From Mesorhizobium loti (GTDB lineage: Bacteria; Pseudomonadota; Alphaproteobacteria; Rhizobiales; Rhizobiaceae), in contig AP017605.1 in NCBI GenBank assembly GCA_002356515.1, positions 806,001 to 870,000 of the forward strand: 64,000 bases of DNA, written 5' to 3'. A program made the position numbers and the translations under genes. Shown in pieces: positions 1-64,000 of this stretch. Each line of letters starts with the position of its first letter. Position 1 is the stretch's first letter. The notes under the pieces were generated by a model that saw only the letters and a program-made list of their open reading frames with translations, did no database searches and was not told the origin of the DNA.

Positions 1-2
1 CC

Positions 3-98
3 GAATTCCACCGTGCCGACGAGGCGATCCAGCTCGGCTACCAGGCAACAATGGCGCAGATCGGCGAACTGACCCGGCTGCAGACCGTTCTGGCTTAG
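3..98 (+). CDS. 3' end of a gene cut by the window edge, possibly patatin-like phospholipase
   Basis: An open frame runs from the first bases of the window to a TAG at 96-98 and gives 31 residues, including FHRADEAIQLGYQATMAQ. This resembles, from memory, the C-terminal tail of bacterial patatin-like (RssA/NTE) phospholipases, but the fragment is too short to be sure. It converges on recJ with an 11-bp gap, so the two genes must share or overlap termination signals. The start lies outside the window. Confidence 0.4.
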   Translation, partial: EFHRADEAIQLGYQATMAQIGELTRLQTVLA

Positions 99-109
99 CC
101 AGCCACCCT

Positions 110-1888
110 CTACGCCCGCGCCGCATCGACAATGCGGAATTGCACCGTGCGGTTGCCGTTCCAGTGATTGGCCGACAGCGAGCCGGCCACATGCACGGTC
201 TTGCCCCGGTTCTTGAACAGGAATTCACCAAGCACCGTATCGACGGCGCGAAAGGCGATCGCCTGGATTCGGCCGCCGCTGTCCGACTGCAATTCGCAGC
301 GTATGTGGTTGGTGCCGACCGGCCGGGCGTCGGCCAGCTTATGACGCGGCAGCACGAAGACCGGCGCGACGTGGCCAGCGCCGAAAGGGCCGGCCTTTTC
401 CAGCGCGTCGAGCAGGCTCAGCGTAGCGCCTTCGGCGGCAAGCGCGCCGTCGATCGCCAGGCTTTCTTCGTCCTGCAGCCGAAACACGTCGGCCGCAGCC
501 CGCTCCTCGAAAAACGCCCTGAGCTCGCCCAGCCTGGCGCGCTCCACGGTGATGCCGGCCGCCATGCCATGGCCGCCGCCCTTGACGATCAACCCGGCAT
601 CGGCGGCCTCGCGCACCAGCCGGCCGAGATCGAAGCCCGACACCGAACGGCCCGAACCGGTACCGATGCCCACAGCGTTGAAGGCAATGGCGAAAGCCGG
701 CCGCCGCGCGTGATCTTTCAATCGTGACGCGAGCAGGCCGACAATGCCGGGATGCCAATTGTTGCTGGCGGTGACGACAATCGCCGGGCCGTTGCCACCG
801 GCGAGCTCGGCATCGGCCTCGGCACGCGCCGCAGCCAGCATCTCCTGCTCCATCAGCTGTCGCTCCTGGTTCAGCCGGTCGAGCGTCTCGGCGATGGTCC
901 GCGCCTCGACCGGATCGTCCGTCGCCAGCAGCCGGCTGCCGAGCGCCGCATCGCCGATGCGCCCGCCGGCATTGATGCGCGGCCCGATCAGATAGGCGAG
1001 ATGAAAGGTGCTGATCGGCTCGCCAATGCGCGACACCCGCGCCAGGGCGGCCAACCCCTCGTTCTTCTGCTGGCGGGCCATTTGCAGCCCTTTGACGACG
1101 AAGGCACGGTTGACGCCGGTGAGCGGCACCACGTCACAAACGGTGGCGAGCGCCACCAGGTCAAGCAGCGAAAGCAGGTCGGGCGGCGCGACATCGCTGA
1201 GGCCACGCAGGACTTTTGCGGTCTGCACCAAGGTGAGGAAGACGACACCGGCGGCACAGAGACGGCCTTGCCCGGAAAGATCGTCGTCACGATTTGGATT
1301 GACGACGGCAATTGCCGCCGGCAACGCACCGCCGACCTGATGATGGTCGAGCACCACGACGTCGGCGCCGGCTTCATTGGCCGCATCGACGGACACCGCG
1401 CTGTTGGTGCCGCAATCGACGGTGACGATAAGCGTCGCGCCGCGCGAGACAAGTTCGCGCATGGCATCGGGATTGGGGCCGTAACCCTCGAAGATACGGT
1501 CCGGAATATAGATTTCCGACGGTATCGAGAAATGCGCCAAAAATCGCTTCAGCAAGGCGGACGAGGCTGCGCCGTCGACATCGTAGTCGCCGAAGATCGC
1601 CACCTTTTCCCTCGCCATCACTGCCGCGGCGATGCGGGTGGCAGCCTTGTCCATGTCGGTCAGCGAGGCTGGATTGGGCAACAGGTCGCGGATCGTCGGG
1701 TCGAGGAAGCGCTCGGTCTCATCGGCGGTCACGCCGCGTCCGGCAAGCACGCGCGCGACGATGTCGGGCACACCATGGCCCTGCGCGATGGCAAGCGCGA
1801 CCATATCCTGCCGCTCGGTCAGCCGGTGCTCCCAGGAGAGGCCGGTTGCCGACTGCCTGACATCGAGGAAGAGGCGCCTGTCCCCCAT
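110..1888 (-). CDS. recJ: Single-stranded-DNA-specific exonuclease RecJ
   Basis: RecJ degrades single-stranded DNA 5' to 3' in RecF-pathway recombination, base excision and mismatch repair in the cytoplasm. The 592-residue product shows the DHH-phosphoesterase signatures: DYDVDG near residues 101-106, a VDCGTNS motif near 158-164 and LDHH near 180-183, all metal-binding in the family. A DHHA1 glycine motif (GGGHGMAAG) lies further on, followed by the C-terminal OB-type region. The frame extends upstream to 1939, but the ATG pair at 1891/1888 is preferred because homologues begin close to GDRRLFLDV. Length is typical for alphaproteobacterial RecJ. glpX lies upstream on the same strand, with a small DUF6434 gene between them. 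Confidence 0.95.
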   Translation of the reverse strand: MGDRRLFLDVRQSATGLSWEHRLTERQDMVALAIAQGHGVPDIVARVLAGRGVTADETERFLDPTIRDLLPNPASLTDMDKAATRIAAAVMAREKVAIFGDYDVDGAASSALLKRFLAHFSIPSEIYIPDRIFEGYGPNPDAMRELVSRGATLIVTVDCGTNSAVSVDAANEAGADVVVLDHHQVGGALPAAIAVVNPNRDDDLSGQGRLCAAGVVFLTLVQTAKVLRGLSDVAPPDLLSLLDLVALATVCDVVPLTGVNRAFVVKGLQMARQQKNEGLAALARVSRIGEPISTFHLAYLIGPRINAGGRIGDAALGSRLLATDDPVEARTIAETLDRLNQERQLMEQEMLAAARAEADAELAGGNGPAIVVTASNNWHPGIVGLLASRLKDHARRPAFAIAFNAVGIGTGSGRSVSGFDLGRLVREAADAGLIVKGGGHGMAAGITVERARLGELRAFFEERAAADVFRLQDEESLAIDGALAAEGATLSLLDALEKAGPFGAGHVAPVFVLPRHKLADARPVGTNHIRCELQSDSGGRIQAIAFRAVDTVLGEFLFKNRGKTVHVAGSLSANHWNGNRTVQFRIVDAARA

Positions 1889-2082
1889 CATGCGCTTTGC
1901 CAATTCATGGTTGGCCGCAGGATAGTGCATATCGCCCAAAAAGTGTGCAGCGGTTTTGAGATAACGGCATGGACAAACAACAGCCTGAATCCCGTCGCCT
2001 GAACGCGACGCGCTTTAGGGCCAAAGGCGGGCAAAGCCAATCGGTTCGCGGCGGGTGGCGTCGCTGGAAAATTCAAGAAAAA

Positions 2083-2307
2083 CTACGCTTTCCGCTTTTC
2101 AGCCTGACGCCGGATCCATTCGTCTGCGGCGTCCCCCATCGTCTTTTCCCGGCCGTCCTTGAGCCAGGCCATGAAAGGCCGGTCGAACCTGAACGCATCG
2201 CCGCATTCCCGCGTGAAAAAGCGGCGCACATTCTGGGTGTTGCGATAGGATTTGGTGACGAGCGTGGCGCGCGAGATCGGATCCGCGTGCCAGTCGAACG
2301 CATTCAT
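2083..2307 (-). CDS. DUF6434 family small protein
   Basis: A 74-residue cytoplasmic protein with the sequence features of DUF6434: a DWHADPI start, a TKSYRNTQNVRRFF core and a DRPFMAWLK segment, with a basic C terminus. The family often occurs alone or attached to SAP domains; its function is unknown to me. The ATG at 2307 is chosen over the TTG at 2313 because AAGGA sits about six bases upstream of it. It lies between recJ and glpX on the same strand and could be cotranscribed with either. Confidence 0.75.
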   Translation of the reverse strand: MNAFDWHADPISRATLVTKSYRNTQNVRRFFTRECGDAFRFDRPFMAWLKDGREKTMGDAADEWIRRQAEKRKA

Positions 2308-2380
2308 CGTCAATCCTTGCGCGGCCAGGGTTCAGGTGCAGCCAAGGGCTAGCAACTGCGGTGCGGCTTCGCAAGCAAGT

Positions 2381-3364
2381 CTAGAACTTATCCAAATCCT
2401 GGTGCCGGGCCTTGATCTCGCGCACGGTCCGCGACGAGGAGCGCAGCACGATCGTGTGCGTGGTGATGTAGGTACGGCCGAATTTGACACCGGCCAGCAT
2501 GTTGCCGTCGGTGACGCCGGTGGCGGCAAACAGCACGTCGCCGCGCGCCATGTCTTCCGCATGGTAGATCCGCTTCGGGTCGGAGATCCCCATCTTCGCC
2601 GCGCGTGCGACCTTTTCCGGCGTATCAAGGATCAGCCGGCCCTGCATCTGGCCGCCGGTGCAGCGCAATGCGGCCGCGGCCAGCACGCCTTCCGGCGCGC
2701 CGCCGGTGCCGAGATAGATATCGATGCCGGTTTCCTCCGGGTCCGTTGTGTGGATGACGCCGGCGACGTCGCCATCACCGATCAGCCGGATCGCCGCTCC
2801 CGTGGCGCGCACGGCATCGATGAGCTTGGCGTGGCGCGGCCGGTCGAGGATGCAGGTGGTGATGTCGGACACCGCGACACCCTTGGCCCGCGCCAGGCTC
2901 GCAATGTTTTCGGCCGGCGAGGCGTCGATGTCGATGACGCCCTCGGCATAGCCCGGACCAATGGCGATCTTGTCCATATAGACGTCGGGCGCGAACAGCA
3001 GGCTGCCCTTTTCGGCAATGGCGATGACGGCAAGCGCGTTGGGCAGGTTCTTGGCGCAGATCGTCGTGCCTTCGAGCGGATCGAGCGCGATGTCGACCGC
3101 CGGACCTTTGCCGGTGCCGACCTCCTCGCCGATATAGAGCATCGGTGCCTCGTCGCGCTCGCCCTCGCCGATCACCACCGTGCCCTTGATGGCAAGGCGG
3201 TTTAGCTCCTGGCGCATGGCGTCGACCGCGACCTGGTCGGCAGCCTTCTCATCGCCGCGGCCGCGCAGCCTGGCGGCCGCCACCGCGGCCCGTTCGGTGA
3301 CGCGCACCAGTTCCATGGTGAGTATCCGGTCAAGGCCGGCGACGATGTTCTGGGCCACATTCAT
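2381..3364 (-). CDS. glpX: Class II fructose-1,6-bisphosphatase GlpX
   Basis: Hydrolyses fructose-1,6-bisphosphate to fructose-6-phosphate in gluconeogenesis. The 327-residue protein carries the class II signatures: GEGERDE at residues 66-72 (metal ligands) and DPLEGTT at 95-101 (substrate and metal binding), then GDGDVAG and the GTGGAPEGV glycine loop. Length and termini fit the family. In many Rhizobiales glpX sits close to hom and recJ, as here. The upstream gap of about 200 bp to the next minus-strand gene contains a strong hairpin that probably ends transcription of that gene, so glpX likely has its own promoter. Confidence 0.95.
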   Translation of the reverse strand: MNVAQNIVAGLDRILTMELVRVTERAAVAAARLRGRGDEKAADQVAVDAMRQELNRLAIKGTVVIGEGERDEAPMLYIGEEVGTGKGPAVDIALDPLEGTTICAKNLPNALAVIAIAEKGSLLFAPDVYMDKIAIGPGYAEGVIDIDASPAENIASLARAKGVAVSDITTCILDRPRHAKLIDAVRATGAAIRLIGDGDVAGVIHTTDPEETGIDIYLGTGGAPEGVLAAAALRCTGGQMQGRLILDTPEKVARAAKMGISDPKRIYHAEDMARGDVLFAATGVTDGNMLAGVKFGRTYITTHTIVLRSSSRTVREIKARHQDLDKF

Positions 3365-3509
3365 ATTCGGGAAATCCTCGTTCGCATACCGCCTCCCGCG
3401 GGAGGCGCGCCTGTTTTGTCAAACGAGCATGACAACGGCAAGACCTGCCGCACGTTTTATCGAAAGGTAAGCAATATCAATCGATTGAACCACATTCCCA
3501 ACAAGATTA

Positions 3510-3535
3510 CGGCCCGGTCGGAAACGACCGGGCCG
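3510..3535 (-). terminator. Hairpin terminator downstream of the small membrane protein gene
   Basis: Perfect 11-bp GC-rich inverted repeat (CGGCCCGGTCG / CGACCGGGCCG) around a four-base loop, about 35 bp downstream of the stop of the gene ending at 3569 and upstream of glpX. On the minus strand it is followed by a T-enriched but not pure T tract. It reads as a factor-independent terminator insulating glpX. Confidence 0.7.
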
Positions 3536-3568
3536 CCTTGAACAAGCACTGAGGACTGCCGTCGCGAT

Positions 3569-3736
3569 CTAGAAAACCGCGAGATATCTGAGCAGTGAAA
3601 TAATGCCGATGATGATGACGATGACCTGCACGATCTGACGCATCCTGGCGTCGAGCGGCAGGCGCTGCACCAGATAGAGAACAAGAATGATGACAAGGAA
3701 TGTGATCAGAATGCCGATCAACACGGATGAAGCCAT
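3569..3736 (-). CDS. Small two-helix membrane protein (Thivi_2564-like)
   Basis: A 55-residue protein that is almost entirely membrane: a hydrophobic helix at about residues 4-22, a short polar loop with RLPLDARMRQ, and a second helix at about 30-50. The ATG at 3736 follows a GGAGGG ribosome site; an in-frame upstream extension to 3778 lacks this. The pattern matches the small Thivi_2564-type membrane family of unknown function. It follows a YqjD/ElaB-like gene on the same strand, with an inverted repeat between them. Confidence 0.75.
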   Translation of the reverse strand: MASSVLIGILITFLVIILVLYLVQRLPLDARMRQIVQVIVIIIGIISLLRYLAVF

Positions 3737-3768
3737 GAAGCCCTCCTTCAAATGATTTCCTGAAACGG

Positions 3769-3787
3769 GAGCCGGCAACGCCGGCTC
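3769..3787 (-). terminator. Short hairpin between two small membrane protein genes
   Basis: GAGCCGGC / GCCGGCTC inverted repeat with a three-base loop, between the stop of the YqjD-like gene (3801) and the start of the next gene (3736). It lacks a T tract on the minus strand, so it may be a weak terminator or an mRNA-stabilising stem between cotranscribed genes. Confidence 0.4.
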
Positions 3788-3800
3788 AAGACCGGCGCGC

Positions 3801-4160
3801 TCAGTACCAGCGGCGCGACGTGTCGTTGCTCAACGACTGGCCGACGGCGATTCCGGCCAGAAAGCCGAGCAGGCCGATGACGCCGACCACGGCGGTCGTC
3901 GTGCCCGGGTTTTCGCGAGCCACGTCCGAAACCGCCTGGGCCTGGCTGCGCAGCTGCTGTGCCGTGCGCGATGCACGCGCCGCAGTCGTCTCGTAGAAAT
4001 CCGAAGCCTGCTCGCTGGCATCATCGAGCATTTCCGCGCCCCGCGCCGAAATGCTCTTGTTGATCTTGGTGATCTCCTTGCGCAGCTCGGCGATCTGCTT
4101 TTCCAGGGTTTTCTGGATGTCGTCGATGCCTGGCGTGTCGGATTTGTTGGTATCGGCCAT
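3801..4160 (-). CDS. DUF883/YqjD-ElaB-like membrane-anchored protein
   Basis: A 119-residue protein with a long amphipathic, probably coiled-coil stretch (about residues 12-75, rich in K, E, A and Q) followed by one C-terminal transmembrane helix at about 88-108. This is the layout of the ElaB/YqjD (DUF883) tail-anchored proteins that associate with ribosomes in E. coli stationary phase; the same role here is inference. The ATG at 4160 follows GGGAG at good spacing, so the nine upstream codons in the open frame are probably not translated. Confidence 0.75.
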   Translation of the reverse strand: MADTNKSDTPGIDDIQKTLEKQIAELRKEITKINKSISARGAEMLDDASEQASDFYETTAARASRTAQQLRSQAQAVSDVARENPGTTTAVVGVIGLLGFLAGIAVGQSLSNDTSRRWY

Positions 4161-4285
4161 GAAGTGGCTCCCTTGGTTGCTGACCAAGAGAACGGCGCCG
4201 CAACAAATTCGTTCCGGCCTATTCGTGGCTGACCGCCATCGAGCCGACAGCAGGCGCGGAGAAATTCTTCCCCCTTGGGCGAAAA

Positions 4286-5599
4286 CTACCCTGCCCGCTC
4301 GATGCGGATGACCTGCGGCTTGTCGGTCAGGTGACCGTCCTTGGTGATGCCGTCCACGGCCTTGCGCACGGCGGCCTCAGTGGTCTCGTGCGTGACCAGG
4401 ATCACCGTCTTCTGCGCCTCGGCCTCGCCATTGACCGCGTGCTGGACGATCGATTCCAGCGAAATATCATTGTCGGCCATGCGCTTGGCGATCGCGGCGA
4501 AGACGCCGATGCGATCATGCACGGTCAGCCGGATAAAGTAGCCGCCGGCATGGCTGCGCATCTGCGCCTTCTTGTAGGGCCTGAGCTCCTTAGCCGGCCG
4601 GCCGAAGACCGGACCATGCTGGAAGCCGGGCCGGCTCTTGGCGATGTCGGCGACGTCGCCGATGACGGCCGAGGCGGTGGCGTTGCCGCCGGCGCCGGGG
4701 CCGGAGAGCAGCAGTTCGCCGAGGATGTCGGTCTCGATCGCCACCGCATTGGTGACGCCATGCACCTGCGCGATGACGGAGGCCGTCGGCACCATGGTCG
4801 GATGCACGCGCTGCTCGATGCCGCTTTCGGTGCGCTGGGCGACGCCGAGCAGCTTGATCCGATAGCCGAGATCGCCCGCCGCGCGGATGTCGGCCTGGGT
4901 GATGTTGGAAATGCCTTCCATGTAGATGTCGTTGGCGGCGATCTTGGTACCGAAGGCAAGGCTGGTCAGGATCGACAGCTTGTGCGCTGTGTCGTGGCCT
5001 TCGATGTCGAAGGTCGGATCGGCCTCGGCGTAGCCCAGCCGCTGCGCATCCTTCAGGCAGGCGTCGAACGAGATGCCCTCGGCCTCCATGCGGGTCAGGA
5101 TGTAGTTGCAGGTGCCGTTGAGGATGCCGAAGACGCGGGTGACAGAATTGCCGGCCATCGCCTCGCGCATCGTCTTGATGACGGGAATGCCGCCCGCCAC
5201 CGCCGCCTCGTAGTTGAGCAGCACGCCCTTCTTCTCGGCGATCTCGGCCAGCGCCACGCCATGCTTGGCGAGCAGCGCCTTGTTGGCGGTGACGACATGG
5301 CGGCCTGCTTCGAGCGCCGCTTTCACCGACAGGCGTGCCGGCCCCTCGTCGCCGCCGATCAGTTCGATGAACACGTCGATCTCGGCGCTCTGCGCCATCT
5401 TGACCGGATCGTCGAACCATTTCGCCGAACTGACATCGACGCCACGGTCGCGCTTCGGGTCGCGCGCCGAAACCGCTGACACGACAATGTCGCGCCCGCA
5501 TTGCCGGGTCAGCTCCGCCGCCTTGTCGCGCAGCACGCGCGCCACCGATGCACCGACCGTGCCAAGTCCGGCAATTCCAACACGCAGAGCTTCAGCCAT
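4286..5599 (-). CDS. hom: Homoserine dehydrogenase
   Basis: Reduces aspartate semialdehyde to homoserine with NAD(P)H, the branch step toward threonine and methionine. The 437-residue protein has the Rossmann motif GLGTVG at residues 11-16, HVVTANK at 101-107, and the family signature around residues 190-207 (AEADPTFDIEG followed by HDTAHK), which includes catalytic acidic and lysine residues. The C terminus (from about 350, YFIRLTVHDRIGVFA) is an ACT domain, usually the site of threonine feedback inhibition. The upstream aminotransferase ends only 37 bp before the start, so the two are probably one transcript. Confidence 0.95.
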   Translation of the reverse strand: MAEALRVGIAGLGTVGASVARVLRDKAAELTRQCGRDIVVSAVSARDPKRDRGVDVSSAKWFDDPVKMAQSAEIDVFIELIGGDEGPARLSVKAALEAGRHVVTANKALLAKHGVALAEIAEKKGVLLNYEAAVAGGIPVIKTMREAMAGNSVTRVFGILNGTCNYILTRMEAEGISFDACLKDAQRLGYAEADPTFDIEGHDTAHKLSILTSLAFGTKIAANDIYMEGISNITQADIRAAGDLGYRIKLLGVAQRTESGIEQRVHPTMVPTASVIAQVHGVTNAVAIETDILGELLLSGPGAGGNATASAVIGDVADIAKSRPGFQHGPVFGRPAKELRPYKKAQMRSHAGGYFIRLTVHDRIGVFAAIAKRMADNDISLESIVQHAVNGEAEAQKTVILVTHETTEAAVRKAVDGITKDGHLTDKPQVIRIERAG

Positions 5600-5636
5600 G
5601 GAAGGCGACGTCCCTCAAATCAGATCGAATTTTTGC

Positions 5637-6854
5637 TTACCGGTGGGCGGACAGCGGCACCACATTGTTGGGCTGCTTGGCGCTGCTCGACAGGAAGCGC
5701 TTGATGTTGCGCGCCGCCTGGCGGATCCGGTGCTCGTTCTCCACCAGCGCCACGCGCACGAAATCGTCGCCATGTTCGCCGAAGCCGACACCGGGCGCCA
5801 CCGCCACGTCGGCGTGCTCGATGAGCAGCTTGGAGAATTCGAGCGAGCCGAGATGCTTGAACGGTTCAGGGATCGGCGCCCAGGCGAACATCGAGGCGGC
5901 GGGTGCCGGGATGGTCCATCCAGCGCGTCCGAAGGAATCGACCATCACGTCGCGGCGCTTGTGATAGATGTCACGCACCTCGGCGATATCGGCGCCGTCG
6001 CCATTCAGCGCATGCGCCGCCGCCACCTGGATCGGCGTGAAGGCGCCGTAGTCGAGGTAGGATTTCACCCGGGTGAGCGCCGAGATCAGCCGCTCGTTGC
6101 CGACGGCGAAGCCCATGCGCCAGCCGGGCATGGAGAAGGTCTTCGACATCGAGGTGAACTCGACGCAGACATCGATGGCGCCCGGCACCTGCAGCACCGA
6201 AGGCGGCGGATTGCCGTCGAAATAGATCTCCGAATAGGCAAGGTCGGACAGGATGATGATGTCGTTCTTCTTCGCGAACGCCACCACGTCCTTGTAGAAA
6301 TCGAGCGAAGCGACCAGCGCCGTCGGGTTCGACGGATAGTTGAGGATCAGCGCCAGCGGCTTCGGGATCGAATGGCGAATGCCCCGCTCGACCGCCGGAA
6401 TGAAGCCGTCATCGGGCTCGACCTGCAGCGAACGGATGACGCCGCCCGACATGATGAAGCCGAAAGCATGGATCGGATAGGTCGGGTTCGGGCACAGGAT
6501 GACGTCGCCGGGCGCGGTGATCGCCTGCGCCATATTGGCAAAGCCTTCCTTCGAGCCGAGCGTGGCGACCACTTGCGTGTCGGGATTGAGCTTCACGCCG
6601 AAGCGGCGCTGGTAATAGGCGGCCTGGGCGCGGCGCAGACCCGGAATGCCGCGCGAGGAGGAATAGCGATGCGTGCGCGGATCGCGCACCACTTCGCACA
6701 ATTTGTCGACGATGGCCTTGGGCGTCGGCAGGTCGGGATTGCCCATGCCGAGGTCGATGATGTCGGCGCCGCGCGAACGGGCGCTGGCCTTGAGCCGGTT
6801 GACCTGCTCGAACACGTAAGGCGGAAGCCGGCGGACCTTGTGAAACTCTTCCAT
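5637..6854 (-). CDS. alaC: AlaC-type PLP aminotransferase (annotated in relatives as LL-diaminopimelate or glutamate-pyruvate aminotransferase)
   Basis: A 405-residue class I/II aminotransferase. Visible family marks are RLPPYVFEQVN at the N terminus, IDLGMGNPDLPTP, SSRGIPGLR, the NYPSNPTA segment and the PLP-lysine motif SMSKTFSMPGWRMGF. Across its length it matches my recollection of E. coli AlaC closely, so glutamate-pyruvate transamination is the likeliest reaction; rhizobial genomes often label this family LL-diaminopimelate aminotransferase. The ATG at 6854 is chosen because homologues begin near EEFHKVRRLPP. It is immediately upstream of hom, which suggests coupling of amino acid biosynthetic steps. 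Confidence 0.85.
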   Translation of the reverse strand: MEEFHKVRRLPPYVFEQVNRLKASARSRGADIIDLGMGNPDLPTPKAIVDKLCEVVRDPRTHRYSSSRGIPGLRRAQAAYYQRRFGVKLNPDTQVVATLGSKEGFANMAQAITAPGDVILCPNPTYPIHAFGFIMSGGVIRSLQVEPDDGFIPAVERGIRHSIPKPLALILNYPSNPTALVASLDFYKDVVAFAKKNDIIILSDLAYSEIYFDGNPPPSVLQVPGAIDVCVEFTSMSKTFSMPGWRMGFAVGNERLISALTRVKSYLDYGAFTPIQVAAAHALNGDGADIAEVRDIYHKRRDVMVDSFGRAGWTIPAPAASMFAWAPIPEPFKHLGSLEFSKLLIEHADVAVAPGVGFGEHGDDFVRVALVENEHRIRQAARNIKRFLSSSAKQPNNVVPLSAHR

Positions 6855-6899
6855 GGCAGTTCCAGACAGCAAAAGGGGTATTGGGCGCGCGCTATATAC

Positions 6900-7292
6900 T
6901 CATTTGCAGGTAGGGTCGAGGGTGGGATCGCATTTGCCTTCGATCTGCTCCAGCGTCTGCGGGCCATGTTTCTTGGCCAGATCGGTCAGTGCTGCCTGAT
7001 TGCCGGCAGCGCCACCGGCGCTTTTGGCGCCCTGCCCGTTCTTGGCGGCCTTGAGTTCGGCGAGCTTGGCTTTGCTCTCATCCGCGGTGAATTGTTTGTT
7101 CGCCACTTGTGGCGGGATGTTAAGGTTCGGGAAGGTGCCGGTATCCTTCGGGCCTGCATTCTCGGCCATGGGCACCGGTCTACTGGTATTCGTGCTCGAA
7201 CACCCGGCGATCCCCAGCAGGGCGATCGCCATGCCGACGCGACAAAAGCGTGCGGCGCCAAAAAAAACAGTCTCGCCAATATTAATCGTCAT
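6900..7292 (-). CDS. Small predicted lipoprotein
   Basis: A 130-residue protein with a lipobox, LLGIAGC, about 25 residues in, so it should be processed by signal peptidase II and anchored to a membrane. The mature part is rich in A, K, G and Q and ends in a short cysteine-containing tail (GKCDPTLDPTCK). I do not recognise a domain. The ATG at 7292 has AGGAAA upstream; an internal ATG just before the hydrophobic stretch is an alternative. It is transcribed divergently from phaC with 98 bp between the starts. Confidence 0.65.
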   Translation of the reverse strand: MTINIGETVFFGAARFCRVGMAIALLGIAGCSSTNTSRPVPMAENAGPKDTGTFPNLNIPPQVANKQFTADESKAKLAELKAAKNGQGAKSAGGAAGNQAALTDLAKKHGPQTLEQIEGKCDPTLDPTCK

Positions 7293-7390
7293 ATTGTTTC
7301 CTTGGCATCCGAGGTAGAGCGAGATTGGACCCTGTTGGATGTCCCATGTTAATATGTCAAGAAAACGCCTCGGGAGGAACCCCGCGAACC

Positions 7391-9226
7391 ATGTCCAAAA
7401 CACCCGATTCGGGCAAAGCGGAACATGACGAGCCTTCGACCGTCGAGCAATATCTGGTGAAGGATCCGGAGCGCTTTGCGTTGAATATGGCGCGTATGAT
7501 CGAGCAGGCCGGCAAGGCAGCCTCCGCCTGGGCCGAACCGCGCGAACGCGGCGAAGTGCGCGACCACGTCGCCGAGCCGGTCGTCGACATGGTCAAGACC
7601 TTCTCGAAACTCAGCGAATACTGGCTTGCCGACCCGCAGCGCGCGCTCGAAGCGCAGACGCGGCTGTTCGCCGGCTATATGACCGTATGGGCAAACGCCA
7701 TCCAGCGCGTCAGTCCCAACGCGGAAGCACCCGACGACGCCGTCAAGCCCGATCGCGGCGACAAGCGCTTCCAAGATCCGGAATGGGGCCGCAACGCCTT
7801 CTTCGATTTCCTCAAGCAGGCCTATCTCGTCACCTCGCGCTGGGCGTCCGAACTGGTCGATCACGCCGAAGGTCTGGACGAGCACACCCGCCACAAGGCG
7901 AGCTTCTATGTCAAGCAGGTGTCCAACGCCATCTCGCCGTCGAATTTCATCCTGACCAATCCGGAACTGTTTCGCGAAACCGTCGCTTCCAACGGCGAGA
8001 ACCTGGTGCGCGGCATGAAAATGCTGGCCGAGGACATCGCCGCCGGCAAGGGCGACCTGAAGCTGCGCCAGGCCGACTATTCGCCCTTCGAGATCGGCAG
8101 GAACATCGCCACCACGCCCGGCAAGGTGGTCGGTCGCAGCGATGTCGCCGAGATCATCCAGTATGATCCCGCCACCGAAACGGTGCTGAAGCGCCCGCTG
8201 CTGATCTGCCCGCCCTGGATCAACAAGTTCTACATACTCGACCTCAACCCGCAGAAATCCTTCATCCGCTGGGCGATCGAGCAGGGCCACACCGTCTTCG
8301 TCATCTCCTGGATCAATCCCGACGAGCGCCACGGCGCCAAGAGCTGGGAAGCCTATATCAGGGAAGGCCTGCAATACGGCCTCGACACGATCGAGAAGGC
8401 CACTGGCGAGCGCGACGTCAACGCCATCGGCTACTGCGTCGGCGGCACATTGCTGGCGGCGGCGCTGGCGCTGATGGCCGCCGAGGGCGACGACCGCATC
8501 AAGTCGGCGACCTTCTTCACCACGCAGGTCGACTTCACCCATGCTGGCGACCTGAAAGTCTTCGTCGACGAGGAACAGGTCGCGGCCGTGGAAAAATCGA
8601 TGAACGAGAAGGGCTATCTCGACGGCACCAAAATGGCGACCGCGTTCAACATGCTGCGCTCCGGCGACCTGATCTGGCCCTATGTCGTCAACAATTACAT
8701 GCGCGGCAAGGATCCCCTGCCCTTCGACCTGCTCTACTGGAATGCCGATTCGACCCGCATGGCGGCGGCCAACCACTCCTTCTACTTGCGCAATTGCTAT
8801 CTCGAGAACAACCTCTCACGCGGCACGATGGAGTTGGCTGGCCGCACGGTCTCGCTCGGCGATGTCACCATTCCGATCTACAACCTCGCCTCGAGGGAAG
8901 ATCACATCGCGCCGGCGCTGTCCGTCTTCCTCGGTTCGAAATATTTCGGCGGCAAGGTCGACTATGTCATGGCGGGTTCAGGCCATATCGCCGGCGTCGT
9001 CAATCCGCCCGCATCCAACAAATACCAGTACTGGACCGGCGGCGCACCGATTGGCGATTTTAGCGAGTGGGTGGCCAAGGCTATCGACCATCCGGGATCC
9101 TGGTGGCCGCACTGGCAAAGCTGGATAGAGGCCAAGGACAACACCCGCGTGCCTGCCCGCAAACCCGGCAAGCATATGAAAACCTTGGGCGATGCTCCCG
9201 GCACCTATGTGAAGGTGCGTGTGTAA
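7391..9226 (+). CDS. phaC: Class I poly(3-hydroxyalkanoate) polymerase PhaC
   Basis: Polymerises 3-hydroxyacyl-CoA into storage granules. The 611-residue protein has the PhaC N-terminal region and an alpha/beta-hydrolase core with the modified lipase box GYCVGG, placing the nucleophile at Cys349. The other expected triad members are visible as Asp504 in SREDHIAP and His532 in GSGHIAG. Length fits class I enzymes that work without PhaE or PhaR. The ATG at 7391 is preferred over an in-frame ATG at 7325: GGGAGGAA lies 12 bases upstream and homologues start near this residue. No phaA/phaB is nearby, as is usual in rhizobia. Confidence 0.95.
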   Translation: MSKTPDSGKAEHDEPSTVEQYLVKDPERFALNMARMIEQAGKAASAWAEPRERGEVRDHVAEPVVDMVKTFSKLSEYWLADPQRALEAQTRLFAGYMTVWANAIQRVSPNAEAPDDAVKPDRGDKRFQDPEWGRNAFFDFLKQAYLVTSRWASELVDHAEGLDEHTRHKASFYVKQVSNAISPSNFILTNPELFRETVASNGENLVRGMKMLAEDIAAGKGDLKLRQADYSPFEIGRNIATTPGKVVGRSDVAEIIQYDPATETVLKRPLLICPPWINKFYILDLNPQKSFIRWAIEQGHTVFVISWINPDERHGAKSWEAYIREGLQYGLDTIEKATGERDVNAIGYCVGGTLLAAALALMAAEGDDRIKSATFFTTQVDFTHAGDLKVFVDEEQVAAVEKSMNEKGYLDGTKMATAFNMLRSGDLIWPYVVNNYMRGKDPLPFDLLYWNADSTRMAAANHSFYLRNCYLENNLSRGTMELAGRTVSLGDVTIPIYNLASREDHIAPALSVFLGSKYFGGKVDYVMAGSGHIAGVVNPPASNKYQYWTGGAPIGDFSEWVAKAIDHPGSWWPHWQSWIEAKDNTRVPARKPGKHMKTLGDAPGTYVKVRV

Positions 9227-9447
9227 CGGACTGTAATGTGTGGTGAGTTGACGGCTTGTCAAAAGCGGGCGAAATGGTGTCGTCAACCATCAAGCAGCCG
9301 TAATTCGGCAATCACTGCAAAAATACTTCCAGGCTTGCGGATTTGACACAGGTCTCGTTTCCGGATCGGAGACAAAGGTCACCTCGGCGCAGACATTCAG
9401 GGCTGCGCCAAGGACATACCGACCGGACATCGAGGGGGAATTTGACT

Positions 9448-10701
9448 TTGAAATCAGCAGGATGGAGCCTCGCAAAGGGAGAACGCCGCGCCATCGTGGC
9501 AGCGCTCTGCTCTGTGCTCCTGGCCTCCTGCACATCGGCCGGCGACCCGACAATGTCGGTCGGCATGCCCGGCTACAACGCCTCCGCCTCGGACATCAAT
9601 GCTGCCGCCACCGGCAAGCCCATCGCCACCGCCGATTCGACATCACAGACGACGACAACGCAAACGACCGTGATGAGCGAGGGCGATACGGCGCTGCCCG
9701 AAAAGGTCGCTTACGTACCTGTAGCCAAGCCGCAAGCCGCCTTCCCGCTGACGACGCCGGCCGGCGCTGAAACGATCGTGGGACAAACACCGCAGGCCTT
9801 GCAGCAGCCGGCACAGACGGCGCAGCAGACCGACGCGGTTGCGCAGAAGATCGCCGCCGCCGACGCCGCGGCGACAACGCCAAAGCCGGCCGCGGCACCT
9901 GTGATGAACAATCCGGTCTATGTGACCGCGGGTGAGGCGCCGCAAGCCGAGGCGCCGAAGAAAAAAGGCTTCCTGGCCTCCATGTTTGGCGCCACACCCG
10001 CTTCAGCCACACCCGCTCCGCTGATCAACACGCGCACCGGCGAACAGCCGGCGGTTCAGGCCAAGCCCGCGCCGGCCGCACCGGCAAAGCCGATCATCAC
10101 GCTGGCCTCGGCCGACTCCACGGCAAAACCGATACAGTTGGCTTCGACCGGTGACGACGCCGGTCACATCACAGGCAGCGATGCCTTGCCCGGCGTGCGC
10201 CAGACGGCGCTGTTCGAGATCAAGCGCAAATCCGGCCTCGACGATGAAAGCGACGTCGACCTCAATGAGGACGAGGGTCCGATCGGCGGCTCCTATCAAG
10301 TCGCGTCAGCCGCCGGCATGGCCAGGCTCGCGCCCAACGGGCTGCTGAGGCAGAACGAAAGCGTCGACGTCGCCTGCCTGAAGCCGTCGCTGGTGCGCGT
10401 GCTGAAGACGATCGAAGGCCATTACGGCCGCAAGATGGTGGTCACCTCGGGCTATCGCGACCCCGCCCGCAACCGCCGTGCCAACGGCGCCAAGAACTCG
10501 CTGCACATGTATTGCGCCGCCGCCGACATCCAAGTGCCCGGCGTCTCCAAATGGGAGCTGGCGAACTACATCAGGACCATGCCGGGCCGTGGCGGCGTCG
10601 GCACCTATTGCCACACCGAATCGGTCCACGTCGACGTCGGCCCCGAGCGCGACTGGAACTGGCGCTGCCGCCGGCGCAGCGGCGGTGGCGATGACGGCTA
10701 G
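9448..10701 (+). CDS. Secreted lipoprotein with C-terminal M15/DUF882-like (YcbK-type) peptidase domain
   Basis: Probable cell-wall-modifying protein. The N terminus has a lipobox-like VLLASC after a basic and hydrophobic stretch. A long Ala/Pro/Thr/Gln-rich linker (about residues 35-270) follows. The C-terminal 130 residues (VVTSGYRDPARN, SLHMYCAAADIQV, ESVHVDVG) carry the His/Asp/His spacing of zinc-binding M15-type D,D-carboxypeptidase-like YcbK proteins. The start is inferred as TTG 9448, seven bases after GAGGGGGAA; the open frame reaches back to 9343 without a good ribosome site. The protein is about 417 residues, longer than plain YcbK because of the linker. Confidence 0.8.
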   Translation: MKSAGWSLAKGERRAIVAALCSVLLASCTSAGDPTMSVGMPGYNASASDINAAATGKPIATADSTSQTTTTQTTVMSEGDTALPEKVAYVPVAKPQAAFPLTTPAGAETIVGQTPQALQQPAQTAQQTDAVAQKIAAADAAATTPKPAAAPVMNNPVYVTAGEAPQAEAPKKKGFLASMFGATPASATPAPLINTRTGEQPAVQAKPAPAAPAKPIITLASADSTAKPIQLASTGDDAGHITGSDALPGVRQTALFEIKRKSGLDDESDVDLNEDEGPIGGSYQVASAAGMARLAPNGLLRQNESVDVACLKPSLVRVLKTIEGHYGRKMVVTSGYRDPARNRRANGAKNSLHMYCAAADIQVPGVSKWELANYIRTMPGRGGVGTYCHTESVHVDVGPERDWNWRCRRRSGGGDDG

Positions 10702-11170
10702 CGGCGGGATTTGACGGGCCGGAGCCTGTTGGCAGCCACGATCGTTCCACCAATATCGTTGCGGTGGACCATCCTGAACATTCGCGATTGGCCGAAGCGT
10801 CCCCAACTTCGTCATCCAGGGGCGCAGCAGGAGCGAAGCTCCGTCGCGAAGACCCCTGGAGCTGCTCCGCAGCCCAAGGGATCCATGCCGGGAGTCAACT
10901 GAGGAACGCAGCGGAGCAGAATTCTGCACCGTTTGCGGCGCTCCAACGTCGCGGCATGGATTCTAGGGTTTGCGCCGCGTCGCTCCGCTCCTTGCTCCAT
11001 CCTAGAATGACGAAGCGATGGGCGTTTCTGCCAATCGCCAAGCCGCGCGGCCGTGATGCCCAACCCTGGCGAGATCGCCAATCTGGCAGGCGCGCAAAAA
11101 AGTTGTCCAAGGCGGCAACTGACGGGTTGCCGGTTGCGCACAACGTCAGTATAAGCCGCTTCGTCTGAGC
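10702..11170. other. Long non-coding gap before tRNA-Glu
   Basis: No convincing gene. Most of the gap is filled by a 253-bp inverted-repeat element (10785-11037, separate entry). The remaining bases immediately before the tRNA (11038-11170) contain the likely tRNA promoter, but no clear consensus could be fixed by eye. Confidence 0.6.
10785..11037. repeat. 253-bp intergenic element with imperfect terminal inverted repeats
   Basis: The left end (starting CGATTGGC and finishing CTTCGTCAT) and the reverse complement of the right end match at 24 of 31 positions. Inside are further complementary stretches built on GCAGCGGAG/CTCCGCTGC-type words and the pair GGATCCATGCCG / CGGCATGGATTC. It codes for nothing obvious and looks like a MITE- or RIME-like palindromic element of the sort scattered through Mesorhizobium genomes. 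Copy number could not be checked from one window. Confidence 0.6.
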
Positions 11171-11245
11171 GCGCCCATCGTCTAGCGGTTAGGACACCGC
11201 CCTTTCACGGCGGTAACAGGGGTTCGATTCCCCTTGGGCGTACCA
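11171..11245 (+). tRNA. tRNA-Glu (anticodon TTC), CCA encoded
   Basis: A complete cloverleaf can be drawn. The acceptor stem GCGCCCA pairs with TGGGCGT (with one G-T end pair), the anticodon stem CCGCC/GGCGG holds the loop CTTTCAC with anticodon TTC, and the T arm CAGGGGTTCGATTCCCCT is standard. The discriminator A and a genomic CCA end at 11245. Lower-GC accessory genes begin immediately downstream, so this tRNA is a plausible integration site, although no duplicated 3' end was found in the window. Confidence 0.95.
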
Positions 11246-11347
11246 GACCTTTCAATGACTTAGCGAATTTTGGAAGCGATGCGTCGAATATGCATCGAAT
11301 AAACGCCCGGGTGTGAACATTTATTAGACTCCAGGGGGGGACGCTAG

Positions 11348-12169
11348 GTGGCTCAGCAGAACATCGGCACGGTGAAGAATTCCGTCGTCCAACTGATTAC
11401 CGTTGGCATTTTCGGCGCCATGGTCGGAGCGGCGGTTTTGCTATTCCTGGCGGAAAAGTTCGCCGCCACCTCGGATCATGCTACCCTCCTAGCCGGCTTT
11501 GGCGGAGCGGTCATAGGTTCGGTTTTGAGCGCCTTAGTGTCTTTCATCTTGGCCAAGCAGGCCTCTGCAGAAACGCTCCTCAGGGATTTTGAGGCGCGGT
11601 TAGCAGAGCAAAAGTCGTACGTCCTTCGATTAATGGTCAAGGCGTCGGTTGTGTTGAGCGACCTGGTCGCTATCCGGAAGGCGATCGACGAATCCCTGTC
11701 GAACGCCAATGATCGAAATCTCACTGCGGAGCCGCTCTGGAAACGGGTCCTCCCTATCGTTGGCAGCTATCAGACGTTCGATATTGATGCAGCGGAGCTG
11801 TCGCCTCTGATAGCCGCCAAAGACAATGCTCTTATGCAAGCTTCAGTCACGCTATTTATGCAGCATCGGAATCTTATCGAAGCAGTTAGGGTCTATGCCG
11901 ACCTTCGCGGCCGGGTGAAAGAAATCGTCGTCCACCACTTTGGCTCATCTGAAGGGGTACTGACTTCAGGTCTCACCCAGGAGCAGATGTCCAAATTGAT
12001 GCCGCTGGAAATCGAGCTTGAATCATTGATCAAGACCATTCGGGCGATGCTTACCGACCTGATACCTCTGGCAGAGAAAGTCACTTTCGAAATCGGGCCA
12101 GCGATGCAAAAGTTCTTCGGCTCGCAGGATTTTCCAGTTTTCGCGCCGAAAGGCGCTGGAGAAGAATAG
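11348..12169 (+). CDS. Hypothetical protein with two N-terminal membrane helices
   Basis: A 273-residue protein of unrecognised family. Two hydrophobic helices (about residues 14-35 and 44-68) are followed by a long, largely helical soluble region rich in L, E and K that probably faces the cytoplasm, with coiled-coil character around 70-100 and 200-235. The start is GTG 11348, seven bases after a run of seven Gs. It is the first gene after tRNA-Glu and its codon use is less GC-biased than the core genes, which suggests acquisition. Function unknown. Confidence 0.7.
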   Translation: MAQQNIGTVKNSVVQLITVGIFGAMVGAAVLLFLAEKFAATSDHATLLAGFGGAVIGSVLSALVSFILAKQASAETLLRDFEARLAEQKSYVLRLMVKASVVLSDLVAIRKAIDESLSNANDRNLTAEPLWKRVLPIVGSYQTFDIDAAELSPLIAAKDNALMQASVTLFMQHRNLIEAVRVYADLRGRVKEIVVHHFGSSEGVLTSGLTQEQMSKLMPLEIELESLIKTIRAMLTDLIPLAEKVTFEIGPAMQKFFGSQDFPVFAPKGAGEE

Positions 12170-12212
12170 CCCGCCACCGGGAGGCAGCGGGCTTAAGGCA
12201 TGTGACGAGCAG

Positions 12213-12407
12213 TCAGCCCTGCATGAGCTTGCACACGTCCTCAAGGCGGTTTGTCGAGCCGTTGAGCGCTTCGCGGACTGGCGTCAAAACGCCGTCGTCC
12301 TCGAGGTCAACCGTATTGCCCATCGCCAGCCAGATAGTGCGGAGCTCGTCCCCGATCTGGTGCAGATGGTCGATGGCGTCGACTGGTATCGTGCGCGTGG
12401 CGCTCAT
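12213..12407 (-). CDS. Small hypothetical protein
   Basis: A 64-residue acidic, helical protein (MSATRTIPVDAIDHLHQI start) with no membrane segment and no domain I recognise. The ATG at 12407 has GGAGGGG upstream and overlaps the TGA of the preceding gene (ATGA at 12404-12407), so translation is coupled to the frameshifted gene upstream. The coupling suggests the pair formed a functional unit before the damage. Confidence 0.6.
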   Translation of the reverse strand: MSATRTIPVDAIDHLHQIGDELRTIWLAMGNTVDLEDDGVLTPVREALNGSTNRLEDVCKLMQG

Positions 12408-12878
12408 GACTGCCCCTCCAGATAGGCCACCACAGCGGCAAGCAGCGGAGCGACCATCGGATTTGTCGCACAGCCTTCATTCTCGTCGACGGCCAGCCTG
12501 AGCGCTTCCAGGGCGCTCCTGTGCGTGGTCGCCGGCGCCTCCCATTCCTCGATCCCGGTCATCGGCGGGCCGTACGTCTGTTCGGCGTAGGCGTCGGCCG
12601 CATCGCCCTCGGGGGCGTTGGCGTTGTAATCAGCCAGGCTGGCACGATAGGCCCCGATCGCATCGAGGAGTGGGTCAGCGGGCTCAACAGGCGCCGCCGG
12701 GATCCTTCCAAAATCAGGAAACACTTTTGGCGACGTCTGGACGGCGGCAGCGCCGCGGTCGAGCCTCCAACGGCAGCGAAGGGCCAAGCAAGGCGCGGCG
12801 GGAAAATCTCCCAATGATCGGCATTACCTCGGCAGCGGGCATAGCTTCGCCGGCGGCCGGAACAGTGGTGTTCGGCAT
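12404..12878 (-). pseudogene. Frameshifted gene for a small exported protein with Tat-like signal
   Basis: ATG 12878 begins MPNTTVPAAGEAMP and reaches FSRRALLG, a twin-arginine-like motif, then leaves frame and stops at 12714. The hydrophobic stretch expected after the motif (FAAVGGSTAAL) is present in a second frame, and the mature part (AAAVQTSPKVFPDFG through DPLLDAIGAYR to the end at 12404) in a third. Joining the three frames gives a coherent signal peptide plus a soluble domain, which points to two small indels. Alternatively only the TTG-started 136-residue C-terminal frame (12404-12814) is translated. Sequencing error cannot be excluded. Confidence 0.55.
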
Positions 12879-12895
12879 GGTCGTGAATCTCCAAG

Positions 12896-12912
12896 TGGTG
12901 ATATTTACACCA
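12896..12912. promoter_or_regulatory. Operator site 1 for the small XRE regulator (putative)
   Basis: TGGTGATATTTACACCA, an inverted repeat TGGTG-N7-CACCA, lies between the divergent frameshifted gene and the XRE gene. A second copy at 12953-12969 matches at 14 of 17 bases, differing only in the central three. Duplicated palindromes in a divergent control region beside a Cro/CI-type regulator are the usual arrangement for autoregulation. Confidence 0.6.
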
Positions 12913-12952
12913 TTTACAATACGATTATCACCGGTTTGCTGTCAATGGTGAT

Positions 12953-12969
12953 TGGTGATAAAAACACCA
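12953..12969. promoter_or_regulatory. Operator site 2 abutting the XRE start codon (putative)
   Basis: TGGTGATAAAAACACCA ends one base before the ATG at 12971. It shares the TGGTG-N7-CACCA arms with site 1, 57 bp away. A site this close to the start would block transcription or, if the message is leaderless, overlap its 5' end; no Shine-Dalgarno sequence is visible between it and the ATG. Confidence 0.6.
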
Positions 12970-12970
12970 C

Positions 12971-13192
12971 ATGAAGCCAGTTCAATGCCGTATGGGGCGT
13001 GCAGCTCTCAATTGGAGCACTCTCGACCTTGCCAAGGCAGCTGGCGTTGGAGGGAATACCGTCAACCGTTTTGAGGCTGGCCAGGATGCTCGCGTCAGCA
13101 GCGTGGACAAGATGCGCGCGGCCCTCGAATCGGCCGGCGTTGAGTTCATCCCTGAGAACGGCGGCGGAGTTGGCGTGAGGCTGAGGAAATGA
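12971..13192 (+). CDS. Small XRE-family HTH transcriptional regulator
   Basis: A 73-residue protein consisting of one Cro/CI-type helix-turn-helix: RAALNWSTLDLAKAAGVGGNTVNRFEAG at about residues 10-37, then a recognition-like tail ending in ESAGVEFIPENGGGVGVRLRK. This single-domain type is frequent on rhizobial islands and prophage remnants. The start MKPVQCRMGRAALNW fits the family. Its stop overlaps the next start (ATGA), so it is cotranscribed with a small membrane protein. Two operator-like palindromes upstream suggest autoregulation. Confidence 0.85.
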   Translation: MKPVQCRMGRAALNWSTLDLAKAAGVGGNTVNRFEAGQDARVSSVDKMRAALESAGVEFIPENGGGVGVRLRK

Positions 13193-13410
13193 CCCCGGAA
13201 CAAGAGGCACATATCGAGCGCCTCAAAAAGAGACGTCCGCAGGCTCTTGGCGTTCTTCTGGTGGGGCTTCCCTTGGCTCTCTTGCTTGTAAAGTTCTGCA
13301 AGGCCGAAGGATGGAATGGGCGGATATATGTGCCCATCGTAACCGTCATTTCGATCCTCATCGGCCGCGTCTCAACCGTGCTTGTGCAGCGGTTAGTGGC
13401 TAAGAAGTAA
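13189..13410 (+). CDS. Small membrane protein coupled to the XRE regulator
   Basis: A 73-residue protein with a charged N terminus (EQEAHIERLKKRRPQ) and two hydrophobic helices at about residues 19-35 and 45-63. ATG 13189 overlaps the TGA of the XRE gene by four bases and AGGAA lies just upstream, so translation is coupled. No family recognised. A regulator paired with a tiny membrane protein could be a toxin-antitoxin-like or signalling pair, but nothing in the sequence proves this. Confidence 0.65.
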   Translation: MTPEQEAHIERLKKRRPQALGVLLVGLPLALLLVKFCKAEGWNGRIYVPIVTVISILIGRVSTVLVQRLVAKK

Positions 13411-13500
13411 AGCGACTCTCTCATTCGCCGATATCGTCGAGCGCTCCCTTCGGGGAGCCCGCTTGCGCGCCGCTATGGCTAGGCGCACACTGCAAAACGG

Positions 13501-13734
13501 ATGCAAATGTGGGGAAGCAAAGTGGCAACTACTGTGTTTTTCGACAAGGTTATTCGAGATGTAGAAGAGCCGTCGACCGCCATCGCAATTGAGTTCGGAC
13601 GTTCATCTGCGTACGGCCAAAATCTCATGTATTTTACCCTGGACGATAAAATGGTCATCGTTGACGAAAAAACAGGTCGAGAGATCTACGACGCTATGCA
13701 GCGCCTAGCTGCCTATTTGAGTTACGACATGTAA
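13501..13734 (+). CDS. Small hypothetical protein
   Basis: A 77-residue soluble protein (or 70 residues if GTG 13522, preceded by GGGGAAG, is the true start) with alternating hydrophobic residues (TAIAIEFGRSSAYGQNLMYFTL), suggesting a small beta-rich fold with a C-terminal helix. No recognised domain. Codon use is less GC-rich than the core genes. It precedes a damaged zinc-ribbon gene on the same strand. Confidence 0.55.
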   Translation: MQMWGSKVATTVFFDKVIRDVEEPSTAIAIEFGRSSAYGQNLMYFTLDDKMVIVDEKTGREIYDAMQRLAAYLSYDM

Positions 13735-13766
13735 GCATTGGCATCCAAACCGGGAGGGGGAAACCG

Positions 13767-14224
13767 ATGGCACTGGTAACTTGTGGAGAATGTGGTCGCG
13801 AATCTCGGACAAAGCTGCGAACTGTATAGGCTGCGGTGCTCCGATCGAAGCGGCCGGCAATAAAGCAGCCCAACCGACAAAGGCTCAGCTTCAGCCTGAC
13901 GGTACATTCATCGGCACTAAAGCACTCCTTGTGAGGCTAGCAGCGAAGGCAGTGCTACAGATCGGATGGAGACTCGACAACGCGGACGAACAGGCTGGCC
14001 TTGTCGCCTTTACCACTGGCGTGACTTGGGGATCTTGGAGCGGAGTATCAGGAACCGTTTATATCGAGGATATGGGCAACAACGGTTTCCGCCCTGTCGG
14101 GTCGGCAAAGCAGAACGTGCGCGGCGGCGCCATGTTGTCCCTAAACCTATTTAATGAAGCAGAGAGCAAGATAGAGCGCATTATTGAAGTGATGCGCTCT
14201 CTGGCCAATGACGAATGGAGATAG
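13767..14224 (+). pseudogene. Zinc-ribbon protein gene with a one-base frameshift
   Basis: ATG 13767, with GGGAGGGGG just upstream, reads MALVTCGECGRE and then loses frame near 13801. The next frame continues ISDKAANCIGCGAPIEAAG and on to a stop at 14222-14224. Together they form a classic two-CxxC zinc ribbon (CGEC, CIGC) followed by about 110 residues of unrecognised domain. One missing base, probably an A in the GAA-ATC junction, explains everything. The downstream frame could start at TTG 13781, but that would lose the first zinc knuckle. Confidence 0.7.
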
Positions 14225-14241
14225 GAAGACGGGGTGCGCTT

Positions 14242-14415
14242 TTAGCGCTTCTTCGGCTTCGGCGTGATCTCCTCGACCCGAGCCTTCGCGCCGTCCTGAA
14301 GCATCGCCTGCTCCAGCGCCCGGGCTTCGCCTTCATCCTTTGTGGTCAGGATTGTGCGCCAGTGCGCCTTGTCGAAGACGCTCGCGATGTAGGTTGTGAC
14401 CGGCTTGTCAGTCAT
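14242..14415 (-). CDS. Small hypothetical protein
   Basis: A 57-residue protein from ATG 14415 (62 residues from GTG 14430): TDKPVTTYIASVFDKAHWRTILTTKDEGEARALEQ and a basic C terminus. No membrane segment or recognised family. AGGGGA sits close before the ATG, a short but usable spacing. Weakly supported by composition. Confidence 0.45.
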   Translation of the reverse strand: MTDKPVTTYIASVFDKAHWRTILTTKDEGEARALEQAMLQDGAKARVEEITPKPKKR

Positions 14416-14487
14416 CTTTCCCCTGGGCACTCAAGACGGTGCATCCGCCTTAACGCTTATTCAATTCGCATATATTAGAACACGCTA

Positions 14488-14616
14488 ATGCGATTCTCCA
14501 TTCTGCTTTTTTGCTTGGGGGCCTTCTTCTGTTGGGATTTCGCCGCCAACAACGGCGAATTCACCACTAGGCTTGGCATGCAAGTTGCCAACCTGATGCA
14601 GAAGTCAGGGATTTGA
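14488..14616 (+). CDS. 42-residue small membrane or exported protein
   Basis: ATG 14488 to TGA 14614-14616 reads a hydrophobic N terminus (FSILLFCLGAFFCWDFAANNG) and a short amphipathic tail (TTRLGMQVANLMQKSG). The pattern of one helix followed by WD-x(2-4)-NNG is one I associate with small single-pass proteins common in rhizobia. The opposite strand has a competing open frame (14475-14675) with poor protein character. Expression evidence would be needed to settle it. Confidence 0.45.
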   Translation: MRFSILLFCLGAFFCWDFAANNGEFTTRLGMQVANLMQKSGI

Positions 14617-14637
14617 CGCCGGCCAGGCACGGGATCG

Positions 14638-14892
14638 CTAGGCCGAACCGCCACCAAACCAGCGGATGAACTCAACCTCCTTGCCGGTCACTTCCCGAAC
14701 GGTCTTCAACAGCGCTTCATGCAGGACACGCGTTGCCCGGTAGTGCTCGCAGTGTGGCGATACAAAAGGCTTGATGATGCTCTTGTGCAGCGCTTCCGCC
14801 ACCTCCAGAAAGCACTCGATTTCAGCCTCGGTAACTGCTTGAGGGTTTTGATCCGGCCATTGGCGATCTCCGTTTTGAGAGGTTCGCGGCAA
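14638..14892 (-). CDS. Hypothetical protein
   Basis: An 84-residue, mostly helical soluble protein (EIECFLEVAEALHKSIIKPF, ATRVLHEALLKTVREVTG) ending in EVEFIRWFGGG. The start is probably TTG 14892 or further in; no strong ribosome site is visible. Unknown family. It sits among other small accessory genes downstream of the tRNA. Confidence 0.45.
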   Translation of the reverse strand: MPRTSQNGDRQWPDQNPQAVTEAEIECFLEVAEALHKSIIKPFVSPHCEHYRATRVLHEALLKTVREVTGKEVEFIRWFGGGSA

Positions 14893-15032
14893 CGAGAGGA
14901 TTATCTTCCTCGCCGAGGTCGAACTCGCAAGAGGGAGGATGCAGTTGTCAATTGCGGTAGCCTGGATAATCAGACCGTCAAGCCCCTCCCGGCGGCCTTT
15001 CCACCGTAGCCGGTGCCTAGGTCAACCCGCCT

Positions 15033-15275
15033 CTAAAGGCCAGTTTTGATCCACGGATCGGTGTCGTATCCCAGGCGCGGCTTTTCCGGCGTTGTTCCGT
15101 CCGGCAATTTGGCTGTTCCGGTCAAGTTGCAGTCCAGCTCTGGCCTCGGCTTCTTGCTCGAATGTTTCGTAGAGCATAGGGCCGTAGCATCACTGACCGC
15201 GACCTTCTTCTCCTTGGCAACGGCGACACCAGTCGCAGCGACCACGAGCACGGCGCAAAATATAACCACTTTCAT
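15033..15275 (-). CDS. Small exported protein
   Basis: An 80-residue protein with a clear Sec signal peptide (MKVVIFCAVLVVAATGVAVA, cleavage after about residue 20) and a mature part of about 60 residues with two cysteines (ATALCSTKHS, PELDCNL) that could form a disulphide. GGGGAAG lies upstream of ATG 15275. No known family. An inverted repeat, GTGACGT-T-ACGTCAC, lies 39 bp upstream and may control it. Confidence 0.6.
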   Translation of the reverse strand: MKVVIFCAVLVVAATGVAVAKEKKVAVSDATALCSTKHSSKKPRPELDCNLTGTAKLPDGTTPEKPRLGYDTDPWIKTGL

Positions 15276-15641
15276 CGCACTTCCCCACGGTTTCGCATCC
15301 CCAGATGCTGGGAGTGACGTTACGTCACTTTTATATTAGCGCAAGCGAATATTAAGCCTCTTAGCCCGCTCCTGCCGGTACACCGTGGTCAGCGACGACG
15401 CCCGAGCAAGCCCGACGGTCTAGAAAGGCCTCGCCAGCGCGAGGTTCTGTCTGGCCTCTGTCCTGGCGCCGCCGCGTCGTCCCTCGTGTCTTGGTGGCTG
15501 CCTGTGACCGACCCAGCCTGATGCTCTTGCAATACGAACCCTCAGATTAACCGTTCCAATCCAACATATTAGCAAATACTTGTATTCCTCACGAAGCCGG
15601 ATCATTATCCAACCATCAGGTCGCTGAAGGGGTAGAGCGCC
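15276..15641. other. Intergenic region without a convincing gene
   Basis: Contains the palindrome at 15314-15328 (separate entry) and an AT-rich stretch with TATTAGCG / CGAATA complementarity that may be the promoter of the exported protein gene. The 61-codon minus frame at 15420-15605 has no protein-like character and was not called. Confidence 0.5.
15314..15328. promoter_or_regulatory. Palindrome GTGACGT-T-ACGTCAC
   Basis: Perfect seven-base arms around a single central T, 39 bp upstream of the exported protein start at 15275 and next to an AT-rich promoter-like stretch. It is shaped like a dimeric regulator site; the regulator is unknown. Confidence 0.4.
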
Positions 15642-15815
15642 ATGGAACTGAGTTGCTATGATCAGAGCGGGAGCATCTTTGCATCACCCGCCTTCCTGAA
15701 CCTCACGGCTGTTTTCATCATTCTGGCCGCCTTCGCCGTTGCGCAGTTGATTGCAATGTCGCGCGCGGATTCCCTCGTCCAGTTTCAGCCCGCGCCGATC
15801 CAGCCGGCAAATTAA
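15642..15815 (+). CDS. 57-residue single-pass membrane protein
   Basis: ATG 15642 to TAA 15813-15815. GAAGGGG lies about ten bases upstream. A central hydrophobic helix (about residues 19-38, LNLTAVFIILAAFAVAQLIA) is followed by a short polar, proline-rich tail. No family recognised. Moderate support only, from the ribosome site and the helix. Confidence 0.4.
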   Translation: MELSCYDQSGSIFASPAFLNLTAVFIILAAFAVAQLIAMSRADSLVQFQPAPIQPAN

Positions 15816-15890
15816 GGGACTGTCGTTTCTTGCCTTTAGCGGACATGCTTTCGACGGTGTGCGCAATAACGATGTTGTGGGAGCGCCATC

Positions 15891-16430
15891 TTGTTCGTTG
15901 ACTACTACGAGCTTTTGGAAATCAGCCCGAACGCCAACTCGGAAACCATAGAACGGGTATTTCGTTATTTTGCCATGCGCTACCATCCTGACAATCAGGA
16001 CACTGGCGATGAATCACGCTTCAGCGAAATCTTGGAGGCCCACAATGTTCTCAAAGATCCCGTCAAACGTGCGCAATATGACATTCAGTACAAAGACCAT
16101 TTGAACCTGCGAACAGAGTTGGTTGGAGAAGCCAGTAACAGCACAACTATCGAACGTGATGTTGTCATTCAGGAAAAATTGCTCTCGCTGCTTTACGTCA
16201 AACGCCGACAAGACGTAAACAATCCCGGCATTGGTGACACTGAAATCGAACGGTTGTCAGGCTGCCCGCGAGAACATCTTGAGTTCCATCTCTGGTACCT
16301 GAAAGCCAAGGGCTGGATCGGAAGGATCGAAAACGGGACGTTCGCGATCACCGTGGAAGGCATCGATCGCGCCAATGCCGAACATCGTCGTGACACGACG
16401 ACGACAAGACTGCTGGACCATGCGGGCTGA
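15891..16430 (+). CDS. J-domain protein with C-terminal winged-helix-like region
   Basis: A 179-residue protein starting at TTG 15891 (GGGAG upstream). Residues 4-65 form a J domain: DYYELLEISPNANSETIERVF, the invariant HPD inside MRYHPDNQD, and a DPVKRAQYD end. That HPD stimulates DnaK-type ATPases. The remaining part (about 90-165: IQEKLLSLLYVKRRQ, TEIERLSGCPREHLEFHLWYLKAKGWI, ENGTFAITVEG) looks like a winged helix that could bind DNA or protein. There is no Gly/Phe or zinc domain, so it is a specialised co-chaperone rather than DnaJ. It marks the right side of the accessory patch. Confidence 0.8.
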   Translation: MFVDYYELLEISPNANSETIERVFRYFAMRYHPDNQDTGDESRFSEILEAHNVLKDPVKRAQYDIQYKDHLNLRTELVGEASNSTTIERDVVIQEKLLSLLYVKRRQDVNNPGIGDTEIERLSGCPREHLEFHLWYLKAKGWIGRIENGTFAITVEGIDRANAEHRRDTTTTRLLDHAG

Positions 16431-16460
16431 AAGCGGAAGCTCGAGCCGGGCTCGTGGTGA

Positions 16461-16865
16461 CTAACCGCCGACCAGCGGCACCGTGACGGTCGTGGCGTAG
16501 TTGATCGGAAAGCTGTCGAGGTAAGGGAAGTCGACGACAAAGGCGTAGGTGGCGGTCAGATGCGCCATGCGGAAGCCGCCGCTCGCCGGGTCGATGGCGA
16601 TCGTCACGTTCACATCCTTCAAACCCAAAGCCTGCAATTTCTGCGTCGCGATCGCTTGGATGTCGGCCTGGGTCAATGTGTTCTGAAGCTGCAGCGAGCG
16701 CGACGACGTTTCCAGCGTATAGCGGACGCTGGAGACGGAGTTCATTGACCAGCCCAAGGCGAAGATCCCGAACAGCAATATAATGAGGAAAGGCGCGATC
16801 AGCGCGAACTCCAACCCGGCTCCGCCCGATCGGTTCCGCCTGAACGCGCTAGCCCTACCGAACAC
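16461..16865 (-). CDS. TadE-like pilus assembly protein
   Basis: A 134-residue pseudopilin-type protein. After a basic leader comes [26 protein letters not shown], the TadE/TadF pattern of a glutamate near the start of a single N-terminal hydrophobic helix that inserts in the inner membrane and is normally processed by the TadV peptidase. The mature part is exported. Start GTG 16865 overlaps the end of the upstream TadE-like gene by 11 bases, so they are one operon. No other tad genes (cpaF, tadB/C, rcpA) are in the window. Confidence 0.85.
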
Positions 16866-17295
16866 GGATCACCTCCAGGTGGCCGATGACGCTCGGACCA
16901 GAAAAGACGCCGAAGGTGAAGGGCGGCGTCCAAGTGGCGGATGCCTGTATCTGGACATAGACCGATGGCACTTTTGGCCCGCTGCACAGGGTGGAGGCAT
17001 CGACCACGGTCGTCCCGCACATGTAGATCCGGCTTAGCGTGACCTGGCCGTCCGCCGGCCGTTTCTCCCAGCTCGAAATGGCAACGGCCTGCGTCGCCGT
17101 ATCATTGCTCGAGCCTCCCATGATCAGATTGGCGGCGGTCTTCACGCCGGCACGCATCGACAGCGAGCTCGTCACATAGGACCAGCCGTCGATGATGCCG
17201 AGCAGCGCCACGCACAGGAAAGGCAGGACCATCGCGAACTCGACCGCGGCAACTCCCGCTTTGTCGCTCAGGATCGGCGCAGATCGGGGTTCCAC
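16855..17295 (-). CDS. TadE-like pilus assembly protein
   Basis: A 146-residue protein with [20 protein letters not shown], the TadE N-terminal motif with its conserved glutamate and following hydrophobic helix. The exported domain has three cysteines. The frame is open far upstream, but GTG 17295, just after the stop of the TadG-like gene at 17301, gives the expected short leader. It sits in a tight three-gene set with the TadG-like gene before it and the second TadE-like gene after it. Confidence 0.8.
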
Positions 17296-17300
17296 GGAGG

Positions 17301-18527
17301 CTACTCTACCAGCGCCACGGACTGCGCCGCCGGAATGTCGCGCATTCCGAGGCTCGTGCAATCCTGATTGATGGTTGTGCTGCCGGACCATTGAATCGTA
17401 TTGGCGACGACTTGGGTGCAGCCGCTGTTGCCCGAGAAGTTGCCAAGATAATTCACTTGCTGTTTGGGGAAGTAGATGGCCCCGGTTAGCAGCGAATCCG
17501 CTGTGCCATTGAATGTGCTGGATGCGCTGTTGCCGGTCCTGTCGCCGTAGAACAGCACACCGGAATAGGTGCCCGAGGTCGGCGCGCTGAGCTTCACGGA
17601 GGCGTTGCCATTCATGCTGACGGTGGAACTGCCCGACATGAAGATCGTCACACCGCTGCCGATGACGGCCGCGTTGGCGTTTATCTTGAGATCGCCCTGA
17701 ACGACATAGACGCCGGGCGAAAGGGCGACATTGCCCTTCAGCGTCATGCCGCTGCAATAGGTGCCTGGACTCAGCGTCGCCTTGTTGTCGTTCTGGCAAG
17801 GGTTCGAGGCCGCCGGGGTCGGAAGGTCGGCAAATGGATCGGCGGCAGGCAGCGCCTGGGTAATCGGTGCCGCGCAGACGGTGGTGATGGGATTGCTGAG
17901 AGAGACGCCGCCCGCCGATATCAGGCAATCGACCTGAAGGCCCGCCGAGCCCTGAAGCTTGATGGCGTCCGAGGCGATCGAATTGGACATTATCACGCAA
18001 CCGGTGACCTTCACGCTGGTATTGCCTGAAAACAGTACAGCCTGCGAGGCGGTCGGATCGAGTGCCTCCATGCAGGCTTTCGAGGCATTGGTGATGAGGG
18101 CCACCGCCCTCGCCTGCTCGGGAACCTTGCCTTGCGTAAAGATCGAGGTGAAAATCCGGTCGAGGTTCTGGCCGACGATAACCTCAACCGCTTTCTTCGC
18201 CGTGTTCGGTCCGGATACAGGCGGCGTGTTGACGACGATCGTGCCCGAGCCCAGCCCATTGCTCGCTGCCGACCGCGTCGCGGCCGCGACGATCGTCGAC
18301 TTGTCGGAACCCGAGATCTGTTCAAGCGCGCCGGCATAGGCCGCGGCATCGGCCGTCGCCTGCAGTTTCAGGCTGTTGTAGTACCAGTAGGAGGTCTCCA
18401 CCCCGAAGCCGGCGGCGCCGACAACGATCGGCAGGCTTAGGGCGAAGATGGTAGCGACATTTGCACTTGTACCCCGGCGTATACCGGTTGCCATGAGCCG
18501 AATTAGGGTGAAGCAATTCAAAGCCAT
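17301..18527 (-). CDS. TadG-like Flp pilus assembly protein
   Basis: A 408-residue protein. The N-terminal region (RRGTSANVATIFALSLPIVVGAAGFGVE, about residues 17-44) is the Tad/TadG-like membrane helix, followed by the typical YWYYNSLKLQATADAAAYAGA segment. The rest is a periplasmic, Ser/Thr/Asn/Gly-rich region with repeated beta-like stretches (NVALSPGVYVVQGDLKINANAAV), resembling a filamentous beta-helix rather than the von Willebrand domain of some TadG proteins. It is the first gene of the three-gene set. Confidence 0.8.
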   Translation of the reverse strand: MALNCFTLIRLMATGIRRGTSANVATIFALSLPIVVGAAGFGVETSYWYYNSLKLQATADAAAYAGALEQISGSDKSTIVAAATRSAASNGLGSGTIVVNTPPVSGPNTAKKAVEVIVGQNLDRIFTSIFTQGKVPEQARAVALITNASKACMEALDPTASQAVLFSGNTSVKVTGCVIMSNSIASDAIKLQGSAGLQVDCLISAGGVSLSNPITTVCAAPITQALPAADPFADLPTPAASNPCQNDNKATLSPGTYCSGMTLKGNVALSPGVYVVQGDLKINANAAVIGSGVTIFMSGSSTVSMNGNASVKLSAPTSGTYSGVLFYGDRTGNSASSTFNGTADSLLTGAIYFPKQQVNYLGNFSGNSGCTQVVANTIQWSGSTTINQDCTSLGMRDIPAAQSVALVE

Positions 18528-18807
18528 AGCTTGAATTAGAAAGCACGCATATATGAAGGAACGGCTAAAAAGTTCCGTTCATTTTTTGAATTGGCTTCAA
18601 AACACCCGACCGTTGGCTGACCGGTGCGCGCAGACATCGCTGAACACGCGCCCCACGCGGACGCCGGCGATGGTTCCGCCGTTCCTTGGTGGAACGATTG
18701 CGCGGCAGCGACGAGTCACCGAGGGTCCGGCAGCGAAGGCAAGCGTCGATGCCTCAGAGCTGCCAGCCTGCTATAGATGCGCTATGTCTTGACCGGCGAG
18801 CCCTCGC

Positions 18808-21800
18808 CTACCAGTTCACCCTGAACCCGACATTGCCACCATAGGTCTGCACCCGGTCGGCGAACTTGCCGTCGAAGGTGGCGAAGACCGATGTGTTGCC
18901 GCTCCAGTTCAGCTTGACGCCGGCGTTGACGGTGACCGCGTCCTCGGCCGCCGCGGCCCCCTGGACGACGAAGGCGTAGCCCGGTGCCGCCTGGAAGGTG
19001 GGTTCGACCGAGCGGTCCGGCTTGAACTCATGCAGCCAGGCGGCACGGCCCCAGGCCTGCAGCGTCTTCGTCTCGCCGATGGCAACCGTGGTGTCGAGTT
19101 GCAGGCCGAGCGAGACCGGCAGCGAGATGACCGTGCGGCTGTCGAAGTCGAGGCCGAGCGCTCCGTCGCTGGTCGACTTTTCCGAGAAGGCCTGCATCGC
19201 CAGTGCTTGGAACTGCAGCCCTGCGAACGGCGTGATGGCGCCGGCGCCGAATGGCTGCCGCCAGCCGGCCTCGAGGCTGGTGCCGAAGCCGGCGCTCATG
19301 AAATCGCCAGTCCAGTGTTCCCTGGTGATTGCCGGCACCGGATTGAGCGGATTGGGCGCGCCAGGCACAGAGGTGAAGCGGTCGGTCGTATTGCTGTAGA
19401 GATCCATCGCCAGCGAACCGTTGATGTAGAACTGGCCCCATTTGCGTGCGCCATAGGCGCCGGCATGGCCGCCAATGATGTTGCCCGAGGTTTCGCGATC
19501 CGGCACGGTGAAGGATCCGGCGACGCCGCCGAGCGCGAAGCCCATCAGCACGTCGGGATCGCCTTGCGAGTCGAGGCCGACGGCGAAGTTGCCCGACTTG
19601 TAACCAAGGGCCGCGCTGCCGACCACGGGATCGCCGGAAGCCACGCCCGAATTGCCGCCCGCCGTTGCCCAGTAATTCCAGCGCTGCGGGTTGGGCGCCT
19701 TGGTCAAGGCATCGAACGGATGCGCCTTGCCCGGCGGTTCGGCATAGGCCGCCTCAGGCACCTTCAGCGACTGGCTCATCGGATCCGTCGACAGGCCCAT
19801 GCGCCAGGCATCGGACTGCCGGTTCATCTGCGCCAGGAAGGTGTTGTTGGCGTCGAACTCCGGCTGCTGGAAGCCGCTGATGCCCTCGCCAGAGATCGTG
19901 TCGTAGACGGCGCCAAGCTGGTCGAGCGTCGGAATGTAGAAGATCGCGTTGGCGATCTTGGTGAAGTTCGGCGACGTCAGATCGGTCTGGATCGCGTTGA
20001 TCGCCTGACCCACCGCGGTCTGGTTCTCGGTCAGGCCGGTGCGGGCGAAATTGATGTCGACATTGAGGACGATATCCTCAGGATTCGGATATTTCAGCGA
20101 ATATTGCGCCACCGCGCTCGGGATCGTATCGAGCTTCAGTCCATTGTCGGTGACACCGCCCTGCGCCTCCAGGATGACGTAGTCCTGATTGCCTGGCTTT
20201 GCCGCGCCGGGGTTCATGATGTTGATGCTGACCAGGCCATTGACGTCGGCCTTCCCGCTCACATTGATGCGGTCCGCTTCAGGGTCGAGATCGAGATCGA
20301 GCAGATAGACGCCGCCAAGCGACTGCGACCAGTTGCCGGTGACCTCGGTCGTCATCACGCGGTCGAGACCGCCGGGAGCAGCGAAACCGTCATTGTTGAA
20401 CTGGCCAGGCAGGTCGAGGTAGACCGTGTCGCCCATCAGATAGACCGCGTTGGTCTTGTTGTTGAAGATGTTGAGACCGGCGCCGAGGTCCATCGATCCG
20501 ACCGTCAGGTACTTGTTGTCGAACGTTTCATTGCCGACGCCGCCGCGCATGGCATAGCCGTCGATCAACGATATCGAACGGACGGTGCCGTTGTTGGTCA
20601 GGAGATTGTCCCTGCCGTCCTTGTAGCTGATGCCGGCACCCGCACCTGAGCCGCCGGTGATCGTCACGCCGCTGGCAATGGTGACGTTGATGTCGCCATT
20701 GTCGGCAATGTCGCCAGTGCCGCCGGCGCTCTGCTCCATCAGCGCGAAGGAATTCTTGCCGGTGACCGCGAGGTCGGCCGTTTGCGTGAAGGTGATGGCG
20801 CCGCCGGTGCCGCCGCCGCCGGCGCTGCCCATGAACCCTTGCGGCGCGGCGACCATGGCCATCATCATGCTGCTTGCGGCCTGCACCTGGTCGAGGCCGA
20901 GATAGTTGCCGGAGAAGCCGCCGACGCCACCGCCGCCGCCGATGCTCTGGCCGAACACGCCGACCGAATTGTCGCCGGTGATGAGCATGGCGACGTTGCT
21001 GTTGATGGTGACCACACCGCCATTGCCGCTGCCGCCGGCGACCGCCTGGACGATGCCGTCGGTGCCAGCGGTCACCACGCCGCCACCGCCGCCGACGGAC
21101 TGCGCGAAGATACCGACCGAGCCATTGCCGGTAAGCCTGATCTGCCCCGTATTGGTAACGGTGACATCGCCGCCCTTGCCGGTCGCGCCAGTATCGCCGC
21201 CGATGAACACCGGCACGCCGATGGCCGCCGCAATCGCGGTGCCGCCCGAGCCGCCGCCGCCGCCGACCGATTGCGCGAAGATCGCGACGGAATTGTCGCC
21301 GTCGAGCTGCATGGCGCCATTGTTGATGACGGTAACAATGCCACCGTCGCCGCCAGCGGCACCCTTGCCGCCGAGCGCGATGGCAAGGCCGGGCGGACCG
21401 CCCGATACGGAATAGGACGCGCCGCCGGCACCGCCGCCGCCGCCCACCGACTGCGCCATGATGCCGGTCGAGCCGAAGCCCTTTGTGTGGATGATGCCGT
21501 CACTGAAATTGGTGACATTGACGTTGCCGCCCTTGCCATTGGTGCCGCCGTCGCCGCCGATGCCGAAGGTGAAGGCGCCGGGCGCTGGGCTCGCCGCCAC
21601 GCTCATGGCGCCCGTGCCGCCGCCGCCGCCGATCGATTCGGCGAAGATCGCCACCGACGAGGCCGACACTGTCGTGATGTCGCCATGGTTGTTGACGGTG
21701 ACGACGCCGCCATCGCCCGAACTGCCGCCGCCACCACCGACGCCGATCGCAACCGGCACGATGCTGACGCCGAAGGCGCCGCCGCCCGAGCCGCCACCGG

Positions 21801-24800
21801 CGCCGACCGACTGCGCGAAGATGCCGTGCGCGCCGACGCCTTCGACCGTGATCGTGCCATTGGCATTGTTGTTGACGGTGACGACGCCGCCAGAGCCGGT
21901 GCTGCCGGCCGTGGTGCCGTTGCCGACATCGCCACCCTTGCCGCCGACGGCAATGAAGCCGATCGCGCGGCCGCCCGAACCACCGCCGCCGCCGATCGAC
22001 TGGGCGTTGATGCCATCCGCGCCGGCGCCATAGGTGTGCAGGCTGTTGTCGTTGGTGACATTGACGATGCCGCCGATGCCGGACGAGCCGCCGGCGCCAC
22101 CGATCGAGATCAGGGCCGGGATCGAGCCGGTGATGCCGCCATTCTTGCCACCGCCCGAACCACCGCCGCCACCCACCGACTGCGCCTGGATCGCGTAGGA
22201 ATCGATGCCGTGCGTCTCGATCATCGCGTCGTTGATGACATCCACCTGGCCGCCGGAGCCGCTGGCGCCACCCGAGCCGCCCACCGCGATCGCGCTGATG
22301 CCGAGCGAGCCGCCGGCGCCACCGCCGCCGCCGATCGATTGCGCGAAAATGCCAACCGAATCATCGGCATGGGTGAGGATGCCGCCATAATTGTTGACCG
22401 TGACATGACCGCCGGTGCCGCCCGCCTTGCCTGAGCCGCCGAGCGACAGCAGGCCGCCGGCGCCACCGCCCGTGCCACCACCGCCACCGACCGACTGCGC
22501 AAAGATGCCAGCCGAATAGCCCTGCTCCGGGTCGGCGCTCGGCGCGCCCTCTGCCGGCGGCGTCGGCGACGTGCCGAATGTCTGGATGATGGCCATGCCG
22601 GCCTGGCTGAGGTCGGACTTGCCGTTGGTGACGGTGACCGAGCCGCCATTGCCGGCGGCCTTGCCCTGGCCGCCGATGCCGACGGTGCCGAGCGCGCCCG
22701 CCTCGCCGTCGCCGCCATCGCCGCCGCCGCCGCCGATCGACTGGGCGTGGATGCCGTCCGACTTGGTGCCGTTGGTGGTGATCACGCCTTCATTGGTGAC
22801 GATGACGGTACCGCCATTGCCGCCGCCGGCGCCGTTGCCGCCAATGGCGACCGTGCCGGAACGCGTCAGGCTGCTGGTGCCGAGCGGCTTCAGGAGCAAC
22901 GTCGGATCGACCGGCACGTAAGGTATCGCAAGCAGGCCGCCGGTACCCACATAGGCATCGCCGCCAATGCCGCCGCCGCCGCCGATCGACTGGGCGACGA
23001 TGCCGGACGACTTGTCGCCATGCGTGGTGATGAAATCATAGTTGCCGACATCGACGGTCTGGGCGTCATTGCCGGTTCCGCCAGCGCCACCGACCGTCGC
23101 CTGCAGGTTCCAGTTCGGCTTGCCACCGGCCGGTTCACAGACTTTCGGCAGGGTGCATTTCGCACCAAGCTGCAACGAGATCGAATTGGCGCGGCCGCCG
23201 GTGCCGCCGCCGCCGCCGATCGATTGCGCCAGGATGCCGAAGGCGCCCATGCCGTTGGTTTCGATGCCGCCATACTGCCTGATAGTGACGTTCCCGCCCG
23301 TGTTGCCGTTGCCGGCCGAGCCACCAACGGCGACGCTGACATTGACCTGCGTGCCCGCATTGTTGCCGTTGAGGCCGAGCACGCCGGTGATAGCGTTGCC
23401 GCCGGAGCCGCCGCCGCCGCCGACCGATTGCGCGAAGATGCCGTAGGCGCCGTCACCATTGGTCACGGTCTGGCCGGCCGCGAGCAAGCCGGTCTGCAAC
23501 AGGCCGTGATTGGTCACGAAGACGGCGCCGGCAAAGCCGGCGTCGCCGCCGAAGCCGCCGACGGTCACGCCGGCATTGAAATTGGTTCCGGTACCGAGCG
23601 AGCCGATCACGGCCGAGACGGCCATGCCGCCATTGCCGCCACCGCCGCCGATCGACTGCGCCTGGATGGCGTGCGATTCGACGCCGTAGGTCGAAATCGC
23701 ACCAGTATTGTCGATCGTCACCTTGTCGCTGTTGGTGCCGGCGCCGCCGAAGCCGCCGACGCTGGCCGACAGGGTCTTGGCATCGGTGCCGGCAATCACG
23801 CCGGAGATCGCCATGCCGCCATTGCCGCCGCTGCCGCCGACCGATTGTGCGAACAGGCCGACAGACTGATCGCCGGTGGTGATGGTCGAGCCGTGGCGCG
23901 TCAGCAGAACTTCGCCGCCGGTGCCGCCGCCGCCGCCCTCGCCGCCGACCGCGGCGGTGATCTGGTTGCCACCCTCACCGAGGTTGAGCGCTGCCGCCAC
24001 GCTAAGCCCACCGGTGCCGCCGCCACCGCCGACCGATTGCGCCAGCACGCCGAAGGCCTTGTCGCCGCCGGTCTGGATAATGCCGGTGGAATCGACGGTG
24101 ACCTTCTCGGCATCGCCGCCCGAACCGGCGCCGCCACCAAGCGATACCGAGACCGCGCCGTTCTTGCTCGGGTTCTTGCCGAGCGAGCCTTTGATCGTCG
24201 CGGCAAAGGAGAACCCGCCATTGCCGCCACCGCCGCCGACGGACTGCGCCAAGATGCCGTTCGCGCCATTGCCTTCGGTCAGGATGTTATCCACCGAGGT
24301 GACGTTGACGATCTTGCCATCGCCGGAACCCGCACCGGAGCCGCCGACGGAGACGGCGATCGCGGCCTTGGCATTCTGGCCGGTGACCGAAACAGCACCG
24401 GAGAAGCCGCCATCGCCGCCGCCGCCACCAACCGACTGCGCGAAGATGCCATTCGAGTCCCCGCCAACGGTGTGAATGGTCGCGTTGTTATTGGCGAGCG
24501 TGGTGCCGACATTGCTGTTGACGACGACGCGGCCGCCATCCTGGCCGGCACCACCATTGCCGCCGACGCTGACGCTGGCGCCACCGGCGCCGTCGACGAC
24601 CATTTCGCCGGAAATGGCGAAGCCACCGGTGCCGCCGCCGCCGCCGATCGACTGGGCAAGGATACCGTTCGCCTTGTCGCCGGTCGTGTCGATCGTGCCG
24701 ATATTGTTGACCGTGACCAGCTGGGAGGTGCCGCCCTTGGCGCCGGCGCCGCCGACAGAAACCGCAGCGGCCGCTTTCTGGCCGGCGCCAGCGATGGTGA

Positions 24801-27800
24801 CCGCGGCTCCGCCATTGCCGCCGCCGCCGCCGACCGATTGCGCCAATATGCCGTTCGAACCGTTCTTGAGGGTCACAATATTGCCGGTCGAGGTCACGGT
24901 GACCGTGTCGGCGTTGCCGCCGCCCTTGCCGGAACCGCCGACACCGACGCCGATCGCACCGGCTCCCGTGGTGATCGCAAGCGCGCCGGTGAAGCCGCCA
25001 TTGCCGCCGCCGCCGCCGATCGACTGCGCCAGTATGCCGTCGGCCTTCAAACCTTCGGTCCTGAGATCGCCGGTCGAGGTGACGGTGACCGATTTGGCGT
25101 TGCCGCCATTGTCGCCCGAACCGCCGACACCCACGGCCAGACTGCCGGTGCCCTCGCCGGTCAGCGTGCCGGCTATCGCGCCGCCGCCATTGCCGCCGCC
25201 GCCGCCGACCGATTGCGCGAAGATCGCATGCGAGCCGTCGCCGTCGGTCTCGATGTTGCCGTGGCTGGTGACGGTGACGACCGCGGCGTCGCCGCCGCTC
25301 GAGCCGGAGCCCCCCACCGCGACACTGGCCGCCATATCCTTGCTGCCGGCCAACGCAATGGCAAAGCCGCCATTGCCGCCACCACCGCCGACCGACTGCG
25401 CCATGATGCCGAAGGAGTCTTTCCCTCCGGTCAGGATGTTGTTGTAGCTGGTGACGGTGACCGTATCGGCGGTCGAGCCGGATCCGGCGCCGCCGCCGAT
25501 GCTGACGCCCAGCCCGCCACCGCCGAGCCCAACGCCGAGGCTGCCGGCGAAGCCGCCCGAGCCGCCGCCGCCGCCGACCGACTGCGCGAAGATGCCGGAG
25601 GAATTGTCGCCCTGGGTCCAGATCGAGACCGTGTTTGCGGCCGGCGCCTGCAGCACCGGCTGGCCATTGGAGTCGACGAGGCTATAGCTGTTGACGATCA
25701 CCTTTCCGGCGGTCGAGCCGGTGGCGCCCGTGCCGCCGACGCCGACGCCGATGCCGGCATTGCCTGTGGTGGCCGAGCCGGCAACCGCGAAGCCGCCATT
25801 GCCGCCGCCGCCGCCAATCGACTGCGCCAGGATGCCGTTGGAGAATTTGCCCGTCGTCGTGATCGTGCCGGAGCTTGTCACCGTCACGTCCTTGCCGACG
25901 CCGCCGACGCCACCCTTGCCGCCGATCGCGACCGACGCCGTCGCCGCATCGGGGTCGCCGAGTGCACCGGTGACGGCAACGCTGAAGCCGCCATTGCCGC
26001 CGCCGCCGCCGATCGACTGGGCGATGATGCCGGACGAATTGTCGAAATTCGTCGCGATGTTGCCGGTCGAGGTCACCTTGACGATGTCGGCGCTGCCGCC
26101 GCCCGCACCGCTGCCGCCAAACGCCACGCCGACGGCGATCGACTTGCCGCCGGCAAGCGTGCCGGCAAAACCGCCATTGCCGCCGCCGCCGCCGACCGAT
26201 TGCGCCAGTATGCCGGCCGCGCCCGTGCCGCGAACACCGCCCGATATGAAGCCGGCGCCCGTCGATATGTTGCCCGTCGAGATGACGGTGACATCGAGGC
26301 CGTTGCCGGCCGCGCCGCCCTTGCCGCCAAGCGCCACGCCGATACCGGCATCCTTGGCAAGCGCCAGCGAAACGGTCGAGCCGCCATTGCCACCGCCGCC
26401 GCCGACCGACTGCGCCAGAATGCCGATCGCCTGGTCGCCATAGGTGGTGATATCGCCGGTCGAGGTGACGCGGACGGTTTTCGCGCTGCCGCCGCCGGCG
26501 CCATTGCCGCCGAGTCCGACCGCGGCGCTGACGCCTTGCAGCGTGATCGCGCCGGCACCGGCGAAGCCGCCATTGCCGCCGCCGCCGCCGACCGATTGCG
26601 CCAGGATGCCGATCGACTGGTCGCCATGGGTTTGGATGTTGCCGGTCGAGGTCACTGTCACCTCGCCGGCACTTTGCCCGCTACCGCCACTGCCGCCAAC
26701 GGCCACCGAAGCGCCCAGCGCTCCGGTCGTGAATGTGCCGGCGACGCTGAAGCCGCCATTGCCGCCACCGCCGCCGATCGACTGCGCCAGGATGCCGTCG
26801 GACTGTTTGCCGTAAGTGTCGATGTTGCCGTAGCTGGTGACGAAAACGTCCTTGCCGACGCCACCGGTGGCGCCGCTGCCGCCGACCGAGACCGCGGCCG
26901 CGCCGCCGGCGCCTTCATAGGAACCGGAGACGCTCAGCGTCACGGCGAAGCCGCCATTGCCGCCGCCGCCGCCGATCGATTGCGCCAGGATGCCGGTCGA
27001 GTTGTCGTCTATCGTCAATATGTTGTTCTGGGTGACGGTGTTGCCGACCTTCTTGCCATTGTTGACGGTCGCCGTTCCGGCATCGCCGCCGCCCCCGCCG
27101 GTGCCGCCGAGGCTGACACCGACGCCGACAAGCCCACCCGCCGCGAGGCTGCCGGAGAAGCCGCCATTGCCGCCGCCGCCGCCGATGCTTTCAGCCTGAA
27201 TGCCGACCGCGTTCTTGCCTTCGGTGACAAGGTTCCAGGTGCCGGTATAGCCGGTGGCGACCGCATGGCCGGCGCCGTCGGCATTGACGGTGACGTTGCC
27301 GGCATTGCTGCCGTCGGCGCCGGCGCCCCCAAGTCCGACGCTCGCCGCGCCACCGCCAAGGGCGGCCGAGATGGTGAAGCCGCCATTGCCGCCGCCGCCG
27401 CCGACCGACTGCGCCAGGATGCCGGTCGAATTGTTGCCTTTTGTGTGGATCGAACCGGAACTGCCGACAATGACGTCGGCACCATAACCACCGCCGGCAC
27501 CCTTGCCGCCAATATTGACGGCAATACCGACCGCGCCGCCGATGGCACCGCCGATCGAATAGCCGCCATTGCCGCCGCCACCGCCGACCGATTGGGCAAC
27601 GATGCCGCCGGCATTGTTGCCGGCCGTCGAGATGTCGCTGAGGCTCGACACGGTGACGAGTTTCGATGCACCGCCGGCGCCGCCATCGCCGCCAATGCCG
27701 ATCGCCGCGGCGAATGTCCCGGTAGCGTTGACCGCGACCGCGATCGCCGCGCCGCCGTTGCCGCCTGTGCCGCCGATCGATTGCGCGAAAATGCCACGCG

Positions 27801-29901
27801 ATCCCTGGCCATAGGTGGTCAGGGAGCCGGCGGTCTCCACCGTCACGATGTTGCCGTCGCTGGCATTGCCGGCAGCCCCGCCCATGGCGAGCGCAAGCAC
27901 GCCGACCGCGCCCGAAACCGAAAATCCGCCATTGCCGCCGCCACCGCCGATCGATTGCGCGAAAACGGCATCCGACTGGTCGCCATGGGTGATGATCGAA
28001 TAGGCGGTATCGTTGGCGTCGCGCAGCACCTCCACCGCGCCGGACGTGCCGCCACTCCCGCCGGCGCCGCCAATCGCCACGCTGAAGCCGATGCCGCCGG
28101 AGAAAGCACCACCGCCATTGCCGCCGCCGCCGCCGACCGATTGTGCGAAAATGCCGGCGGAATTGACCGAGCCGGCACCATTTTTTCCGGTTTCGATATC
28201 GCCGGCATTGATCACCGTCACCCGCGCGCCATTGCCGCCGGCGCCGCCCTTGCCGCCGGCCGAGAACAGGCCGCCGGAGGTGCCGCCATTGCCGCCGCCG
28301 CCACCGACCGACTGTGCGAAGATGCCGGCGGACTGCTTGCCGTCGGTGCTGATCGAACCGGCGGCGGTATTCGTCACTTCGACGATGCCGCCATTGGTGG
28401 TTGAGGCGCCATCGCCGCCAAGCGACACGAGACCGCCGGAATTGCCGCCATTGCCGCCACCGCCGCCAATCGACTGCGCCAGGATGCCGTTGGAATCCTC
28501 ACCATGGGTGACGATCGCGCCGGAATTGGTGACGCCGACGGTCACGACATTGGCCGGGCCGCCATTGCCGCCGAGACTGCCGCTGCCGCCCGAAGCGAAC
28601 AGACCGAAGTTCGAACCGCCGTCGCCGCCGCCGCCGCCGATGGTCTGGGCCAGGATGCCCTGCGAATTGTTGCCCCAGGTGGTGATATTGGCATTGTTGG
28701 TGACCTGGACGATGCCGCCATTGCCGCCATTGCCGCCGCTGCCGCCGGAGGACGAAAACAGGCCGAAACCACCGGCGCTGCCGCCGCCGCCACCGCCGAT
28801 CGACTGCGCGGCTATGCCGTGCGAGTAGATGCCATAGGTGGTGATTGTCGTGCCGACGCCGGTGAAGACATTGGCGTTGCCGCCAGCACCGGCCGGACTG
28901 CCGCCGCCCGGATTGAAGACCAGGCCGCCACCGCCGCCGCCATTGCCGCCATGGCCGCCCTGGCTGATGGCTGCGATGCCCGCGGAATAGTTACCCAGCG
29001 TTTCGACACTTCCGCTGTTGAAATTGACGGTGGCGTTGCCACCGCTGCCACCCAGCCCGCCATCGCCGGCATCGCCCGAAATGCCCTTGGCATCGCCACC
29101 GTCGCCACCATCGCCGCCGACGCTGCTCGCGACGATGCCCGCATTGGGGCAAGCCGTCGGCAACACGCAATTGTTGCTTGTCCTGATGGCGCCGTCGACG
29201 TTGACCGTAATCACACCGCCATCGGCGCCATTGGCGCCGTCACCGCCGTCGGAGAAGACGTAGCCGTTGCTGCCGTTGCCGCCGCGGCTGCCATTCGAGG
29301 CGCCGAGAACACCGATGGTGCCGGTCGCGATCACCGCCCCGCTATTGGGCGTATTGGTGTTGGCCGTGGGTTGATAGTAGTTGACCACAAGTGTCGGGCC
29401 GGAATTGCCCGAAGGCCCCCCGGCAGCCTTGACCGGCGGTGCGACGCAGCTTGTTCCGGAAGGCGCGCCGCCGGCGACCGCGCAGCTCTCGGCGACGGCG
29501 GGATTGCCGTTCTGGGCGGGTTTCTCCGGGGTGATGACGCAGTCGGCCGCGTTGCCGGTGCTGCAGGTGTAGTGCTGGACTTCCGTTGCCGCCGACGGGC
29601 TCGCGCCCGAACCGGTCAGCGATATGCGGCTGGGGTCGATCGTCAGCGTGTTGACGTTGAGCGTCGTAACGCCAGGCGCGGTGTAGCTGATGTCAGACTG
29701 TGTCCCGGCTCCCGCGCAGGTCTCGACGCCGCCACTCGGTCCTGTGCATGTCGCCTCGGCAGGACCCGTCGAGCCGACGAACAGCGTCAGCGCCATGAGA
29801 ATGGCCGCTATCGCCGCAAAGCCTGAAAGGCCAAGAAATCTCTGCTTCAACCAGCCTGAAACAAGGCGAGACTCGGCTACGTCCCAACGAACACGAGTCA
29901 T
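18808..29901 (-). CDS. Giant glycine-rich autotransporter adhesin
   Basis: About 3,697 residues, a type V secreted surface protein. An extended N-terminal signal peptide (hydrophobic FAAIAAILMALTLFVG, ending near AEA, about residue 50) is followed by roughly 2,600 residues of tandem repeats, each about 45-70 long. The repeats are built on a GI-x-AQS-[VI]-GGGGGNGG core, a G-rich beta segment and a VTVTSTGNI-type strand; I count about 43 cores by hand. A non-repetitive linker leads to a C-terminal beta-barrel (about the last 280 residues, from WNYWATAGGNSG to VGFRVNW, ending in tryptophan). Of three consecutive ATGs the third, 29901, is best spaced from GGGGGG. Probable role is adhesion or biofilm formation. 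Long antisense frames opposite it are composition artefacts. Confidence 0.9.
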   Translation of the reverse strand: MTRVRWDVAESRLVSGWLKQRFLGLSGFAAIAAILMALTLFVGSTGPAEATCTGPSGGVETCAGAGTQSDISYTAPGVTTLNVNTLTIDPSRISLTGSGASPSAATEVQHYTCSTGNAADCVITPEKPAQNGNPAVAESCAVAGGAPSGTSCVAPPVKAAGGPSGNSGPTLVVNYYQPTANTNTPNSGAVIATGTIGVLGASNGSRGGNGSNGYVFSDGGDGANGADGGVITVNVDGAIRTSNNCVLPTACPNAGIVASSVGGDGGDGGDAKGISGDAGDGGLGGSGGNATVNFNSGSVETLGNYSAGIAAISQGGHGGNGGGGGGLVFNPGGGSPAGAGGNANVFTGVGTTITTYGIYSHGIAAQSIGGGGGGSAGGFGLFSSSGGSGGNGGNGGIVQVTNNANITTWGNNSQGILAQTIGGGGGDGGSNFGLFASGGSGSLGGNGGPANVVTVGVTNSGAIVTHGEDSNGILAQSIGGGGGNGGNSGGLVSLGGDGASTTNGGIVEVTNTAAGSISTDGKQSAGIFAQSVGGGGGNGGTSGGLFSAGGKGGAGGNGARVTVINAGDIETGKNGAGSVNSAGIFAQSVGGGGGNGGGAFSGGIGFSVAIGGAGGSGGTSGAVEVLRDANDTAYSIITHGDQSDAVFAQSIGGGGGNGGFSVSGAVGVLALAMGGAAGNASDGNIVTVETAGSLTTYGQGSRGIFAQSIGGTGGNGGAAIAVAVNATGTFAAAIGIGGDGGAGGASKLVTVSSLSDISTAGNNAGGIVAQSVGGGGGNGGYSIGGAIGGAVGIAVNIGGKGAGGGYGADVIVGSSGSIHTKGNNSTGILAQSVGGGGGNGGFTISAALGGGAASVGLGGAGADGSNAGNVTVNADGAGHAVATGYTGTWNLVTEGKNAVGIQAESIGGGGGNGGFSGSLAAGGLVGVGVSLGGTGGGGGDAGTATVNNGKKVGNTVTQNNILTIDDNSTGILAQSIGGGGGNGGFAVTLSVSGSYEGAGGAAAVSVGGSGATGGVGKDVFVTSYGNIDTYGKQSDGILAQSIGGGGGNGGFSVAGTFTTGALGASVAVGGSGGSGQSAGEVTVTSTGNIQTHGDQSIGILAQSVGGGGGNGGFAGAGAITLQGVSAAVGLGGNGAGGGSAKTVRVTSTGDITTYGDQAIGILAQSVGGGGGNGGSTVSLALAKDAGIGVALGGKGGAAGNGLDVTVISTGNISTGAGFISGGVRGTGAAGILAQSVGGGGGNGGFAGTLAGGKSIAVGVAFGGSGAGGGSADIVKVTSTGNIATNFDNSSGIIAQSIGGGGGNGGFSVAVTGALGDPDAATASVAIGGKGGVGGVGKDVTVTSSGTITTTGKFSNGILAQSIGGGGGNGGFAVAGSATTGNAGIGVGVGGTGATGSTAGKVIVNSYSLVDSNGQPVLQAPAANTVSIWTQGDNSSGIFAQSVGGGGGSGGFAGSLGVGLGGGGLGVSIGGGAGSGSTADTVTVTSYNNILTGGKDSFGIMAQSVGGGGGNGGFAIALAGSKDMAASVAVGGSGSSGGDAAVVTVTSHGNIETDGDGSHAIFAQSVGGGGGNGGGAIAGTLTGEGTGSLAVGVGGSGDNGGNAKSVTVTSTGDLRTEGLKADGILAQSIGGGGGNGGFTGALAITTGAGAIGVGVGGSGKGGGNADTVTVTSTGNIVTLKNGSNGILAQSVGGGGGNGGAAVTIAGAGQKAAAAVSVGGAGAKGGTSQLVTVNNIGTIDTTGDKANGILAQSIGGGGGTGGFAISGEMVVDGAGGASVSVGGNGGAGQDGGRVVVNSNVGTTLANNNATIHTVGGDSNGIFAQSVGGGGGDGGFSGAVSVTGQNAKAAIAVSVGGSGAGSGDGKIVNVTSVDNILTEGNGANGILAQSVGGGGGNGGFSFAATIKGSLGKNPSKNGAVSVSLGGGAGSGGDAEKVTVDSTGIIQTGGDKAFGVLAQSVGGGGGTGGLSVAAALNLGEGGNQITAAVGGEGGGGGTGGEVLLTRHGSTITTGDQSVGLFAQSVGGSGGNGGMAISGVIAGTDAKTLSASVGGFGGAGTNSDKVTIDNTGAISTYGVESHAIQAQSIGGGGGNGGMAVSAVIGSLGTGTNFNAGVTVGGFGGDAGFAGAVFVTNHGLLQTGLLAAGQTVTNGDGAYGIFAQSVGGGGGSGGNAITGVLGLNGNNAGTQVNVSVAVGGSAGNGNTGGNVTIRQYGGIETNGMGAFGILAQSIGGGGGTGGRANSISLQLGAKCTLPKVCEPAGGKPNWNLQATVGGAGGTGNDAQTVDVGNYDFITTHGDKSSGIVAQSIGGGGGIGGDAYVGTGGLLAIPYVPVDPTLLLKPLGTSSLTRSGTVAIGGNGAGGGNGGTVIVTNEGVITTNGTKSDGIHAQSIGGGGGDGGDGEAGALGTVGIGGQGKAAGNGGSVTVTNGKSDLSQAGMAIIQTFGTSPTPPAEGAPSADPEQGYSAGIFAQSVGGGGGTGGGAGGLLSLGGSGKAGGTGGHVTVNNYGGILTHADDSVGIFAQSIGGGGGAGGSLGISAIAVGGSGGASGSGGQVDVINDAMIETHGIDSYAIQAQSVGGGGGSGGGKNGGITGSIPALISIGGAGGSSGIGGIVNVTNDNSLHTYGAGADGINAQSIGGGGGSGGRAIGFIAVGGKGGDVGNGTTAGSTGSGGVVTVNNNANGTITVEGVGAHGIFAQSVGAGGGSGGGAFGVSIVPVAIGVGGGGGSSGDGGVVTVNNHGDITTVSASSVAIFAESIGGGGGTGAMSVAASPAPGAFTFGIGGDGGTNGKGGNVNVTNFSDGIIHTKGFGSTGIMAQSVGGGGGAGGASYSVSGGPPGLAIALGGKGAAGGDGGIVTVINNGAMQLDGDNSVAIFAQSVGGGGGSGGTAIAAAIGVPVFIGGDTGATGKGGDVTVTNTGQIRLTGNGSVGIFAQSVGGGGGVVTAGTDGIVQAVAGGSGNGGVVTINSNVAMLITGDNSVGVFGQSIGGGGGVGGFSGNYLGLDQVQAASSMMMAMVAAPQGFMGSAGGGGTGGAITFTQTADLAVTGKNSFALMEQSAGGTGDIADNGDINVTIASGVTITGGSGAGAGISYKDGRDNLLTNNGTVRSISLIDGYAMRGGVGNETFDNKYLTVGSMDLGAGLNIFNNKTNAVYLMGDTVYLDLPGQFNNDGFAAPGGLDRVMTTEVTGNWSQSLGGVYLLDLDLDPEADRINVSGKADVNGLVSINIMNPGAAKPGNQDYVILEAQGGVTDNGLKLDTIPSAVAQYSLKYPNPEDIVLNVDINFARTGLTENQTAVGQAINAIQTDLTSPNFTKIANAIFYIPTLDQLGAVYDTISGEGISGFQQPEFDANNTFLAQMNRQSDAWRMGLSTDPMSQSLKVPEAAYAEPPGKAHPFDALTKAPNPQRWNYWATAGGNSGVASGDPVVGSAALGYKSGNFAVGLDSQGDPDVLMGFALGGVAGSFTVPDRETSGNIIGGHAGAYGARKWGQFYINGSLAMDLYSNTTDRFTSVPGAPNPLNPVPAITREHWTGDFMSAGFGTSLEAGWRQPFGAGAITPFAGLQFQALAMQAFSEKSTSDGALGLDFDSRTVISLPVSLGLQLDTTVAIGETKTLQAWGRAAWLHEFKPDRSVEPTFQAAPGYAFVVQGAAAAEDAVTVNAGVKLNWSGNTSVFATFDGKFADRVQTYGGNVGFRVNW
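20700..28990. repeat. Coding tandem repeats of the adhesin passenger
   Basis: On the plus strand the complement of the repeat core recurs as GCCGCCGCCGCCGAYCGAYTG every 140-230 bp. The repeats are diverged in the spacers but nearly identical in the core, so recombination, copy-number change and assembly collapse are all possible here. They are not CRISPR-like: no constant-length spacers, and the frame is open throughout. Confidence 0.85.
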
Positions 29902-29945
29902 CATCATCCCCCCTGATCCGCACCGCCCCCGGCGCGAATCTGCCC

Positions 29946-29978
29946 TTGCTAATGCAACCTAACAGATTGCAATGGCAA
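29946..29978. promoter_or_regulatory. Paired TTGC-N4-GCAA palindromes upstream of the adhesin
   Basis: TTGCTAATGCAA (29946-29957) and TTGCAATGGCAA (29967-29978) have centres 21 bp apart, two helical turns, so both would face the same side of the DNA. They lie 45-78 bp before the adhesin start at 29901, where a promoter is expected. The spacing and identical arms suggest cooperative binding by a dimeric regulator of unknown identity. Confidence 0.5.
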
Positions 29979-30110
29979 TAGGCGTTCCTAAGAATAGAGG
30001 TGATGTAAATTAGGTGCAGTGTTGCCGTTCAAGCACACAGATCCACAGCAATCGGTAGAATTTACGCGCTATTCGAGTAGCTAGCGTGTCGCAATAGTGC
30101 GACCTTTGCT

Positions 30111-30410
30111 TCAGGCGGAAAGAACTGGAGCCGGCTCAGCAGCCAGGCCAGCCGAGAGCTCTCTTTGTACGGCCAGGAAAAACCTGCGCACTTCATCACT
30201 GGCTGTGGCTCTGTCCCTGCCCGACCCAACAACGAGGTCAAGCAATTCGGCTGCCTTAGCTCTCCAGAACGAGGCTGCAGGCTCGCCATGCAAATGGTGG
30301 AGCTTGGCTGCAACTTCTCTAACCAAGAATAGCTGACGGTCGATCGGGAATGCACGGACTTTTTCTGGGGACATCTTCCAAACCATGAACTGACGCAACG
30401 AATCAACCAT
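30111..30410 (-). CDS. DUF6074-like small protein
   Basis: About 99 residues from ATG 30410 (in-frame ATGs at 30386 and 30374 are alternatives; no clear ribosome site decides). The core, VRAFPIDRQLFLVREVAAKLHHLHGEPAASFWRAKAAEL with a later FFLAVQREL, matches my recollection of DUF6074, a rhizobial family of small soluble helical proteins of unknown function that are often on plasmids and islands. It stands alone between the adhesin and a DUF982 gene. Confidence 0.6.
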   Translation of the reverse strand: MVDSLRQFMVWKMSPEKVRAFPIDRQLFLVREVAAKLHHLHGEPAASFWRAKAAELLDLVVGSGRDRATASDEVRRFFLAVQRELSAGLAAEPAPVLSA

Positions 30411-30576
30411 TGCTGAACAAGCAATGGCGTAGCCTCCGATGTGGAAACGGAAGCTTAACGCCGCAGTCGATGCACCGTCATAGGACGAGATGCGCGTGAT
30501 GATCCGCAAACGAGATCATCCCGTTCATTCAAGCAGAGTTGGTTGGGAAGCGGAGTGGTTATGGGGCGAACGGCCC

Positions 30577-30873
30577 TCAAGCCTGCAGCGTTCTCGCCTC
30601 GCCGCCACGCTTGCGCGGCGCCATCATGTCGCTGGCCATCAGTCCGGTGACGCGGCAGAACGCCATGAACGCACGGCAGGCATCCTCGGTCTTGACCACT
30701 TCAACCGTGGCGCCGAAGCAGGCATTGAAGGCTTTTTGATACACCGGCCCCTGCCGACGTGCCGGCCAGTCCTGAAGAAAATCCAGCGCCTGCTCGACGC
30801 TGTAAATCTCCTCGACCGGCAAGCCGGGGCCCTGCGCAATGCGCACCGGCACCTCGAATTGCAATCTGTCCAT
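30577..30873 (-). CDS. DUF982 domain protein
   Basis: A 98-residue protein matching the DUF982 pattern seen in many rhizobia: FEVPVRIAQGPGLPVEEIYSVEQALDFLQDWPARRQGPVYQKAFNAC (shown in parts at residues 5-51), then a helical end with AFMAFCRVTGL. The family is small, soluble and uncharacterised; plasmid and symbiotic-region copies are frequent. ATG 30873 (MDRLQFEVPV) is preferred to the upstream in-frame start at 30906. Confidence 0.75.
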   Translation of the reverse strand: MDRLQFEVPVRIAQGPGLPVEEIYSVEQALDFLQDWPARRQGPVYQKAFNACFGATVEVVKTEDACRAFMAFCRVTGLMASDMMAPRKRGGEARTLQA

Positions 30874-31052
30874 CAGGCATCTCCCGAACTGGCGTCGCCC
30901 AAGCAACGCCGTTCGTCGTCAAAAGTTGCTTTGACCGGTTGGTGCCACGCAAATGTGTCGTCACTGCGGAAACGGCGGTTTTGCTGCAAACGGGCCGAGG
31001 AAAGTTCGCCGGCACCAGTGGTCCGGCAGAACTTTCCAAGTTGGCGGCGCGA

Positions 31053-31292
31053 TTACTGGTTGGCAGGGTCGGTCTCCGCGTCGAAGGCCATGCGCACCAC
31101 GGTCAGCAGAACATAGCCCGATGGCAAGGCGAACAGGGCGCCAAGGACGAGCGCTCCGGTTCCCGACAGATAGAGCGTCTCAGCGATTGCCCAATAGACG
31201 GTTCCGATACAGATGAACGCCTGAACGGACAGAAAGGATGCAGCCGAGGCCGCACGCGTCAGGCTTTTGAATGTCTTGATACGTTGTTGCAT
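31053..31292 (-). CDS. Small two-helix membrane protein
   Basis: A 79-residue protein with a basic N terminus and two transmembrane helices (about residues 17-37 and 44-65), the first preceded by KSLTRAASAASF and the second ending LTVVRMAF. ATG 31292 is chosen over the TTG six bases upstream. No recognised family; composition is protein-like. Confidence 0.55.
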   Translation of the reverse strand: MQQRIKTFKSLTRAASAASFLSVQAFICIGTVYWAIAETLYLSGTGALVLGALFALPSGYVLLTVVRMAFDAETDPANQ

Positions 31293-31405
31293 TTGCAATC
31301 ATCCGGAAATGACGCGCCACGCCGCCCATGCGCGGCTGAAAGGCCGCCGCCCGGGTCGCGACGCGAATGGCTTGAAACTGGAGGTGAGGTGCGGTCCTGG
31401 ACCGC

Positions 31406-31822
31406 TCAGGCCTGCGTGGACGGCGGCGCACGCGGCTGGTTGGTGCTCGCGCTGGGAGCGGAGATCGTGCCAGAGCCGGCAACAGGCGCGGCCGGGGAAG
31501 TCCGGTCCAGCCAAAGGAAAACAGCTTGCGGAGCCGGCAAGGCCGAATGACAGCCGGTGAACTTGGCCAGCATCGGCCGGGCGGTGCGAACCTCCAGTGC
31601 CTGCGCCTTGTTGGTGACGCGCAACAGCGCCGCGACTTCGCCCGACCGTTCGACGCCAACGCCGGCACCGCCCTGTGCAGGATCCGCGAAGGTAGGCAAG
31701 TCGGGCCGGCCGAGGCACAGCATCGCCAGCAGCACCAGGCCCATCAGACATGAGCAGGCTGCGGTCAGCGGCGCTTCAAGCGATCTGGCGCGCTTCGGGG
31801 CTGGACGCGATCTCCAAAACAT
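31406..31822 (-). CDS. Hypothetical membrane-anchored or exported protein
   Basis: About 138 residues from ATG 31822 (MFWRSRPAPKRARS), which follows GGCGGGA. One N-terminal hydrophobic helix (LTAACSCLMGLVLLAMLCLG) after a basic leader suggests a signal anchor; the rest is A/P/S-rich with low complexity at the C terminus (PSASTNQPRAPPSTQA). An upstream extension to 31957 is open but less likely. It is divergent from map. Confidence 0.5.
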   Translation of the reverse strand: MFWRSRPAPKRARSLEAPLTAACSCLMGLVLLAMLCLGRPDLPTFADPAQGGAGVGVERSGEVAALLRVTNKAQALEVRTARPMLAKFTGCHSALPAPQAVFLWLDRTSPAAPVAGSGTISAPSASTNQPRAPPSTQA

Positions 31823-32022
31823 CGTCCCGCCTAGCCCACGATGGCCGGAAAGGAAAGCAAACCATGTGAAAACCGACAAGAGACCGCCCCAACGAGACGA
31901 ATATCCGGGCGGCTCAGGCTGCATCAGGCAGTTCTTCCTTGAACCTTTTGCCTCCAAGTGCCAAATCTGGTGGGATTTTCACGTCAGCACTCCTGCAGCG
32001 CCCCACCTTCTATACGGACAAA

Positions 32023-32850
32023 ATGGTCACCTATCTCGACGCCGCCACGGCCCCCCTCAGAAACACCGGCCAGATCCGCCTCTATGGCAAGGACGGTTTT
32101 GCCGGCATGCGCAAGGCATGCGACCTCACCGCGCGCTGCCTGGACGCGCTGGTGCCGATGGTCGTACCCGGCGTCACCACGGACACCATCGACCGTTTCG
32201 TCTTCGAGTTCGGCATGGACCACGGCGCGCTGCCGGCGACGCTCAACTATCGCGGCTACACGAAATCGTCCTGCACCTCGATCAACCATGTCGTCTGCCA
32301 CGGCATTCCCGACAACAAGCCGCTCAAGGATGGCGACATCGTCAACATCGACGTGACCTACATCCTCGACGGCTGGCACGGCGATTCCTCGCGGATGTAT
32401 CCGGTCGGCACGATCAAGCGCGCCGCCGAGCGGCTGCTCGAGGTCACTCATGAATGCCTGATGCGTGGCATCGCCGCGGTCAGGCCTGGTGCGCGCACCG
32501 GCGCCATCGGCGCCGCCATCCAGACCTATGCCGAGGCGGAGCGCTGCTCGGTGGTGCGCGACTTCTGCGGCCACGGCGTTGGCCAGCTGTTCCACGACGC
32601 CCCGAACATCCTGCACTACGGCAGCGCCAATGAAGGCGTAGAAATGCGGCCCGGCATGATCTTCACCATCGAGCCGATGATCAATCTCGGCCGGCCGCAT
32701 GTGAAGGTCTTGTCGGATGGCTGGACGGCGGTGACGCGTGACCGTTCGCTGTCGGCACAGTACGAACACACGATCGGCGTCACCGATACGGGCTGCGAGA
32801 TTTTCACGCTCTCGCCCAACAATCTCGACCGGCCCGGCCTGCCGGCCTGA
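32023..32850 (+). CDS. map: Type I methionine aminopeptidase
   Basis: Removes N-terminal methionine from new proteins. The 275-residue product (start ATG 32023, [17 protein letters not shown]) has the pita-bread fold residues: His in [10 protein letters not shown], Asp in [17 protein letters not shown], the [12 protein letters not shown] segment with its metal-binding His, FTIEPM with Glu, and a final Glu in QYEHTIGV. Five metal ligands are therefore present. It is followed by radC after 58 bp, a common neighbour in Rhizobiales. Confidence 0.95.
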
Positions 32851-32908
32851 TGTTTTAATACGTCGGGCGGCCGGCTTTGCCCGACTGATTGGCTGGATGC
32901 GGGGGCTG

Positions 32909-33670
32909 ATGGGGACAACGGGCGACGACGACGAGCGGAGTTTCTTTGCCGAGGTGCCGGTTCGGCCTGCGGCGAAGGCCAGGCCGGCTCCAGCCGAAAA
33001 ACCTGGATATCTCGGCCATCGCGACCGCTTGCGCGAGCGCTTTGCCTCGGCAGGCCCTGACGCCCTGCCCGATTATGAGCTTCTGGAGCTCTTGCTCTTC
33101 CGGCTGATCCCGCGCGCCGACACCAAGCCGGCCGCCAAGGCACTGCTGGCGCGCTTCGGCACGCTGGCCGAAGTGCTTGGCGCGCCCGTCAACCTGCTGC
33201 AGGAGGTCAAGGGCATCGGCCCGGCCGTGGCGCTCGACCTGAAAATTGTCGCGGCGACAGCGCAACGCATGGCGCATGGCGAAGTCCATGGCCGCGAAGT
33301 CCTTTCGTCGTGGACGCAGCTTCTCGCCTATTGCCGCTCGGCCATGGCCTTCGAAGCGCGCGAGCAGTTCCGCATCCTGTTCCTCGACAAAAAGAACGCG
33401 CTGATCGCCGACGAGGTGCAGCAGACCGGCACTGTCGACCACACGCCCGTCTATCCCAGGGAAGTGGTCAAGCGGGCGCTCGAACTGTCGGCCACCGCGA
33501 TCATCCTGGTGCACAACCATCCCTCGGGCGACCCGACGCCATCGCGCGCGGACATCGAGATGACGAAGGAGATCATCGAGGCGGGCAAACGGCTGGGCAT
33601 CGCCGTGCACGACCACATCATCATCGGGCGCAAGGGATACGCGAGCATGAAGGGTTTGTTGCTGATCTAG
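32909..33670 (+). CDS. radC: RadC family JAB1/MPN metalloprotease-fold protein
   Basis: About 253 residues from ATG 32909 (GGGGG upstream); ATG 32897 is an alternative. The N-terminal half has a helix-hairpin-helix ([19 protein letters not shown]) and the C-terminal half the JAMM motif: [14 protein letters not shown], with an upstream Glu in the [19 protein letters not shown] strand. RadC is widespread; its once-supposed repair role is doubtful and the true function is unsettled. It follows map, possibly in one transcript. Confidence 0.95.
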
Positions 33671-34032
33671 GGCGTCGACCAATAAGGCGGCCAGTTCGCC
33701 TTTGCCGACAGGAAGGCAACAGCGTTTCTCGCATCACGCATCCGACAAGGCTTCCGTCATCGACTTCCCACATTCCAGCGCGTTTCCGACCAATCGCTCG
33801 GCGACACTGGCCGGCAGCTAGGACCATGGTCTGGCCGACATGGGACTTCAGTAGCACAGCGACCTGACGGTGTTTATTTTCATGAAATATCAAATAGTTA
33901 CGCCGCTAGCCATCATCGAGATCGCGCATTGCGACCGCATTTGTCTAAAGTTTACTCAGTACGATTAGTGGTTTCTCATATTAGCTGATCTAGCGCGGTG
34001 GGGCGGAGGCGGCGATTCCCCGAGGAGACACC
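33671..34032. other. Intergenic region without a gene
   Basis: No protein-like frame. It starts with GGCGTCGACCA, which recurs exactly after the next gene (34815-34825). An AT-rich tract with TTTCATGAAA near 33886-33897 and the downstream TTTACTCAG-ACGATTAG stretch probably hold the promoter for the secreted protein. CGAGGAGA just before 34033 is its ribosome site. Confidence 0.5.
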
Positions 34033-34815
34033 ATGACAAACCGAAAAACTCTGTTCGCGGCGCTTGCCGCATTGGCGCTTCTGGCGTCCCCGGCGCTCGC
34101 CGGAGCCGGCGGCAACGGGCACGGCAATGGCGGCGGCAATGGTGGCGGCAACGGCAACGGCAACGGCAACGCTGGCGGCAATGGCAATGGCAATGGCAAC
34201 AGCAGTGCCTCGCATGGCAAGTCGGCATCGGCTCCAGGCCATGTTGGCAAGGTGGACGCGGGCACAACGACCTCCACCACGGTCGACACCACCACTGAGG
34301 TCGCATCCGTGCCCAAGGAGAAAAACATCCATGCCAAGCTCGGCCGGCTGAACTCCCTGCAGCGCAACATCAACGCCTATATGAATTCCAAGAGCAAGAA
34401 GTTCGCCGGCATCCAGGCCTTTGTGACACAGTCCGCGAAAGCCAAGGTCGCCCAGGCCGCGGCTGAGACCGCTGCGACCACGGCGGCGGCCGCCCAGGCG
34501 CAACTGGATACGCTGAATGCGCAGTTGACCGCGCTGCAGGCGGATCCGACCGCTACGCCTGAACAGATCCAGGCGGTGAAAGACCAGATCACCGCCCAGC
34601 AGGCCGTCGTCGACGCCGACAACGCAGCGGCCGACGAGGCAGAGGCGGCAGCGGCTACGGCGACCGTTGGCACCGACCAGGCATCGCTCGATGCAGCGCT
34701 GACGGACATGGCCAACAAGCCCGTCGATGATGAGGTCACGGCCTGGGCCCAGGGTGTCCTTGCCGACAAGATCGACCAGATGGCTACCAAGATCGAAGCG
34801 CAGACCACGCCTTAG
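34033..34815 (+). CDS. Secreted Gly/Asn-rich and Ala-rich helical protein
   Basis: A 260-residue exported protein. The Sec signal peptide (FAALAALALLASPALA, cleavage near residue 23) is followed by a Gly/Asn/His-rich repeat zone (GNG and GGN units, about residues 25-60), a Thr-rich patch and a long Ala/Gln/Asp-rich coiled-coil-like region (about 110-230). No enzyme motif. CGAGGAGA precedes ATG 34033. Such proteins are often surface or matrix associated; that is inference. Exact 11-bp repeats flank the gene. Confidence 0.75.
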   Translation: MTNRKTLFAALAALALLASPALAGAGGNGHGNGGGNGGGNGNGNGNAGGNGNGNGNSSASHGKSASAPGHVGKVDAGTTTSTTVDTTTEVASVPKEKNIHAKLGRLNSLQRNINAYMNSKSKKFAGIQAFVTQSAKAKVAQAAAETAATTAAAAQAQLDTLNAQLTALQADPTATPEQIQAVKDQITAQQAVVDADNAAADEAEAAAATATVGTDQASLDAALTDMANKPVDDEVTAWAQGVLADKIDQMATKIEAQTTP

Positions 34816-35006
34816 GCGTCGACCAGAACGGCAGCATCTGATTTGGTCCAAGACGATGCCGTCGGGTTCTGCCCGGCGGCATTGCTGTTTCTGGCCGTAG
34901 CGGAAAACCGCCCAAGGGCCATTTCCGGTGTGGCAGCTGCTAGCTGAGCTGCTGGAAGGCGCTGCGATGAGCGTCCGATCAGGCGCCGCGAACGAACATA
35001 CGGAAA

Positions 35007-35023
35007 TTTGAAAATCGTTCAAA
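35007..35023. promoter_or_regulatory. Inverted repeat TTTGAA-N5-TTCAAA
   Basis: Perfect six-base arms, 164 bp before the regulator-kinase start. The arms share TTGAA/TTCAA with the second site at 35143-35156, so a LacI-type dimer or tetramer could bind both and loop the DNA. The odd centre is less typical of LacI sites than the second copy. Confidence 0.45.
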
Positions 35024-35142
35024 CATGGAAAGGGCGATCCAGTTATCCCAGCCTGATTGGATCAATCTTCCAATGAACAAGCGCGATCTCCAGTTTTTTG
35101 GAAAACAGTTTCGTTGAGGCGCCGCGTTTCCACTGCTACCGT

Positions 35143-35156
35143 TTGAAACGCTTCAA
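35143..35156. promoter_or_regulatory. LacI-type operator TTGAAACGCTTCAA
   Basis: A 14-bp near-perfect palindrome with the central CG typical of LacI-family operators, 15 bp before the TTG start of a gene whose product has a LacI HTH. It probably mediates autoregulation and control of the downstream transport operon. Confidence 0.6.
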
Positions 35157-35170
35157 TCGGAACCAGGCAA

Positions 35171-36352
35171 TTGCAACGCAAGCGCCCTACCATAGCGGAT
35201 GTCGCACGGACCGCCGGTGTCTCCATCGGCACGGTGTCGAACTTCATCAATGGCACCGCCGGCCTCAGGGAAGACACACGCGAGCGCATCGAGAAGGCGG
35301 TCGCCGCGCTGATGTATCGGCCGAGTTCCTTTGCGCGGTCCCTGCCCGGCCGCGCGCCCCGCAGGCCAAAAAACCTCGATCACCTGCCAAGGCTGCTGGT
35401 CGCCGGCCGCGTCAGCGTCGACTTCCTGTGCCGTGTCGACGTGCTGCCGCATCGCGACGACCGCATCACCGCCAGCCATATCGAAAAGGCGTTGGGCGGG
35501 CCGGCCGCCAATCTCGCGGTTGCCGCGGCCGGCGTTGGCGCGCCCTACGCTCTTGACGTGGAACTGGCGACGGCGGTCGGCAGGGACGCCGAAAGCGACT
35601 GGGCCTTGGGCGAGCTCGCCAAGCTGGGTGTCCACGCCTTGCCGATCCGCAGCACGCCCAACAACCGGCTTTCGCAGGCGATCGTCATCATCGAGCGCAA
35701 CGGCAGCCGCACCATCATCAGCGAACCGTTCGAGCTTGGCGAGGTCGACCTGACCGCCAATCTGGACATCCAGCCCGAGCAGCGCCCGGCCTGTCTGCAT
35801 ATCGAAGGCTTTCACTATGAGACGATGACCGCCTCCATCGCGCGCTTTCATCAGGCAGGCTGGAAAGTGAGCCTGCATTCGGCCGGCTTGCCCAAAAGCG
35901 CTCGCACGCCGGAAACCTTCGCGCAGATGGTCAGGCAGATCGACCTGACCTTCATCAACGACGTGATGATGCGGGAGATTTTCGGCTTTCGCACCGGGAT
36001 GGCGAGCATGATCGAAGAGGTGCGGCTGATGCTGTCACGCATCAAGCCGCGCGGGACCGTCGTGCTCACCCTTGGCGAGTTTGGCGCGGTCGTCTTCCCG
36101 GCTGGCGGCGGCCCACAGATCGAGGTGCCGGCACTGCCGGTCAACCGCGTCGACGCCACCGGCGCCGGCGACAGCTTCGCCGGCATCTTCCTCAGCCTCT
36201 GGCTGCATGGCGCGTCGCTGGATGCCGCCGCCCGCTATGCCGCGATCGGCGCAAGCCTGACGACCACGGTCGAAGGCGCGCAGGGCTACATCGCGGATTT
36301 TGCCACCCTGAAGGCGACCGCCTTGGCGAATGACACTGTTATGGCAAGTTAA
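35171..36352 (+). CDS. LacI-type HTH fused to PfkB-family sugar kinase
   Basis: A 393-residue fusion. Residues 6-60 are a canonical LacI HTH with hinge (TIADVARTAGVSIGTVSNFING, RPSSFARSL). In place of the periplasmic-binding-like sensor, residues 72-390 form a PfkB/ribokinase kinase: GGPAANLAVAAAGVG (first signature) and DATGAGDSF (second signature with the catalytic Asp). The kinase looks intact, so the protein may both phosphorylate the imported sugar and use its own active site to sense it. TTG 35171 starts the frame right at the HTH. It leads the sugar-uptake operon, 53 bp ahead of the next gene. Confidence 0.9.
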   Translation: MQRKRPTIADVARTAGVSIGTVSNFINGTAGLREDTRERIEKAVAALMYRPSSFARSLPGRAPRRPKNLDHLPRLLVAGRVSVDFLCRVDVLPHRDDRITASHIEKALGGPAANLAVAAAGVGAPYALDVELATAVGRDAESDWALGELAKLGVHALPIRSTPNNRLSQAIVIIERNGSRTIISEPFELGEVDLTANLDIQPEQRPACLHIEGFHYETMTASIARFHQAGWKVSLHSAGLPKSARTPETFAQMVRQIDLTFINDVMMREIFGFRTGMASMIEEVRLMLSRIKPRGTVVLTLGEFGAVVFPAGGGPQIEVPALPVNRVDATGAGDSFAGIFLSLWLHGASLDAAARYAAIGASLTTTVEGAQGYIADFATLKATALANDTVMAS

Positions 36353-36405
36353 ATCAAAGACTTATCGATTTCTGGACATCCCCCATCGGGCGAAATCAGG
36401 AGAAT

Positions 36406-37188
36406 ATGATCATGGCGAAAGCAAAAGTCCTTCTGGTCGGCGAGAGCTGGATGAGTTCGGCGACCCACTATAAGGGCTTCGACCAGTTCGGCAGCGTCAC
36501 CTTCCATCTCGGCGCAACACCGCTCGTTGCAGCCCTGAAGGACAGCGAGTTCGATCTTGAGTACATGCCGGCCCATGAGGCGGTCGAAAAGCTGCCCTTC
36601 ACCATGGAAGGCCTGTTGCAATACAAGGCGATCATCCTCTCCGACATCGGCGCGAACTCGCTGCTGCTCCATCCCGATGTCTGGCTGCACGGCAAGACGG
36701 TCCCCAACCGGCTCAAGCTTCTGCGCGACTGGACGCTGGCCGGCGGCGGCCTGATCATGATCGGCGGCTATTTCTCCTTCCAGGGCATCGACGGCAAGGC
36801 CCGCTGGCACCGCACGGCTGTCGAGGATGCGCTGCCGGTGACCTGCCTTCCCAATGACGACCGACTGGAAATCCCCGAGGGCTTTCGGCCTGCGATCACC
36901 GGCCCCAGGGATCATCCGCTGTTTGCCGGCATCGACGGTGAATGGCCCATTCTTCTCGGCGCCAACGAGGTCGTTGCCCGCGACCAGGACGATGTCGAAG
37001 TGCTGGCGCGGCTGCCGCAGGACCAGGGCGGCCACCCGCTGCTGGTCACCGGGCGCCATGGCGAGGGTCGCACCCTGGTCTGGACGTCGGATATCGGCCC
37101 GCACTGGCTGCCCAACAGCTTCGTCGAATGGCCCGGCTATGCGCGCCTTTGGACCAATGTGCTGCGCTGGGTGAGCAAAGCCGTCTAG
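36406..37188 (+). CDS. GATase1-like protein (PF07090/DUF1355 type)
   Basis: A 260-residue cytoplasmic protein. It begins AKVLLVGESWMSSATHYKGFD and has IILSDIGANSLLLHP, GGGLIMIGGYFSFQG and GRTLVWTSDIGPHWLP, the pattern of the putative glutamine amidotransferase family related to ThuA. No nucleophilic cysteine elbow is visible, so true amidotransferase activity is unlikely; family members often sit in sugar transport operons. AGGAG precedes ATG 36406 closely; ATG 36412 is an alternative. It lies between the regulator-kinase and the transporter genes. Confidence 0.75.
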   Translation: MIMAKAKVLLVGESWMSSATHYKGFDQFGSVTFHLGATPLVAALKDSEFDLEYMPAHEAVEKLPFTMEGLLQYKAIILSDIGANSLLLHPDVWLHGKTVPNRLKLLRDWTLAGGGLIMIGGYFSFQGIDGKARWHRTAVEDALPVTCLPNDDRLEIPEGFRPAITGPRDHPLFAGIDGEWPILLGANEVVARDQDDVEVLARLPQDQGGHPLLVTGRHGEGRTLVWTSDIGPHWLPNSFVEWPGYARLWTNVLRWVSKAV

Positions 37189-37216
37189 CCAATCCGCAGT
37201 CACCGGGGAACCCGTC

Positions 37217-37987
37217 ATGACAGAGCCTTTTCTTGTGGCCAGAAACATCGCCAAGCGCTTTGGCGCGCTGACAGCGCTTTCAAATGTCGACTTGGATATC
37301 CGTTCCGGCGAGGTGCTGGCGCTGCTCGGCGACAATGGCGCGGGCAAATCGACCTTCATCAAGATCCTGGCCGGCGCCCATCCGCCCAGCGATGGCGAAC
37401 TCGTCATCGAGGGCAATCCGGTTGCCTTTCATTCGCCCAAGGATGCAGCCTCATCGGGGATCGCAACGATCTTCCAGGAACTGGCACTTTCCGAGAACCT
37501 GTCGATCGCCGAAAACGTCTTTCTCGGCCGCGAATTGAAACGCTCCATTTTGGGCATTCCGTTTCTGAAGCGCCAGGAAATGCGCCAGCGCGTCGATGGC
37601 CTGCTGAAGGAACTCGATGCCCATATTTCCGATCCGGAAGCGCCTGTCGGCAGCCTGTCGGGCGGCCAGCGCCAGGCTGTCGCCATCTGCAGGGCGCTCA
37701 ATCTGAATGCCAAGCTGGTCATCATGGACGAGCCGACGGCGGCCCTTGCCGTCGCCGAGACCCGCAAGGTGCTGGCGCTGACACGGCGGCTCGCCGCGCG
37801 CGGCTGCGCCGTCGTCCTCATCAGCCACAACATTTCCGAAGTCTTCGAGGTTGCCGACCGCATCGTGGTGTTCCGGCGCGGCCGCAAGGTGGCCGAGCGG
37901 CTGGCCACCGAGACCAATCACGAGGAAGTCGTTTCGCTCATAACAGGCGCTCATCCCGACGTGCGGGCGCTCGAAAAAACAAACTGA
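37217..37987 (+). CDS. Sugar ABC transporter ATP-binding protein (single-domain, FrcA-like)
   Basis: A 256-residue ATPase powering the adjacent permeases at the inner membrane. Walker A GDNGAGKST at residues 38-46, Q-loop FQE, signature LSGGQRQ, Walker B VIMDEPTAAL and switch His in LISHN are all present. Having one nucleotide domain rather than two is the fructose (FrcA)-type layout of carbohydrate uptake transporters. It lies 28 bp after the GATase1-like gene and 34 bp before the binding-protein gene. Confidence 0.92.
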   Translation: MTEPFLVARNIAKRFGALTALSNVDLDIRSGEVLALLGDNGAGKSTFIKILAGAHPPSDGELVIEGNPVAFHSPKDAASSGIATIFQELALSENLSIAENVFLGRELKRSILGIPFLKRQEMRQRVDGLLKELDAHISDPEAPVGSLSGGQRQAVAICRALNLNAKLVIMDEPTAALAVAETRKVLALTRRLAARGCAVVLISHNISEVFEVADRIVVFRRGRKVAERLATETNHEEVVSLITGAHPDVRALEKTN

Positions 37988-38021
37988 AACGCACGTCATT
38001 TCCAGAGAGGATCAAACCAAA

Positions 38022-39008
38022 ATGCTTTCACAGTTCAAGAAAGTGCTCGCCGCCTCCGCGCTCTCCCTTATTGTCGCAACGGCCGCCCATGCCGCCGACA
38101 AGCACAAGGTCGCCTTTGTCCCGCAGCTGATCGGCATCCCCTATTTCAACGCCATGGAAGCCGGCGGCAATCGTGCCGCCAAGGATCTCGGCGTCGACTT
38201 CATCTATTCCGGCCCGGTCGACACCAATCCGGTCGACCAGCTGCAGATCGTCCAGAACCTGATCGACCAGGGCGTCGAGGCGGTCTCGGTCAGCGTGCTT
38301 GATGCCTCCAGCATCGCCCCCGTCGTCGAGGCCGCCAAGGCGAAGGGCATCAAACTGTTCACCAGCGACAGCGATGCGCCCGACAGCGGCCGCGCGGTCT
38401 ATGTGGCGCAGGCGACCGACGAAGGCCTTGGCACGACGATCATCGACGAACTCGTCAAGCGCGTCGGCGAGGACGCGACGATCGGCATCGTCTCCGGCGA
38501 GGCGACCGCGTCCAACCTCAACGCCTGGATCGGCTTCATGCAGAAGCAAGCCACCGCCAAATATCCGAAGCTGAAGCTGCTGGCGCCGCAATTCGCCGGC
38601 GGCACGGCGGAGCGCGCCGCGCAGATATCAGGCGATATCATGGCCGCCAATCCCGACATCAAGGCCATCATCGCCGTCGCTTCCTCGACTTGCCCGGGTG
38701 TCGCCCAGGCCATCGAGACCGCCGGCAAGATCGGCTCGGTCATCGGCGCCGGCTATTGCAGCCCGAACACGGCGCGCTCCTACCTGAAGAGCGGCGCTTT
38801 CGGCTTCACCGTGCTGTGGGATCCCGAGCAGCTCGGCTATCTCACGGTGTGGGCCGGCAAACAACTGATCGACGGCAAGGCCTTCGAGGCCGAGAACAAG
38901 ATCGCCGGCCTGGAAAAGCCTGTCACCTATGATGCCGCCAAGGGCATCCTGCTGCTTGGACCGCCGGCTGTCTTCACCAAGGACAATGTCGACAAGTTCA
39001 ACTTCTGA
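38022..39008 (+). CDS. Sugar ABC transporter periplasmic substrate-binding protein
   Basis: A 328-residue exported binding protein. The signal peptide (LAASALSLIVATAAHA, cut after AHA) is followed by the ribose/galactose-type (peripla_BP_4) fold: KVAFVPQLIGIPYFNAMEAGG, VDTNPVDQLQIVQNLIDQGVEAV, TSDSDAPDSGR. Some close relatives bind autoinducer-2 or rhamnose; the ligand here is unknown. GAGAGGA precedes the ATG. It is the third transport-related gene of the operon. Confidence 0.9.
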   Translation: MLSQFKKVLAASALSLIVATAAHAADKHKVAFVPQLIGIPYFNAMEAGGNRAAKDLGVDFIYSGPVDTNPVDQLQIVQNLIDQGVEAVSVSVLDASSIAPVVEAAKAKGIKLFTSDSDAPDSGRAVYVAQATDEGLGTTIIDELVKRVGEDATIGIVSGEATASNLNAWIGFMQKQATAKYPKLKLLAPQFAGGTAERAAQISGDIMAANPDIKAIIAVASSTCPGVAQAIETAGKIGSVIGAGYCSPNTARSYLKSGAFGFTVLWDPEQLGYLTVWAGKQLIDGKAFEAENKIAGLEKPVTYDAAKGILLLGPPAVFTKDNVDKFNF

Positions 39009-39015
39009 GCCGGAC

Positions 39016-40002
39016 ATGACCGCGGTGCGACAGTCTGCAAACGGTGTCTTCTCCATGAACGGACGAGAGTGGTCTCTGCTTGTCGCCTGTTTGCTGGCGA
39101 TCCTCATCTTTTCTGTCGCATCGCCCCACTACGCCACCTCGGGCAACGTGGCGACGGTGCTGCGCAACAGCGTCGAACTGCTGCTGATCGGCCTTGGCAT
39201 GACCTTGCTTCTGGCCATGGGCGGCATCGATGTGTCGATCGGCATCGTCATGGGGCTCGCGGCCATCGCCATCGGCCGCGCGCTCGGTGCCGACGGCAAT
39301 CCGGTGCTGGCGATCATTGTCGGCCCGCTGGTCGGGGCCTTGCTGGGATGCGTGACGGCAACCGTCGTCGTGCTGGGCCGCGTTCCGGCCATCGTCGGAA
39401 CGCTCGGCCTGCTCGGCGTCTACCGCACCGCCGTCTTCGTCCTGCTCGGCGGGCAATGGCTTTCCGGCCTGCCCTCGAGCCTCACCGATGTTCTTGCAAC
39501 CACCATACTTGGTGTCCCGGTTCCTGCCCTGGTGATCGCCATGGCCTATCTCATCGTCTGGCTGGCGTTGCGGCGAACGCCCTATGGGCTGCATCTGCTG
39601 GCGATCGGCAATTCGGAGGAAAAGGCGCGGCTGTCGGGCATCCCGGTCATCAAGACCCGCTTCATGACCTTCCTCATCAGCGGCCTTCTGACCGGCATTG
39701 CCGCCACTTTCTATGTCGCCACCTACCGCAATGTCGAAATGACGATCGGCAGCACGCTGGCGCTCGATGCCATTGCCGCGGTCATTCTCGGCGGCACCAG
39801 CATATTGGGCGGCAAATGCAGCCTGATCGGCACCGTGCTCGGCGTGCTGCTTCTGAGAATCCTCCAGAACGGATTGCTGCTGATCGGCGTCCCCTCGCTC
39901 TGGCAGCCCGTCGTCACCGGCGTTCTCATCATCGGCGTGCTCGGCTTTGAGGCTGTCTCCAACCGGCTGCCGCTTGGCCTGATACAGCGGGCCCGCGCAT
40001 GA
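39016..40002 (+). CDS. Sugar ABC transporter permease
   Basis: A 328-residue inner-membrane permease of the RbsC/BPD_transp_2 type with about ten helices. Marks are LLLIGLGMTLLLAMGGIDVSIG, YGLHLLAIGNSEEKARLSGI (the coupling helix) and AVILGGTSILGG near the end. ATG 39016 lies seven bases after the binding-protein stop. It pairs with the next permease as a heterodimer. Confidence 0.9.
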   Translation: MTAVRQSANGVFSMNGREWSLLVACLLAILIFSVASPHYATSGNVATVLRNSVELLLIGLGMTLLLAMGGIDVSIGIVMGLAAIAIGRALGADGNPVLAIIVGPLVGALLGCVTATVVVLGRVPAIVGTLGLLGVYRTAVFVLLGGQWLSGLPSSLTDVLATTILGVPVPALVIAMAYLIVWLALRRTPYGLHLLAIGNSEEKARLSGIPVIKTRFMTFLISGLLTGIAATFYVATYRNVEMTIGSTLALDAIAAVILGGTSILGGKCSLIGTVLGVLLLRILQNGLLLIGVPSLWQPVVTGVLIIGVLGFEAVSNRLPLGLIQRARA

Positions 40003-40958
40003 AAACGCTCCGCAATCTGCAGGGCCCAGCCCTCACCTTGGCATTGCTGTGTGCGCTCTGGCTGGTCGTGATCGTCGGCCTGCTGGCGCTTAGGCCTTCG
40101 GTCTTCAATCTCGGCACCGTCACCACCATCCTTCAGTTCTCGACCATCCTGGCGCTGGTCGGCCTCGGCCAGGCGCTGGTCATCCTGGCTGGCGGCGCCG
40201 GAATAGACCTGTCGGTCGGCGGCGCGGTCTCGCTCTCGGCCATCCTTGCCATGCTTTGCATCAAGCTGGGCCTGCCACCTGTCCTGCTGCCGGCCGTCTG
40301 CATCCTGGCCGGGGCGCTGCTCGGTGCGTTGAACGGATGGCTGGTCAACGGGCTGGCGCTTCTCCCCTTCATTGCGACGCTCGGCACATTCTTCGTCTAT
40401 TCCGGCGCGGCACTTGCCGTCACCGGCGGCGCGGCACAGGCAGGCGTACCGTCATGGCTGCTCCTGTGGGGGCGTGGCGTCGTCATGGGCATTCCCATGC
40501 CTTTCCTCACGCTCGCCATCCCGTGCTTCGTCCTGGCCGGCCTGGTGCTGATCTCGACGGCCTGGGGGCGCTGGATCTATGCCATGGGCTTCAATGAACG
40601 CTCGGCCAAACTGGTCGGCATTCCGGTCGATCGCGTGCGCTTCATTCTCTATTGCTTGAGCGGCGCGCTCGCTGGTGCCGCCGGTCTGGTTTCGCTGGCC
40701 TGGCTCGGCAGCGGCAGGCCCAATATTGGCCAGAACCTCGAACTCGAATCGCTGACCGCCGCCATGCTCGGAGGCATCGTCATCACCGGTGGTCGCGGTG
40801 GCGTCGGCGGCGTGTTCGCGGCCGTCCTGCTGCTGGTCACGCTCAAGACCGGCCTTCTGCAATTGAACATCAACACGGTTTGGCAGGTGGGGATTGTCGG
40901 CGCCCTTCTGGTTTTCGTCCTTCTCGCCGACCGACTTTCCCAACGTTGGAGATCATGA
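39999..40958 (+). CDS. Sugar ABC transporter permease
   Basis: A 319-residue RbsC-type permease, second half of the heterodimer. It has ILAGGAGIDLSVGG, the IYAMGFNERSAKLVGIPVDR coupling helix and AAMLGGIVITGGRGGVGG. Its ATG overlaps the preceding permease stop by four bases (ATGA) and its own stop overlaps the M20 start, so all three are translationally coupled. Confidence 0.9.
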   Translation: MKTLRNLQGPALTLALLCALWLVVIVGLLALRPSVFNLGTVTTILQFSTILALVGLGQALVILAGGAGIDLSVGGAVSLSAILAMLCIKLGLPPVLLPAVCILAGALLGALNGWLVNGLALLPFIATLGTFFVYSGAALAVTGGAAQAGVPSWLLLWGRGVVMGIPMPFLTLAIPCFVLAGLVLISTAWGRWIYAMGFNERSAKLVGIPVDRVRFILYCLSGALAGAAGLVSLAWLGSGRPNIGQNLELESLTAAMLGGIVITGGRGGVGGVFAAVLLLVTLKTGLLQLNINTVWQVGIVGALLVFVLLADRLSQRWRS

Positions 40959-42274
40959 TGCCATCCAAAGAAGAGATCATCGCCGCACGCGTCGAGGCCG
41001 CCGCCGACCGCATCGTCGCAACGTTGAGCGATCTCGTCGCCTTCCCCTCCATCGTGAAATCCAATCCGAAGGAGGCCGGGCCAGGCGAGCGTGACTGCCA
41101 GCTCTATCTGCAAAAACGCATCGAAGCGCTCGGCTTCACCACCGATCTCTGGGATCCGGACGGTCCGGCGCTCTATGAAAAATACAAGGGACGCGCCGGC
41201 GCCAACAAGGGCAGGACTTTTGACGGCCGGCCCAATCTCGGCGGCGTCCTGAAGGGTACGGGCGGCGGACGCTCCATCATGCTCACCGGCCATATCGACG
41301 TCGTCCCACCCGGCGCCGCCAGCCATTGGACGACCGACCCGTTCCAGCCCGTCCTCAAGGATGGATTCCTGCACGGCCGCGGCACGGTCGACATGAAAGG
41401 CGGCGTCGCCTGTATGCTCATGGCCGTCGAAATCCTCAGGGAGCTCGACATTCCCCTGTCCGGCGACATCGTCTTCACCACTGTCGTCGACGAGGAGATC
41501 GGCGGCATGGGCTCGCTTGCCATGGTCGATCGCGGCTTTCACGCCGACGCCGGCATCATGACCGAACCGACGGCAAACAAGATCGCACCGCTCTGCCACG
41601 GCATATTGTGGGGCAAGATCATCATCGACGGCATAGGCGGCCATGCGGAGTTGACGCCGAACGCCTGGTATTCGAGCGGCCCGGTCGATGCCGTCCAGCT
41701 TTGCCGGCAAATCCTCGACGGCATCGACATTCTCAACCGGCGCTGGATGTTCGATCCCAAGAAGAACCATCCGCTGATGGACCTGCCCAATCAGATCATC
41801 GTCACCCAGATCAATGCCGGCGAACACCCCTCCTCCATGGCCGGACGCGGCGAGATCATCATCGACGCGCAATACCTGCCGAGTGAACATGACGAGTTCA
41901 GGCTGGGCGGCAACGTCAAACGCGAAATCGAAGAGCACATCGCCAACGTCTGCCAGGCGGACCCCTATCTGCGGAAACATCCAGCCCGCGTCGAATGGAT
42001 CCTCGACGCCGATTGCGCCGAGATCCCGTCGGACAATCCGTTCGTCGGCGTCTTTCAGCAGGCGGTCGAGGAAGCCAATCTGTCGCCGATCCTCAGCGGT
42101 TTCGGCGCGCACAGCGACATCGGCCTGCCGACCGGGCTTGGCAACACGCCGACCGTCAATTTCGGCCCCGGCGACCCGGCGCAGGCGCATCAGCCGAACG
42201 AACGGGTCTCGGTGCGTGATCTCGTCGATTGCACAAAGGCGATCGCGATTGCGGTCGAGAAATGGTGTCGCTAG
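40955..42274 (+). CDS. M20-family deacylase/peptidase (ArgE/DapE type)
   Basis: A 439-residue zinc amidohydrolase or deacylase. Metal and catalytic motifs are visible: TGHIDVVPPG, GRGTVDMKGG with bridging Asp, VVDEEIGGMG with catalytic and bridging Glu, and a C-terminal GFGAHSDIGLPTGL with the final His. A lid-domain His is in GGHAELTPNAW. It ends the sugar-uptake operon, which suggests that the imported compound or an intermediate carries an N-acyl group. GGAG precedes ATG 40955; ATG 40958 is an alternative. The TAG stop lies inside a repeat element. Confidence 0.88.
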   Translation: MMPSKEEIIAARVEAAADRIVATLSDLVAFPSIVKSNPKEAGPGERDCQLYLQKRIEALGFTTDLWDPDGPALYEKYKGRAGANKGRTFDGRPNLGGVLKGTGGGRSIMLTGHIDVVPPGAASHWTTDPFQPVLKDGFLHGRGTVDMKGGVACMLMAVEILRELDIPLSGDIVFTTVVDEEIGGMGSLAMVDRGFHADAGIMTEPTANKIAPLCHGILWGKIIIDGIGGHAELTPNAWYSSGPVDAVQLCRQILDGIDILNRRWMFDPKKNHPLMDLPNQIIVTQINAGEHPSSMAGRGEIIIDAQYLPSEHDEFRLGGNVKREIEEHIANVCQADPYLRKHPARVEWILDADCAEIPSDNPFVGVFQQAVEEANLSPILSGFGAHSDIGLPTGLGNTPTVNFGPGDPAQAHQPNERVSVRDLVDCTKAIAIAVEKWCR

Positions 42275-42376
42275 AGCAATTCCAGGAAAAGTGTGAAACG
42301 GTTTTCCGTCCGGAATTGCGTCAAAACAAAGAGTTAGAGCGTTTCACCGTTTCTGTGAAATGGTGAAACGCTCTAG
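42271..42376. repeat. 106-bp palindromic rhizobial element acting as a bidirectional terminator
   Basis: Runs from CTAGAGCAATTCC to GAAACGCTCTAG between two convergent genes. The right half is a strong hairpin (AGAGCGTTTCACC 42336-42348 with GGTGAAACGCTCT 42362-42374); the left half pairs AATTCC with GGAATT and GGAAAA with TTTTCC. The M20 stop codon (42272-42274) lies inside it and the SMP-30 stop is three bases beyond it. The sequence type is familiar as a dispersed repeat of Rhizobiales; copy number was not checked. Confidence 0.75.
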
Positions 42377-42379
42377 CCC

Positions 42380-43258
42380 TCACCCGCCAAATCGCGGCTC
42401 CGGAACACCGGTCACGCCGAGGCCAGTGATGGCGAACAGGCTGCCGCGCAGAACACCGTCACCGGGAAAGCGCGGCAGCGGCGGCTTGGCCATCGAGGTG
42501 ACGTAGAGCGTGTCGAGCTTCGGCCCGCCGAACATCACGCTGGTGATCTTCTTCACCGGCATGTCGATGATGCGATCGACGGTACCGTCCGGCGCATAGC
42601 GCACCAGGCGTCCGTCATAGACCAGCGCATTCCACAGGTATCCCTCGGCATCGACAGTCGAGCCATCGGCCGCACCGCCCTTGCTCGTGTCGACGCGCAC
42701 GAAGGTGCGGCGGTTGGTGGCAGCCCCCGTGGCGATGTCGTAATCATAGGCCCAGATCTCGCCGGTCCAGGTGTCGGCGAAGTAGAAGGTGCGGTCGTCG
42801 GGGCTCCAGCACGGGCCGTTGGAGCAGATGATGCCGGAATCGATCCTGGTGACGGAGAAATCCGGATCGAGCCGGTAGAGCCCGCCGGAAGGCCCCTCCT
42901 CCATCGTGTCCATCGAGCCGGCGAAGAAGCGGCCGCGCCGATCGACCTTGCCGTCATTGAGACGGTTCATCGGCCTGTCCGGCTCCGGATCGTGGATAAA
43001 GGTCACATCGCCAGAGGCGAAATCGAGCAGATGGAAGCCGCGCTGCAGCGAGACGACCGCGCCGCTGCCATCCCTGCGCAGCGCCATCGAGCCGATCTTC
43101 ATCGGCACGTCCCAGGAGCGGATCTCGCGCCCGTCAGCGGTGGCGCGGAACACGCGCCCGTCGAAACTGTCGATCCAGTAAAGCCGCTCCTGTTCGACGT
43201 CCCACAGCGGGCCCTCGCCCAGCGTCGTCTTCACGTCCACCACGACTTCGATCTTCAT
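42380..43258 (-). CDS. SMP-30/gluconolactonase-family lactonase
   Basis: A 292-residue beta-propeller lactonase that opens aldonolactones to aldonates. The expected divalent-metal ligands are visible as Glu in TTLGEGPLWD near the N terminus, Asn in CSNGPCWSPD and Asp in GSTVDAEGYLWNAL. ATG 43258 follows AGGAGGA. It is the last gene of the minus-strand sugar cluster, 40 bp after the BKACE gene, and supplies the lactone-opening step after the dehydrogenase. Confidence 0.92.
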   Translation of the reverse strand: MKIEVVVDVKTTLGEGPLWDVEQERLYWIDSFDGRVFRATADGREIRSWDVPMKIGSMALRRDGSGAVVSLQRGFHLLDFASGDVTFIHDPEPDRPMNRLNDGKVDRRGRFFAGSMDTMEEGPSGGLYRLDPDFSVTRIDSGIICSNGPCWSPDDRTFYFADTWTGEIWAYDYDIATGAATNRRTFVRVDTSKGGAADGSTVDAEGYLWNALVYDGRLVRYAPDGTVDRIIDMPVKKITSVMFGGPKLDTLYVTSMAKPPLPRFPGDGVLRGSLFAITGLGVTGVPEPRFGG

Positions 43259-43298
43259 GCCATCCTCCTGTGTATTGGTGTGCGGCGATTTGGCCGCG

Positions 43299-44261
43299 TC
43301 AGAAGGCGACCTTGTCGCCACCTTTCAGGGACAGGATCTCGCGCGCCTCGTCCGGCGTCGCCACTTCCATGCCAAGCCCCTCGATGATCTTGCGCGCCAG
43401 CAGGACCTGCTCGGCGTTGGACTTGGCGAGTTTGCCCTTGCCGGCCCACAGGCTGTCCTCCAGCCCGACCCGGATATTGCCGCCGAGCGCTGCCGATTGC
43501 GCCGCGATGCGCAGCTGGCTGGCGCCGGCGCCGAGCACCGACCAGCGGAACTGGTCGCCGAACAGCCGGTCGGCGGTGCGCTTCATATGGGCGACGTCTT
43601 CCGGATGGGTGCCGATGCCGCCGAGCAGGCCGAACACCGACTGCACGAAGAACGGCGGCCTCACCAGCCCGCGATCGGCGAAATGGGCAAGGTTGTAGAG
43701 GTGCGCAATGTCGTAGCACTCGAACTCAAAGCGCGTGCCATTGTCGTAGCAGGTCGCCAGTATGTACTCGATGTCCTTGAATGAGTTGCGGAAAACGAGG
43801 TCGCGCGTCGCCTCCAGATGCGGCTTTTCCCAGTCGAACTTGAAGGTCTCGTATTTGTCGGCGAGGTGATAGAGGCCGAAATTGATCGAGCCCATGTTGA
43901 GCGAGGCCACTTCCGGCTTGAACTGGGCGGCCGGGCGCACGCGCTCCTCGACCTTCATGTAGGGGCTGCCGCCCGTGGTGATGTTGATGGCGGCATTGGT
44001 GCCTTGCTTGACGCGCGGCAGGAAGCGGGCAAAGGCCTCCGGCGTCTGGTCGGGCTTGCCGGTTTCCGGGTCTCGTGCGTGCAGATGCAGGATCGCGGCA
44101 CCGGCCTCCGCCGCCGCGATCGCCTCCGAGGCGATCTGATCGGGCGTAATCGGCAGATAGGGCGACATGGTCGGCGTATGGATCGCGCCTGTCACCGCGC
44201 AGGTGATGATGACCTTACCCTTGACCGCCGATGCGCCTGATTTGCGGCTGGTTTCTTTCAT
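43299..44261 (-). CDS. BKACE (3-keto-5-aminohexanoate cleavage enzyme family)
   Basis: A 320-residue TIM-barrel enzyme of the beta-keto acid cleavage family, which condenses a beta-keto acid with acetyl-CoA and yields acetoacetate plus a new acyl-CoA. The zinc-binding pair is in ILHLHARDPETGKP and the later zinc Glu in RVGLEDSLW. VKGKVIITCAVTGA is the N-terminal strand. Its start overlaps the upstream dehydrogenase stop by four bases. That neighbour resembles L-gulonate 3-dehydrogenase, so the keto acid here is likely a 3-keto aldonate rather than dehydrocarnitine. Substrate assignment is inference. Confidence 0.88.
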   Translation of the reverse strand: MKETSRKSGASAVKGKVIITCAVTGAIHTPTMSPYLPITPDQIASEAIAAAEAGAAILHLHARDPETGKPDQTPEAFARFLPRVKQGTNAAINITTGGSPYMKVEERVRPAAQFKPEVASLNMGSINFGLYHLADKYETFKFDWEKPHLEATRDLVFRNSFKDIEYILATCYDNGTRFEFECYDIAHLYNLAHFADRGLVRPPFFVQSVFGLLGGIGTHPEDVAHMKRTADRLFGDQFRWSVLGAGASQLRIAAQSAALGGNIRVGLEDSLWAGKGKLAKSNAEQVLLARKIIEGLGMEVATPDEAREILSLKGGDKVAF

Positions 44262-45205
44262 TGTCCGAACTCCTGATCCGATTTCTTCTTGTGCGCCGCC
44301 AGCGCCATCAGCCGGCGATCCCGCCAGACCTGCCGCTCACCCAGGCTCTCCCTTGGCAAGCGCTTGCTGCGTTCGGCCTCGACGGTTGCCATGACCTCGC
44401 CCGCCCAGTCGACCCGGCGCAGCATCTGCGGAAAAATGTTGGAATAGATGCCCTGGTAGCGATCGACATAATCGCGCACGCCGCCGGGTGCGTTGAGGTC
44501 GATGGTCTCGAACGGTCCCATGAACGACCAGCGCAGCGCCAACCCGTCGCGGATGCCGATGTCGATATCCTCGACGCTGGCATAGCCATCCGCGACAAGC
44601 CGGAAAGCCTCCTCCAGCAAGGCGCCCTGCAAGCGGTTCATGATGAAGCCGTCGAGCTCGCGCTTCATCACCAGCGGTGCGTGGCCGGCATCGATGAGGA
44701 AGGCGCGCGTCCTTTCCAGCGTCTCGGCGGAGGTCCACGGCGCCGGCACCACCTCCGCCGCCGGAATGAGGTACGGCGGGTTGATCGGATGCACGACCAG
44801 GCAGCGATGCCGCCCTTCTAGATGGTTGGTGAATTTCGACGGCAACAGCGCCGAGGTGGAACTGGCGATCACCGTTTGCGGACCGGCAAGCCTGTCGATC
44901 AGGGAGAATACTTCCCGCTTCACATCGAGGTTTTCAGGTGTGTTTTCCTGCACATGGGCGGCATCGGCCAGCGCCTCCGCCAGTTCGCCGACGACTGCGA
45001 TGCGACCCAGCACAGCGTCGACGGATTGCCCGCGCAGCAGATCGTTCGCGCCGAGATCGCCGAGCACGCCTTCTATGTAGTCGCGGGCGCCATCCGTCGC
45101 AGCCGGCGACTGGTCCCACATGCGCACAGCATGGCCGGCGCGGGCGAAGCTGATCGCCCAGGCCCGCCCGATGAACCCGCTTCCGACAATCGCGACATTG
45201 GCCAT
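44258..45205 (-). CDS. Lambda-crystallin/L-gulonate 3-dehydrogenase-like oxidoreductase
   Basis: A 315-residue NAD-dependent enzyme of the 3-hydroxyacyl-CoA dehydrogenase superfamily. VAIVGSGFIGRAWA is the NAD-binding motif, SSTSALLPSK and HPINPPYLIPAAEVVP hold the catalytic region. The C-terminal half (GFIMNRLQGALLEEAFRLV, WSFMGPFETIDLNAPGG, RQVWRDRRLMALA) closely follows the pattern I recall for CRYL1, which oxidises L-gulonate at C3. L-carnitine dehydrogenase is a related alternative. ATG 45205 gives a short N terminus right at the motif. The frame upstream to 45313 is unlikely. Confidence 0.88.
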   Translation of the reverse strand: MANVAIVGSGFIGRAWAISFARAGHAVRMWDQSPAATDGARDYIEGVLGDLGANDLLRGQSVDAVLGRIAVVGELAEALADAAHVQENTPENLDVKREVFSLIDRLAGPQTVIASSTSALLPSKFTNHLEGRHRCLVVHPINPPYLIPAAEVVPAPWTSAETLERTRAFLIDAGHAPLVMKRELDGFIMNRLQGALLEEAFRLVADGYASVEDIDIGIRDGLALRWSFMGPFETIDLNAPGGVRDYVDRYQGIYSNIFPQMLRRVDWAGEVMATVEAERSKRLPRESLGERQVWRDRRLMALAAHKKKSDQEFGQ

Positions 45206-45215
45206 GGATTGTTCC

Positions 45216-46022
45216 TCAGAGTGTTTCGACGTTGCCGTCGACGCCGAGCGACTGGCCCGAAATGTTGATGCCCGCGTCGGACAGCAGAAACGCCACCATC
45301 GAGGCCACGTCATAAGGGCTGGTCATGCGGCGCAGCGAAATGTTCTGCAGATAGCGCCCGGTCATCTCCTCATGGCTGATGCCGATTTGCTTGGCGCGTG
45401 CCGCGATGACGCCCTCGATACGTGGCCCCTCGATGATGCCGGGCAAGATGGCATTGACCCTGATGCCGTGCGGTCCAAGCTCCTTGGCGAGGCTCTGCGT
45501 GAAACCGATGACGCCGAACTTGGCCGCCGAATAGGGCGTGCGGAACGCGTAGCCATGGCGGCCGGCCGCCGATGACATCGACACGATCGAGCCGCCGCCT
45601 GCCGCCTTGATCAGCGGCACGGCGCGCCGGGCACAGAGGAACTGGCCCGTCAGGCAGATGTCGATGCAGCGCCGCCAGTCGTCCGGTTCGATCTCGTCGA
45701 CACCGCCGGTCGGTCCGGCAATTCCGGCATTGTTGATCAGCGCATCGAGCCCGCCGAGTTTTTCCTGGACCGTCTCGAACAGCCGGTCGACATCCTCGTC
45801 GCGCGAGACATCGGCCTTGACCGCCGCGACCAGGTCGATCTTGCCGGGAGCGGCGGCCAGCGCCTCGTCGGAGATGTCGCAGACGACGATGCGGGCGCCG
45901 AGCCGCGACAGCGTTTCGGCGATGGCGAAGCCGATGCCGCCAGCGCCCGCCGTCACCAGCACACGCTGTCCTTTCAGCCCGGCCAGAAATTCGTCCGCCG
46001 TTGCGGGTGCCTTTGCGCTCAT
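45216..46022 (-). CDS. Short-chain dehydrogenase/reductase (probable sugar dehydrogenase)
   Basis: A 268-residue SDR. TAGAGGIGFAIAE near residue 24 is the cofactor loop, CDISD suggests NAD preference, NNAGIAGP, the catalytic Ser in SMSSAAGRHG and the YSAAKFG pair complete the active site. The end (SGQSLGVDGNVETL) is typical of aldose or alcohol-oxidising members. It sits between the transporter and the lactone/acid enzymes, so it probably oxidises the imported sugar at C1. ATG 46022 lies 13 bp after the permease stop. Confidence 0.9.
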   Translation of the reverse strand: MSAKAPATADEFLAGLKGQRVLVTAGAGGIGFAIAETLSRLGARIVVCDISDEALAAAPGKIDLVAAVKADVSRDEDVDRLFETVQEKLGGLDALINNAGIAGPTGGVDEIEPDDWRRCIDICLTGQFLCARRAVPLIKAAGGGSIVSMSSAAGRHGYAFRTPYSAAKFGVIGFTQSLAKELGPHGIRVNAILPGIIEGPRIEGVIAARAKQIGISHEEMTGRYLQNISLRRMTSPYDVASMVAFLLSDAGINISGQSLGVDGNVETL

Positions 46023-46035
46023 CGTCCTGTCCTTT

Positions 46036-48117
46036 TCATTGCAGCCGCCGTTCGCGCAGCGCCATGACGGCACCGAGAACGACCAACCCGTAAAGAATTG
46101 CCCTTGTGGCGTAGGGAAGCGTGGTGCCGGCCAGCAGCATCTGCAGCGCCGTCAAAAGCAGCACGCCGCCGAGCATGCCGAGATAGTGGCCGCGCCCACC
46201 GGTGATCAGCGCGCCGCCGACCACCACCACCGCGATCGACGGCAAGAGATAATCGTCGCCCATGCCAAGGCTAGCCTGGCCGGAAAAGCCGGTCAGCATG
46301 ATGCCGACGATCGCCGCACAAACGGCCGACAGCATGTAGACCAGGATCAGCGTGCGCTCGACGCCGATGCCGGACAGGCGCGCCGCGCGCAGCCCGTTGC
46401 CGATGCCGTAGACCCGGCGTCCGAACGGCGTGCGCCCGAGCAGCAGCACCGCAACGGCCACGAAGACGATCATCAACAGCACGATCGGGGTGACAAAGCC
46501 GAGCTTGGCCGTCATGAACCAGCGCAGCATCGGCGAGGAGAAACCGGCCGGCGTTCCCTGCGAATAGACAAGCGCGAAGCCCTGCAGGATGCCGTTGGTG
46601 GCCAGCGTCATGACGATCGGCGAGATGCCGAGATAGGCGATGCCGAAGCCATTGGCGAAACCGATGGCGCAGGCCATCACCAGCACGACCGGGAGGGCAT
46701 AGAGGAGTGCGGCGTCGGAGCCATTGACCATGCCGGCCAGGATGATGCCGGAAATGCCGATCGTCCACGGCACGGAAAGATCGAGGCCACCGGTCAGAAT
46801 GACCGTTCCCTGCCCCAGCGCCAGGACGGCGAGGAAGGACGACAAGACCAGCAGCGAGTTCCAGTAACCCGGATTGAGGACGGCGCGACCGAGCCAGATC
46901 TGGGTGACGACCACGATGATGAGCAGGCAGACATAGGCGGGCAGCGCATAGCGCAGCGTCTCGGCGTTGCGGAGGCGGAAAGCCGGGCGCGGCGATGCCG
47001 GACCGCGCGGGCCTTGCGACGGCCCAGTAATCTTGAGCCGCCGGTCGATCGGCTCGAGCTGCGAAGGCAATATGCCAGCACGCCAGGCAGCGAGCCGGGC
47101 GCGCGCCGCGCGCAGTTGCACGGCCAGCACCGATGCGTGGGACAAGGATCCGGCAAGGGCCGCCAGCACCAGGATGGTGCCTTCCGCGATGGTCGAATAG
47201 TAAGCCGATACGTTGAGCACCAGCAGCATGTTCACCACCATCATCAGGATATAGGCGCCGAAGACGGTGCCGACCGGACCGCCCTGCCCGCCGCCAAGCC
47301 GCGTGCCGCCGACGACGACAGCCGCGAACATCGAAAGCAGCAGCGGATTGCCGACCAGCGGGTCGGCACTGCCGGTCTGCGCGCTGATGAACACGCCGGC
47401 AAGGCCGTAGCAGCCGCCGGCCATGACATAGACGGCAAAGCGCACCAGCACGACATTGACGCCGACGGCAGCGGCCGAATCCGGGTCGCTGCCGACGGCA
47501 TAGAGTGCGGTGCCGAAACGGGTTCCCTTCAGCCAGAACCAGGCGAGCAGGACGACGCCGATCACCACCAGCGGCATGGGCAGCCAGCCGGTGATCGCAT
47601 CGCCCAGATAGAATGTGCCGAGATCGGGCGACACGAAGCCGCCGGGCTTGTCCATCACCAGCAACGTGACGCCTTGCAGGATGAACATGGTGGAGAGCGT
47701 CACCACGATGGGCTGCATGCGCAGCACCGCGATGAAGAAGCCGTTGAAGGCGCCCACCGCCATGCCGACGCCGATGCCGACGGCCGTCCACAAAAGGATG
47801 CTCGCGCCTGGCGCCATCGGGTCCATGCTCGATGCCAGCACGACATTGACCAGCGAGATCACCGCGCCGGCGGACAGGTCGAAGCCGCCCGACAAGATGA
47901 CGATGGTCTGGCCGATTGCCGCCAGCGCCGAGGTCGCGCCGCCGCTCGACAGGAACGACACGTCGAAATAGGTCAGCGGCCCGGCACTGATCCAGTCGAC
48001 GATGAAAAGCAGGATCGCAAGAACGATGGCGGCGATCAGCGCGCCGCGATGGCGCATCAGCGCGCGGCGCAGGCCGAAACCTGCCAAAACAGGGGATGAA
48101 ACTGCAGCGCTGCTCAT
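46036..48117 (-). CDS. Double-length sugar ABC permease (two fused RbsC-type domains)
   Basis: A 693-residue inner-membrane protein made of two complete BPD_transp_2 units. The first (about residues 20-325) has VILSGGFDLSAGAVISL, LYAVGSDPDSAAAVGV and GGTRLGGGQGG; the second (about 380-690) has VILTGGLDLSVPWTIG, VYGIGNGLRAARLSGI and VVVVGGALITGGRG. A 50-residue basic, proline-rich cytoplasmic linker joins them. The gene thus encodes the whole permease dimer. It overlaps the ATPase gene stop by four bases. Fused forms are uncommon compared with separate permeases. Confidence 0.92.
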   Translation of the reverse strand: MSSAAVSSPVLAGFGLRRALMRHRGALIAAIVLAILLFIVDWISAGPLTYFDVSFLSSGGATSALAAIGQTIVILSGGFDLSAGAVISLVNVVLASSMDPMAPGASILLWTAVGIGVGMAVGAFNGFFIAVLRMQPIVVTLSTMFILQGVTLLVMDKPGGFVSPDLGTFYLGDAITGWLPMPLVVIGVVLLAWFWLKGTRFGTALYAVGSDPDSAAAVGVNVVLVRFAVYVMAGGCYGLAGVFISAQTGSADPLVGNPLLLSMFAAVVVGGTRLGGGQGGPVGTVFGAYILMMVVNMLLVLNVSAYYSTIAEGTILVLAALAGSLSHASVLAVQLRAARARLAAWRAGILPSQLEPIDRRLKITGPSQGPRGPASPRPAFRLRNAETLRYALPAYVCLLIIVVVTQIWLGRAVLNPGYWNSLLVLSSFLAVLALGQGTVILTGGLDLSVPWTIGISGIILAGMVNGSDAALLYALPVVLVMACAIGFANGFGIAYLGISPIVMTLATNGILQGFALVYSQGTPAGFSSPMLRWFMTAKLGFVTPIVLLMIVFVAVAVLLLGRTPFGRRVYGIGNGLRAARLSGIGVERTLILVYMLSAVCAAIVGIMLTGFSGQASLGMGDDYLLPSIAVVVVGGALITGGRGHYLGMLGGVLLLTALQMLLAGTTLPYATRAILYGLVVLGAVMALRERRLQ

Positions 48118-49646
48118 GCGGCTTCTTCCCCGGCATGGCCGAGCGCCGGCCGCATGATGGCGGGTTCGGTGATGGCGTCACCTTCGAGCTCGGCCGCGAT
48201 GCGCCCGTCATAGAGAACCAGGACCCGGTCGCATTGGTGGACGAGTTCGGGAATCTCCGTCGAGTGCAGCAGGATCGAGCCGCCGGCGGCGACGTAGTTT
48301 CGCATCATCACATAGAGCTCATGCTTGGTGCCGACATCGATGCCGCGTGTGGGATCGAACAGAAGCAGGATGCGGCTCTGCGCCACCAGCCATTTTGCGA
48401 TGGCGATCTTCTGCTGGTTGCCGCCGGAAAACGCCCCGGCCCGCGTCCACAGCGCGCGGCGGTCGACCTCGACGGTGGCGAATGCTTCCTCGACGGAACG
48501 AGTCTCGGCCTGCGCGTTGACAAGGCCGAAGCGCGTGAAACGCGACACCACGGGCAGCGTGGCGTTCTGGCTGCCCGAGAGTTTCAGGAACAGGCCTTCG
48601 GATTTGCGGTCTTCCGGCACCAGGCCGATGGCCATGTTGGGCCGCAGCGCATCCGCCGGCGAGCCGAGCCAGACCTTGCGACCATCGACAAGCACGTCGC
48701 CGCGGGTGATTTCGGCCATGCCGAAGCAGGCCAGGAACAGGTCTTGCTGGCCCATGCCCTGCAGTCCGGCAATGCCGAGGATCTCGCCCCGGCGCAGGTC
48801 GAAGCGCGCGCCGTCGAGCTTGCGCCCGACCTTGAGGTCGCGCACGCCAAGAACCGGCGGGCCGAAAGCCTGGGCGCCGTCGGGTTTGGGCGGGAAGGTC
48901 TGCTCGATGGAGCGGCCGATGATCTTTTCGATGACGTCCGCATCGGAAACATCTGCGACCGGCGCGGTTACGATATGCCGGCCGTTCCTCAGGATCGTCA
49001 GCGTGTCGCAAAAGGCGCGAACCTCGCGCATGCGATGGGTGATGAAGACGATGGTGGTGCCCGCCGCCTTCAGCCTGGCGATGATGTCGCCCAGCCAGTC
49101 GACGTCGCGACCGGCAAGCGTCGAGGTCGGCTCGTCGAGCAAAAGAATGCGCGGCTTACGGTAGAGGGCACGCGCAATCTCGATCTTCTGGCGCACCGAA
49201 AGCTCGAGTTCGCCGACCTCGGCATCGAGATCGACGGAAAAGCCGAGTTCGTCGATGTGGCGGCGGACAGCCTTGCGCGCGGCACTGCGCCTGATCAGCC
49301 CCGAGATGCCAACGGGCGCGTAGGGTAGCAGCATATTGTCGAGGACGGAGAGATCGCGCACCAGGGTCATTTCCTGGAAAGCCGTCTGCACGCCGAGCGC
49401 ATGCGCCGCGCGCGGCGCGCCGTAGCCGATCTCCTTGCCGAAAACCCTGATATGACCGGCGCTCGGCCGCACCAGTCCCGACAGAAGTTTCACCAGCGTC
49501 GACTTGCCGGCGCCATTCTCACCCAGCAGCGCGTGGACACTGCCGGGGGCGATGCGGAACGACACGCCGTCCAGCGCCACGGTCGCGCCGAACGCTTTGC
49601 TGATGCCGTCAATCTCGATGGCGGAAAGCGCGGAATGTTCTGTCAT
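48114..49646 (-). CDS. Sugar ABC transporter ATPase with two nucleotide-binding domains
   Basis: A 510-residue RbsA/MglA-type ATPase. Domain 1 has GENGAGKST, a degenerate signature (LSVRQKIEIARAL) and LLLDEPTSTL; domain 2 has SGGNQQKIAIAKWL but a Walker B reading LLFDPTRGIDVG, lacking the usual catalytic Glu after Asp. A degenerate first signature is normal in the family, the missing second Glu less so. ATG 49646 (MTEHSALSAIEIDG) is preferred to the upstream frame start at 49682. It lies between the binding protein and the fused permease. Confidence 0.92.
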   Translation of the reverse strand: MTEHSALSAIEIDGISKAFGATVALDGVSFRIAPGSVHALLGENGAGKSTLVKLLSGLVRPSAGHIRVFGKEIGYGAPRAAHALGVQTAFQEMTLVRDLSVLDNMLLPYAPVGISGLIRRSAARKAVRRHIDELGFSVDLDAEVGELELSVRQKIEIARALYRKPRILLLDEPTSTLAGRDVDWLGDIIARLKAAGTTIVFITHRMREVRAFCDTLTILRNGRHIVTAPVADVSDADVIEKIIGRSIEQTFPPKPDGAQAFGPPVLGVRDLKVGRKLDGARFDLRRGEILGIAGLQGMGQQDLFLACFGMAEITRGDVLVDGRKVWLGSPADALRPNMAIGLVPEDRKSEGLFLKLSGSQNATLPVVSRFTRFGLVNAQAETRSVEEAFATVEVDRRALWTRAGAFSGGNQQKIAIAKWLVAQSRILLLFDPTRGIDVGTKHELYVMMRNYVAAGGSILLHSTEIPELVHQCDRVLVLYDGRIAAELEGDAITEPAIMRPALGHAGEEAA

Positions 49647-49696
49647 ATCCTCGATCGCAGGCTGCGCACTTTGGGACGCCACGCACTAGCGCGGAT

Positions 49697-49729
49697 CGAC
49701 GATGCACGGGCAAGGTCCGTGCATCGTCG
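49697..49729 (-). other. Intercistronic stem-loop between binding-protein and ATPase genes
   Basis: Perfect 13-bp arms (CGACGATGCACGG / CCGTGCATCGTCG) around a seven-base loop in the 101-bp gap. There is no T tract on the minus strand, so it is not a classic terminator. Stems here in ABC operons often stabilise the upstream message and raise binding-protein yield relative to the membrane parts. Confidence 0.6.
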
Positions 49730-49747
49730 CGATTTGCAGGGGGAGGC

Positions 49748-50875
49748 TCAGTTCTCCGGCTGTCCGACGAGGGCGGCGTTGAGCCCGATCTCGGGCGTCT
49801 GGTCCGAAAAGATCGAGGCGAACCAGCCGGGGTTGGAGACCAGCGACGGCTTGAAGACGTTGCAGCCGGCCTTCATCTCCGCCCAGGTGCCTTCATCGCA
49901 CAGCTTGATCGTCTCATTGGTGACGAGCGGCAGCGGCAGGATCGTGGTCTTCGGCACATCCTTGCCCTCGATCGCCTCGACGGCAAGTTTCAGCGCCAGC
50001 GCACCGGAATAAGGCGGCGAGGCATAGGAGATGCGTTGCGCGCCCGCCGGTGCGTAGGGCGGAGCCGAACCCTCGACGTCGGTACCCTCCGGCAGCATCT
50101 GGATGCGGCCGCCATTGGAGCCCTCGCCCGCGCAAGGCAGGAGTTCGCTGGCCTTCTTGCCGGCCTCGAGCTGCATGGAGTTTGCGGTGAAGCAGCCGAC
50201 CTGCATCCACAGCCCGTTAATATCGCCCCAGCTGCGCGTGGCGAGGATCTTGGAGAGTTCGGTGCGGGCGACCGCCTGGCTCCACATGCCGACGGCCTCG
50301 CCGACGATCTTGATGTCGGGATACTTGGCAAAGACTTCCTTGGCGGCCTTTGTGCGCTGGTCGTCGACGGATGTTCCGGGAACACCGGTGATGGCGATGA
50401 TGTTGCCCTTGCCGTTGAGCTTTTTCACCAGCCATTCGGCGGTCACCCTGCCTGCTTCCAGCTGGTCGATATGGACGTTGTAGGCGCAAGGTTCGGTGAT
50501 CTCGGCGTCGTAGGCAAAGACCTTCACCCCCTTGTCGCAGGCGTTCTTCACGACCTGGTTGAGCGCGGTCGGCGAGATCGGATAGACGACGATCGCCTCG
50601 GCGCCGCTTTGCACCATGGCGTTGATCTGTTGGATCTGGCGTTGTGCGTTGGGCCCGGCGACCTGGACCTGCAGGTCCACCTTGTCGGCAAGGCTCTTGT
50701 GTGCGGCCATGGCCTTGACCATGTTCGCCGCCTCGGCCTGCCAGTCATTGCCGATGTAGCTCATGCTGAGAAAGATCTTGTGCTTTTCGGCTGCCTCGGC
50801 GGCCGACATGCCAAAGGCGCATACGGCCATGCCGGCCAGCAGCGCGAGCCGCCGGACTTTCAATCCGATACCCAT
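49748..50875 (-). CDS. Sugar ABC transporter periplasmic substrate-binding protein
   Basis: A 375-residue exported protein with a signal peptide ending near MSAAEAAEK, then a ribose-type periplasmic fold: KIFLSMSYIGNDWQAEAANMV, INAMVQSGAEAIVVYPISPTALN, GVPGTSVDDQRTKAAKE. It is longer than typical RbsB and contains four cysteines likely forming disulphides. GGGAGGA before ATG 50875 decides the start. It is the first gene of the minus-strand cluster and probably its most highly expressed. Confidence 0.9.
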   Translation of the reverse strand: MGIGLKVRRLALLAGMAVCAFGMSAAEAAEKHKIFLSMSYIGNDWQAEAANMVKAMAAHKSLADKVDLQVQVAGPNAQRQIQQINAMVQSGAEAIVVYPISPTALNQVVKNACDKGVKVFAYDAEITEPCAYNVHIDQLEAGRVTAEWLVKKLNGKGNIIAITGVPGTSVDDQRTKAAKEVFAKYPDIKIVGEAVGMWSQAVARTELSKILATRSWGDINGLWMQVGCFTANSMQLEAGKKASELLPCAGEGSNGGRIQMLPEGTDVEGSAPPYAPAGAQRISYASPPYSGALALKLAVEAIEGKDVPKTTILPLPLVTNETIKLCDEGTWAEMKAGCNVFKPSLVSNPGWFASIFSDQTPEIGLNAALVGQPEN

Positions 50876-50964
50876 GTGAATTCCTCCCGATACGAACGAC
50901 CGAATGCCTCCCAAGGGCACGAGACGTGGCCCTTGTCATTCGATGTCGGCGACCGTATCAGCAT

Positions 50965-50979
50965 TTGATCAAAGATCAA
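50965..50979. promoter_or_regulatory. Palindrome TTGATCAAAGATCAA in the divergent control region
   Basis: Perfect six-base arms with a three-base centre, 90 bp upstream of the binding-protein start and 115 bp upstream of the GntR start. Flanking TATCA and TGATA extend the symmetry unevenly. This is the place and shape expected for the FadR-type GntR regulator encoded next to it. Confidence 0.55.
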
Positions 50980-51093
50980 TGATAAAATAACTTGACGGCA
51001 AAGCGACAGGCGCGGACGCTTGACGCGACAGCCGGAACCCTGCATTCCGAGACCGGGTTGAGACGCGGCCTTGCGCGGAAAGGTTTATGGGAG

Positions 51094-51774
51094 ATGGCCG
51101 GAGCGGCGTTCAGGAAGCCTGGTGTCGAGATCGTGCCCCTGTCCAGGGAGACCCTGCAGGACAGGGTCTATCGCCATGTCACCGAACTGATCCTCGACGG
51201 CAGCATCGTCCCCGGCGAGATGGTGACGGTTCAGAGTCTCGCCGACGCCTTCGGGGTCAGCCCGATGCCGGTCAGGGAAGCGTTGCGGCGGCTTACCGCG
51301 GCCAATGCCTTGATGGTCGTTTCAGGCCGCTCGATCGGCATTCCCGCACTCAGCCGCGCGCGCCTCGTCGATCTCAGGAATGTCCGCTTCGAAATCGAGG
51401 CGATCGCCGCCGCATGGGCGGCTGAGCGTATCGACGACCAGGGCATTGCGCAGTTGGGCCAACACCTGACCGCCCTCGAACAGGCCAATGCGGCGGGCGA
51501 CGTCAAATCCTATCTGCGCGCCAACTACGCCTTCCATTTCTCCATCTACCGGGCGGCGGGCTCGGAAAACATCCTCAACATCATCGAAAATCTGTGGCTG
51601 CAGATCAGCCCCTATTTCAACATGCTGCATGATTCCGGAAACTATTCGACCGCCAACGAGCACCACCAGGCGATGTATGCGGCGCTGCGCAACCGCGATG
51701 CCGAAGCCGTCCGCCAAGCCATCCGCGCCGACATCGACGCCGCCTTCGACGTCCTGGTCGACCTGCTGAAATAG
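51094..51774 (+). CDS. GntR/FadR-family transcriptional regulator
   Basis: About 226 residues from ATG 51094 (a TTG at 50992 opens the frame but seems too far upstream). The N-terminal winged helix (LQDRVYRHVTELILDGSIVPGEMV, LADAFGVSPMPVREALRRLTA) is followed by an FCD ligand domain: RFEIEAIAAAWAA, NYAFHFSIYRAAG and EHHQAMYAAL supply the metal-binding Asp/His-type positions. It is divergent from the sugar cluster and likely represses it until a sugar acid accumulates. Confidence 0.88.
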   Translation: MAGAAFRKPGVEIVPLSRETLQDRVYRHVTELILDGSIVPGEMVTVQSLADAFGVSPMPVREALRRLTAANALMVVSGRSIGIPALSRARLVDLRNVRFEIEAIAAAWAAERIDDQGIAQLGQHLTALEQANAAGDVKSYLRANYAFHFSIYRAAGSENILNIIENLWLQISPYFNMLHDSGNYSTANEHHQAMYAALRNRDAEAVRQAIRADIDAAFDVLVDLLK

Positions 51775-51790
51775 GACTGCGAAGCCGGCT

Positions 51791-51934
51791 AAGGTGTGTT
51801 GAGATTCAGGTCAGGCCGAGCCGAAAATGGTTGATACCGAGAACCGGAGCGGAGCGTACTTTTCGTACGTGAGCACCGGAAGCGCAGGTATCAGCCGTTT
51901 GCAGGCCGGCATCACCTGAATATCAACACACCTT
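51791..51934. repeat. 144-bp palindromic element between convergent genes
   Basis: Terminal arms of 21 bases match at 20 positions (beginning AAGGTGTGTTGA and ending TCAACACACCTT). Inside, GGTTGATACC pairs roughly with GGTATCAGCC, and GCGTAC-TTTT-C-GTACG forms the tip, so the whole element can fold into one long hairpin. The right end overlaps the first two bases of the reverse-strand LysR stop codon (51933-51935). It probably serves both flanking genes as a terminator and is likely a dispersed Mesorhizobium-type repeat; not verified. Confidence 0.7.
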
Positions 51935-52838
51935 AAAACAAGCGCGTGCCTCCGCTCAAATTCTCCTCGAGCGCGGTCCGGAATTCCCGCTCGAACGCCT
52001 GCTGCAGCATGGACGAAACCTGGGCTCTGTTTCTGACCATGTAGATGTCGCAGAGAAGACCGGGACTGAAGGGGCGTACCGTCAATTTGCCTTCCCATCG
52101 CGCCGCCGAGAACGGGTCGACGATCGACACGCCGAGGCCCTGCGCGACCAGGGCGCATGCCGTATCGGCGAACGGTGTTTCGAAACGGTGGTCGACGGCA
52201 ACGCCGGCACTATCCAGCGCGCGCTCAATATCCTGCCGCGTGCGGTCCTCGCGGCCAAGCGCGATGAATTCCTGCCCTTCGAGCTGGGGCGCGAAAATCA
52301 GGCTGTCATTGGCGAAGGCATGGTCGAGCGGCGCCACGCACACGCATTCCGTCTGGAAAATCAGATCGCAGGCGATGGCCGGATCCACCACCGGCATCTG
52401 AATGAGGCCGAGATCGATCTCCTTGTTCGCCGTCAATTCCGCGATCCGCAGCGAGGCCGCCGGAAAGATGCTCATGCGCGCCTTCGGATGATGCCCGGCA
52501 AATGACTTCAGGAAACGCGGCAAGACGATGCTGGCAAGCGCCGGATAGACGCCGATCATCAACCGCCCGGCTTCCAGTTGCCTGATATCTCCAGCCAGGC
52601 GCCGTATCCTCGCCATTCCCTTGACGATCCGCCCGACCTCTTCGTTGAGAAGCATGGCTTCCGCCGTCGGAACCAGGCGTCCCGCCCGACGAATGAAGAG
52701 CGGGATTTTCAGCGCATGTTCCAGGTTTGCGATATGCGCGCTGACCGAAGGCTGGGCGATATGCAGTATCTCGCTCGCGCCGGTGACCGTCCCTGCCTCC
52801 ATGACGGCCCGGAATGCTTCAAGCTGCTTGTAGTTCAT
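51933..52838 (-). CDS. LysR-family transcriptional regulator
   Basis: A 301-residue regulator. The N-terminal HTH (MNYKQLEAFRAVMEAGTV, ASEILHIAQPSVSAHIANLEHAL) is followed by a LysR substrate domain (LMIGVYPALASIVLPRFLKSF, DLGLIQMPVVDPAIACDLIF). It is divergent from the polar amino acid/opine-type transporter genes, the layout of NocR/OccR-like activators, and likely controls them. An inverted repeat (52872-52890) lies between. Its stop overlaps the end of a palindromic element. Confidence 0.92.
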   Translation of the reverse strand: MNYKQLEAFRAVMEAGTVTGASEILHIAQPSVSAHIANLEHALKIPLFIRRAGRLVPTAEAMLLNEEVGRIVKGMARIRRLAGDIRQLEAGRLMIGVYPALASIVLPRFLKSFAGHHPKARMSIFPAASLRIAELTANKEIDLGLIQMPVVDPAIACDLIFQTECVCVAPLDHAFANDSLIFAPQLEGQEFIALGREDRTRQDIERALDSAGVAVDHRFETPFADTACALVAQGLGVSIVDPFSAARWEGKLTVRPFSPGLLCDIYMVRNRAQVSSMLQQAFEREFRTALEENLSGGTRLF

Positions 52839-52871
52839 CGGCCATCCCGAGCGGTTCCAGTGAGAAAAATC

Positions 52872-52890
52872 ATATAGGAAAAAGCTATAT
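52872..52890. promoter_or_regulatory. Inverted repeat ATATAG-N7-CTATAT by the LysR gene
   Basis: Perfect six-base arms, 34 bp before the LysR start and about 200 bp before the binding-protein start. It contains the T-N11-A spacing typical of LysR sites, so it is a good candidate recognition site for the adjacent regulator. Confidence 0.5.
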
Positions 52891-53094
52891 TCCGCGCATT
52901 ATTTCGTATTGGAATGCATCGGAAAATTCCTTTCTAGTCGAGCGAATAACCCGCTCCAGTCAGTCCTGGGTCCTGGATAGGCATTCGCCGACAGCGGAAA
53001 AGATCGATGCCTCGTCTGCCCCGTGTGAGGATATCGGTTTTTCCTATCGTCGCTGAGGCTGCGGGCGTTTCAAAAACAAGAGTGGGAGCTTCGC

Positions 53095-53937
53095 ATGATC
53101 AGAAATATCATCCTGGCGGCAGCTGTATCGCTGGCTGGCCTTTACTCAAATGGTGAGGCGTTTGCGCAGGACGCGCTCCACATCCGCATCGCGACCGAAG
53201 GCGCCTATGCGCCGTGGAACTATACGCTCCCGGACGGCACGCTTGCCGGCTATGAGATCGATCTCGCCAAGGAATTGTGCAAGCGCATGAAGGCGCAATG
53301 CGAGATCGTCGCGCAGAACTGGGACGGGATGCTGCCGGCGCTGAACGCCGGAAAATTCGATGCGATCATCGCCTCCATGGGCGTAACGCCCGAGAGGGAG
53401 AAAGTGGCCGCATTCTCGGATCCCTATTCCACCGCGCCCAACGCTTTCCTGGCGCTTAGAGGCAGTGGTTTGGCTGAGGCCCTGCCCTGGCATGACAAAT
53501 TCGATCTTCGCGACAAGGCTTCCGGATCAAAGGACATTGTCGAAAAGCTCGACGCAGCACTCAAGGGAAAAGTCCTCGGCATCCAGGGATCGACGACGGC
53601 GGGTAAATTTGTCGACGAGTATCTGAAGGACGCGGTCACGGTCAGATCTTACAAGACGCAGGACGAAGCCAATCTCGATCTTCTGGCGGGTCGCATAGAT
53701 CTCACAATGGCCAACATCACGGTTCTCGCCGAGGCGCTGAAAAAGCCTGACATGGCTGAGGCGGAACTCGTGGGACCGACTTTTCTCCTGGCCAGCGGGA
53801 CAAGCGTGGCCTTGCGCAAGAGCGACACCGCGCTGAAGGACAGGTTCAACGCCGCGATCCACGCGGTCAACGCCGACGGTTTCAACAAGGCGCTGACGGA
53901 AAAATGGTTCGGCGTCGATATCTCCGTGAAGAATTGA
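53095..53937 (+). CDS. Polar amino acid/opine-type ABC substrate-binding protein
   Basis: A 280-residue periplasmic binding protein of the SBP_bac_3 family (signal peptide ending near GEAFAQ). LHIRIATEGAYAPWNYTLPDGTLAGYEIDLAKELC is the characteristic start of the mature part (segments at residues 28-62), with QNWDGMLPALNAGKFDAIIASM following. It resembles nopaline/octopine and lysine/arginine/ornithine binders. GGGAG precedes ATG 53095. The transporter genes follow after a 165-bp gap. Confidence 0.9.
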   Translation: MIRNIILAAAVSLAGLYSNGEAFAQDALHIRIATEGAYAPWNYTLPDGTLAGYEIDLAKELCKRMKAQCEIVAQNWDGMLPALNAGKFDAIIASMGVTPEREKVAAFSDPYSTAPNAFLALRGSGLAEALPWHDKFDLRDKASGSKDIVEKLDAALKGKVLGIQGSTTAGKFVDEYLKDAVTVRSYKTQDEANLDLLAGRIDLTMANITVLAEALKKPDMAEAELVGPTFLLASGTSVALRKSDTALKDRFNAAIHAVNADGFNKALTEKWFGVDISVKN

Positions 53938-54102
53938 ACCGGACAAGCGCGAGCAGCGCCGGGTTTTTCCGCGATTATCGCACCTGGCGGGACAAGCGAC
54001 CCGGGGCGCTGGGGCACCCTGCACATCTCTCATGCTGCTTGTTTCAGGGATTTGAGCCTCCAATGACCCCTGCTCCACGCTGCTGCGCGAAGAGCCACCG
54101 CA

Positions 54103-54816
54103 ATGACTGCATCCAATTTTGTTCTGGGATTTGGCGAAGCCGGCTGGGGAACCGCACTGCTTCAGGCCGCGATGATGACGCTTGCCGTCGCATTGACCGG
54201 CTACGCCTTCGGCCTCCTGGTTGGCAGCTTCTGCGCATGGGCAAAGATCAAGGGCGGCACTCTTCCGCGATTGATCGCCGACGCCTACACCACCGTGCTT
54301 CGCGGCATACCCGACATCCTCGTCATCTATCTCTTCTACTTCGGTTCAAGCGCGGTCCTCACACCGCTGGCCGGTCTGTTCGGCATTTCGGGTTTCGTCA
54401 GCCTGCCGGGCTTCATGGCGGGTGCGCTGGCCATCGGGCTGGTGTCAGGCGCCTATCAGGCCGAGATCATGCGCGGCGCGTATCGCGCGGTCTCGCCCGG
54501 GGAAATCGAAGCGGCGATCGCCGCCGGCATGTCCCGCCTGACGATGTTTCGCCGCATCATCGCACCGCTGGTGCTGCGGCACGCCCTGCCGGGTCTCGGC
54601 AATGTGTGGCAGCTGGTACTCAAGGAATCCGCACTGGTCTCGGTCACCGGCCTCGTGGAAATCCTGCGGCAGGCGCAGATCGGCGCCGGATCGACCGGCC
54701 AGCCCTTCACATTCTTCTTCGCCGCCGCTGTCCTGTATCTGGCCATATCGTCGTTCTCGACATGGCTTCTACGACAGGCCGAGGAGCGGCTCGCACTTGG
54801 CGCGAGACGGGCCTGA
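54103..54816 (+). CDS. Amino acid/opine-type ABC permease
   Basis: A 237-residue HisQ/NocQ-type permease with about five helices. ARAYTTVLRGIPDILVIYLFY-like residues and the EAA loop (GEIEAAIAAGMSRLTMFRRIIAPLVLRHALPG, split across residues 127-158) are visible. Its stop overlaps the next permease start (TGATG). It forms a heterodimer with the following gene product. Confidence 0.9.
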   Translation: MTASNFVLGFGEAGWGTALLQAAMMTLAVALTGYAFGLLVGSFCAWAKIKGGTLPRLIADAYTTVLRGIPDILVIYLFYFGSSAVLTPLAGLFGISGFVSLPGFMAGALAIGLVSGAYQAEIMRGAYRAVSPGEIEAAIAAGMSRLTMFRRIIAPLVLRHALPGLGNVWQLVLKESALVSVTGLVEILRQAQIGAGSTGQPFTFFFAAAVLYLAISSFSTWLLRQAEERLALGARRA

Positions 54817-55535
54817 TGGATATTCCGTTCCTGTACCAGACATTGCTGAAACTGCTGATCGGGGTGCCGCTGACATTGCAGCTCGCAGTATCCTCCGTCG
54901 GGCTGGGCGCCATTCTGGCCGTCATGCTCGCTTTGGCGCGGCTGTCCGGCTTGCGGCTCCTGGCCTGGCCCGCATCCTTCTACGTCTTCATCTTCCGCTC
55001 CACGCCGCTGCTGGTGCAGATTTTCCTGATCTATCATGGTCTCGGCCAGTTCCATGCGGTGCGGGCGAGTTTTCTCTGGCCTCTCCTGCGCGAACCCTAT
55101 TGGTGCGCGCTCATCGCCTTGACTTTGAACACTGCGGCCTATTCCTGCGAGATCGTTCGCGGTGCATTGCTGTCGGTTCCATCAGGCCAGATCGAGGCCG
55201 CGCGGGCCAGCGGCATGTCGAACTTCACACTCCACCGTCGCATCGTCTTCCCGCTTGCCTTGCGCCATGCTCTGCCGGGCTACGGCAACGAATTCGTCCT
55301 GATGATCAAATCGACGGCGCTGGCCTCCATCATCACGCTGATGGAGGTGACCGGCCTCGCGGCGCAGCTCATTTCCGAATCCTTCCGCGCCATCGAAATC
55401 CTGATCGTGGCGGCCGCGATCTATCTGTCCATGAATTTCATCGTCACGCGCCTCGTTCAGTGGGCCGAATACGCACTAAGCGCCGAGCTGAGGCCGCCGC
55501 CGGCTGCCACATCAGGGCAAGGAGGAACGGTATGA
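54816..55535 (+). CDS. Amino acid/opine-type ABC permease
   Basis: A 239-residue HisM/NocM-type permease: FIFRSTPLLVQIFLIYHG near residue 50 and the EAA loop (GQIEAARASGMSNFTLHRRIVFPLALRHALPGY, split) in the middle. ATG 54816 shares a base with the previous TGA and its own TGA overlaps the ATPase start, so the three genes are translationally coupled. Confidence 0.9.
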   Translation: MDIPFLYQTLLKLLIGVPLTLQLAVSSVGLGAILAVMLALARLSGLRLLAWPASFYVFIFRSTPLLVQIFLIYHGLGQFHAVRASFLWPLLREPYWCALIALTLNTAAYSCEIVRGALLSVPSGQIEAARASGMSNFTLHRRIVFPLALRHALPGYGNEFVLMIKSTALASIITLMEVTGLAAQLISESFRAIEILIVAAAIYLSMNFIVTRLVQWAEYALSAELRPPPAATSGQGGTV

Positions 55536-56314
55536 CAGACCAGATCAATCGGGCCGTGCGCCTGACGGCGCTGCGCAAGAGTTTCGGCGCCTTCGAGGTG
55601 CTGAAAGGCATCTCGCTCGAGGCGATGGAAGGCGATGTCGTTTCCATCCTCGGCTCCTCCGGCTCCGGCAAGTCCACGATGCTGCGCTGTATCAACATGC
55701 TGGAGACGCCCGATAGCGGGCGGATCGAGGTCGGCGGGGAGGCCATCCAGTTGAAGCAGGTGGGCGGCAGGACGCGGGCGGCCGACAGACACCAGTTGCA
55801 GCGCATGCGCGCAAGCATCGGCATGGTGTTTCAGAACTTTAATCTCTGGTCTCATTTGACCATCCTGGAAAACCTGATCGAGGCCCCAATCCACGTCCAG
55901 AAGCGTTCGCGCGCCGATTGTGTGGAGGAGGCTGAAGCGTTGCTGGAAAAGGTCGGCATTGCCGAGAAGCGCAATCACTACCCCGCCCATCTGTCCGGCG
56001 GCCAGCAGCAGCGGGCGGCGATCGCCCGGGCACTGGCCCAGCACCCGAAAGTCATGCTTTTCGATGAGCCGACCTCCGCACTCGACCCGGAGCTTGTCGG
56101 CGAGGTGCTGCGTGTCATGCGCGCGCTCGCAGAGGAAGGCAGGACGATGCTGGTCGTTACCCACGAAATGGGCTTCGCCAGGGACGTCTCCAGCAAGATC
56201 GTGTTCCTGCACAAGGGCGCGGTCGAGGCGGAAGGCTCTCCGCACGACATGTTCGTTGCCGGCCGGTCCGACTGCTTCCGGCAATTTTTGTCGGGCGGCA
56301 ACGGCTTGAAGTAA
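55532..56314 (+). CDS. Amino acid/opine-type ABC ATP-binding protein
   Basis: A 260-residue GlnQ/HisP/NocP-type ATPase: GSSGSGKST (Walker A, about residues 41-49), FQNFNLW Q-loop, LSGGQQQRAAIARAL signature, MLFDEPTSALDPE Walker B and VTHEMGFA switch. GGAGGAA precedes the ATG at 55532. It completes the transporter. Confidence 0.93.
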   Translation: MTDQINRAVRLTALRKSFGAFEVLKGISLEAMEGDVVSILGSSGSGKSTMLRCINMLETPDSGRIEVGGEAIQLKQVGGRTRAADRHQLQRMRASIGMVFQNFNLWSHLTILENLIEAPIHVQKRSRADCVEEAEALLEKVGIAEKRNHYPAHLSGGQQQRAAIARALAQHPKVMLFDEPTSALDPELVGEVLRVMRALAEEGRTMLVVTHEMGFARDVSSKIVFLHKGAVEAEGSPHDMFVAGRSDCFRQFLSGGNGLK

Positions 56315-56370
56315 GCCAATTTTCCCACGCATGCCATACACGCGAAAATATCCGAGAAGGAGCTGACAGC

Positions 56371-57543
56371 ATGACCACACAGGCCACCGCGTCCGAAATC
56401 GTGATCGTCGGAGGCGGCATCTATGGTGCGAGCCTCGCCTACGAACTGGCGCAGGCCGGCAAGACCGTGACGCTGCTCGAAGCCGACGACATCGCGGCCG
56501 GCGCATCGGGCGGCTCCGGCGAACGGGGCGTGCGGGCAAACGGCCGCGACTTGCGCGAACTGCCGATGGCGACTGTCAGCTTCCCGCTCTGGGCCAGATA
56601 TCAGGAACAGTTCGAAGGCGGCGTCGGCTATCGCCGGATCGGCGGGCTTCATCTCTTCAACGTCCCCCACGGCGCTCATGAGCATGAGGTGCGCGGCACC
56701 ATGGAAGCCATGGCCATGACACAGAACGCGCTTGGCGTTCCCTCCCAACTGCTCAGCCGGGACGAAACGCGGGAACGTGAGCCGGAATTGTCGGGGGACC
56801 TGATCGGTTCGATCTACTGCCCGAATGACGGCGTGTGCGATCACACCTTTGCCACGCAGGCCTTCGCCGAACAGGCCCGCAAGGCCGGAGCGACCTTGCG
56901 CACCGGCACGCACGTCACCGAAATCCTCCACGACAAAGGGAGGGCAACAGGAGTGAGACTGGCGAGCGGCGAAGTCGTGCCGGTTGGCGAGAAACTCGTT
57001 CTCCTGGCCAACAAGGGCGTGCTGCCGCTGCTGAAACCGGTTCTCCAGCCGCAGGAAATAATGCCCGTGATCACCTTGATGCCGCAGATGATGTTCGTCA
57101 CCAACCCGCACGGCAAAAAGATCAATCATCTTCTCGGCCATGCCCACCGCAAGCTGTCGGTGAAGCAGATCCAGGACGGCACGTTGATGCTTTCAGGCGG
57201 CCAGAGCGTCGCCTATACGCCGGAAGGCCGCTGGAAGGGGTCGCTCAGCTCGATAGCGCTCGGCCTGACCGATGCCATCGCGACCTTGCCCTTCATCGAC
57301 GAGTCCTCGTTCCTGAAGGTCGATGCTTCCCGCGTCGAGAGCTGTGCGGTCGACGGCATCCCGATCGTCGATACGCCTGCTGCCTTGCACAACACCATCT
57401 ATGGGTTCGCCTGGACCGGCCATGGCTTCGCCATCGCCCTTGGTTTCACCAAATACCTGACGGACTGGATTGTCGGTGGTGAAAAGCCGCAGGCGCTCGA
57501 GGTCTTCTCGGGAAAACGGTTTCGAGCGCCGCCTTCTAACTAG
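56371..57543 (+). CDS. FAD-dependent oxidoreductase (DAO family)
   Basis: A 390-residue flavoenzyme. GGGIYGASLAYELAQAGKTV (residues 14-33) is the FAD-binding dinucleotide fold, followed by LLEADDIAAGASGGSGERGV, and the C-terminal part (ESCAVDGIPIVD, YGFAWTGHGFAIALGF) is typical of D-amino-acid, sarcosine or opine oxidases. Placed 56 bp after the ABC ATPase, it most likely oxidises the imported amine or amino acid compound. The separate second subunit of classical opine oxidases is not nearby. Confidence 0.88.
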   Translation: MTTQATASEIVIVGGGIYGASLAYELAQAGKTVTLLEADDIAAGASGGSGERGVRANGRDLRELPMATVSFPLWARYQEQFEGGVGYRRIGGLHLFNVPHGAHEHEVRGTMEAMAMTQNALGVPSQLLSRDETREREPELSGDLIGSIYCPNDGVCDHTFATQAFAEQARKAGATLRTGTHVTEILHDKGRATGVRLASGEVVPVGEKLVLLANKGVLPLLKPVLQPQEIMPVITLMPQMMFVTNPHGKKINHLLGHAHRKLSVKQIQDGTLMLSGGQSVAYTPEGRWKGSLSSIALGLTDAIATLPFIDESSFLKVDASRVESCAVDGIPIVDTPAALHNTIYGFAWTGHGFAIALGFTKYLTDWIVGGEKPQALEVFSGKRFRAPPSN

Positions 57544-57735
57544 GCGTCGCTTCCAATTGCCTCTATTGGCCGCCACCCTGCTCGAGGCCGTCGAAATACA
57601 CCCTCGAAGTACCGCCGTGCCAAAATCGACGTCAGGCACCGGCCGGTGAAAAGCAACGTTTTGCACATCGAATAGACGGCTCTGGAATTTCAACCGGAAA
57701 GCGAGCATGATGCGGCCTGGTATTTCGCAGGCCTG

Positions 57736-57752
57736 CTTCGCGCGCCGCGAAG
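57736..57752. promoter_or_regulatory. Inverted repeat CTTCGCG-CGC-CGCGAAG before the oxidase genes
   Basis: Perfect seven-base arms with a three-base loop, only a few bases before GGAGG and the coxB start at 57771. It can be an operator or an mRNA hairpin modulating translation. No regulator gene is adjacent. Confidence 0.35.
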
Positions 57753-57770
57753 TATCCGGAGGAACGGGAC

Positions 57771-58655
57771 ATGGCCATTGCGCTTGTACTCGTTTTGATC
57801 GTTGTGGGCTCGGTGTTGTTCCACTTCCTGAGCCCATGGTGGTGGACGCCGATTGCCTCGAACTGGGACTATATCGACAACACCATCATCATCACGTTCT
57901 GGATCACCGGCGCCGTCTTCGCCGCCGTCGTTCTTTTCATGGCCTATTGTGTGTTCCGCTTCCGGCACAAGGAAGGCAACCGCGCGGCCTATGAACCGGA
58001 GAACAAGCGGCTGGAATCGTGGCTGACGATCGTCACCGCGGTCGGCGTAACCTCCTTGCTGGTGCCTGGCCTGTTCGTCTGGAGCCGCTTCGTCAACGTT
58101 CCGAGCGACGCCACCGAGATCGAGGTCATTGGCCAGCAATGGCAGTGGAGCTTCCGCTTGCCCGGCAAGGACGGCAAGCTCGGCACGTCGGACACCCGCG
58201 ACGTATCAGCTGAAAACCCGCTCGGTGTTATCCCCGGCGATCCCAACGGCCAGGACGATGTCGTGGTCGAAGCGGCGGACCTGCATCTGCCGGTCGGCAA
58301 GCCGGTCAAGGTGCTGCTGCGCTCGATCGACGTGCTGCACGATTTCTACATACCGGAATTCCGCGCCAAGATGGACATGATCCCGGGTTCGGTCACCTAT
58401 TTCTGGTTCACCCCGACCAGGACCGGAAGCTTCCAGGTCCTGTGTGCCGAACTGTGTGGCCAGGGCCATCCCCTGATGCACGGCGTGGTCATGGTCGACA
58501 CCGCACAGGACTACCTGGCCTGGCTCGGCCAGCAGCAGACTTTCGCGCAACTGTCGGCGCCCCAGAAAACAGGCTCGGCAGACCAGACGCCGGGCAGGAC
58601 GATGCCGTCGGGTTTAAAGGTTGCAGCACAGCTCGAAACGGTCGGGTCTCGCTGA
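57771..58655 (+). CDS. coxB: Cytochrome c oxidase subunit II
   Basis: A 294-residue membrane-anchored subunit that passes electrons from cytochrome c to subunit I. Two N-terminal helices are followed by a cupredoxin domain with a complete CuA site: His190 (VLHDF), Cys225, Glu227, Cys229, His233 and Met236 in CAELCGQGHPLM. There is no fused c-type heme. CuA shows it is a cytochrome c rather than quinol oxidase. GGAGG precedes the start. First gene of the oxidase operon. Confidence 0.93.
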   Translation: MAIALVLVLIVVGSVLFHFLSPWWWTPIASNWDYIDNTIIITFWITGAVFAAVVLFMAYCVFRFRHKEGNRAAYEPENKRLESWLTIVTAVGVTSLLVPGLFVWSRFVNVPSDATEIEVIGQQWQWSFRLPGKDGKLGTSDTRDVSAENPLGVIPGDPNGQDDVVVEAADLHLPVGKPVKVLLRSIDVLHDFYIPEFRAKMDMIPGSVTYFWFTPTRTGSFQVLCAELCGQGHPLMHGVVMVDTAQDYLAWLGQQQTFAQLSAPQKTGSADQTPGRTMPSGLKVAAQLETVGSR

Positions 58656-58676
58656 AAAGAACACGGAGGTGTTCCT

Positions 58677-60446
58677 ATGGTCGACATCACCCCTGCAGAT
58701 GGCATCCCGCCGGCCGAAGTCGCGGAAGTGGAACTCTACCATCCGCACAGCTGGTGGACGAAATACGTCTTCTCGCAAGACGCCAAGGTCATCGCCATCC
58801 AGTATTCGGCGACGGCAACGTCCATCGGCCTTGTGGCGCTGGTGCTGTCCTGGCTGATGCGGCTGCAGCTCGGTTTTCCCGGCACGTTCGACTTCATCAC
58901 CCCGGAGGCCTACTACCAGTTCATCACCATGCACGGCATGATCATGGTGATCTACCTGCTCACCGCACTCTTCCTCGGCGGCTTCGGCAATTATCTCATC
59001 CCGCTGATGGTCGGCGCACGCGACATGGTCTTTCCCTATGTCAACATGCTGAGCTACTGGATTTATCTGCTCGCCGTCCTGGTTCTGGTGTCGAGCTTCT
59101 TCGCACCGGGCGGACCGACAGGTGCCGGCTGGACGCTCTACCCGCCGCAAGCCATCATGAGCGGCACGCCGGGTGGCCAGGACTGGGGCATCATCCTGAT
59201 GCTCTCCTCGCTGATCCTGTTCATCATCGGCTTCACCATGGGTGGCCTGAACTATGTCGTGACGGTGCTGCAGGGCCGCACGCGCGGCATGACAATGATG
59301 CGCCTGCCACTGACGGTCTGGGGCATCTTCACGGCGACCGTCATGGCGCTGCTCGCCTTTCCGGCGCTGTTCGTCGCCTGCGTGATGATGCTGCTTGACC
59401 GCACGCTCGGCACCTCCTTCTTCATGCCGGCGATCTCCGAAATGGGCGAGCAACTGCCGCACAATGGCGGCAGCCCGATCCTGTTCCAGCATCTGTTCTG
59501 GTTCTTCGGCCATCCCGAAGTCTACATCGTGGCGTTGCCGGCCTTCGGCATCGTATCCGACCTGATCAGCACCCATGCGCGCAAGAACATCTTCGGCTAC
59601 CGGATGATGGTCTGGGCCATCGTCGGCATAGGCGCGCTGAGCTTCGTGGTCTGGGCGCACCACATGTATGTCAGCGGCATGAACCCCTATTTCGGCTTTT
59701 TCTTCGCCACCACGACATTGATCATCGCCGTTCCGACCGCCATCAAGGTATACAATTGGGTGCTGACCCTGTGGCGCGGCGACATCCATCTCACCATACC
59801 GATGCTGTTCGCGCTGGCCTTCATCGTCACCTTCGTCAATGGCGGGCTGACGGGGCTGTTTCTAGGCAACGTCGTCGTCGATGTTCCGCTGTCCGACACC
59901 ATGTTCGTCGTCGCCCATTTCCATATGGTCATGGGTGTCGCCCCGATCATCGTGGTGTTCGGCGCGATATACCATTGGTACCCGAAGGTCACCGGCCGCA
60001 TGCTCAACGAGACGCTGGGCCGGTTCCATTTCTGGGTCACGTTCCTCGGCGCCTACCTGATTTTCTTCCCCATGCACTATCTCGGCCTGATGGGCGTGCC
60101 GCGGCGCTATGCCGAACTGACCGACATGACCATAATGACGGAGTCGGCCCATCACCTGAACTCGTTCATCAGCATCATGGCCTTCATCGTCGGCTTCGCC
60201 CAGATGGTCTTCCTGTTCAATCTGATCTGGAGCATCCGCCATGGCCGCGAGGCCGGCGGCAACCCATGGCGGGCCACGACGCTGGAATGGCAGACGCCGC
60301 AAACACCGCCGGCGCATGGCAATTTCGGCAAGGACCTGCCGATCGTCTACCGCTGGGCCTACGACTACAGCGTGCCGGGCGCCAAGGAGGACTTCATCCC
60401 GCAGAACGTGCCGGGCGCCTTCGCCCCATCCAGGGAGCCGGCATGA
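58677..60446 (+). CDS. ctaD: Cytochrome c oxidase subunit I
   Basis: A 589-residue catalytic heme-copper subunit with about 12 helices. Heme ligands are His86 (TMHGMIM) and His414/His416 (VVAHFHMV); CuB ligands are His279 (FFGHPEVY) and His328/His329 (WAHHMY). Glu281 in HPEV and Tyr283 mark an A1-type proton channel and the His-Tyr crosslink. It is 21 bp after coxB and its stop overlaps the next gene start. Confidence 0.95.
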   Translation: MVDITPADGIPPAEVAEVELYHPHSWWTKYVFSQDAKVIAIQYSATATSIGLVALVLSWLMRLQLGFPGTFDFITPEAYYQFITMHGMIMVIYLLTALFLGGFGNYLIPLMVGARDMVFPYVNMLSYWIYLLAVLVLVSSFFAPGGPTGAGWTLYPPQAIMSGTPGGQDWGIILMLSSLILFIIGFTMGGLNYVVTVLQGRTRGMTMMRLPLTVWGIFTATVMALLAFPALFVACVMMLLDRTLGTSFFMPAISEMGEQLPHNGGSPILFQHLFWFFGHPEVYIVALPAFGIVSDLISTHARKNIFGYRMMVWAIVGIGALSFVVWAHHMYVSGMNPYFGFFFATTTLIIAVPTAIKVYNWVLTLWRGDIHLTIPMLFALAFIVTFVNGGLTGLFLGNVVVDVPLSDTMFVVAHFHMVMGVAPIIVVFGAIYHWYPKVTGRMLNETLGRFHFWVTFLGAYLIFFPMHYLGLMGVPRRYAELTDMTIMTESAHHLNSFISIMAFIVGFAQMVFLFNLIWSIRHGREAGGNPWRATTLEWQTPQTPPAHGNFGKDLPIVYRWAYDYSVPGAKEDFIPQNVPGAFAPSREPA

Positions 60447-61147
60447 GTGTCATCCTGGTCTTCTTGCTCGTGATCGCCGGCTTTGCCGGCTGGTGGCTTT
60501 CGCACCAGCGGCTAACAACGAAGCCATGGCTCGAACAAGGTCTGGCCAGCGACATTGTCGGCTTCGACCGTTCGGCGCTGCCCACCGCCAAGATCGGCCT
60601 CGGCGTTTTCCTCGCCGTCGTCGGCTGCCTGTTTTCGCTGTTCACCAGCGCCTACTTCATGCGCATGGGCCTGTCGGACTGGCAGCCGCTGCCGCTGCCG
60701 CGCCTGCTCTGGCTGAACACCGGCGTGCTGGTTCTGAGCAGCGTCGCGTTGCAATGCGCCGTGTTCGCCGCGCGCAAAGGCCAGATCGACAACGTCCGGC
60801 TCGGCCTTGCCACGGCCGGGTTGACCGCGCTCGCCTTCCTGGTCGGACAGTTCGTGGCGTGGCAGCAACTAACCGAAGACGGCTACCTGCTGAGCGCCAA
60901 TCCAGCCAACAGCTTTTTCTACCTGATCACCGGAATGCATGGCCTGCACATACTGGGCGGTCTGATCGGTCTCGGCAGGACCACCGCCGGCGCCTGGAAC
61001 GGGGTGCGGCCGCAGCGGCTGCGCCTCAGCGTCGAGCTCTGCGCCATGTACTGGCATTTCCTGCTTTTCGTCTGGCTGGCCATTTTCGCTCTTTTGGCCG
61101 GCTGGGCCGCGACGTTCATCGATATTTGCCGGCAACTGCTGACCTAG
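60443..61147 (+). CDS. Cytochrome c oxidase subunit III-like membrane protein
   Basis: A 234-residue protein with about six helices, a diverged subunit III. SFFYLITGMHGLHILGGLIGL and LCAMYWHFLLFVWLAIFALL are the subunit III hallmarks. Its ATG shares bases with the ctaD TGA. A second, more typical subunit III-family gene follows directly, so this operon carries two. GFDRSALPTAKIGLGVFLAVVG lies in the first half. Confidence 0.8.
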   Translation: MSVILVFLLVIAGFAGWWLSHQRLTTKPWLEQGLASDIVGFDRSALPTAKIGLGVFLAVVGCLFSLFTSAYFMRMGLSDWQPLPLPRLLWLNTGVLVLSSVALQCAVFAARKGQIDNVRLGLATAGLTALAFLVGQFVAWQQLTEDGYLLSANPANSFFYLITGMHGLHILGGLIGLGRTTAGAWNGVRPQRLRLSVELCAMYWHFLLFVWLAIFALLAGWAATFIDICRQLLT

Positions 61148-61157
61148 GGAGATAGGG

Positions 61158-61880
61158 ATGGCCGAGACGACCGTGACGCATACCGGCCAAATGGGACCAA
61201 GACCAACTGGTTGGCATGGCATTGCCGCCGACTGGGCCTCCGACCAGCGCGCGTTCAAGAACGTGTCCTGGGGCAAGGCCATGATGTGGATCTTCCTGCT
61301 CAGCGACACCTTCATCTTCGGCTGCTTCCTGCTCTCCTATATGACCGCGCGCATCTCCACGCGCGTGCCGTGGCCAAATCCGAGCGAGGTCTTCGCGCTG
61401 CGCATCGGCGGCCAGGAAATTCCCCTGATCCTGATCGCCATCATGACCTTCGTGCTGATCTCGAGCAGTGGAACCATGGCGATGGCGGTGAATTTCGGCT
61501 ATCGCCGCGACCGCCGCAAAACCGCGATCCTGATGCTTCTGACGGCTGCGCTGGGCGCGACCTTCGTCGGCATGCAGGCCTTCGAATGGACCAAGCTGAT
61601 CACCGAAGGGGTACGGCCCTGGGGCAATCCCTGGGGTGCGGCGCAATTCGGCTCATGCTTCTTCATGATCACCGGCTTCCACGGCACGCATGTGACGATC
61701 GGAGTGATCTTCCTGATCATCGTGGCGCGCAAGGTCTGGCGCGGAGATTATGACACCGGGCGGCCCGGCTTCTTCACCAGCCGCAAGGGCCGCTACGAGA
61801 ACGTCGAGATCATGGGGCTGTACTGGCATTTCGTCGATCTGGTCTGGGTGTTCATCTTCGCTTTCTTCTATCTTTGGTGA
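61158..61880 (+). CDS. Cytochrome c oxidase subunit III family protein
   Basis: A 240-residue membrane protein of the CtaE/CyoC family with five or six helices: KAMMWIFLLSDTFIFGCFLLSY, GMQAFEWTKLITEG, FFMITGFHGTHVTIGVIFLI and GLYWHFVDLVWVFIFAFFYL. It stabilises subunit I and its proton channel. GGGAGATAGGG precedes ATG 61158, ten bases after the previous stop. Confidence 0.9.
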   Translation: MAETTVTHTGQMGPRPTGWHGIAADWASDQRAFKNVSWGKAMMWIFLLSDTFIFGCFLLSYMTARISTRVPWPNPSEVFALRIGGQEIPLILIAIMTFVLISSSGTMAMAVNFGYRRDRRKTAILMLLTAALGATFVGMQAFEWTKLITEGVRPWGNPWGAAQFGSCFFMITGFHGTHVTIGVIFLIIVARKVWRGDYDTGRPGFFTSRKGRYENVEIMGLYWHFVDLVWVFIFAFFYLW

Positions 61881-61889
61881 GAGGCAGAT

Positions 61890-62282
61890 ATGGCTGAAGC
61901 AACCGCAAACGGCCTCGGGCAACACGCACTTCACGCACATGATGCGCCGGTGGCGGCCGCCCATGCCGAAGTTCACCAGGAGCACCCGATCAAGCTCTAT
62001 CTGGTGGTCTGGGCGTGGCTGTTCATCCTCAGCACCTGCTCCTATCTGGTCGATTATTTCGGCCTGCACGGCTATCTCAGATGGTCGCTGATCCTGATCT
62101 TCATGATCCTCAAGGCTGGGCTGATTGTCGCTGTCTTCATGCATATGGCCTGGGAAAGGCTGGCGCTCGCCTATGCGATCATACTGCCGCCGATACTGGT
62201 GCTGGTGTTCGTGGCGATGATGCTCTTCGAGGCCGATTACACGCTTTTGACCCGGATGACGTTTTTCGGCGCTGGCCCCTGA
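61890..62282 (+). CDS. Prokaryotic cytochrome c oxidase subunit IV family protein
   Basis: A 130-residue protein with a His/Ala-rich N terminus and three helices: YLVVWAWLFILSTCSYLVDY, WSLILIFMILKAGLIVAVFMHMAWE and AYAIILPPILVLVFVAMM. The middle KAGLIVAVFMHM segment is typical of prokaryotic COX4 proteins. It ends the oxidase operon. Confidence 0.88.
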   Translation: MAEATANGLGQHALHAHDAPVAAAHAEVHQEHPIKLYLVVWAWLFILSTCSYLVDYFGLHGYLRWSLILIFMILKAGLIVAVFMHMAWERLALAYAIILPPILVLVFVAMMLFEADYTLLTRMTFFGAGP

Positions 62283-62461
62283 CCGGCACTCCGGGTCGGC
62301 CGGCGACATCCGCGGCCGGAAATCGCCCGCGCCGCCTGCCAGTCGGCGGCCTTGAAACAAGCGGCCGCTGGTGCATTTCTCCTGGTACCGGAAACGACAG
62401 GAGGAACGAATTGCCCTCGTTTCCGCATGCGTCGCGAACTCAAGCAAGAGGGACGCCAAAA

Positions 62462-62935
62462 ATGACCATCGCAAACAGACTTAGGGAATTTATCGACGGC
62501 AAGGGAATTTCCTACGACACCGTCCCGCACCATCGCACATCCACCAGCAGGCAGTCGGCAATAGCCGCGCATGTGCCCGGCAGCATCATGGCCAAGTCAG
62601 TGGTCGTTCACCACGAACTTGGCTATGCGCTGGCCGTGGTTCCAAGCACGCACAGGATCGAGCTCGGCAGGTTGCAGGACGTCATGGACAGACGCCTCGG
62701 CCTCGCCTCCGAAGATGAAGTGGTTTCTCTCTTCGGCGATTGCGACATCGGCGCCATCCCACCGATCGGCGCTGCCTACGATGTGCCGGTGATCCTCGAT
62801 GAAAGCCTCGGCGACGCCGCCGACATCTATTTCGAGGGCGGCGACCACAGGACGCTGGTGCATGTAAGCGGCAAGGACTTCCGCAACCTCACCAGGGATG
62901 CACGCCAGGCCCGCTTCAGCCACGCTGCCTACTGA
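62462..62935 (+). CDS. YbaK/EbsC-type aminoacyl-tRNA deacylase
   Basis: A 157-residue single-domain protein of the YbaK/ProX family, which hydrolyses mischarged aminoacyl-tRNAs. The N-terminal helix (IANRLREFIDGKGISYD), the AKSVVVHH strand with its catalytic-type lysine, and GAIPPIGAAYDVPVILDESL match the family. The frame is open further upstream, but ATG 62462 follows AGAGGGA and gives the usual length. It stands alone after the oxidase operon. Confidence 0.85.
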   Translation: MTIANRLREFIDGKGISYDTVPHHRTSTSRQSAIAAHVPGSIMAKSVVVHHELGYALAVVPSTHRIELGRLQDVMDRRLGLASEDEVVSLFGDCDIGAIPPIGAAYDVPVILDESLGDAADIYFEGGDHRTLVHVSGKDFRNLTRDARQARFSHAAY

Positions 62936-62983
62936 AGCTGATCTTGTCGCGCCGGCGCCGACGCGACAAAGGCTGGAACGTGC

Positions 62984-63802
62984 TCAGTTCGCCGGTCTGG
63001 CGGAGGCCGGCGGCTCCACGACCTTGCGATAGACATGCCAGGTAGCGTGACCGAGGATCGGCAGCACCACCGCCAGTCCCGCGAACACTGGCACGGAGCC
63101 GATGATCAGCGCGACAGCGACGATCAATCCCCAGACAGCCATGGTGATCGGGTTCGCCATCACCGCCCGAACAGAGGTGTGGATGGCCTCGTAGGCGCCC
63201 ACATCGCGGTCGAGCAGCAGCGGGAAAGCGACGACCGTCGTGCACAACACCACGACGGCGAAGACGAAGCCGATGGCGTGCCCGAGGATGATCAGCGTCC
63301 AGCCGCGCCCGGTGGCGAATATCTGATTGATGAAGCCGGATATCGATTCCGGCGGCGCCGGGCCAAACAGATATTGGTAGAACATCTGCGCAGTCAGGAG
63401 CCACGCGATGAAGATCGCAAACAGCATGATCCCGACCGCCGCGATCGCCGGCAAAGCCGGGGAATTCCTGACCTCGAAAGCGTGCCGCCAGGACGTATCG
63501 AGCCCCGCCTCCCGCCTGCGGCTGATCTCATAGAGGCCGATCGCCGCGAACGGGCCGATCAGCGCAAAGCCGGACACCAGCGGAAACAGCAAGGGCAGCG
63601 CATTGGCGCCCGATGTCCAGGCGGCGAGCACGACGCCGACGAGCGGGTAGATCAGGCAGAGAAAGACGATATGCGAGGGCTTGACCATGAAATCGTCGAC
63701 GCCGCGCCTGAGTGCGTCGAAGAGGTCGGAAACACCGATCTTTCGAATTCTCATATGCTCCAGCGTCTCGCTGGCACCTGCAATCACGTGAAAGCTCGCC
63801 AT
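62984..63802 (-). CDS. DUF2189 integral membrane protein
   Basis: A 272-residue inner-membrane protein with six or so helices. KIGVSDLFDALRRGVDDFMVKPSHIVFLCLIYPLVG and LLFPLVSGFALIGPFAAIGLYEISRRRE are the DUF2189 hallmarks. The family is common in alphaproteobacteria, often near cytochrome oxidase genes, with unknown function; it may act in oxidase assembly (inference). GGAGGAA precedes ATG 63802. It converges with the YbaK gene. Confidence 0.85.
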   Translation of the reverse strand: MASFHVIAGASETLEHMRIRKIGVSDLFDALRRGVDDFMVKPSHIVFLCLIYPLVGVVLAAWTSGANALPLLFPLVSGFALIGPFAAIGLYEISRRREAGLDTSWRHAFEVRNSPALPAIAAVGIMLFAIFIAWLLTAQMFYQYLFGPAPPESISGFINQIFATGRGWTLIILGHAIGFVFAVVVLCTTVVAFPLLLDRDVGAYEAIHTSVRAVMANPITMAVWGLIVAVALIIGSVPVFAGLAVVLPILGHATWHVYRKVVEPPASARPAN

Positions 63803-64000
63803 GACCGTTCCTCCAGATCAGGTCCGGCAAGGTCGGGGGGTTCACGGTGCCACCGATGTGCATGGCTGGCCACGCAAACGCGACCTGCACTGCCCCTAAC
63901 ATACTCTCTTGTGCGGGACTTGTCGCCTTGTTGGTAAGGGGTTGGTGGTGGCGGGCGGGACGCTGGCCCCGGAAGTCTTTCTTCGATATTCTTATACAGT
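63803..64000. other. Window end, no gene seen
   Basis: Upstream region of the DUF2189 gene, presumably with its promoter. No protein-like frame and no RNA gene could be recognised up to the window edge. Confidence 0.5.

Follow-up and report, generated by a model that had tools for sequence, protein, structure and literature searches.

The operon at positions 42380 to 50875 of the window (the whole stretch of Mesorhizobium loti DNA that was analysed, 64,000 nucleotides in length) appears to encode a variant of the deoxyribonate pathway that is served by a CUT2-type ABC importer. With a probability of about 0.7, we read it from its protein sequences and gene neighborhoods as a system for the import and degradation of 2-deoxypentonolactone or 2-deoxypentonate. 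Its substrates would thus resemble the sugar acids that oxidation of DNA sugar leaves behind. The initial annotation had proposed a route from lactone to acid to 3-keto acid followed by BKACE cleavage, which remains the best reading, and had regarded this as a new catabolic logic. That novelty is lost, because the excerpted text of Price 2019 (PMC6365646) already describes the same route for 2-deoxyribose and 2-deoxyribonate. The core chemistry was known before; the importer, an extra CRYL1-like dehydrogenase (3HCDH) and the candidate partner genes look new.

Operon organization and conservation

The genes are arranged in the order binding protein (SBP), ATPase, fused permease, SDR, 3HCDH, BKACE and SMP-30 lactonase, with the GntR gene divergent:

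50992..51774, + strand: GntR/FCD regulator, divergent from the operon (PF00392 and PF07729)
50964..50973, strand not applicable: TTTGATCAAA palindrome, putative GntR operator, within the GntR/SBP gap
49748..50875, - strand: periplasmic binding protein, sugar-type (Peripla_BP_4)
48114..49682, - strand: sugar-type ABC ATPase, two-domain (two ABC_tran stretches)
46036..48117, - strand: double-length permease, 693 aa in one chain (two BPD_transp_2 domains)
45216..46022, - strand: SDR dehydrogenase, proposed 2-deoxypentonate 3-dehydrogenase (PF13561/PF00106)
44258..45205, - strand: CRYL1-like 3HCDH (3HCDH_N and 3HCDH; NF004783 at 490 bits, cut-off 347)
43299..44261, - strand: BKACE, proposed 3-keto-2-deoxypentonate cleavage enzyme (PF05853, 358.1 bits)
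42380..43258, - strand: SMP-30 lactonase, proposed 2-deoxypentonolactonase (PF08450, 284.5 bits)

Every gene named in the initial annotation is open on the minus strand at these coordinates, and the Pfam/NCBIfam domains agree. The 3HCDH gene shares 4 bases with the BKACE gene. The ABC ATPase scores under every NCBIfam transporter cut-off shown, and the real start of the GntR/FCD gene is possibly internal to its open reading frame.

The gene association exceeds chance, and the operon is one conserved unit. In an evenly drawn, order-level sample of 397 genomes that includes the window's own, 22 (again with the window's genome among them) encode the lactonase at E <= 1e-110. The co-conservation of BKACE and dehydrogenase with SDR, lactonase and transporter anticipated in the initial annotation held in 18 of these 22, which carry the full SBP-ATPase-permease-SDR-HDH-BKACE-lactonase set (HDH occupying the 3HCDH position). 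The incomplete cases are L038, without BKACE, L192, without HDH, and L195, interrupted at contig ends; L197 has a 60% lactonase and no cassette. Among the named loci, defined as the best 80 lactonase matches of a capped list and scored inside the fetched stretch, the complete set is present in 53, the SBP in 64 and a GntR match in 73. Three of these 80 (L102, L131 and L132) combine importer and lactonase without SDR, HDH or BKACE. At Lichenicoccus L108, importer, HDH, BKACE and lactonase stand beside AtoA, AtoB and thiolase, and the locus also encodes an SDR of the Price type (58%) and an MFS protein (42%). A second SMP-30 paralogue, which had no place in the initial annotation, occurs in 19 of the best 80 loci.

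A putative GntR operator with a TGATCA core

A TGATCA palindrome lies in the GntR/SBP gap, a feature absent from the earlier account of this operon. The motif is found in 74 of 78 distinct GntR/SBP gaps. Outside Mesorhizobium it occurs in 53 of 57 gaps (shuffles give a mean of 2.5 and a maximum of 7), compared with 9 of 57 SBP-gene stretches of equal length used as a control. GntR probably acts at this palindrome. The proposed site of the P. simiae regulator is GTGATCAC (PMC6365646, excerpted text). Its exact form is absent from the window's GntR/SBP gap; elsewhere in the window there are two copies, with 0.93 expected.

Relationship to the published deoxyribonate pathway

According to the excerpted text of PMC6365646, the pathway bacteria are Pseudomonas simiae WCS417, Paraburkholderia bryophila and Burkholderia phytofirmans. 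The P. simiae WCS417 cluster comprises a lactonase, an SDR, BKACE and a GntR regulator, and mutants fail to grow. The tested Pseudomonas SDR is active on deoxyribonate and inactive on deoxyribose; in vitro it converts deoxyribonate to a ketodeoxyribonate whose keto position that text does not assign.

Ten Pseudomonas loci were assigned to the Price type by gene order, the TGTGATCACA site and SDR identity to Caballeronia L069 (59%), whose order AraC-BKACE-MFS-SDR-SDR is the one printed for the P. bryophila cluster (PMC6365646). The TGTGATCACA site precedes gntR in 11 of 11 Price-type loci, Solimonas included. Compared with the Pseudomonas proteins, the window lactonase is 71-73% identical (all 10 loci), the BKACE 63-65% and the GntR 36-39%. 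The SDR is about 50% identical to its Pseudomonas counterparts and forms a sister clade; it shares 49.4% identity with the deoxyribonate-dehydrogenase-type SDR of Caballeronia L069 and 31.7% with the other SDR of that cluster. In the SDR tree, the window protein falls in a 75-row clade shared with the Price-type SDRs (SH-aLRT 96), and the cassette side has a support of 83, which is not starred and comes from a quick method with long-branch warnings. Because it is placed beside deoxyribonate dehydrogenases, the SDR is more likely an acid dehydrogenase than a sugar 1-dehydrogenase, and probably makes the 3-keto acid.

The operon resembles the Price pathway in having a GntR with a TGATCA-core operator, an SMP-30 lactonase, a neighboring-clade SDR and BKACE, and the window's genome encodes glycerate kinase and acetoacetate activation away from the operon. 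However, the published pathway has MFS transporters, whereas the window's cluster has no MFS transporter pair and instead encodes an ABC importer of the CUT2 type whose permease is a fused double chain. It also adds the CRYL1-like 3HCDH to the Price gene set, and cassette relatives often carry a second lactonase.

The BKACE

H49, H51, E171, R254 and E258 (8rio numbering) are kept in 108 of 108 aligned BKACE rows. The window enzyme belongs to the same subfamily as BKACE15 of Paracoccus denitrificans (8rio, 8rip, 9hnf), with which it shares the catalytic E171 and R254. Position 237 is Ala in the window and Arg in BKACE15 and all Price-type rows. A catalytic loss, considered on account of the Ala in GAG-A-SQL, was rejected, since that residue is position 237 and both R254 and E171 are intact in all 108 rows.

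The window BKACE exceeds the cut-off of NF053538, named '3,5-dioxohexanoate:acetyl-CoA acetone transferase' (544.3 bits against 430), and scores 223.8 bits with NF052387, the 3-keto-5-aminohexanoate cleavage enzyme of lysine fermentation, under the cut-off of 382. The NF053538 name is no guide to the physiological substrate, because the Caballeronia deoxyribonate-type BKACE passes as well (503.9 bits); 3,5-dioxohexanoate, a label derived in vitro, was discarded as the substrate on this ground and because BKACE15 is described in print as accepting several beta-keto acids. The excerpted text of PMC11961710 gives the physiological role of BKACE15 as unknown. As judged from the tree, BKACE by itself is no marker of the pathway: the window's clade includes enzymes beside HAAT-type transporters (L059, L060) and that of L067, which adjoins a fumarylacetoacetate-hydrolase-type gene, and does not take in the deoxyribonate-type BKACEs of Caballeronia/Paraburkholderia.

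Proposed pathway

The substrate would be 2-deoxy-D-ribonolactone/2-deoxyribonate or a close stereoisomer, taken up by the CUT2-type importer. What enters the cell is probably the lactone itself, given that importer and lactonase co-occur in loci that lack the other three enzymes. By orthology, the SMP-30 enzyme would hydrolyse the lactone open. The SDR would oxidize the acid at the 3-hydroxyl, and BKACE would use acetyl-CoA to cleave the resulting 3-keto acid into acetoacetate plus glyceryl-CoA. An acetoacetate-CoA ligase could then activate the acetoacetate, and a glycerate kinase could phosphorylate glycerate; the genes for both lie elsewhere in the genome. Given the general BKACE mechanism, acetoacetate as the product would imply a substrate without a 2-hydroxyl, that is, a 2-deoxy acid; the 3-keto aldonate of the initial annotation, if it bears a 2-hydroxyl, would not be expected to yield acetoacetate.

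CRYL1 functions as an L-gulonate 3-dehydrogenase. The best solved relative of the window 3HCDH is lambda-crystallin 3ado (234 bits), and the two have HPxNPPYxIPxxE in common. This likeness to CRYL1 is one of sequence, in a motif of the catalytic region, and the window enzyme is a bacterial operon member. We regard it as an unexplained addition to the published set, perhaps serving the other C3 epimer.

Alternative pathways

A 3HCDH gene next to a BKACE gene recalls L-carnitine 3-dehydrogenase and dehydrocarnitine BKACE, and the window's genome has such a carnitine locus of its own, with the two genes (L154, L004) about 0.7 kb apart. Against NCBIfam carnitine dehydrogenase models, however, the window 3HCDH scores 184.8 bits (cut-off 592) and 165.7 bits (cut-off 414); the genome's own carnitine-type 3HCDH is also under the cut-off, narrowly (591.2 of 592). 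Trees separate both window proteins from the genome's own pair, and the 19-column insert of the carnitine-type BKACE is missing from the window BKACE. A sugar importer and a lactonase would be senseless in such a pathway. Thus the dehydrogenase lies outside the carnitine clade and the BKACE apart from the carnitine-operon type, none of the refuting outcomes listed in the initial annotation was observed, and we give a carnitine or other quaternary-amine pathway practically no credence.

The order of enzymes in the initial annotation, with the SDR as sugar 1-dehydrogenase and the 3HCDH as sole C3 dehydrogenase acting on a free 2-deoxy sugar, suits the sugar-type transporter and assigns one step to each gene. 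Yet the SDR clusters with the deoxyribonate type, whose tested member is inactive on deoxyribose in the excerpted report, and the 3HCDH looks like an addition: among the best 80 loci it is absent from 4 of 57 ABC-type loci with SDR and BKACE, with L113, L121, L124 and L139 retaining SDR, BKACE and lactonase without it. Conversely, the SDR accompanies it in 55 of 55 loci, so that a 3HCDH without such an SDR is found in none. We therefore consider this order very unlikely. The constant presence of the SDR also argues against a longer-chain substrate, such as a 2-deoxyhexose or 2,6-dideoxyhexose or its acid or lactone form, that would pass through the same steps, be oxidized at C3 by the 3HCDH and yield a C4 hydroxyacyl-CoA. 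The 3HCDH-type acid dehydrogenases known so far act on substrates with L-configured 3-hydroxyls, and 2-deoxy-D-gluconate, with an L-configured C3-hydroxyl, would suit them. A Pseudomonas conversion of 2-deoxyglucose to 2-deoxy-3-ketogluconate is cited in PMC6365646, but the excerpted text also reports no 2-deoxyglucose growth in five bacteria tested. Glycerate kinase neighbors further suggest a C3 product, and a longer substrate seems improbable.

Partner genes for the pathway products

For the 2-deoxypentonate pathway, glycerate kinase and 3-hydroxyisobutyryl-CoA (HIBYL-CoA)-hydrolase-like genes following the cassette would point to a glyceryl-CoA product and a C5 substrate. They occur together at four loci of one Rhizobium/Agrobacterium lineage (2 of the best 80 named loci and two plasmids), one of which also encodes CoA-transferase A/B and thiolase within that plasmid stretch. 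In another of the four, L075, these genes are adjacent. The excerpted text of PMC9007349 calls the glyceryl-CoA hydrolase unknown, and the HIBYL-CoA-hydrolase-like gene is a candidate for that step. Hydrolase relatives of 52-62% occur in 9 of 397 order-sample genomes, in stretches where neither glycerate kinase nor the cassette was seen, and none of the 22 lactonase-holding genomes has the protein at E <= 1e-110. A role as general partner was therefore rejected; the link is limited to one lineage.

The window's genome encodes a hydrolase relative at 42% only, a glycerate kinase at 67%, away from the operon, and an acetoacetate-CoA ligase (1001.9 bits, cut-off 520.9). It has no LarA, and a search that lacked a positive control found no AtoA. 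Neither the cassette nor a glyceryl-CoA hydrolase turned up in open-licence literature, an absence of little weight.

Implications

A broader but doubtful proposal sees the cassette as a general scavenging system for 2-deoxypentonates and their lactones. Substrates might arise, for example, when peroxide decarboxylates 2-keto-3-deoxy sugar acids, or come from oxidized DNA sugar. SDR and 3HCDH would form a stereochemical pair that converts D- and L-3-hydroxyls to one 3-keto acid for one BKACE. The HIBYL-CoA-hydrolase relative would be the missing glyceryl-CoA hydrolase in the Rhizobium lineage, and the nickel-pincer LarA racemase of R. ruizarguesonis would turn L-glycerate into D-glycerate for glycerate kinase.

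The cassette is found in many plant- and soil-associated bacteria, where its members carry misleading annotations such as 3-hydroxyacyl-CoA dehydrogenase, 3-keto-5-aminohexanoate cleavage protein and sugar ABC transporter. If it is linked to deoxyribonate-type catabolism, many transporters and enzymes would gain a proposed substrate, the deoxyribonate pathway would have a second, ABC-based uptake route, and the glyceryl-CoA hydrolase would have a candidate gene.

Operon layout and relation to the deoxyribonate pathway

The initial annotation placed a sugar ABC transporter and the enzymes of a candidate non-phosphorylative sugar-acid pathway ending in BKACE cleavage in one operon. All seven minus-strand genes are present as described, divergent from a regulator gene, in this genome of 8.45 Mb (4 contigs), which among named genomes is closest to Mesorhizobium.

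Genes of the operon and its divergent regulator (window positions)
50992-51774, plus: GntR/FCD gene
49748-50875, minus: binding protein (SBP)
48114-49682, minus: ABC ATPase
46036-48117, minus: double-length permease
45216-46022, minus: SDR
44258-45205, minus: 3HCDH-family dehydrogenase (HDH)
43299-44261, minus: BKACE
42380-43258, minus: SMP-30 lactonase

The logic of the pathway, which the initial annotation took to be new if it served a sugar, has already been published, and the window probably holds a variant of it. Price et al. 2019 (PMC6365646) describe a route from deoxyribose through the lactone, deoxyribonate and ketodeoxyribonate to BKACE cleavage into acetoacetate and D-glyceryl-CoA. 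There, the SDR oxidised deoxyribonate in vitro to a ketodeoxyribonate of unassigned keto position, and cleavage to glyceryl-CoA is proposed without direct demonstration. The paper also gives one Pseudomonas simiae cluster as GntR, SDR, BKACE, lactonase and two MFS genes, the Paraburkholderia bryophila order as AraC, BKACE, transporter, beta-hydroxyacyl-CoA dehydrogenase and deoxyribonate dehydrogenase, and the identity between the genera as 50-60%.

Our Caballeronia locus (L069) reads AraC, BKACE, MFS, SDR, SDR. Ten Pseudomonas loci were assigned to this published (Price) type by gene order, by the TGTGATCACATA site, which precedes gntR in 11/11 Price-type loci (these ten plus Solimonas), and by 59% SDR identity to L069, the PS417 sequences themselves lying outside the comparison. 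The window lactonase and BKACE are 71-73% and 63-65% identical, respectively, to those of the ten Pseudomonas loci, whose SDRs were not part of this comparison; for the window SDR, identity is 49.4% to the dehydrogenase of L069 and 31.7% to the other SDR of that cluster. Whereas the eleven Price-type loci lack an ABC importer, the window operon has one.

The three protein trees were all built by a quick method and all carry long-branch warnings. A single 75-row SDR clade (SH-aLRT 96) unites a Price side (16 rows, support 96) with a cassette side that includes the window (59 rows, 83), leaving outside the SDRs of L124 and L151 as well as those encoded close to HAAT-type transporters. The BKACEs separate less neatly: a 79-row clade (99) holds the window and Pseudomonas proteins together with HAAT-context and other BKACEs, and excludes L068 and L069. 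The carnitine-type BKACEs (L004, L005) separate on long branches (100), and the window HDH falls within a 56-row clade (96) that excludes the genome's own carnitine-type dehydrogenase (L154), so that both placements proposed as checks set the window apart from carnitine enzymes. The genome's carnitine-type BKACE and dehydrogenase pair lies at G000:C1:4632823-4635431, among six BKACE matches in all. At BKACE position 237 (8rio numbering), all Price-type rows carry Arg; the other rows of the 108 aligned include Ala (45), Ser (17) and Lys (7).

Conservation of the cassette

Among order-sample genomes, 62/199 have an HDH match at E <= 1e-40 and 22/397 a lactonase at E <= 1e-110, 18 of these 22 carrying the full set; the cassette is absent at four loci whose HDH is below 50% identity (L053-L056). 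A named-genome scan with the lactonase profile kept the best 80 of at least 582 relatives, with counts that hinge on the identity thresholds chosen in the script and the extent of the stretch fetched. Among these best 80, lactonase is found in 80, GntR in 73, BKACE in 72, SBP, ATPase and permease in 64 each, window-type SDR in 60, Price-type SDR in 13, HDH in 55 and the full set in 53. In eleven loci (ten Pseudomonas and Solimonas) a Price-type SDR stands with BKACE and lactonase, and the importer is missing. HDH is missing from four with importer, SDR, BKACE and lactonase (L113, L121, L124, L139) and, along with BKACE, from three with importer, SDR and lactonase (L128, L130, L138). In a further three (L102, L131, L132) the importer is accompanied by the lactonase alone.

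Several related arrangements were seen. A second SMP-30 paralogue (~53% to the first), which may serve a different isomer or ring size, adjoins the lactonase in 19/80 named loci (e.g. L057:10920-11789). A Mesorhizobium sp. B2-1-1 plasmid locus (L072) looks like a remnant, because only SDR and HDH are left, followed by AAA ATPase and HEPN/nucleotidyltransferase genes. At L059, L060, L063 and L064, HDH-BKACE pairs adjoin ABC transporters of the branched-chain-amino-acid type, GntR and additional SDRs (plus an alpha/beta hydrolase at L059 and L060), a related system with a different importer. Within the window, one 393-aa ORF (35171-36352, plus strand) joins a helix-turn-helix domain of the LacI type to a PfkB carbohydrate kinase. 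It heads a second CUT2-type transport operon, which also encodes a GATase1_like protein and an M20 peptidase.

TGATCA is present in 74/78 distinct GntR/SBP gaps (78/82 before duplicate removal), the gaps of L051, L052, L087 and L191 being those in which it was not found. Outside Mesorhizobium it occurs in 53/57 gaps, against a mean of 2.5 and a maximum of 7 in shuffles of the same 57, a comparison that does not translate into a probability because the gaps share descent. Equally long control stretches in the SBP gene contain it in 9/57.

Substrate and the additional dehydrogenase

In the BKACE mechanism, acetoacetate carries C1 and C2 of the substrate. A 2-hydroxyl should therefore not persist into acetoacetate, which favours a 2-deoxy acid as the substrate. 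The HDH retains the HPxNPPYxIPxxE region of lambda-crystallin. Known members of its family (L-3-hydroxyacyl-CoA, L-carnitine and L-gulonate dehydrogenases) use an L-configured 3-hydroxyl; that of 2-deoxy-D-ribonate is D-configured, fitting an SDR. HDH without any SDR was found at none of the 55 HDH-bearing loci among the best 80 of at least 582. On a bold reading, SDR and HDH would form a putative pair for both 3-epimers, which, if so, would account for the presence of HDH alongside the SDR rather than in its place.

Neighbouring genes offer candidates for later steps. After the A. tumefaciens cassette (L058) come genes for a chemotaxis protein, for glycerate kinase and for an ECH_2 protein that scores 425.9 bits against NF004127 (3-hydroxyisobutyryl-CoA hydrolase subfamily; cut-off 274). 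The R. lusitanum locus (L074) combines a chemotaxis protein with glycerate kinase and hydrolase, and Neorhizobium lilium (L075) has glycerate kinase, hydrolase, AtoA, AtoB and thiolase. R. ruizarguesonis (L071/L073) has chemotaxis protein, larA, larC, a lar-type ATP hydrolase gene, larB, glycerate kinase and ECH_2 and, past a regulator, CoA-transferase A and B and thiolase. Because these four loci belong to one lineage, the adjacency of glycerate kinase and hydrolase may be a single event. Glyceryl-CoA is the 2-hydroxy counterpart of 3-hydroxyisobutyryl-CoA, a likeness that makes the ECH_2 hydrolase-like gene a sensible candidate for a glyceryl-CoA hydrolase. The lar genes lie between cassette and glycerate kinase on the R. 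ruizarguesonis plasmid (L071:14377-18414). Some LarA family members racemise glycerate efficiently (PMC11770544); the R. ruizarguesonis LarA, for which glycerate is a possible substrate, falls under every NCBIfam LarA cut-off shown.

Elsewhere in its own genome, the window organism has a glycerate kinase relative (67%), an acetoacetate-CoA ligase (1001.9 bits) and a 42% ECH_2 relative that is probably a valine-pathway enzyme. No Lar_N protein was found there, nor an AtoA relative in a search run without positive control. The initial annotation is thus confirmed for the genes and supported in part for their interpretation. We conclude that the window operon probably encodes a new variant of the published deoxyribonate pathway, and that it provides useful, testable candidates.
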